DNA of 23,178 nt, taken from the IMG/VR virus record IMGVR_UViG_3300025728_000036, positions 1-23,178 of that record; one strand, written 5' to 3'. Positions 1 through 23,178 of the stretch are shown here, piece after piece; position 1 is the stretch's first letter, and every line of letters begins with the position of its first letter. Under the pieces are notes generated by a model. The model did not search any database, was not told where the DNA came from, and was given only the letters and a program-made list of their open reading frames with translations. Source of the DNA: a virus. The position numbers were made by a program, and so were the translations under genes.

Positions 1-939
1 CAAAGCGAGTTGGTACTCGTTTTCTAAAGTCTTTTCTTGTTGCTCAATAATTCGTTGTTCATTGGCTTGTTGAGCTTGTTGATTTTGCTGAATGATTTTT
101 TTAATACCGTCACAAGTCTCTTCAAATATTTGCTGTTTCACATCATGAAGACTATTTAGACCACGCTTTGCACAGTAATTCGCAATATCAATTCCCGCTT
201 GATGCATTAAATGCTCAAGCTCTAAATATTGATTTCCATTGATACATGCATTTGCAGATCCAGAGAGCAGCCATTGTTTAAGTAGAACACCATCACTTTC
301 ATTTAACTGACGAGGTTCTAAAAACAGGCGAGAACGATCCTTAGTGGCAACGGCGATATTGTCATGAGTCAAATCCAATACCGTAGAAAACTCATATTCG
401 ATACCATCACGCTGCTCTGCCTTCATCCCAACTTTTTCGACACGCTTTTTGCCATTGTCATTGGTTTGAATGGTTTCCATCTTTGAGCGCATGGTCACGA
501 TAATGTTAATACTGGATTGAAGCATTGCATCGATAAACTTTCGGTGTTGTGGTGTAACCTGACTCCAAGCACCCCATGAATTACCTTTAAAAGTTGTAGA
601 TGATAATTTATCCACCATTTCTAAACAGCCGCCAACACCAGACCATTCATGCGTGATACTGTCTAATATCAAAGTATCAAAACCTGCTTCTTCAGCTGCC
701 TTAATTACAGAGATAAATTTTTCAGGAGTGTAAGGTGGTTGAATATTTGCATGGTCAAATTCAACAAGATCATCGTAGAGCTCAGCACTACTGTTTTCCG
801 TATCAGCTACTGCGATACGTCCACCAATACCTTTTGCAAGTAATAGGGCAGTAAAGGTTTTACCTGAGCCAGTAGGCCCTGCGATAGCTAAACGCAATTT
901 CGCATTTTTACGTTCTGCTTTTTTAAAGAAAACTGTCAT
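1..939 (-). CDS. AAA ATPase, Sak4-like phage recombination ATPase (3' end outside window)
   Basis: The readable 313 residues begin with an ATP-binding core: Walker A GPTGSGKT at residues 21-28 and a Walker B strand TLILDS near 89-94. The C-terminus is rich in Gln and Glu and may be a coiled coil; the gene continues past the left edge. The start is supported by AAGGA eight bases upstream of the ATG. Phage proteins of this AAA_24/Sak4 kind are RecA-like single-strand annealing or recombination ATPases, often encoded in early operons. It is the last visible gene of the leftward early operon, 11 bases after the previous gene. The ATPase call is firm; the Sak4 role is inferred from the compact N-terminal ATPase and its position. 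Confidence 0.75.
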   Translation of the reverse strand, partial: MTVFFKKAERKNAKLRLAIAGPTGSGKTFTALLLAKGIGGRIAVADTENSSAELYDDLVEFDHANIQPPYTPEKFISVIKAAEEAGFDTLILDSITHEWSGVGGCLEMVDKLSSTTFKGNSWGAWSQVTPQHRKFIDAMLQSSINIIVTMRSKMETIQTNDNGKKRVEKVGMKAEQRDGIEYEFSTVLDLTHDNIAVATKDRSRLFLEPRQLNESDGVLLKQWLLSGSANACINGNQYLELEHLMHQAGIDIANYCAKRGLNSLHDVKQQIFEETCDGIKKIIQQNQQAQQANEQRIIEQQEKTLENEYQLAL

Positions 940-950
940 TTTTATTATCC

Positions 951-1277
951 TTATCTTGAGCCAGTGAAGCCGCGCTTAGTTTTATAAGCTTTGCGTTCAA
1001 TTGATGAGATGTGAGAGTTACCAAGATCCATAGCCAACTTTTTCTTACGTTGAAAGCTGATTTCTTGGGTAAGTACTTCCCAAACTGCTGGGCTATCTTT
1101 TTTAAATTGCTCGACATTTAAAGGGGTTTTAACGCCATCCTTGCTGATTTTGTAAAGCACTTTGCCATTAGCGTTTGAAGCAAATACTTGCCATCCTATG
1201 CGAACTGAATAAAGGCCTGTTTCATCTCGGCCCAAGTAAGACTTGTAGCCGTCAGGGTGTTTTTTATAATTACTCAT
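951..1277 (-). CDS. hypothetical early protein, 108 aa
   Basis: Basic protein of no family I recognise, with the C-terminus rich in Lys and Arg. The chosen ATG gives MSNYKKHPDGYKS and has GAGGG about nine bases upstream. A longer reading frame begins 25 codons earlier, but that extension lies inside the upstream gene and has no ribosome site. The start overlaps the end of the upstream gene by 8 bases, so the two are probably translationally coupled. The leftward early location suggests a role in takeover or recombination, but no function can be assigned. Confidence 0.7.
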   Translation of the reverse strand: MSNYKKHPDGYKSYLGRDETGLYSVRIGWQVFASNANGKVLYKISKDGVKTPLNVEQFKKDSPAVWEVLTQEISFQRKKKLAMDLGNSHISSIERKAYKTKRGFTGSR

Positions 1278-1560
1278 GATTAGAACCCTCACATTCACAT
1301 GTGCCAACAAAGGCATAGGTAAGCGGGCCGGGAGCACCAGCAGGAGTGACATCCTTAATGTTTAAAGGAATAATTTCCTTGCGATATTTAACTAAAACCA
1401 CATCACCTTCGCGGCTCTCAACAACTCCTTCTCTCGAAGAAAAACGAGCGGATTTAGAAGTTTGCGTTACTTTGCAAAACGAAACTTCATCACCAGCTTT
1501 AATTTCTGAGCGATCAACAGGAATAACCTTATTGCAGGTAGGGCACTTATAATTTTTCAT
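1270..1560 (-). CDS. small Cys-rich (zinc-ribbon-like) early protein, 96 aa
   Basis: The protein opens MKNYKCPTCNK, a CxxC knuckle, and ends near a second Cys pair (CEC), so it may bind one metal ion. The middle is a basic beta-rich stretch (EGVVESREGDVVLVKYRKE) that resembles a small SH3/KOW-like barrel, which is a guess from the pattern. The start is set by GGAGG seven bases upstream. Its ATG overlaps the previous stop as TAATG, indicating translational coupling to the lipoprotein gene. It could be a nucleic-acid-binding early protein; function unknown. Confidence 0.7.
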   Translation of the reverse strand: MKNYKCPTCNKVIPVDRSEIKAGDEVSFCKVTQTSKSARFSSREGVVESREGDVVLVKYRKEIIPLNIKDVTPAGAPGPLTYAFVGTCECEGSNHE

Positions 1561-2000
1561 TAGATTGCCTCCACCCACTTATTACGATCAATGTAGCCAA
1601 CCAGAAGGGTATTAATGTTTCTGTGGTCATCACGATTAGTAAAGTCATTGAAAGGCTTGCCGCTTAGGTCTGTTACAGACTCAATAGCCAAGTTAGTAAT
1701 TTCAGCGGTTGTAAAGTCAGATCCTGTAACGCCGTAGCTATCTTTTACGCCCTGAAAATCAAAGCCAACTTTTAGCTTGAATCCATCAATACGAATAACA
1801 CCTTCACCTGAGTTTTCACCCGTTTTAGTTGCTGCTAATAATTGATATTCAGAACCAACTACTTGTTTGCTTTCGTAGTTGTAATTAGAAGGGACGCTAG
1901 AATTAGCGGTTTTGTATTCACAAGAACCTAAGGCTACAAGTACAGCAATTGCTGTAATGCCTGTTACCTTATGCTTGTGTGGAATTGCTTTTGCATTCAT
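1560..2000 (-). CDS. putative early lipoprotein, 146 aa
   Basis: First gene of the leftward early operon. The N-terminus has a basic segment, a hydrophobic stretch (residues 14-24) and the lipobox-like LGSC with Cys27, so the mature protein is probably a lipid-anchored periplasmic or outer-membrane protein of about 120 residues. The ATG is preceded by GAGG at good spacing; a longer frame starting 36 codons earlier would cross the promoter leader and has no ribosome site. Membrane lipoproteins made early by temperate phages sometimes block receptors or superinfection, but nothing here proves that. The mature part matches no family I recognise. Confidence 0.65.
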   Translation of the reverse strand: MNAKAIPHKHKVTGITAIAVLVALGSCEYKTANSSVPSNYNYESKQVVGSEYQLLAATKTGENSGEGVIRIDGFKLKVGFDFQGVKDSYGVTGSDFTTAEITNLAIESVTDLSGKPFNDFTNRDDHRNINTLLVGYIDRNKWVEAI

Positions 2001-2020
2001 AATTGACCTCATGTAAGTGG

Positions 2021-2056
2021 AAAGCCCTGATTGCCGTGGAAAGTTGTCAGGGCTTT
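2021..2056. other. 10-bp hairpin in the leader of the leftward early transcript
   Basis: AAAGCCCTGA and TCAGGGCTTT form a perfect 10-bp stem with a 16-base loop. On the plus strand it is followed by five T residues and could terminate rightward transcription. In the leftward transcript it lies between the predicted start and the lipoprotein ribosome site, where it could shield the mRNA or act in attenuation or antitermination. Confidence 0.5.
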
Positions 2057-2073
2057 TTGCTGTCCATGAGTGA

Positions 2074-2102
2074 AATATACCTAAATGGTGTAAATGTGTA
2101 AA
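2074..2102 (-). promoter_or_regulatory. leftward early promoter (PL-like)
   Basis: Read on the minus strand, TTTACA and TATATT are separated by 17 bases. One operator copy (2077-2091) lies across the spacer and -10 box, and another (2102-2116) touches the -35 box. Transcription would start near 2067 and run into the lipoprotein gene. The stretch ACACC-N5-GGTATATTT is nearly the same as in the rightward promoter. Confidence 0.65.
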
Positions 2103-2146
2103 TACCAAATGGGTGTAATTTATTAAAAATAATTTTAATATGGTGT
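2077..2146. promoter_or_regulatory. left operator cluster, three sites
   Basis: Three copies of the dyad motif A(C/T)ACC-N5-GGTGT: 2077-2091 (ATACC/GGTGT), 2102-2116 (ATACC/GGTGT) and 2132-2146, where only the right half GGTGT is conserved. Starts are 25 and 30 bases apart. The same motif occurs over the rightward promoter, so both early promoters are probably controlled by the CI and Cro proteins encoded between them. Confidence 0.7.
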
Positions 2147-2174
2147 AATTTATATTGTTATTTAATTGTTTAAG

Positions 2175-2204
2175 ACATAAAAAAAACCCGCTAAAGCGGG
2201 TGTA
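2175..2204 (-). terminator. intrinsic terminator of the repressor gene
   Basis: On the minus strand, ACCCGC-TTTA-GCGGGT is followed by a run of T residues. It lies just past the repressor stop codon and separates repressor transcription from the leftward early promoter further on. Confidence 0.85.
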
Positions 2205-2218
2205 ATTAACTACTTTTA

Positions 2219-2950
2219 TTAGAAAGGTATGGTGTGATTTACATGAAACACCTGACCAACAACATGAAAAGCTTCTTTCTTCATTTGCTCAGCGGTTAGT
2301 ATTTCATCCGGATATTCATCTTTATTGGTGTTAGTACTTACTAGGCGAACCCCACCATTCGGTGCCTTGAAAAGTTTTTTAATTTTGAATAAACCGCCAT
2401 GACAGAGGGCAAAAATTCCCTCATCCTTTATTTCTGTTCGACTTATATCGCAAAATACTTCGGATCTATGAGGAATTAAAGGGGACATAGAATGGCCTTC
2501 TGAAAGGAAGGATCTAACGCAAGAAGGATCAATTTGTCTTTCTCTAAGCTTACTTCTCTCAATCTTAATTGTTGACACTTCATACTCATTTGCATCATTA
2601 AACATGCCGGGTCCACATGATGCATAAACATTTGGATAAAAAGGAACAGACACAATATCTGGATCATCTGAACTATTTTTATCTGCCACGGCATTTGTTT
2701 GCAACGTGTATTTTTCAATTAATTCATGATCTGTATCAATAAATGAAGGTTCAACACCAAAAACTTCTGCAATTCTCTTTGCGACTTCATCACCAATACC
2801 TTTACTTGGATTTTTACCTATATAAGAACTAAGTAGGGAATAACCCATATTGAGCTTCTCGGCTAAGTCTTTACGCTCTAGTCCGTTTCTTTCCATTAAG
2901 TTCAAGGTATTTTTTCGTCTTACGATCGATATGGCACTTAAAGATTTCAT
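2219..2950 (-). CDS. CI-like repressor, HTH plus S24 peptidase domain
   Basis: 243 residues. The N-terminal helix-turn-helix covers roughly residues 8-70 (ERKDLAEKLNMGYSLLSSYI). A flexible linker leads to a LexA/CI-type S24 autopeptidase domain from about residue 100. The cleavage site is Cys112-Gly113 (ASCGPG), the catalytic Ser is Ser154 in GHSMSP, and the catalytic Lys is probably Lys191 in FKIKKLF. The protein should hold the lysogenic state and cleave itself when RecA is activated by DNA damage. It is divergent from the Cro-like gene and lies between two operator clusters. The AAAGGA ribosome site is unusually far (about 17 bases) from the ATG, but no closer in-frame start exists upstream. 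Confidence 0.93.
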   Translation of the reverse strand: MKSLSAISIVRRKNTLNLMERNGLERKDLAEKLNMGYSLLSSYIGKNPSKGIGDEVAKRIAEVFGVEPSFIDTDHELIEKYTLQTNAVADKNSSDDPDIVSVPFYPNVYASCGPGMFNDANEYEVSTIKIERSKLRERQIDPSCVRSFLSEGHSMSPLIPHRSEVFCDISRTEIKDEGIFALCHGGLFKIKKLFKAPNGGVRLVSTNTNKDEYPDEILTAEQMKKEAFHVVGQVFHVNHTIPF

Positions 2951-2980
2951 TGAGTGAGCTCGGTCTTTCCTTTGTGGTGA

Positions 2981-3009
2981 AATTTAATAACACCAATCGG
3001 GTGTAAAAA
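2981..3009 (-). promoter_or_regulatory. possible repressor maintenance promoter (PRM-like)
   Basis: On the minus strand, TTTTTA and TAAATT are 17 bases apart. The perfect operator at 2990-3004 fills the spacer, which would allow autorepression. The predicted start near 2974 leaves a leader of about 24 bases before the repressor ATG. The -35 box is weak, so this is tentative. Confidence 0.4.
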
Positions 3010-3083
3010 TAAATAACCATGACTATTGCACTTAATTACACCAATAAGGTATATTTAATAAATAATAGAAACCAAAATGGTGT
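2990..3083. promoter_or_regulatory. right operator cluster, three sites
   Basis: Three copies of the operator dyad: 2990-3004 (ACACC-AATCG-GGTGT, perfect), 3038-3052 (ACACC/GGTAT) and 3069-3083 (AAACC/GGTGT). The first overlaps the likely repressor promoter, the second lies between the -35 and -10 boxes of the rightward promoter, and the third sits directly before the Cro-like start codon. A loose GGTGT half-site follows at 3087-3091. Confidence 0.75.
3026..3055 (+). promoter_or_regulatory. rightward early promoter (PR-like)
   Basis: TTGCAC and TATATT are separated by 18 bases with an operator copy across the spacer. Transcription would start near 3062. This places the promoter inside any longer reading of the Cro-like gene, which supports the start at 3085. 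Confidence 0.6.
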
Positions 3084-3084
3084 A

Positions 3085-3312
3085 ATGGTGTTTAATCTAT
3101 ATAGTTGGTGGCGAAGCTTGTCACAAGAACAAAGAAAAAATTTTTGTGATAAGGCAAATGTCGGTTATCGCTACATGGATAACCATTTAGTTCACCGAAA
3201 CAAAAATCCAAGCATCAAAACAGTTGATTCAATTGTTCGTAACTCGAACGGTCAAATAACCCATAAAGATTTAATTGAATTTTTCTTGTGTGATGAACAA
3301 ACCACTGTGTGA
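3085..3312 (+). CDS. Cro-like repressor, YdaS-type HTH, 75 aa
   Basis: A short helix-turn-helix protein: QRKNFCDKANVGYRYMDNHL, then NPSIKTVDSIVRNSNGQITHKDL, the layout of YdaS/Cro phage repressors. It is divergent from the S24 repressor and starts right after an operator copy. It should bind the same operators and turn down the repressor gene in the lytic cycle. The ATG at 3085 is preferred to one at 3019, because the likely promoter lies between them. No good Shine-Dalgarno precedes the ATG, only GGTGT two bases upstream, so initiation may be weak. Confidence 0.75.
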   Translation: MVFNLYSWWRSLSQEQRKNFCDKANVGYRYMDNHLVHRNKNPSIKTVDSIVRNSNGQITHKDLIEFFLCDEQTTV

Positions 3313-3368
3313 TGAATATCTCACTTTTAGATTAATGAGTAAATGTGAAGGAAATTAAGGATTTCACA

Positions 3369-3869
3369 ATGCAAGAGATGACTTTAAGCCGGGATGCTCA
3401 GATAGCACTTTGGCAAATGATAAACAAAACACCGAATTGCACAGCTAAAGAAATTGCCCAAGCAATAGGCGACTCACATAACACAGTATGTAACTACGGC
3501 AACCAGAACATGCCAGCCTATTTGCCAAGTTTGAAAAAGCTTGAAGCAATGATCTTTTTCACACAGAACCCAGCATTACTAAAAGTTTGGGCGCATGAGT
3601 TGGGTTACGCACTAGTACCAGTCGCATGTGACAGCTCTAAACATCATGAGCTTTCAATCTTTGAGGCAATGATGCTGCACAACATTAAAAACGGTAAGGC
3701 GAATCGTGTTGTTTATGAGGCTTATGAAGACGGAATTATTACGCCTTTCGAATATGAAGAAATCCATCACCTGACACAAAACCTTATTGAGCTTATCACG
3801 GCAGTTGATCAGGCAGCTTTAAAGCAAATGAAAAAATGTTCAGCAACGTTCGGAAATGAAAAAGCCTGA
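3369..3869 (+). CDS. CII-like regulator (Phage_CP76 type), 166 aa
   Basis: The N-terminal half has a helix-turn-helix at about residues 25-43 (AKEIAQAIGDSHNTVCNY), followed by the segment PSLKKLEAMIFFTQNPALLKVWAHELGY that resembles the CP76-type phage regulatory CII family. The C-terminal part is helical. The chosen ATG has TAAGGA seven bases upstream; an in-frame GTG eight codons earlier has no clear ribosome site. Second gene of the rightward early operon, where lambda cII also lies. It probably helps the lysis-lysogeny decision; its target promoters cannot be seen. Confidence 0.75.
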   Translation: MQEMTLSRDAQIALWQMINKTPNCTAKEIAQAIGDSHNTVCNYGNQNMPAYLPSLKKLEAMIFFTQNPALLKVWAHELGYALVPVACDSSKHHELSIFEAMMLHNIKNGKANRVVYEAYEDGIITPFEYEEIHHLTQNLIELITAVDQAALKQMKKCSATFGNEKA

Positions 3870-3901
3870 TCTCGTACATCAGGCTTAGTAATTCAATTAC
3901 T
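3862..3901 (-). terminator. hairpin pair at the end of the CII-like gene, possible leftward terminator
   Basis: AAGCCTGAT-N7-ATCAGGCTT is a perfect 9-bp stem covering the cII stop codon, and AGTAAT-TCA-ATTACT forms a second hairpin beside it. Only the minus strand has a T run after the first stem (TTTTT), so it could end leftward transcripts. In the rightward mRNA it is more likely a structural or stability element. Confidence 0.4.
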
Positions 3902-3918
3902 GGCTAGAGGAATCGAAT

Positions 3919-4173
3919 ATGCAAACTAATTTATCAAATGAGTCAACAAAATACAATCAGCAGGATTTTCTGCCAGGTGATGTAGTCGTGCTTGTAAATC
4001 CAACTTCGTCAAATGTTTTATATGAAATCGAAGCATTTCAGCCAAAAGAATATTACTGGCTGGTTGGTGGTGGAATTACTCACAAAAATGAAATACGTCC
4101 GGCAACAGTCGCAGAACTTAACGCCAAACGCCGTTTAACAAATGCTGAGCAAGCATTAGCGGAGGTTTCATGA
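3919..4173 (+). CDS. hypothetical early protein, 84 aa
   Basis: Small protein with no family I recognise. The centre is beta-rich (DFLPGDVVVLVNPTSSNVLY, then YYWLVGGGITHKNEIRPAT), suggesting a small barrel-like fold, and the C-terminus is helical. AGAGGA lies eight bases before the ATG. It overlaps the next gene by four bases (ATGA), showing translational coupling within the rightward early operon. Confidence 0.75.
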   Translation: MQTNLSNESTKYNQQDFLPGDVVVLVNPTSSNVLYEIEAFQPKEYYWLVGGGITHKNEIRPATVAELNAKRRLTNAEQALAEVS

Positions 4174-4466
4174 ATAGTTTTACACAGCAAGTAAAGGATT
4201 CTCGCCAACAAAGTGAAATCCAATCTTTTTATGAGCCTGCATTGCGAGTACTTGGCCAATTATTTGAATTGAAAAAGCAAAACTTACGCAATAAGGGTTA
4301 CGACGAAAATAATGCGGCGGTGACCAAAGTTGAATTCTCAGAAACTATGGCGCACCAATTCCGAATTACGCAGTGGTTAGCGCAGCAGATTGTAACCAGC
4401 TTAACCAAGGCGGGTTTAGTTGATTCTTTTGGTGGCTACATCAAGCCAAGGGTTGGTGAAAAATGA
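4170..4466 (+). CDS. hypothetical early protein, possible winged helix, 98 aa
   Basis: The C-terminal half (FRITQWLAQQIVTSLTKAGLV, then GGYIKPR) has the look of a small winged-helix DNA-binding fold: a recognition-type helix followed by a hairpin. GGAGG precedes the ATG, and it overlaps both neighbours by four bases (ATGA). It lies upstream of the replication initiator and may assist replication or regulation; this is inference only. Confidence 0.7.
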   Translation: MNSFTQQVKDSRQQSEIQSFYEPALRVLGQLFELKKQNLRNKGYDENNAAVTKVEFSETMAHQFRITQWLAQQIVTSLTKAGLVDSFGGYIKPRVGEK

Positions 4467-4825
4467 GATACGCAGCAAGAAGAAAACAGGATGTATCTGT
4501 TTCCACCACACCGCTAGAGGTGGTTATTCAGCTTGAGCAACCAGTAACTATCTATTCAGCTAAAGAGCTAGCAGCAATGCCGCTTTCGGTTATGAATGCA
4601 GCTATTGAGGCTCAAGAAAGATTTTATCAACTTGAAGAATTAACCCATATGGGGGGGCAAGCCATTACGGTTCGTCGCCTTATGGAAAATGGACACAAGC
4701 TGATTCAGGTAAAAGAAAAGTCACGTACACGCTACAAGATCAACAACGAATTTATTCCACCAAGAATTATTCGTCAGCTGGAAATGCGTGGCCTAGTCAA
4801 GTTGGAGACAAAATCACATGAGTAA
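4463..4825 (+). CDS. hypothetical early protein, 120 aa
   Basis: Not recognised. The C-terminal half is basic (RTRYKINNEFIPPRIIRQLEMRG) and could contact nucleic acid; the middle is helical. The start overlaps the previous gene by four bases and the end overlaps the initiator gene by eight. The gene contains a run of seven G residues (4651-4657), rare in this AT-rich sequence, encoding Gly-Gly after a Met. The frame is intact across it. Confidence 0.7.
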   Translation: MRYAARRKQDVSVSTTPLEVVIQLEQPVTIYSAKELAAMPLSVMNAAIEAQERFYQLEELTHMGGQAITVRRLMENGHKLIQVKEKSRTRYKINNEFIPPRIIRQLEMRGLVKLETKSHE

Positions 4826-5699
4826 TTTTGTACCTAATGCTTTTCAAGTTCCTAACGCATTCGTTGACGAGGTTTTAAATAAAATCTCTGATGCTTCATG
4901 CAAAATTTACTTAGTTATCTGCCGTAAAACACGTGGCTGGAATAAGGAGATGGATTCCATCTCTTTGACTCAATTTGAGGAAATTACAGGGAAGAGTAGA
5001 CCTACAGTTGTTAAGTGTCTTAATGAGCTTATTAAGGTTGGTTTAGTCGTGGAACAACCAAGCACAGTTCATGGAAATACCTTCAAATTAGGTAACGATA
5101 CTAGTGTTGGTTTTATGGTGAAATTCCCTAGTAAAAAATTTTTACTGCCTAAAATTTATGGCCAAACTAGTAAAAATTCTTTACCACTGCTAGTTAAAAA
5201 TTTTAACCAGACTAGTAAAAATATTTTACCGCTACTAGTAAAAATTTTTAACACACAAAGTATCACTATCAAAAACAACTCTCAAAGTAATAAAAAAATA
5301 AATAAAAAAAGTGAGTCTGTTTCTGAAAAACCTAAATCTGAAAAAACAAATGATTTTAGTCCACGTTCAGTTGAGTTACCTGCATCTGTAGATCCAGAGC
5401 TGTGGAACAATTTTGTTGATATGCGTATCAGCATTAAAAAACCACTTTCTGAAAACGCAGTGAAGTTAATCCTTAAAAAACTTCAATCTTTCGGTCCATT
5501 GGCAAACCAATCTCTCGAAAACTCGATTATTGGAAATTACCAAGGTGTATTTGAACCTCGATCAAATCAGCAAAAAGAAAGCACACCTTCTCAAAACATT
5601 CCTGAAGAACCGGGCTATTTCACTCAAATGTACGCTAAGAACAATCGACCTAATGTGATTGACGTTACTCCCTCTCAACAAGATTTTGGAGGTTTTTGA
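4818..5699 (+). CDS. replication initiator, lambda O-like, 293 aa
   Basis: The N-terminus (residues 3-85) is a Phage_rep_O-type winged helix: FVPNAFQVPNAFVDEVL, CRKTRGWNKEMDSISLTQF, then ITGKSRPTVVKCLNELIKVG. Proteins of this class bind origin iterons and recruit the helicase loader. The middle of the gene (codons about 104-147) is the iteron array itself, read as repeated TSKN-LPLLVKNF peptides, so the origin is intragenic as in lambda. The C-terminal third is low-complexity, then a helical domain near residues 190-245 that may contact the loader. The next gene is P-like. Start overlaps the previous gene by eight bases. Confidence 0.85.
   Translation: MSNFVPNAFQVPNAFVDEVLNKISDASCKIYLVICRKTRGWNKEMDSISLTQFEEITGKSRPTVVKCLNELIKVGLVVEQPSTVHGNTFKLGNDTSVGFMVKFPSKKFLLPKIYGQTSKNSLPLLVKNFNQTSKNILPLLVKIFNTQSITIKNNSQSNKKINKKSESVSEKPKSEKTNDFSPRSVELPASVDPELWNNFVDMRISIKKPLSENAVKLILKKLQSFGPLANQSLENSIIGNYQGVFEPRSNQQKESTPSQNIPEEPGYFTQMYAKNNRPNVIDVTPSQQDFGGF
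5128..5255. repeat. iteron array, probable phage replication origin
   Basis: Five copies of a near-palindromic unit CTAGTAAAAATTTTTACC begin at 5128, 5167, 5190, 5212 and 5235. The last four are spaced 23, 22 and 23 bases, about two helical turns, and the first stands 39 bases ahead. The array lies inside the initiator gene and is followed by a very A-rich stretch to about 5320 that could be the unwinding element. The arrangement matches the lambda origin: iterons within O followed by an AT-rich region. Confidence 0.8.
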
Positions 5700-5701
5700 T
5701 C

Positions 5702-6454
5702 ATGTCTGAGTTAGCCCACATCAACAATGCTCAAACGTTAATTGCTACGTTGCGTACGGTCTATGCGGCACAGTTCAACAAGCAATTTCCTTCAACAGGC
5801 GAAAATGCAATTCCAATGTCAATGGTTGAGCAAATCGCACTTAAAACACTTGTTGGCGTTCAACAAAATCAATTTAACAACGCACTTGGCCGTTTACTCA
5901 CTGCAGGTGGCCGTTTCATGCCTTCGTTTGCTGAATTCCGCACCTGGTGCATTGGTGAAAGTTGGATGTCACCTGAAGAAGCTTGGTCACGTGCTTGTAA
6001 GTTCACTGCTGATCGTTCGGTAGTGATTACACAAATCACAAAGTACGCATTAGACGAGGTTATGTACTTGATCGAAGCGGGCCAAATGAGAGCAGCTCAA
6101 GATAATTTCTTTGGGACCTACAACGTGATGGTTGCTAAAGCTCAGTTAAAAGGCCGTCAGCAAGAGTTTTACACCCCACCGCTACAACTTGACCATAAGG
6201 AGTCTAAACACGTTCCTGTGAGCAATGGTGAAGCACAAAAGCATCTCAATTCACTAATGCAACGCTTAAAGATCAATGGTCGTAATCCTGCACCGGTGCA
6301 AAAACTGGAAGCCAAGGAAAAAGAACCTGAGCTCACTCATGAGTTGGGGCCAGATCCTTTCGATAATCCACATGAATACGCAGAGATGTGCCGCCGTGAA
6401 GGAATGCCAGTTCCTCGCAATATTCAGCAGTTAATTGATGGGGCGAATGTATGA
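5702..6454 (+). CDS. helicase loader, lambda P-like, 250 aa
   Basis: The segment FMPSFAEFRTWC (residues 72-83) matches the FLPSPGQFVAWC signature of lambda P, and the surrounding helices have the same order. P-type proteins bring the host DnaB helicase to the O-origin complex. The C-terminal 70 residues are polar and Pro/Glu-rich. The ATG at 5702 has GGAGG nine bases upstream; a TTG two codons earlier overlaps the previous stop and is less likely. It follows the initiator by two bases and overlaps the next gene by four. Confidence 0.82.
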   Translation: MSELAHINNAQTLIATLRTVYAAQFNKQFPSTGENAIPMSMVEQIALKTLVGVQQNQFNNALGRLLTAGGRFMPSFAEFRTWCIGESWMSPEEAWSRACKFTADRSVVITQITKYALDEVMYLIEAGQMRAAQDNFFGTYNVMVAKAQLKGRQQEFYTPPLQLDHKESKHVPVSNGEAQKHLNSLMQRLKINGRNPAPVQKLEAKEKEPELTHELGPDPFDNPHEYAEMCRREGMPVPRNIQQLIDGANV

Positions 6455-6732
6455 AAGCACACTTATTCATAGATTTATTTGGGGTAGAAAAAGCAAATCG
6501 CATCGTCGAGAACGTAGTTTGTGAAGCTACTTACTACAGTGAAAAAACAGGCAGTTATTATTCAAGTAATAAGAATGACGCCGTGGAAATAAAAAGCCTA
6601 ATTCAAGCGATAAGCGAATACAAAAGCTTAATTTCAGCTAAAGCGGCATATGAAACAAGGTTGACGCATTGGAATGCAGCACTGAATAAAGCCATAGCCG
6701 AATGTGAGTCAAAAGGAGCCAGCCATGAGTGA
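6451..6732 (+). CDS. hypothetical nin-region protein, 93 aa
   Basis: A helical protein that opens MKAHLFIDLFGVEKANRIVE; the second half (KSLIQAISEYKSLISAKAAYETRLTHW) is likely a long helix or coiled coil. No family recognised. ATGA overlap with the helicase loader and an 8-base overlap with the next gene show it is translated as part of the early operon. Confidence 0.7.
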   Translation: MKAHLFIDLFGVEKANRIVENVVCEATYYSEKTGSYYSSNKNDAVEIKSLIQAISEYKSLISAKAAYETRLTHWNAALNKAIAECESKGASHE

Positions 6733-6934
6733 GTTTAAAGTCGGGGACAGTTTTACATTAAAAGCTGAAAAAGTGGTTGTAGATACAAACAAGGTTCTAA
6801 GAGTTACTCGTGTTATGGGTAGGTGGATATGGGGTTCAGATGGATACTCATATACAGCTAAATGCATAATCAAGGCCACTCCAGAAGAAATCGCAGCAGG
6901 ACACCGCATTGATATCCGCAAAGTGAGTGATTGA
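6725..6934 (+). CDS. hypothetical nin-region protein, 69 aa
   Basis: Short, probably beta-rich protein (FKVGDSFTLKAEKVVVD, then WGSDGYSYTAKCIIKATPEE). The ATG with AAAAGGAG a few bases upstream is preferred to an in-frame ATG seven codons earlier that lies inside the previous gene. No family recognised. Confidence 0.65.
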   Translation: MSEFKVGDSFTLKAEKVVVDTNKVLRVTRVMGRWIWGSDGYSYTAKCIIKATPEEIAAGHRIDIRKVSD

Positions 6935-6935
6935 G

Positions 6936-7346
6936 ATGGATAAGAAAGCGTTACAAGAACAATTTGAAGATATCGCAATTCAGAACTGCTGGAACATCAA
7001 TAAATATCCCGCTGGGTGGGATGGTCATGGCGATAATGAATATGCAGATGAGTTCGTAAATGGTGCTTGGTGGGGTTTTAAGCACCAGCAAGCGAAAGTG
7101 GAGCAACTTAAAGGTCAATTAGAGCGCGCGGGCTTTACCGATAACGGTGGGGAATTGATGAAACCACCAATAGGCATGCCGCCTCGTTTTGATTTATTTG
7201 ATGATCTTAAAAACTCAATAAGTGAAATGGCTCAAAAGTACAGAGCTGAAGCACACGAGTTAAGTCGTATTAGAGATTTTGAAAAGTCTCAGATGTATAG
7301 CCATTTTGCTAATGAATTGGATCGTTTAAATCAGGGTGGGGCTTGA
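6936..7346 (+). CDS. hypothetical nin-region protein, 136 aa
   Basis: Contains an aromatic segment (WNINKYPAGWDGHGDNEYAD, then FVNGAWWGFKHQQ) followed by helices (KVEQLKGQLERAG) seen in many small phage early proteins without known function. The ATG directly after the previous stop is chosen over a GTG three codons earlier; the ribosome site is weak (GAG). Stop and next start overlap as TGATG. Confidence 0.65.
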   Translation: MDKKALQEQFEDIAIQNCWNINKYPAGWDGHGDNEYADEFVNGAWWGFKHQQAKVEQLKGQLERAGFTDNGGELMKPPIGMPPRFDLFDDLKNSISEMAQKYRAEAHELSRIRDFEKSQMYSHFANELDRLNQGGA

Positions 7347-7744
7347 TGTCATCAATGAGCCTTGCCGATTACAAACGTCTTTATGCAAAGCCACGAAGCA
7401 AACCCAAGCGCCGTACTTCAGCCAAAAAAGAACGGGTTGTAAGTGAAGGTGAGGCAGCGCTTGTTCAGCACTTAAAGTCACACAAAATTGGTTTTGAACA
7501 GGAATATAAATTCCATCCAACACGTAAATGGAGAGCAGATTTTCTGATTACAGGTACAAAGATATTGATTGAGGTAGAAGGCGGGATCTGGAGCGGTGGA
7601 CGTCATACAAGGGGCAAAGGCTATTTGGGGGATCTGGAGAAATACAACGAAGCAGCAATGATGGGATTTACAGTTTTACGGTTCAGTACAGAGCAAGTTA
7701 AGTCAGGCGTGGCGATTAAACAAATTGAGCAATTGGTGGGATGA
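7346..7744 (+). CDS. PD-(D/E)XK-like nuclease (Vsr/DUF559-like), 132 aa
   Basis: After a basic N-terminus (KPRSKPKRRTSAKKER), the core reads KFHPTRKWRADF, ILIEVEGGIWSGGRH, then EKYNEAAMMGFTVLRF. Asp65 in WRADF and Glu76 and Glu78 in IEVEGG are in place for metal-dependent catalysis as in Vsr and DUF559 proteins, and GGRH adds a conserved basic/His segment. It likely cuts DNA, perhaps in recombination or replication intermediates; substrate unknown. TGATG overlap with the upstream gene, ATGA overlap with Q. A related gene lies at 9445-9921. Confidence 0.75.
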   Translation: MSSMSLADYKRLYAKPRSKPKRRTSAKKERVVSEGEAALVQHLKSHKIGFEQEYKFHPTRKWRADFLITGTKILIEVEGGIWSGGRHTRGKGYLGDLEKYNEAAMMGFTVLRFSTEQVKSGVAIKQIEQLVG

Positions 7745-8238
7745 AGATGAATATGCCAGTACAACACATTTTACAAGCGGTCGATTGGTCTAAGTATAGT
7801 TTTGAAGAATGGTGCCGCCAGCTAGGGGCTTGGCTAAATGGTGATACTGAAACAATGGTTAAAATTGTTAAGACGATGCCAACGAAACGTATCACTCAAA
7901 AACAACGTGAAAAGCTTATGGCTATGTATATGAGTGATGAAACTTTAAAAGATCGTTTGTGTATTCGTCGTAAGGGTACTTGTTGTCAGTTAAATGATAA
8001 CGAAGTAAGGGCAGTACATAGATTATTTATTGATATGCAGTTAATTGAAGACCATATATTACAAGAATGGATCTCAGCAATTTGGTCACATCATGTCATG
8101 GGTAATTCTTTAAGAGATATTGCTCAGAGTAATGACACTTCAGTTAATCAAATTAGACAAGACTTAAAGTGCGGACTTGCTTATATCAAAAGCCGTAATC
8201 CAAACTTTGCATTTGAAACTTTCGAAAAAACCACTTGA
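7741..8238 (+). CDS. Q-like late antiterminator, 165 aa
   Basis: Last gene of the early operon. The C-terminal helix-turn-helix (residues about 118-148, HHVMGNSLRDIAQSNDTSV, then QIRQDLKCGLAYIK) resembles sigma region 4, as in phage antiterminators of the Q/DUF1133 kind. Such proteins load onto RNA polymerase at the late promoter and let it read through terminators. The expected target, a promoter followed by a terminator, lies right after the stop codon. Cys81-Cys82 and other Cys residues could bind metal, but no clean finger is visible. Which Q subfamily it belongs to cannot be told here. Confidence 0.7.
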   Translation: MKMNMPVQHILQAVDWSKYSFEEWCRQLGAWLNGDTETMVKIVKTMPTKRITQKQREKLMAMYMSDETLKDRLCIRRKGTCCQLNDNEVRAVHRLFIDMQLIEDHILQEWISAIWSHHVMGNSLRDIAQSNDTSVNQIRQDLKCGLAYIKSRNPNFAFETFEKTT

Positions 8239-8263
8239 GTGTGCGCACGGGGTATGGCATATT
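8235..8263 (+). promoter_or_regulatory. possible late promoter (pR'-like)
   Basis: TTGAGT (overlapping the Q stop codon) and CATATT are 17 bases apart, with the palindrome GTGCGCAC at 8241-8248 inside the spacer. Transcription would start near 8270 and meet the terminator within about 60 bases, which is how Q-controlled late operons begin. Each box matches only four of six consensus bases, so this is tentative. Confidence 0.4.
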
Positions 8264-8304
8264 TGTATTACAGTGATCTTATTGTATGCAAATTACTGAA
8301 ATTT

Positions 8305-8331
8305 AAAAGCTCATCATTCGATGGGCTTTTT
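8305..8331 (+). terminator. intrinsic terminator after Q (tR'-like)
   Basis: AAAGCTCATC-ATTC-GATGGGCTTT with a run of T residues after it; one T-G wobble in the stem. It would stop early transcription and hold back late transcription until Q acts. Confidence 0.8.
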
Positions 8332-8347
8332 GCATTTTGGAGGTCAC

Positions 8348-8467
8348 ATGCTCCGAATCATCAAGCAAGTATTCTGTTGGCATTGTTGGGAACATGATTT
8401 TGATATCAACGGCGATCCGATAAAAGAATGCAAAAAGTGTGGAAAGGTTAAAAATAATTTACTATAG
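8348..8467 (+). CDS. tiny zinc-ribbon protein, 39 aa (DUF1660-like)
   Basis: An ATG with a strong GGAGG five bases upstream opens a 39-codon gene ending at TAG. The protein has two Cys knuckles, CWHC at residues 10-13 and CKKC at 28-31, joined by an acidic loop: a minimal zinc ribbon. The layout (WEHDF, then CKKCGK) recalls DUF1660-type phage proteins. Function unknown; it would be the first gene behind the late leader. Confidence 0.65.
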   Translation: MLRIIKQVFCWHCWEHDFDINGDPIKECKKCGKVKNNLL

Positions 8468-8596
8468 CGAATTGAAAAATGTAAAGAGGATACGGGGTGA
8501 AGTGAGTCAAAAGGTGGTTGGATTTTTATTTTTTAGACTCGCAATTAAAATCTAGTTAATTGTAAAATACACTGTTTAAATTACTTTTTAATAATC

Positions 8597-9406
8597 ATGA
8601 CTGAAGAACAAATTGCATTAAAGGATTTTTTGGAAAATCGCCCTTTATATAACGAATTAGTATTCCCAAAGATTTTCAATCAGCACAATACAACTTCTGT
8701 AGTTCTCAGAGAAATTGAGTATATGTGCCCAAATTGCGATAGCGTGAAGCCTTTACATAACGATAATAAAGAACTTTTAATGTATAGATTTCTCTTATCC
8801 GAAAAATTCCTTATGACATTTGCTGGGTTCACTTGTGTGTCATGCCAAAAATTCTCAAAGTCATTTCTAATTAACTTTGAGAAATTAGAGAATAATCTTT
8901 TAAAAGTAACTAAAATTGGTGAATATCCACAAAAAGAATTACCTAAAAGTAAAGTTTTAAGTAAATTTTTTAAAGATGATAAACAGGAATATAACAAGGC
9001 TGTTGTTTGTTTAGCAAATGGTTATGGAGTTGCAGCCTTCGCTTACATGCGAAGAATTGTTGAAAATAATATAAATGGACTTCTAGATTTAATTCAAGAA
9101 GATACTGATAAGCAATCAGCATTAGCTATGAGTCTCGCCGAGCTTAAAATAACAAGTCCAATGTCAGATAAAATTAGAATTGCGAATAATGCACTTCCAG
9201 ACTATCTAAAACCAGATGGATTTAATCCATTAGGGCAAATATATGGATTATTAAGTGAAGGTGTTCACTCGCTAACAGATAATGAATGTTTGGAAAAAGC
9301 AGAAAATTTACAAGCCTGTATCGAATACTTAATTAGTGAGTTAGCTGCACATAAACAAAATAAAGAAGATTTTAAAAAAAGGTTAGCTTCTCTTAAAAAG
9401 TTATAA
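8597..9406 (+). CDS. cargo protein with zinc-ribbon and DUF4145-like C-terminal domain, 269 aa
   Basis: Not a standard phage gene. The N-terminal part has a split zinc ribbon (CPNC at 44-47, CVSC at 80-83). The C-terminal part (about 130-250) is all helical: YNKAVVCLANGYGVAAFAYM, RRIVENNI, then GLLSEGVHSLTDNECLEKAE. It resembles DUF4145/HEPN-like domains found in defence and toxin-antitoxin proteins. No ribosome site is evident before the ATG, and base composition is clearly more AT-rich than the flanking genes. It is bounded by terminators on both sides, as expected for an independently expressed cargo gene. Anti-phage or lysogenic role is a hypothesis. Confidence 0.7.
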   Translation: MTEEQIALKDFLENRPLYNELVFPKIFNQHNTTSVVLREIEYMCPNCDSVKPLHNDNKELLMYRFLLSEKFLMTFAGFTCVSCQKFSKSFLINFEKLENNLLKVTKIGEYPQKELPKSKVLSKFFKDDKQEYNKAVVCLANGYGVAAFAYMRRIVENNINGLLDLIQEDTDKQSALAMSLAELKITSPMSDKIRIANNALPDYLKPDGFNPLGQIYGLLSEGVHSLTDNECLEKAENLQACIEYLISELAAHKQNKEDFKKRLASLKKL

Positions 9407-9410
9407 GCGG

Positions 9411-9430
9411 CCGCCGAAAGGCGGTTTTTT
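9411..9430 (+). terminator. intrinsic terminator of the 8597-9406 gene
   Basis: CCGCC-GAAA-GGCGG followed by six T residues, beginning four bases after the stop codon. A textbook Rho-independent terminator with a GAAA tetraloop. Confidence 0.9.
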
Positions 9431-9444
9431 AATGGGTGAAATAA

Positions 9445-9921
9445 ATGGACAGTAAACATTATTTTTGGCTTACAAGAAAAAAAGAACCTAAAACAAAATC
9501 TAAAAGCCGGCCTTTGCCTAAGGCTACCCAAAAATATTTAGAGGCAGAAGAAGAATTTACTGAAACTTTAGATAATCTGGAAATTAAATACGAAAAGAAG
9601 TTTCAATTTAAATCAACCAAGCACTGGCGATTTGATTTTCATTTAATTGAACATCGTATTTTAGTTGAAATTGCTGGAGGTCCTTGGTCAGGTGGCCGAA
9701 AGGGTAAGCTTAAGAATAAAGCATGGAGCCTTGATCGTTACGACGTAGCTGAGGAGATGGGCTATACAGTAGTTCGTATAGAGACAGCTTCGAGATGTAG
9801 GATCGATGATACTGGACCAGTACAGTTAAGAAGTGAATACGCTAGTGAGTGGCTCAAAAACTTGAAGAGGCAAATATTTAATGGATCAGATCAGACCATT
9901 CCCGCAACCAGACTTTATTGA
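9445..9921 (+). CDS. second PD-(D/E)XK-like protein, paralogue of 7346-7744, 158 aa
   Basis: Shares the core of the earlier nuclease: KFQFKSTKHWRFDF, ILVEIAGGPWSGGR, then DRYDVAEEMGYTVVRIE. Asp64 and Glu75 are kept, but the second acidic residue (Glu78 in the paralogue) is Ala77 and the His after GGR is Lys, so activity may differ or be lost. It has a longer basic N-terminus (KKEPKTKSKSRPLPK). GGTGA lies before the ATG. It overlaps the metallopeptidase gene by 41 bases. Position just upstream of the terminase genes could hint at a packaging-linked job, which is speculation. Confidence 0.7.
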   Translation: MDSKHYFWLTRKKEPKTKSKSRPLPKATQKYLEAEEEFTETLDNLEIKYEKKFQFKSTKHWRFDFHLIEHRILVEIAGGPWSGGRKGKLKNKAWSLDRYDVAEEMGYTVVRIETASRCRIDDTGPVQLRSEYASEWLKNLKRQIFNGSDQTIPATRLY

Positions 9922-10480
9922 TCAAGCTGAAGAAGAGGAAGCAATCCGTTTAATACCTGCACCAGATTTAAAGAAATGGGTTGTTGCTAATTTTCTTACG
10001 CTCGGTGGACCGCTACACAATCCAGACCACGACCATATCGCTGAGATGCTTCATGATAATGAAGAGTTTCTAGCATTTGCATGGGCATCATCTGCATATA
10101 CGCGAGCTAAACGTAAGGTGCTCGGCCAATGCGAAAAGGTTATGTTTCAACAAGGCGGCTGGAAGAAAGCTCGCCAAGAGCAGCAGATGCGGGATTGGTT
10201 CGGATTTGTGCCTACTTACTTAATCACTATCGATGCTACCTTTAGCGATAAAGCCAATGATAGTGAGTTTTGTGCTTTGCTTGAGCATGAGCTTTATCAC
10301 ATCGGTGTAGAGCGAGACTCGGGCGGTGAGATTATTTACAGTGATCATACTGGCTTACCAAAGCACTATTTAGCTGGTCACGATGTGGAAGAGTTTATCG
10401 GTGTTGTTAAGCGCTGGGGAGCAAATGAAAACGTTAAGCGGCTTATTGAAGTCGCTAAAAAACCCGCCGTTTGTTTCTGA
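9881..10480 (+). CDS. putative phage metallopeptidase, 199 aa
   Basis: Residues 136-140 are HELYH, an HExxH zinc-binding motif within FCALLEHELYHIGVE. The downstream segment LAGHDVEEFIGVVKRWG (165-181) probably supplies a third ligand (His167 or a nearby Glu). This matches the PhageMetallopep type of protein commonly encoded beside terminase genes. Substrate and role are unknown. The ATG lies inside the previous gene, with GAGG at a long spacing of about 11 bases. Confidence 0.8.
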   Translation: MDQIRPFPQPDFIDQAEEEEAIRLIPAPDLKKWVVANFLTLGGPLHNPDHDHIAEMLHDNEEFLAFAWASSAYTRAKRKVLGQCEKVMFQQGGWKKARQEQQMRDWFGFVPTYLITIDATFSDKANDSEFCALLEHELYHIGVERDSGGEIIYSDHTGLPKHYLAGHDVEEFIGVVKRWGANENVKRLIEVAKKPAVCF

Positions 10481-10522
10481 TTTAGATATTTCAAAATGCT
10501 GTGGAAATTGCGTAATTACATG

Positions 10523-10548
10523 AAGAGCCTTAAGGCTCTTTTTTTTGG
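10523..10548 (+). terminator. intrinsic terminator before the terminase genes
   Basis: AAGAGCC-TTAA-GGCTCTT perfect stem followed by a run of T residues. It lies between the metallopeptidase and small terminase genes, so late transcription through it would need antitermination. Confidence 0.88.
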
Positions 10549-10553
10549 CTATT

Positions 10554-10572
10554 TAGGTTGACGTAGGTTGAC
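10554..10572 (+). repeat. direct repeat TAGGTTGAC x2 upstream of terS
   Basis: TAGGTTGAC occurs at 10554-10562 and 10564-10572, ten bases apart, one helical turn, immediately before the small terminase gene. Such a pair could be a TerS recognition site near pac or cos; nothing proves it. Confidence 0.5.
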
Positions 10573-10584
10573 AGGATTGAGGAT

Positions 10585-11061
10585 ATGGCGGCTCTAAAAA
10601 AAGAGGTAAAACTCTTTATAGTTCGCTCACTTGCCGTATTTAATACACCCACAGAAACTGCTGAGCTCGTCAACCAAGAATACGGGATAAAAGTAACTAA
10701 ACAGCAGTGTGAGAAATACGACCCAACTAAACGGGCAGGTGAGAACCTAAGCGAAGAGTTAAGAATAGATTTTGAAAAGACTCGCGAAATGTTTCTGGGT
10801 AAGCCTGAGGCAATCCCGATTGCAAATTTAGCGGTACGTATGCAGCGATATGAAAGCCAATATCAGAAACATAGTAGAAACCGAGTAGCTGCGATGAATA
10901 TTCTTAAACAAGCGGCAGAGGACATTGGTGGGAAATATACCAACAAAACAGAGCTAACTGGCGCTGGTGGTGGACCACTCCAAAGCGAGAATATAACCCA
11001 AGTTGTTGCAACGCCTGAGCAAATAAGGCAGGTGTTAGATGAACTCAAAGGTAAATACTAA
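10585..11061 (+). CDS. terminase small subunit (DUF2280), 158 aa
   Basis: The N-terminus is a helix-turn-helix (residues 5-45: KLFIVRSLAVFNTPTETAEL, GIKVTKQQCEKYDPTKR), followed by a helical middle (LAVRMQRYESQYQKHSRNR) and a Gly-rich linker. This is the DUF2280 pattern in front of the large terminase gene. It should recognise the packaging site and regulate TerL. GAGGAT lies next to the ATG. The end overlaps TerL by 23 bases. Confidence 0.82.
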   Translation: MAALKKEVKLFIVRSLAVFNTPTETAELVNQEYGIKVTKQQCEKYDPTKRAGENLSEELRIDFEKTREMFLGKPEAIPIANLAVRMQRYESQYQKHSRNRVAAMNILKQAAEDIGGKYTNKTELTGAGGGPLQSENITQVVATPEQIRQVLDELKGKY

Positions 11062-12565
11062 GCTGCTAGAAATGCAGTTAGAGCGGGAGCTCTGTGAGAA
11101 AGAACACCTATTTTTTACACGGCGTTTTTTCTTGCCTCGCATGGGCTTTAAGTTTTCGGTCAATTGGCATCATGAATATATTGCCGACAAGATCGATGAG
11201 GTTATTGCTGGCAGCGTTAAGAACTTAGTAATTAACGTTCCACCGGGTAGCGGTAAAACTGAATTACTCACGAATCTAATTGCACGTGGCATAGCTCGTA
11301 ATGCACGTTCGCGCTTTTTGTATTTGTCATTCTCACAGTCACTTGTAGAGGATGTATCGGCAACAGCAAGGAATATTGTTAAGTCAGAAGACTTTCAGAA
11401 TTTATGGCCTGTAAAGATTTCTACTAGTACCGATGCTAAGTCTAGCTGGAAAACTACTGTTGATGGTTACGATGCTGGTCATGTCTATTCTGCATCAATG
11501 GGTGGGCAGGTTACAGGTCGCCGTGCAGGTACATTAGCGGATGAAGGCTTTACTGGTGCAATTATTCTGGATGACCCATTAAAGCCTGAGGATGCATTTA
11601 GCCAAACAGCTAGACGTAAAGCTAACCGTAAGATTCTCAACACGGTCAACTCGCGTAAAGCTAAGTCTGATACACCAATTATTCTGATCATGCAGCGTTT
11701 ACACGTTGAAGATCCGACTAACTTTGTGATGACTGGTAATGTGCCTGGTGAGTGGGAGCAGATCAGTATTCCAGCGCTTATTGATGATGAATACATCAGT
11801 AAGTTGCCAGAAAAAATACAACTGAAAGTACCACGCGATGTTGAACGTGATGCTAAAGGCCGTCAAAGCTATTGGCCATTGAAAGAATCATTGCAATTGC
11901 TATTGCAACTCGAACAAGGCGGACAGGATAAAGACGGTGCTACGGTATCCCGTTATACGTTTGCAAGCCAATACCAGCAGGCTCCTAAAAAGCTTGGTGG
12001 TGATCTTGTTAAGGCTGAATGGTTCCCACGTTATCTTGATTTACCTGTTCTTAAATGGAGGGCTGTATGGGCCGATACTGCACAGAAGGTCAAAAAGCAT
12101 AACGACTTTTCAGTGTTCTTATGTGCTGGACTTGGCTACGACAATAACCTTTACATCATTGACGTGAAGCGTGGCAAATGGGAAGCACCTGAACTATTGA
12201 AGGAGGCCAAAGCCTTTATCAATAAGCATAAGGATAGCAATACTAAAATTGGCAAGCTTCGTTATATGGCTGTAGAGGATAAGGCGAGTGGTACCGGATT
12301 GATTCAATCTGTTTCTAGGGAAACCACATTACCTATTCGGGCAATTCAGCGTGATGAGGACAAACTCTCACGAACAATGGACGTCATTCTTTATGTTGAA
12401 GATCAGCGCGTTTGGTTGCCTGTAAACGCACCATGGTTATTGAACTACATCGAAGAAATCGAAGGACTCACTGCGGATTGGTCACATGATCATGATGACC
12501 AATGGGACCCGACTATTGATGCGATTAATGATTCATTAGCTAAAAAGCCAACTGTATTTGATTAG
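11039..12565 (+). CDS. terminase large subunit, 508 aa
   Basis: The ATPase domain has Walker A VPPGSGKT (67-74) and Walker B AIILDDP (174-180), with the adenine/coupling region after it (IILIMQRLHVEDP). The C-terminal nuclease domain shows its acidic residues in AVWADTA, YMAVEDKASG and DQWDPTIDAIND. The protein powers DNA packaging into the prohead and cuts the concatemer. Length is normal for the family. AGGTG lies six bases before the ATG. Confidence 0.93.
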   Translation: MNSKVNTKLLEMQLERELCEKEHLFFTRRFFLPRMGFKFSVNWHHEYIADKIDEVIAGSVKNLVINVPPGSGKTELLTNLIARGIARNARSRFLYLSFSQSLVEDVSATARNIVKSEDFQNLWPVKISTSTDAKSSWKTTVDGYDAGHVYSASMGGQVTGRRAGTLADEGFTGAIILDDPLKPEDAFSQTARRKANRKILNTVNSRKAKSDTPIILIMQRLHVEDPTNFVMTGNVPGEWEQISIPALIDDEYISKLPEKIQLKVPRDVERDAKGRQSYWPLKESLQLLLQLEQGGQDKDGATVSRYTFASQYQQAPKKLGGDLVKAEWFPRYLDLPVLKWRAVWADTAQKVKKHNDFSVFLCAGLGYDNNLYIIDVKRGKWEAPELLKEAKAFINKHKDSNTKIGKLRYMAVEDKASGTGLIQSVSRETTLPIRAIQRDEDKLSRTMDVILYVEDQRVWLPVNAPWLLNYIEEIEGLTADWSHDHDDQWDPTIDAINDSLAKKPTVFD

Positions 12566-12573
12566 AGGAAATT

Positions 12574-13899
12574 ATGGCTGAAAATAAAAAGCATGATGCA
12601 ATTGGTGATGCAGGGGCGTATACAAACTTTGTCTCAAATATTGGTACAGATCGCGATAAAGCATCACATGGATCATTCGTTAAGAAGGTTATTCCAGATG
12701 AGCAATTAGAAGCGGTTTATCAACACTGGTTAGCTAAGCGTATTGTGAACCGTCCAGCAAGTGACATGCTCCGAGCTGGTTGGTTCTATGAGGGTATTCA
12801 GGATAATGATTTAGAGAAGCTTAAAGAGGCGTGTAAGGCTTTTAATTTAGATGGAGTTCTCTTATCCAGCTTGATCCTTTCGCGCTTATATGGTGAGTCC
12901 TACGTGCTTTTAGGTACAGTGGACGGCGGCAACTTAGATCAACCATTTGATTTAAATAAACTGGGCATCGGTCGTTTAGAATTTTTCACGGTACTTAAAA
13001 AAAAGCACATTGAAGCCGATACTTCAAAGTACTTGCCGCCAAACGAAGCAGGTGGACTACTAAAGCAACCTGAATTTTACAAGCTGAAGCTTGATGCTAA
13101 GTCTAACCAACGGATCCACCACACGCGCTTATATAAACTTGGCCATGCAGATGTGGTCAATGAAGAGCCTGTGAGTGTTTTACAAGAAGTTTACGAGGAC
13201 CTTTTAGATCATGCTGCTGTAAAGAAGGCTACTGCCAGTCTTGTTCATGAATCAAAAATTGATGTGATTAGGACGCCGGACTTGGTGGAGAAGATCAAAG
13301 AAGACATGAAATCAGTTGCTGAACGTTTTCTTAGTGTCGGTTTGCTTAAAGGGCTTAACGGTATGCTCGTATTGGATAAAGAAGAAGAGTACGACTCTAA
13401 ATCTTATAGCTTTGGTGGCTTGCCTGATCTTATGCGTGAGTATTCGATTCAAACTGCAGGTGCTGCCGATATGCCATATACCATTCTATTTGGTCAATCA
13501 CCTGCAGGTATGAACGCAACAGGCGAGCATGACACACGGAACTATTACGACAGTATAGCAACCAAGCAAATCTGGTCCTTAAAGCCATTCATGTTGAAAC
13601 TTTTAAAAGTAATTGTTCAGGCAACATTTGGTCGTCAGATTCCAAGCTTAGACGTTGTGTTCAATCCACTATGGCAACTAGATGCTAAGGTCCGTGCCGA
13701 GGTTGAGAAAGCTAACGCAGAGCGTGACGATAAATATCTTCAAATGGGTGTCATTACAGAGCCACAGATAGCAAAGCAGCTTGTTATTGATGGTGTTTAT
13801 TCAGTGATTGATGAAGATCACATCAAAGAACTTGAAGCAATGGTGAAACCTAATGACGACGATAATACAGATCCTGAAACCCCACCTCCAGCAAGCTAA
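12574..13899 (+). CDS. portal protein (DUF1073 type), 441 aa
   Basis: Typical DUF1073 portal landmarks: AVYQHWLAKRIVNRPASDML at the N-terminus, SRLYGESYVLLG near residue 105, and MPYTILFGQSPAGMNATGEH with DTRNYYDSI in the C-terminal half. It forms the dodecameric ring through which DNA enters the capsid. AGAGGA precedes the ATG; it follows TerL by eight bases. The acidic Asp/Pro-rich tail overlaps the minor head gene by 47 bases. Confidence 0.9.
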   Translation: MAENKKHDAIGDAGAYTNFVSNIGTDRDKASHGSFVKKVIPDEQLEAVYQHWLAKRIVNRPASDMLRAGWFYEGIQDNDLEKLKEACKAFNLDGVLLSSLILSRLYGESYVLLGTVDGGNLDQPFDLNKLGIGRLEFFTVLKKKHIEADTSKYLPPNEAGGLLKQPEFYKLKLDAKSNQRIHHTRLYKLGHADVVNEEPVSVLQEVYEDLLDHAAVKKATASLVHESKIDVIRTPDLVEKIKEDMKSVAERFLSVGLLKGLNGMLVLDKEEEYDSKSYSFGGLPDLMREYSIQTAGAADMPYTILFGQSPAGMNATGEHDTRNYYDSIATKQIWSLKPFMLKLLKVIVQATFGRQIPSLDVVFNPLWQLDAKVRAEVEKANAERDDKYLQMGVITEPQIAKQLVIDGVYSVIDEDHIKELEAMVKPNDDDNTDPETPPPAS

Positions 13900-14665
13900 G
13901 AAACGGAAGAAAGGGCGTAAAGCTTCCAAGCCTAGAGCAGTACATGTAAATCGCCGTGTAGAGCTTTATTACACACGGCAATTACTGGCTATTTCAAAAT
14001 ATTGTCAGGACCAAACAAAAGATCTTGTCATTCCAACGGTAGGTCAGAACATCGGTGATGCTTGGTTCTCTGACATGATGACAGCGTTTAGGGAAAAGCT
14101 CACAAAATATGTTGTTGAGGTTTCCCAACCGTTGGCCACAAAGGTTGTGACTGACACACAAAAGGAAGTAGATAAACAAATTGCTGAACATACCAAATCA
14201 ATTATTGGTGTGGATCTAACGCCGTTCTATCGAGCTGCTGATATTCAGAATGAAGTAGATCTTAATATTACGGCTAATGTCAGCTTGATTAAGTCTATTC
14301 CTCAGCAATACGCCGATAAGCTTGAAGTATTAATCACCAATGCATTGCAGACTGGTCAAACTAATGAGCAACTTGCAAAAGCCATTAAAGAGTTAGGGCT
14401 TTTTACTGATTATCGTGCACGTCTTATTGCTAGTGATCAGATGGGTAAGATTAACGGCCAAATTAACCAAGCCCGACAGCTTTCAATGGGTGTTGAGACA
14501 TACACATGGCAAACGGCGAAAGATGAGCGTGTAAGGCCAGATCATAAACATAAGCAGGGTGAAACCTTTAGATGGGATTCACCGCCAGATGGTGGGCATC
14601 CCGGTCAGCCTATCCGCTGCCGTTGTACGGCATTGCCTAATTATGAGGATATTTTGATTGAATAG
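13853..14665 (+). CDS. minor head / head morphogenesis protein, 270 aa
   Basis: SPP1 gp7/Mu F-type protein. The C-terminal signature is present: LIASDQMGKINGQINQARQL, YTWQTAKDERVRPDHK, then GGHPGQPIRCRCTALP. A basic N-terminus (AKKRKKGRKASKPRAVH) may bind DNA. It starts inside the portal gene with a GGTG ribosome site. Its last 29 bases overlap the end of the minus-strand gene that follows, in convergent orientation. Confidence 0.85.
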   Translation: MTTIIQILKPHLQQAKKRKKGRKASKPRAVHVNRRVELYYTRQLLAISKYCQDQTKDLVIPTVGQNIGDAWFSDMMTAFREKLTKYVVEVSQPLATKVVTDTQKEVDKQIAEHTKSIIGVDLTPFYRAADIQNEVDLNITANVSLIKSIPQQYADKLEVLITNALQTGQTNEQLAKAIKELGLFTDYRARLIASDQMGKINGQINQARQLSMGVETYTWQTAKDERVRPDHKHKQGETFRWDSPPDGGHPGQPIRCRCTALPNYEDILIE

Positions 14666-15227
14666 AATCGATTATTTTCTGTATATCTTCTACTCTTCTG
14701 TCATATCCTTCGTTAGCACTATGAATTTTACCTTTAATGGGGATTAGATGTTCTAAATACATTTCTAAATCTTTATGACTAACTGAAGTATCTTTATTGG
14801 TAAGTTGTTCAATTAATCGATTTACCACATCTTTCGGACTTTTCAATTCATTCAAAGGATTTTTAATGTATTCAGCAAAGCTATATTCACTACCTGGCAT
14901 TTTGTCATTAATTGTTAAATTAAATATATTTGCAAATTGAGTAAAAGTTTCTTCTAATTTTTTATGCTTATGCTCAATTGAATATATTAATTCTTTGCAT
15001 TCATAAACAACTGTTAATACGGATAATTTTAAATTAAAAGCTGTTAATCTTAGATCTTCTGCTTGTTGATCATTAGCAATTTGTATTTGTTCTCTTGCAT
15101 ATTTAATTTGTTCTCTTGCATATGCGGCAGCTTTAATTGCCAACGCTATAGCAAATATACCCAATAGAGTTTGCAATTGACCTGAATTACAGCCTATCCA
15201 GTCCCATAAATTAATAAGAGGATTCAT
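14637..15227 (-). CDS. minus-strand cargo gene: membrane-anchored coiled-coil protein, 196 aa
   Basis: No family recognised. One membrane helix lies at about residues 18-36 (LQTLLGIFAIALAIKAAAYA), followed by a coiled coil with duplicated heptads YAREQIK/YAREQIQ (36-49); the DNA repeat is 21 bases apart (15086-15102 and 15107-15123). The rest is a helical soluble domain, probably cytoplasmic. It is AT-rich and the only leftward gene in the late region, so it could be expressed in the lysogen. AGGT lies eight bases before the ATG. A lysogenic-conversion or superinfection-exclusion role is possible but unproven. Confidence 0.72.
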   Translation of the reverse strand: MNPLINLWDWIGCNSGQLQTLLGIFAIALAIKAAAYAREQIKYAREQIQIANDQQAEDLRLTAFNLKLSVLTVVYECKELIYSIEHKHKKLEETFTQFANIFNLTINDKMPGSEYSFAEYIKNPLNELKSPKDVVNRLIEQLTNKDTSVSHKDLEMYLEHLIPIKGKIHSANEGYDRRVEDIQKIIDSIQSKYPHN

Positions 15228-15278
15228 CTATATAACCTATTTTATTTTCTAGTTAGTTTAATTCTTACTCTTTTCAAG

Positions 15279-15302
15279 AACTACCTAAACAGGTGGTTTT
15301 TT
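15279..15302 (+). terminator. intrinsic terminator before the protease gene
   Basis: AACTACCT-AAAC-AGGTGGTT (one T-G wobble) followed by a T run. It faces the late direction, upstream of the DUF2213 gene and beyond the minus-strand cargo gene, so it may have entered with the insertion. Confidence 0.75.
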
Positions 15303-15316
15303 ATTGAGCGCAATTT

Positions 15317-16510
15317 ATGAAAAACATTTACCTCTTTAAGGTAGGTGACTTTGCGCCAAGTGAATCGTCACGCTCATTTACCAAAGAAGGGTATTTGAAA
15401 TGCGTCAATGTTCGCTTAGCAAAAGCGCCTCAGGTCCGTCAGTACTATGCCTATGAGTTTCCATCATTAGAGGGTTATTCAGCAGACCAGATTATTAACA
15501 TCTATACGCCTGCAGAAGAACTCTTTAAGCCTGAATCGATTGCAAGTTTCAATGGCGTAGATGCTACTGACTATCACCCTCCTAAAAATGAAATTAACGC
15601 CTCTAACTGGAAGGATTATCACATTGGTTATTGTGAGAACGTCCGGCAGGAAGGCGATTATCTAGTGGGTGATCTGCTCATTAAGGACAAGATCAGTATT
15701 GACCTTATTCAAAGTAACGAGCGCATTGAGATGTCGCTTGGTTACGGGGCCATGTTAGTTGTTCAGCAAGGTACAGCGCCAGACGGTACGCCGTACCAAG
15801 CTAAATTTATCAATTTTAATGGTGATCACATAGCTCTCGTTAAATACGGGCGCTGTGGCGGTGATTGCCGCATCGGTGACGAAAAGCAAACTCCAAAGGG
15901 GAAAACAATGGAAGTAAGTGTAAACGGTATTCGTTTTGACATTGGCGATAATAAGCCCTTGGCGGATGCATTAAAGCAGCAACAAGATCAGCTTGATAAC
16001 TTGAAGGCTGCAAAACTTAAGGTCGGTGATAAGCAATTTTCTATCGGTGATGAACTAAACGCAGTTCAGGCGGTTGTAGATCAATTGCATACCGATAAAA
16101 CCACACTTGAACAAAAAGTCGGGGATCTGGAAAAGAACCAGATGACACCTGAAAAACTCGAACAAGCGGCTACCGAACGTGCTGCTGTGATTGCTGACGC
16201 TAAAGCATTGGTTCCATCAGTTAAAACTGAAGGCTGCACATGTGAGCAAATTAAGCGCGATGTAATTGCAGCTAAAGCGGGTGATGCCTTGGTTGGGGCT
16301 GTGCTGGGTAGTGTTGCTGTGGGCGATGCAAAACCCGATCAGATCGACACAGTATTCCGCGCATTGTCTGCTGTTAAAGGAACACAACCATCAAATCCTG
16401 TAGGTGATGCACTTAACCAACAACAGCAAGTCAATGCTGGTGATGGTAAGCCTCAAGGAGATGAAAACAAAACCAACAACAAAAAAGAAGCTTGGAAACA
16501 AAGCTTCTAA
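15317..16510 (+). CDS. DUF2213 prohead protease and scaffold, 397 aa
   Basis: The N-terminal 190 residues carry the DUF2213 protease pattern: His87 in DYHPP, HIGYCENVRQEGDYLVGDL, and Ser140 in EMSLGYGA, the likely His/Ser catalytic pair as in S78 prohead proteases. A long Gln/Leu/Lys-rich coiled coil (about 220-300) looks like a fused scaffold. The C-terminus is low-complexity (NQQQQVNAGDGKPQGDENK). It should shape and mature the prohead. The ribosome site is weak (GAG). Confidence 0.82.
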   Translation: MKNIYLFKVGDFAPSESSRSFTKEGYLKCVNVRLAKAPQVRQYYAYEFPSLEGYSADQIINIYTPAEELFKPESIASFNGVDATDYHPPKNEINASNWKDYHIGYCENVRQEGDYLVGDLLIKDKISIDLIQSNERIEMSLGYGAMLVVQQGTAPDGTPYQAKFINFNGDHIALVKYGRCGGDCRIGDEKQTPKGKTMEVSVNGIRFDIGDNKPLADALKQQQDQLDNLKAAKLKVGDKQFSIGDELNAVQAVVDQLHTDKTTLEQKVGDLEKNQMTPEKLEQAATERAAVIADAKALVPSVKTEGCTCEQIKRDVIAAKAGDALVGAVLGSVAVGDAKPDQIDTVFRALSAVKGTQPSNPVGDALNQQQQVNAGDGKPQGDENKTNNKKEAWKQSF

Positions 16511-16528
16511 GTATCTGGAGAAAAGAGA

Positions 16529-16999
16529 ATGTCATTAACACCTCAAGCAATTCCGGGTATGCGTGCACGTTTGCACATGCCCGAAGAAATCTTATCTTTA
16601 CCAGTCGCTGGCACTACAGTGTTAAGCGATGGGGAGGTAGCAGTACAGTCTGCGGATGGTAAAACTGTTTCTGCGGTAACTGGTGCAACTAATACGAAAT
16701 TTGGTGTGGTTGTTTTTCAGCATGTAGGCAAGTCGGGAAAAAATGCCTTAGGTAAAGAAGCCTATCAAGCTAAAGACTGTGCACCCATCATGCAGATTGG
16801 TTCAATTTGGGTAAAGCCTACTGCACCTGTAATTGATATCAAGGCAAAGGTGTATGTCCGTACCGCAAACCCAACAGCACAAGCGCCGTTAGGATCTCTT
16901 TCATCTGCAGCATTAGATTCTACTGAACTACCTAATGCCTCTTGGGAAACCATCACAGGTCCTGATGGTTTAGCAATCCTTCGATTACGTGGAGCGTAA
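16529..16999 (+). CDS. capsid cement/decoration-like protein, 156 aa
   Basis: A compact beta-rich protein: PVAGTTVLSDGEVAVQSADG, FGVVVFQHV, IGSIWVKPT, and KVYVRTANPT. It sits between the protease/scaffold and the major capsid genes, where cement proteins (Gp24 type) are encoded in related phages. GGAG lies upstream of the ATG. The cement role is based on position and fold pattern. Confidence 0.7.
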   Translation: MSLTPQAIPGMRARLHMPEEILSLPVAGTTVLSDGEVAVQSADGKTVSAVTGATNTKFGVVVFQHVGKSGKNALGKEAYQAKDCAPIMQIGSIWVKPTAPVIDIKAKVYVRTANPTAQAPLGSLSSAALDSTELPNASWETITGPDGLAILRLRGA

Positions 17000-17001
17000 A
17001 A

Positions 17002-17982
17002 ATGTCAAAACAATTAGAACAAATGAAAATACGCTTATCGGCGGTTGCACATGGGGTGCAGATCGCCGTAGGTGATGCATTTAATTTAGATAACTTTGCC
17101 AAGTTATTGTTGAAGCTTGAATCAATTGATGAAATGACGCCACAACTTGCTGAAGCTCAAGCCTACGCGAAGTACTTACCAATCGAAGGTTTAGAAGGTG
17201 CGGTCATTGGTTCTGCAAGTGTCTTACAGCGTAAGAAAGGTGTAGGACGTGGTAAACGCTTCTCAGGTCAAGGTAATGATGTGCCATTGGCTGAGGTTGT
17301 ATACGATGAAGTAAAACTCACCGTACAACCGGGTGTTATTGGCTACGAAATCAGTATCTTTGATGCGGCAGCAGCATTGAAAGCTGGTATCCAGCTAACC
17401 ACTGACAAAGTAGCTGCTGCTCGTTTGGCCTATGAAAACCATATGAGTGATGTGGCATGGTTTGGTGAGCCTGAAACTGGTTTACTCGGCTTCTATAACC
17501 AGACAGGTGTAGAGGTAATTTCCTCTACGGTTGATTATGCTACAGCTACAGTTGAAGCTGTACTTGCTGATATCAATAAGGCAATTAAAGGCGCTACCAA
17601 TGCATCTAAGTTTGATAGCAGTGTTCAACCAGACACTTTCGTGATGCCTGAAAATAAGTTCACGATTCTCGCAAGCCGTATTGTTCCAGACTCAGCAGGT
17701 AAAACTTTCCTTGAATATATTAAGGAAAAGAATACTTTTGCAATGCAAGGTAAAACACTAACGTTTACTTCTGAAAGCACGCTTGAGGGTAAAGGTGAAG
17801 GTGGTACGGACCGCAGCATTATTTATCGCCGTGATCCAAGCTGTATTACTTTCCGTTGTAATGAACTGGAATTCTTGGCAGCTCAACCTATCAATTATGT
17901 GATGCGTACACCAGGACACTATATGTATGAAGGTGTCTATTTAAAACGTGTCGATTCTCTCCGCTATTACGATGTTGAATAA
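17002..17982 (+). CDS. major capsid protein (DUF2184), 326 aa
   Basis: Contains the segments expected for DUF2184 capsid proteins: DEVKLTVQPGVIGYEISIFD, ARLAYENHMSDVAWFGEPET, LLGFYNQ, and at the end AAQPINYVMRTPGHYMYEGV. The fold is expected to be HK97-like. It lies two bases after the cement gene. A strong terminator-like hairpin comes shortly after the stop codon, inside the next gene. Confidence 0.88.
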   Translation: MSKQLEQMKIRLSAVAHGVQIAVGDAFNLDNFAKLLLKLESIDEMTPQLAEAQAYAKYLPIEGLEGAVIGSASVLQRKKGVGRGKRFSGQGNDVPLAEVVYDEVKLTVQPGVIGYEISIFDAAAALKAGIQLTTDKVAAARLAYENHMSDVAWFGEPETGLLGFYNQTGVEVISSTVDYATATVEAVLADINKAIKGATNASKFDSSVQPDTFVMPENKFTILASRIVPDSAGKTFLEYIKEKNTFAMQGKTLTFTSESTLEGKGEGGTDRSIIYRRDPSCITFRCNELEFLAAQPINYVMRTPGHYMYEGVYLKRVDSLRYYDVE

Positions 17983-17994
17983 GGAAAACTAAAC

Positions 17995-18372
17995 ATGCCA
18001 AAAATTACTTACAGCGGCTCTCAAGCCGCTTTTTCTTTTGATGGGATTCAGGTTGGTAAAGGCCAAACAGTAGAAGTCAGTACCAAGGATTTCACAAGCA
18101 TTTCTAAAGGGAAAGCTTTTAAGTCACTTGTTGAAAAAGGTGATCTTGAAATTCAGGAAATCCCAGATGATGAGTCAAAAGCAACGGGTAAAACAGGTGG
18201 CCGTGGTGGTAAAGGTGGCAAATCAAATGATGGAGCAGGCGACCAGCAAAAGGCAACTGATGAAGCAGCTTTGGCCGCCGTGAAAGCTGAACTAGCAGCG
18301 CTTGAAGTTACTTTCAGTGATGATGAAACCCTTGAGCAATTACAAGCAAAGTTAGCTCAAGCTAAGGAATAA
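17995..18372 (+). CDS. hypothetical head protein with Gly/Lys linker, 125 aa
   Basis: The N-terminal third is beta-rich (ITYSGSQAAFSFDGIQVGKG). A Gly/Lys-rich linker (TGKTGGRGGKGGKSNDGAG) follows, then a C-terminal helical segment (EVTFSDDETLEQLQAKLAQA) that resembles a HeH/LEM-like tail. Codons 7-15 form a full intrinsic terminator. AAGGA lies before the ATG. Possibly a capsid-linked accessory; not recognised more closely. Confidence 0.7.
   Translation: MPKITYSGSQAAFSFDGIQVGKGQTVEVSTKDFTSISKGKAFKSLVEKGDLEIQEIPDDESKATGKTGGRGGKGGKSNDGAGDQQKATDEAALAAVKAELAALEVTFSDDETLEQLQAKLAQAKE
18013..18039 (+). terminator. intrinsic terminator inside the start of a gene, after the capsid gene
   Basis: AGCGGCT-CTCA-AGCCGCT forms a perfect 7-bp stem followed by five T, C and four T. 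It begins 31 bases past the capsid stop and lies within codons 7-15 of the next gene. A ribosome translating that gene would cover the hairpin. Confidence 0.7.
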
Positions 18373-18381
18373 GGTGTGCTT

Positions 18382-18765
18382 ATGGACGTACAAACGTTTC
18401 GTGAAAAGTTCTCGACTGATTCGAGTTTAATGTCTTTGCCAGATGCAAGAATTCAGGATGCATTGGAAGAAGCAGATTTGGTCGTATCTCAAATTGAGTT
18501 CGGGGCATTAAAGGAACGTGCTGTAGGTCTATATGCAGCACATATTCTTAAAGTTGGTACCGCAAGCGGCAATGGTGCAGCTTTTAGTAACGCCTCGAGC
18601 ATGACAATCGCGGGCCAAAGCGTGAGTTATTCCCGATCATCGAAAGAAGCTTTCTATGATCTCAGCATGTATGGCCAGCGCTACCTTGCCTTAAAAAATT
18701 CCATTCCAATCGATGATGAAGGCACTAATCCTAACCATTTAGGCGTCGGTGCTTTTGTCGTATAG
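18382..18765 (+). CDS. head-tail connector (DUF4054), 127 aa
   Basis: The helical start (FREKFSTDSSLMSLPDARIQ, DALEEADLVVS), the middle (AVGLYAAHILKVG) and the Tyr-rich end (SKEAFYDLSMYGQRYLALK) are the DUF4054 connector pattern. It should join the portal ring to the tail. The ATG has AAGG seven bases upstream; a GTG two codons earlier is rejected. Confidence 0.8.
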   Translation: MDVQTFREKFSTDSSLMSLPDARIQDALEEADLVVSQIEFGALKERAVGLYAAHILKVGTASGNGAAFSNASSMTIAGQSVSYSRSSKEAFYDLSMYGQRYLALKNSIPIDDEGTNPNHLGVGAFVV

Positions 18766-18774
18766 GAGATTCCC

Positions 18775-18966
18775 ATGCCTTTTAAATATCAGGCACCAAA
18801 AGGTTACAAGCCAACCAAAATCGTTATTGCTGGACAAAACCTAGATATCAAAAACGGCGTTTTAGAATCCGATAATGACATTATCCATATTTTAAAGCCC
18901 TTAGGTTTTGAGCGTTTTATCGAAGTGTTTGAGCCAAAGAAATCGACGGCCTCCGCTAAAGAGTAA
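18775..18966 (+). CDS. hypothetical small head protein, 63 aa
   Basis: Small basic protein (FKYQAPKGYKPTKIVIAGQN, then IIHILKPLGFERFIEVFEPK). No family recognised; similar short genes sit between connector and tail-completion genes in related phages. AGGAG lies before the ATG. Confidence 0.7.
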   Translation: MPFKYQAPKGYKPTKIVIAGQNLDIKNGVLESDNDIIHILKPLGFERFIEVFEPKKSTASAKE

Positions 18967-18972
18967 AAGGCT

Positions 18973-19455
18973 ATGAGCGATTATCGTGTTGATAGGCAAG
19001 TAAACTTTGATGAGATGAATGATCGCGTTAGGTTTGAAATAAGACGCACGATTAACGCTCTTACTTTGCGCTTACAGCGGATTGTTCAGGAAGACATGTT
19101 AAGTGGCCAACGACTTAAAGTTCAGTCAGGCCGCTTACGTGGATCCGTTTCTTCTAAAGTTGATGAGGATAAGGATTCAATTGAGGGAACGGTGGGAGCT
19201 GGTGGTGCATTGGTGCCTTACGCACCTGCACATGAGTTTGGCTTAAATGGTTCTTTGGGTGTTAAAGCACACCTAAGAACAATTAAGCAGGCTTTTGGAC
19301 GACCTATATCACCGATTCAAGTCAATATTAAAGCTCATTCAAGGAATGTACGTTTTAGAGAGTTACGCTTCATGCGTGATTCACTGGATATTGTGGCCAA
19401 GATTGTGCCGAAAAATATTGATGCAGCAATTGAGCGGGGGTTAGCAAGTGGATAG
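18973..19455 (+). CDS. tail completion protein, HK97 gp10-like, 160 aa
   Basis: The pattern RLQRIVQEDMLSGQRLKVQS, GRLRGSV, and GGALVPYAPAHEFG matches gp10-type head-tail joining proteins, with the C-terminal FMRDSL segment. Position between connector and tail terminator agrees. Overlaps the next gene by eight bases. Confidence 0.8.
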   Translation: MSDYRVDRQVNFDEMNDRVRFEIRRTINALTLRLQRIVQEDMLSGQRLKVQSGRLRGSVSSKVDEDKDSIEGTVGAGGALVPYAPAHEFGLNGSLGVKAHLRTIKQAFGRPISPIQVNIKAHSRNVRFRELRFMRDSLDIVAKIVPKNIDAAIERGLASG

Positions 19456-19891
19456 TGAAGCAATCTATCAAGCGTTGTTTGATCGGCTAAGTACAAATGT
19501 TGAAGGGATTATTACAGTAAGTCGCCGTTTACGTCACTTTAACCATGTGACCGCAGAACAGCGCCCAGCCATGTTTATTACACAAGGCAATCAGCAAGAA
19601 GTGCCGGTTCATGGTTTAGATTCAAAAGTTGAACTAGCTGCTGAGGTTTATCTCTATATCCATGAGGCTGATAGAGGTAAACCACCATCATCACAGATGA
19701 ATGTTTTCATCGATCGTGTACGTGAAGCTATTCAGCCAGACCATCCAGAATTTAGCGAATATCAAACCTTAGGTGGTTTGGTAGAGCATTGCTGGATTGA
19801 AGGCACGATAGAAGTATATGAAGCAGTAGAAAACATGCTGGATGATCAGGCGATTGCCATTATCCCTATCCGGATCCTCACAACAAACTAG
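19448..19891 (+). CDS. tail terminator-like protein, 147 aa
   Basis: Starts MDSEAIYQALFDRLSTNVEG, then RPAMFITQGNQQ, and ends with QAIAIIPIRILTT, an alpha/beta layout typical of phage tail terminators (lambda U-like). It probably ends tail polymerisation and meets the head connector. The start is GTG, within the previous gene; no ATG is available nearby. Assigned mainly by gene order. Confidence 0.7.
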   Translation: MDSEAIYQALFDRLSTNVEGIITVSRRLRHFNHVTAEQRPAMFITQGNQQEVPVHGLDSKVELAAEVYLYIHEADRGKPPSSQMNVFIDRVREAIQPDHPEFSEYQTLGGLVEHCWIEGTIEVYEAVENMLDDQAIAIIPIRILTTN

Positions 19892-19907
19892 TAAAACATT
19901 CATTTTA

Positions 19908-19929
19908 TGACCGCCTCTATGGCGGTTTT
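19908..19929 (+). terminator. intrinsic terminator before the tail tube gene
   Basis: ACCGCC-TCTAT-GGCGGT followed by TTTG. The T run is short, so termination may be partial, lowering tail transcript levels relative to head genes. Confidence 0.65.
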
Positions 19930-19953
19930 GTCATTTTAGAGAGGTCAAAATAA

Positions 19954-20721
19954 ATGGCTCAATATTTATTTGGTGCTGGCAAGATCTTTGCTACACCGAT
20001 TCAAGATGTTTATGGGCAACCGATTAGTAATCCCACCCCAGTTGAGGTGGGAGTGATGCAATCCGTTGGTGTAGATATTAGCTATGACTTAAAAGAGCTT
20101 TTCGGTCGTGGTCAATTCGCCGTAGAAGCTGCACGTGGTAAAGGTGCCATTAAATGTAAAGCTTCTTTCGGGCGAATTAACGGAACCTTGTTAAATTCTA
20201 TTTTCTTTGGTGGTGTGGTTGCTGAAGGTGGAATCGAGACAGTATCCCAAACCATTAATGGTGAAGTGGTACCAGCTGGCGGCTTGGTTACACCTCCAGT
20301 TCCTAATGCTGGCACTTATGTTAAGGATTTAGGTGTTACGGATGGGAAGGCGGTTCCGCTCAAACGTGTAGCGTCAGCACCAACAGCAGGGCAATACAGT
20401 GTAGATGTGGCTACAGGTGCTTATACATTTGCAACGGCGGATGTTGGGAAATTTGTATTCATTAGCTTCCGTTATTCCGCAACAGTAGCAGGTGGTAAGT
20501 CAATCACCGTTTCAAACCTAGACATGGGCTATACGCCCGAGTTTGCCGTTGATTTGCAACGTGACTACAAAGGTAAATTCATGCACATGAATTTCTTCCG
20601 CTGTACCAGCAACAAGCTTGGGTTTAGTTCAAAACAGGACGATTTCGACATCCCTGAGTTTGAATTCCAGCCTATGGCTGATGATCTTAACCGTGTCTTC
20701 AAAATCGATTTATCGGAGTAA
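19954..20721 (+). CDS. major tail tube protein, 255 aa
   Basis: Long beta-rich protein following the tail terminator gene. Segments such as VEVGVMQSVGVDISYDLKEL, FGRGQFAVEAARGKGAIKCK and MGYTPEFAVDLQRDY are typical of siphophage tail tubes. A Gly/Pro/Val-rich central insert (VVPAGGLVTPPVPNAG) may be a surface loop or extra domain. GAGG lies before the ATG. Confidence 0.8.
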   Translation: MAQYLFGAGKIFATPIQDVYGQPISNPTPVEVGVMQSVGVDISYDLKELFGRGQFAVEAARGKGAIKCKASFGRINGTLLNSIFFGGVVAEGGIETVSQTINGEVVPAGGLVTPPVPNAGTYVKDLGVTDGKAVPLKRVASAPTAGQYSVDVATGAYTFATADVGKFVFISFRYSATVAGGKSITVSNLDMGYTPEFAVDLQRDYKGKFMHMNFFRCTSNKLGFSSKQDDFDIPEFEFQPMADDLNRVFKIDLSE

Positions 20722-20727
20722 TAACAA

Positions 20728-21048
20728 ATGCAATTTAAGCAAGTTGACAACCCGCGTGGGAATGGTAAAGAAATTGCTGGTAAGAATTGGGTGTTTGCTC
20801 CAGCACCCTTAGGCACTCTTGAGCGATTTGAAGAACAATTGAAATCCAACAATGTACCAGTCTCGGTAATTATTGATATGGCTCATGTTTGTCTAAAACG
20901 AAATTATCCAGATATTACCCGTGAATACGTTGCTGATGAACTTGTAGATATGGCCAACATGGAAGAGGTTCTAGCATTAGTGACCAAAACATCAGGCCTA
21001 GACTATTCGGGTAATACTACGGGCACGGGTGAAAGCTCGGGGGAATAA
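20728..21048 (+). CDS. tail assembly chaperone, G-like, 106 aa
   Basis: Short acidic helical protein (LGTLERFEEQLKSNNVPVSV, NMEEVLALVTKTSGLD) between tail tube and tape measure, the position of lambda G. It ends in a Gly/Ser-rich tail with the slippery run before its stop codon. Most ribosomes should stop here; a minority should shift -1 to make the GT fusion. Confidence 0.8.
   Translation: MQFKQVDNPRGNGKEIAGKNWVFAPAPLGTLERFEEQLKSNNVPVSVIIDMAHVCLKRNYPDITREYVADELVDMANMEEVLALVTKTSGLDYSGNTTGTGESSGE
21033..21045 (+). other. -1 ribosomal frameshift window
   Basis: The -1 frame is open only from 21033 (stop TGA at 21030-21032), and the zero frame stops at 21046. A shift must therefore occur within these 13 bases, which hold G-GGG-GAA at 21039-21045. 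The shifted frame gives Gly-Gly-Ile-Asn-Trp-Glu-Glu-Leu directly into the T domain. Confidence 0.7.
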
Positions 21049-21311
21049 ATTGGGAGGAGCTGTACACGCATTTAGTGCTGACGATGGGCAAAGATTACGA
21101 CTATGTACGTAATGAAATGGATCTTCCTAGATTAAGAGCATTAAGTGCGTATCAGCAAATTAACCCTCCCGCACATATCGGAATACAACGCCTTTGTCGT
21201 ATCTTGGAAGCATTCGCTGGAATTGAAGAGACAGACCCAGCAATCACTCTTTCAGATGAAGATGAAGACGATATGCTAGAAGTTTTAGAAAGTTTCCCGC
21301 AGGGTGGTTAA
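21039..21311 (+). CDS. tail chaperone T-like domain, made as -1 frameshift fusion (GT)
   Basis: Read in the -1 frame the sequence continues INWEELYTHLVLTMGKDYDY, then MDLPRLRALSAYQQINPP, the signature of lambda T-type C-terminal domains. The fusion from 20728 would be about 194 residues. No independent start with a ribosome site exists: GTG at 21075 and ATG at 21084 are too far from GGAGG. GT would bind the tape measure protein while G coats it during tail assembly. The acidic C-terminus (SDEDEDDMLEVLE) is notable. Confidence 0.78.
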   Translation, partial: GGINWEELYTHLVLTMGKDYDYVRNEMDLPRLRALSAYQQINPPAHIGIQRLCRILEAFAGIEETDPAITLSDEDEDDMLEVLESFPQGG

Positions 21312-21326
21312 GGCCACCCTGTTTTA
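21300..21326 (+). terminator. intrinsic terminator after the tail chaperone genes
   Basis: CAGGGTGG-TTAAGG-CCACCCTG perfect 8-bp stem followed by TTTTAGTTTT; the T-gene stop codon lies in the loop. It separates structural transcription from the cargo gene promoter. Confidence 0.85.
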
Positions 21327-21335
21327 GTTTTCAAT

Positions 21336-21364
21336 GTGACAAAAAGTAATCGGTTTGTTAAATT
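21336..21364 (+). promoter_or_regulatory. promoter of the VasI-like cargo gene
   Basis: GTGACA and TAAATT are 17 bases apart. Transcription would begin near 21371, leaving a short leader before the ATG at 21394. Its presence between two terminators suggests expression independent of the late operon. Confidence 0.6.
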
Positions 21365-21393
21365 ATGCTTACTTTATAACAACCGGTGAAATC

Positions 21394-21978
21394 ATGAAAA
21401 AGTTTTTCAAGTGGGTGCTGATTCTATTTATAGGGTTCTTTCTTTTGGGTGTTATTCTTAATGTATTAGGTGTAAAAGGTAGCAGTACTGAAAATAAAAC
21501 TGAAAATAGCACAAAAGAAACAAAGGATTCTAAATGGCAATATCAAGAAGATATTTCCAAAATGACAGACAAAAAGAATATCTACGTTACTTTGAAATCA
21601 GATTCAATTTGGATGAAAAATGGAGATCCATCGCAGGCAGTTATTCCTGATTTAACATTCAGATGCCAAGATGATTCGGTTGATGTAATTTTATCTACTC
21701 AAACGCCTTTAAGTCCTGAATATGGAAATGCTTTGGGCAAAACTCTTAAAGCTAGACTAGATAACCAAAAAGCCTTCAACATTTCATTTAGTAATGGACA
21801 AGGTTCATACACAACCTTCTTTGCAGAAAAGCCAAAACAATTAATAGAAAAATTAAAAGGACATAACAAATTGTTGCTTGAGGTGAATGTTCACCGCCAA
21901 GGACCATTTGTTATTGAATTTAATCTTGATGAATTTGAAAAGAATTTAGATCCCGTAAAGAAAGCATGTAAATTTTAG
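21394..21978 (+). CDS. membrane-anchored VasI-like cargo protein, 194 aa
   Basis: One N-terminal membrane helix (about 5-26, KWVLILFIGFFLLGVILNVL), a Lys/Thr/Asn-rich spacer, then a beta-rich domain with Cys91 (LTFRCQDD) and Cys192 near the end, possibly a disulfide. The pattern LTFRC, FFAEKPKQLIEKLKGHNKLL, VEFNLDEFEKNLDPVKKAC resembles the VasI-type domain first named in type VI secretion clusters. Here it lies in a phage tail operon, so a secretion role is doubtful. The domain is probably periplasmic. GGTGA precedes this ATG; an in-frame start 13 codons earlier overlaps the promoter. Confidence 0.72.
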   Translation: MKKFFKWVLILFIGFFLLGVILNVLGVKGSSTENKTENSTKETKDSKWQYQEDISKMTDKKNIYVTLKSDSIWMKNGDPSQAVIPDLTFRCQDDSVDVILSTQTPLSPEYGNALGKTLKARLDNQKAFNISFSNGQGSYTTFFAEKPKQLIEKLKGHNKLLLEVNVHRQGPFVIEFNLDEFEKNLDPVKKACKF

Positions 21979-21981
21979 CTT

Positions 21982-22004
21982 AAAGCACCTACGGGTGCTT
22001 TTTT
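21982..22004 (+). terminator. first terminator after the cargo gene
   Basis: AAGCACC-TACG-GGTGCTT followed by a T run, just after the cargo gene stop. Confidence 0.88.
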
Positions 22005-22013
22005 AACCTTTTA

Positions 22014-22038
22014 AAAACCACCTTCAGGTGGTTTTTTT
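22014..22038 (+). terminator. second, tandem terminator before the tape measure gene
   Basis: AAAACCACC-TTCA-GGTGGTTTT followed by more T residues, ten bases after the first. The symmetrical A and T tracts could also serve the minus strand. Late transcription must pass both to reach the tape measure gene. Confidence 0.85.
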
Positions 22039-22055
22039 ATGCCTAAGAGGTTGGT

Positions 22056-23178
22056 ATGGCAAATAATAACCGCGTTGAAGTTCATGTAGGTGCAAAAACA
22101 TCCGAACTTAAAAAAGGTATGGATGATGCTGAAAAAATTGTTTCTGATTCTGCTAAGCAAATAGAAAATTCCACCAAAGGTGTGAAATTTAAGTTTGATC
22201 TTTCCAGTGTCAAGCGACAGTTTGATGATGTATCTAAGTCTATTTCCGAAGGGTTTAGCAACCAAATTAGTGAAGCAATAGGCGGTTCAAAAATAGGATC
22301 GGCATTTGAAGGTATTACTTCCAAGTTGGGAGCTCTACGCGGCGGCGCGCTTGTTGCTGCAGGTGCGGTTGCTGGATTGGCAGTTGGAGGTGCTGCAGTT
22401 GCAGCAGCAGGTATGGCTACACTAGCCATTGAAGTAGCTAATAACAATGTTGAGCTCGCCAAATTCTCCGCCTTAGCGAATACCTCATTGCAATCTTTTC
22501 AAGGGTTATCTGGTGCAGCCCAAACTTTGGGTTTTTCTCAAGAAAAAGTCTCAGACATGATGAAAGACTTTAATGAAAAGCTTGGGGAATTTGCCTCTGT
22601 AGGCTCTGGTGGGGCAATGGACTTTTTTGAGCAAATCGCCGTTAAAACTGAAGGTAGTGCGGCTGGGGCGAAAAAGCTTGCCGAAGAAATGTCCAAGATG
22701 GATGGAGTTGAAGCTTTACAAACTTATGTCGATAAGTTGGAAGAAGCTGGTGTCAACCAACAGCAAATGTCTTTCTATCTTGAAAGTATGGGCTCAGATC
22801 TCACAGGCTTAATTCCGATTTTGCAAGATGGCGGTAAGCTTTGGAAAGAATACCAGTCTGCTATGGAAGAAGCAGGGATTATTACTGGTGAAGAGGCAAT
22901 TCAAAAATCCATTGAATTAAAGGCTCAAACTGAAGTACTTCAAATGCAGTACACCGGTTTAAAAAATCAATTGGCTCAAGCTGTAATGCCAGCTTTAAGC
23001 GGTGTTATTAGTCATTTTATGAATGGCACCACAAAAGGGGGAGCATTTACTGGAGTTATTCAGACATTAGGCTCAGTTGCCAAGGGCGTGGCAGTTGTTA
23101 TTGTTGGGCTTGGAGCAGGTTTGCAAAATCTTGTGCGTTTAATGTCTGGTGTGATGAGCAACCTAAGGACTATTGGAA
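22056..23178 (+). CDS. tail tape measure protein (5' part, continues past window)
   Basis: The 374 codons seen open MANNNRVEVHVGAKTSELKK, GMDDAEKIV, a common tape measure start, then a long Gly/Ala-rich hydrophobic stretch (about 96-126) and long helical segments (ALANTSLQSFQGLSGAAQTL, VMPALSGVISHF). A second hydrophobic stretch lies near residues 345-358. It should set tail length and assist DNA entry. GAGG precedes the ATG. Confidence 0.88.
   Translation, partial: MANNNRVEVHVGAKTSELKKGMDDAEKIVSDSAKQIENSTKGVKFKFDLSSVKRQFDDVSKSISEGFSNQISEAIGGSKIGSAFEGITSKLGALRGGALVAAGAVAGLAVGGAAVAAAGMATLAIEVANNNVELAKFSALANTSLQSFQGLSGAAQTLGFSQEKVSDMMKDFNEKLGEFASVGSGGAMDFFEQIAVKTEGSAAGAKKLAEEMSKMDGVEALQTYVDKLEEAGVNQQQMSFYLESMGSDLTGLIPILQDGGKLWKEYQSAMEEAGIITGEEAIQKSIELKAQTEVLQMQYTGLKNQLAQAVMPALSGVISHFMNGTTKGGAFTGVIQTLGSVAKGVAVVIVGLGAGLQNLVRLMSGVMSNLRTIG

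Follow-up and report, generated by a model that had tools for sequence, protein, structure and literature searches.

A predicted intrinsic terminator conserved within the first codons of the post-capsid gene in a family of Acinetobacter phages

The stretch of viral DNA analyzed here (the window; 23,178 nucleotides) carries a hairpin and a U-rich tract inside the open reading frame (ORF) that follows its major capsid gene. We interpret this element as a post-capsid intrinsic terminator lying within the next ORF, where partial termination would raise capsid RNA over downstream RNA and read-through would probably be governed by a Q-like protein; we put the probability of this reading at roughly 70%. 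Most likely, the coat-protein message is more abundant than what follows it owing to this element. An earlier note on this DNA had suggested that a terminator here could set the ratio of capsid to downstream protein, and the sequence, position, and conservation described below support a terminator-like element placed so that capsid RNA would exceed downstream RNA. The features discussed are collected in Table 1.

Table 1. Positions of the predicted terminator and associated features in the window
Feature	Coordinates	Strand	Evidence
Q-like antitermination protein gene, probable read-through regulator of the late operon	7741..8238	+	phrog_79 E=1.5e-35; Pfam Phage_antitermQ E=5e-4, below its cut-off
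Major capsid protein gene (PF09950 / DUF2184 family)	17002..17982	+	Pfam PF09950 E=3.3e-56; phrog_264 major head protein E=9.7e-60
AAGGA resembling a Shine-Dalgarno sequence for the next gene; overlaps the stop codon of the capsid gene	17981..17985	+	Sequence; TAAGG retained in relatives
Post-capsid ORF, 125 aa, phrog_10533 (function unknown), terminator in codons 7-15	17995..18372	+	
Predicted terminator hairpin: 5' arm 18013-18019, loop 18020-18023, 3' arm 18024-18030; codons 7-12 (SGSQAA)	18013..18030	+	Kept in 110 relatives
U-tract TTTTCTTTT, codons 13-15 (FSF), predicted RNA 3' ends inside	18031..18039	+	U-rich in relatives despite FVF, FIL, IIL
Second conserved terminator-like hairpin, intergenic, before gene 19954-20721	19909..19927	+	Terminator scan and relatives
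Third terminator-like hairpin, which spans the end of ORF 21075-21311	21299..21322	+	Terminator scan

A hairpin and U-tract inside the post-capsid ORF

The earlier note had described a hairpin with a T-rich tract in codons 7 to 15 of the gene after the capsid gene, and our reading of the sequence agrees with it, coordinates included. AGCGGCT pairs with AGCCGCT around the loop CTCA and is followed directly by TTTTCTTTT; together (18013-18039) they are exactly codons 7-15 of the ORF that opens with the ATG at 17995. The capsid gene ends in TAA at 17980-17982, which leaves a counted gap of 30 nt between stop and stem. The hairpin is listed by the terminator scan (7 bp, 5 of them G-C, loop of 4), its computed dG is -10.8 kcal/mol, and it is G+C-rich, as is characteristic of intrinsic (Rho-independent) terminators. 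The tract after the stem is U-rich in every variant we compiled, weakest in L262, but is broken by non-U letters (TTTTCTTTT in the window and ATTATTTT in L262), and with such an interrupted tract termination efficiency may be modest. The location, 30 nt past the stop of a PF09950 gene on the same strand, is a post-capsid position of the T7 Tphi type. The shortness of the hairpin accounts for a weak fold z-score (-1.35) over 71 nt around it, and a search of Rfam gave no match for the element.

The start codon at 17995 is credible because a Shine-Dalgarno-like AAGGA overlaps the capsid stop, because the ORF contains no in-frame ATG, GTG, or TTG ahead of codon 93, and because homologues that lack the hairpin share the same N-terminus (TYxG). 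The last two observations rule out a misannotated start, which would have made the hairpin truly intergenic. A function on the minus strand was also ruled out, since on the opposite strand the stem is not followed by a U-tract.

RNA polymerase on the structural operon would partly terminate in the U-tract, at about 18031-18039, and partial termination would leave more capsid RNA than RNA of the downstream head-completion and tail genes. These genes would be expressed through read-through, probably controlled for the most part by the Q-like antitermination protein and by incomplete termination. Read-through is expected since our scan found no plus-strand promoter-like site between 18039 and 21300. 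A terminated transcript would include the ribosome-binding site and run about 14 codons into the next ORF without reaching a stop codon. In E. coli, terminators placed up to 100 bp into an ORF are efficient (PMC4824070). Our literature search found no 3'-end maps for Acinetobacter prophages, no Term-seq of phage capsid terminators, and no reporter data.

Synonymous constraint on the stem among relatives

The set of loci with an in-ORF hairpin comprises 110 loci including the window, or 83 unique genes, drawn from IMG/VR, phage records, and Moraxellaceae genomes. It was assembled partly via the presence of the hairpin motif; a motif-independent profile search, run on 349 Moraxellaceae genomes, returned 23 homologues, of which 19 carry the hairpin and four are of the hairpin-less types. 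The set spans prophages of many Acinetobacter species and also takes in a clade whose N-terminal peptide differs and whose capsid is only ~53% identical (5W; L059-L081). Over the 110 loci, the distance from capsid stop to stem is 29-37 nt and that from AUG to stem is 18-24 nt, and in the Acinetobacter lineage the next ORF begins 11-13 nt past the capsid stop. The post-capsid gene is itself mosaic: L059-L081 and L002-L058 differ in their capsid and N-terminus while their C-terminal halves are nearly identical, which suggests recombination within the gene.

The stem pairs in all 110 loci. Counted by parsimony on one gene tree of a phage group that recombines, the four stem codons (AGC, GGC, GCC, and GCT) show a single synonymous change in total among the 83 unique genes, a GCC to GCT change that turns G-C into G-U and is still paired. 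By the same count, 17 other conserved codons for residues with at least four codons show 5-22 synonymous changes each, with a mean of 12.5 (Mann-Whitney p=1.7e-4), a contrast that rests on the wider set, since nearly all of the first 18 codons are invariant in the closest clade. Such conservation of pairing at the RNA level supports an intrinsic terminator without strictly defining one. The one non-synonymous stem change, AGC to GGC in L252, likewise preserves pairing as G-U. Neighboring codons are free to vary (7 changes at Tyr6, 5 at Gln10, and 13 at Gly17), whereas the TTT Phe codons of the U-tract show 1 and 0 synonymous changes. The loop residues differ between relatives (SQ, LQ, SN, PQ, EQ) with the stem retained, and the residues encoded by the U-tract differ as well (FSF, FVF, FIL, IIL) while the T's and the U-richness persist.

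The earlier note had held that frequent stem-breaking synonymous changes in relatives would count against the element; none of the 83 unique genes carries one that breaks the six core pairs. Covariation was uninformative as a proof of pairing because the stem scarcely varies, and synonymous constraint was used instead. As a control, we considered the intragenic hairpin at 18518-18541, which lies in a DUF4054 gene and has a weak T-rich tail. Unlike the 18013 hairpin, it has stem-breaking changes in some relatives, and it is probably a product of chance.

The capsid boundary in other genomes and known systems

After this capsid family, Moraxellaceae genomes show three boundary states: an in-ORF hairpin (most of them), an intergenic hairpin terminator, or none. 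L260 and L261 have the intergenic arrangement TGACTAAA-TAGCCGC-AATTAA-GCGGCT-TTTAGTCA-TTTTT, which was recognized by eye and missed by the strict scan, and L263 has an intergenic hairpin terminator, AAGCGTCTATTAAGGCGCTT-TTTTATT; in all three the homologous ORF is hairpin-free. Acinetobacter phage Silvergun has, by eye, an intergenic hairpin with a poor U-tract. The Psychrobacter type (pOW20-A, L243, L244, and L259) has no terminator at the capsid boundary, and a terminator is therefore not essential to this gene order. The pOW20-A capsid, used as a query against viral_contigs, returned two near copies and zero further lineages.

More distant phages with a PF09950 capsid, including those of Klebsiella, Vibrio, Rhizobium, Alcaligenes, and others, share with the window the capsid family and a hairpin with a U-tract at the same boundary. 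In 8 of 12, the strict terminator scan placed such a structure no more than 25 nt from the capsid stop; 7 of these are counted as post-stop because the S-CBS4 hairpin overlaps the stop. In these seven the hairpin and U-tract lie 2-22 nt past the capsid stop and ahead of the next ORF, in contrast with the 29-37 nt and in-ORF location of the Acinetobacter lineage. When the distant-phage boundaries were shuffled, any hairpin with a U-tract appeared in only 0-2%. By eye, ST32, Spp001, and LA93P2 have a post-capsid hairpin whose U-tract is poor or absent, and Pam3, among the 12, has no post-capsid hairpin. Because relatives and distant phages bear intergenic counterparts at the same boundary, the conserved job is, as judged from these comparisons, termination after the capsid gene, and the in-ORF location is a lineage-specific placement. 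The in-ORF position is not needed for that job, since related genomes terminate intergenically at the same boundary.

Several known systems resemble parts of this arrangement. The Tphi terminator of T7 directly follows major capsid gene 10, and its partial read-through feeds downstream head and tail genes, with genes 11 and 12 expressed only by read-through (PMC5592923). Unlike the element described here, however, it acts on the phage RNA polymerase, sits between genes 10 and 11, and operates with no Q-like protein. In LUZ100, ONT-cappable-seq revealed an apparent strong terminator immediately past the major capsid gene (PMC10134795). LUZ100 differs in being a T7-like phage that has a polymerase of its own and a promoter local to the capsid gene, and its terminator is not reported inside the next ORF. 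Lambda tR2 belongs to an early operon under N antitermination. In its sequence an ATG, the NinA translation start used by Li et al. (PMC4824070), stands 28-29 nt ahead of the hairpin. Like our element, tR2 is an intrinsic terminator located among the first codons of a short ORF, but its hosting ORF is tiny and it does not follow a capsid gene. In the translation-coupled attenuators of pyrBI and of amino-acid operons, too, the terminator lies in or close to a translated leader; here we found neither a short leader peptide nor a competing helix, and the ORF that holds the hairpin is a complete structural-module gene. Post-capsid terminators and, through the lambda precedent, early-codon terminators are therefore already known. 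What is new is their combination, with strong evidence from sequence comparison that, in these phages, RNA-level selection dictates part of a protein of the structural module.

The late region contains other features of the same general kind. The stem of the second hairpin in Table 1 changes from ACCGCC/GGCGGT to ACCACC/GGTGGT in L152, a compensatory change. The gene that begins directly downstream of this hairpin encodes 255 aa (phrog_8234) with weak likeness to a virion structural protein; just ahead of a structural gene would be a strange place for a terminator if neither read-through nor a promoter follows. An insert-like gene at 21355-21978 stands between late genes and is followed by terminator-like hairpins at 21984-21999 and 22015-22034, as expected of a moron. 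A minus-strand ORF at 14637-15227 lies between plus-strand head genes, and vB_AbaSI_5 has a plus-strand HEPN-domain gene there; the position is likely a cargo slot.

Alternative readings and the role of the Q-like protein

As in lambda Q-type systems, the Q-like gene precedes the late operon; its Pfam hit falls below the curated cut-off. Close homologues of the protein occur in 5W, in vB_AbaSI_5, and in a record that labels it antiterminator Q. Two paralogous phrog_503 genes (7343-7744 and 9445-9921), with weak similarity to homing/HNH endonucleases, flank the Q-like gene, and in one relative the neighbor is annotated as a very-short-patch-repair endonuclease. If Q-modified, late transcription may read through the 18013 element at a high level during lytic growth, and the terminator may be active mostly early or in the lysogen; bypass in lytic growth would weaken its ratio-setting role.

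The most serious rival to a ratio-setting terminator is an insulator under Q control, in which the hairpin would mainly keep stray host transcription out of the late operon in the lysogen, whereas Q-modified polymerase would ignore it in lytic growth, so that protein ratios would not be set by it. The Q-like gene upstream of the late genes, the Q homologues in the related 5W and vB_AbaSI_5, and the several additional terminator-like hairpins that punctuate the late region are all consistent with such an insulator. A hairpin is retained specifically behind the capsid gene, however, also in distant phages from groups such as Jedunavirus and Chaseviridae, which are usually regarded as lytic; this would fit dosage better than silencing in the lysogen. 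On balance we consider the insulator unlikely, but it is the alternative to be taken most seriously.

Also improbable, in our view, is the translation-dependent switch that the earlier note had favored, in which ribosomes translating the opening of the next gene, such as those that re-initiate after the capsid stop, block the hairpin and termination follows only if the start is untranslated. The short distance between start codon and stem in all relatives and a Shine-Dalgarno sequence overlapping the capsid stop would make fast termination-reinitiation possible, and ribosomes do repress terminators late in ORFs (PMC4824070). However, when Li et al. placed tR2 30 bp past an AUG that followed an upstream stop, translation of the ORF cut termination efficiency by only ~10%, as seen on silencing the start site (PMC4824070). 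Ribosomes finishing an upstream gene cease to interfere beyond ~27-30 nt in E. coli (PMC4824070), and the geometry here (29-37 nt from stop and 18-24 nt from AUG) would predict an active terminator rather than a ribosome-blocked one, if we may infer from E. coli and tR2 to this phage. RNA polymerase at the U-tract would be ~40 nt past the AUG, earlier than a newly recruited ribosome normally initiates, and no competing antiterminator helix was predicted near the 18013 hairpin. The contrast that the earlier note drew with a plain intergenic terminator finds no support either, since related genomes have exactly such a terminator at the same boundary. The switch stands unproven, not disproved, and the Q-like antiterminator is a likelier source of regulated read-through.

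Li et al. note that in-ORF termination yields non-stop messages and that output from the upstream gene dropped by about half (PMC4824070); a similar outcome would be expected in this phage. It is conceivable, if very doubtful, that the terminator lies in the ORF so as to sense both re-initiating capsid ribosomes and Q, with capsid translation feeding back on downstream RNA and non-stop capsid mRNAs engaging trans-translation as a form of dosage control.

The hairpin could instead serve RNA stability or processing, by protecting the 3' end of the capsid mRNA or offering a nuclease site, or it could act as a translation brake on the next gene. The poor or missing U-tracts of ST32, Spp001, and LA93P2 would suit such a role, but in the in-ORF set the U-tract survives residue changes and its TTT Phe codons are almost frozen, as a terminator predicts, and we regard this explanation as very unlikely.

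Finally, the peptide SGxQAAF makes pairing easy, and one genome taken alone is no more than suggestive. Among 200,000 synonymous recodings drawn with the codon usage of the phage, 1.2% formed a comparable hairpin and U-tract at the same place, and the probability of exactly these four stem codons is 1.65e-3. The recoding rate and the near-invariance of the first 18 codons inside the closest clade would fit a peptide kept for protein reasons with coincidental pairing codons. This is extremely improbable and largely refuted, however, since it predicts many relatives whose synonymous codons break the stem and none was seen among the 83 unique genes, the stem and Phe codons keep their synonymous positions fixed from clade to clade while their neighbors vary, and the peptide itself is not fixed (hairpin-less homologues show QGTQTAL, QGEMGRV, or NGNNSSI there). 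By these comparisons, conservation among relatives takes the hairpin far beyond chance.

A post-capsid intrinsic terminator of this kind would be one kept by RNA selection inside coding sequence, with the hairpin dictating the Ser-Gly...Ala-Ala of the protein. Predicted post-capsid terminators recur at one boundary across many phages with this capsid fold, either between genes or within the next gene. Pipelines for gene or terminator prediction that scan only between genes would miss the in-ORF element. With the element located, control of capsid-to-tail dosage becomes testable in a phage group that is poor in RNA data.
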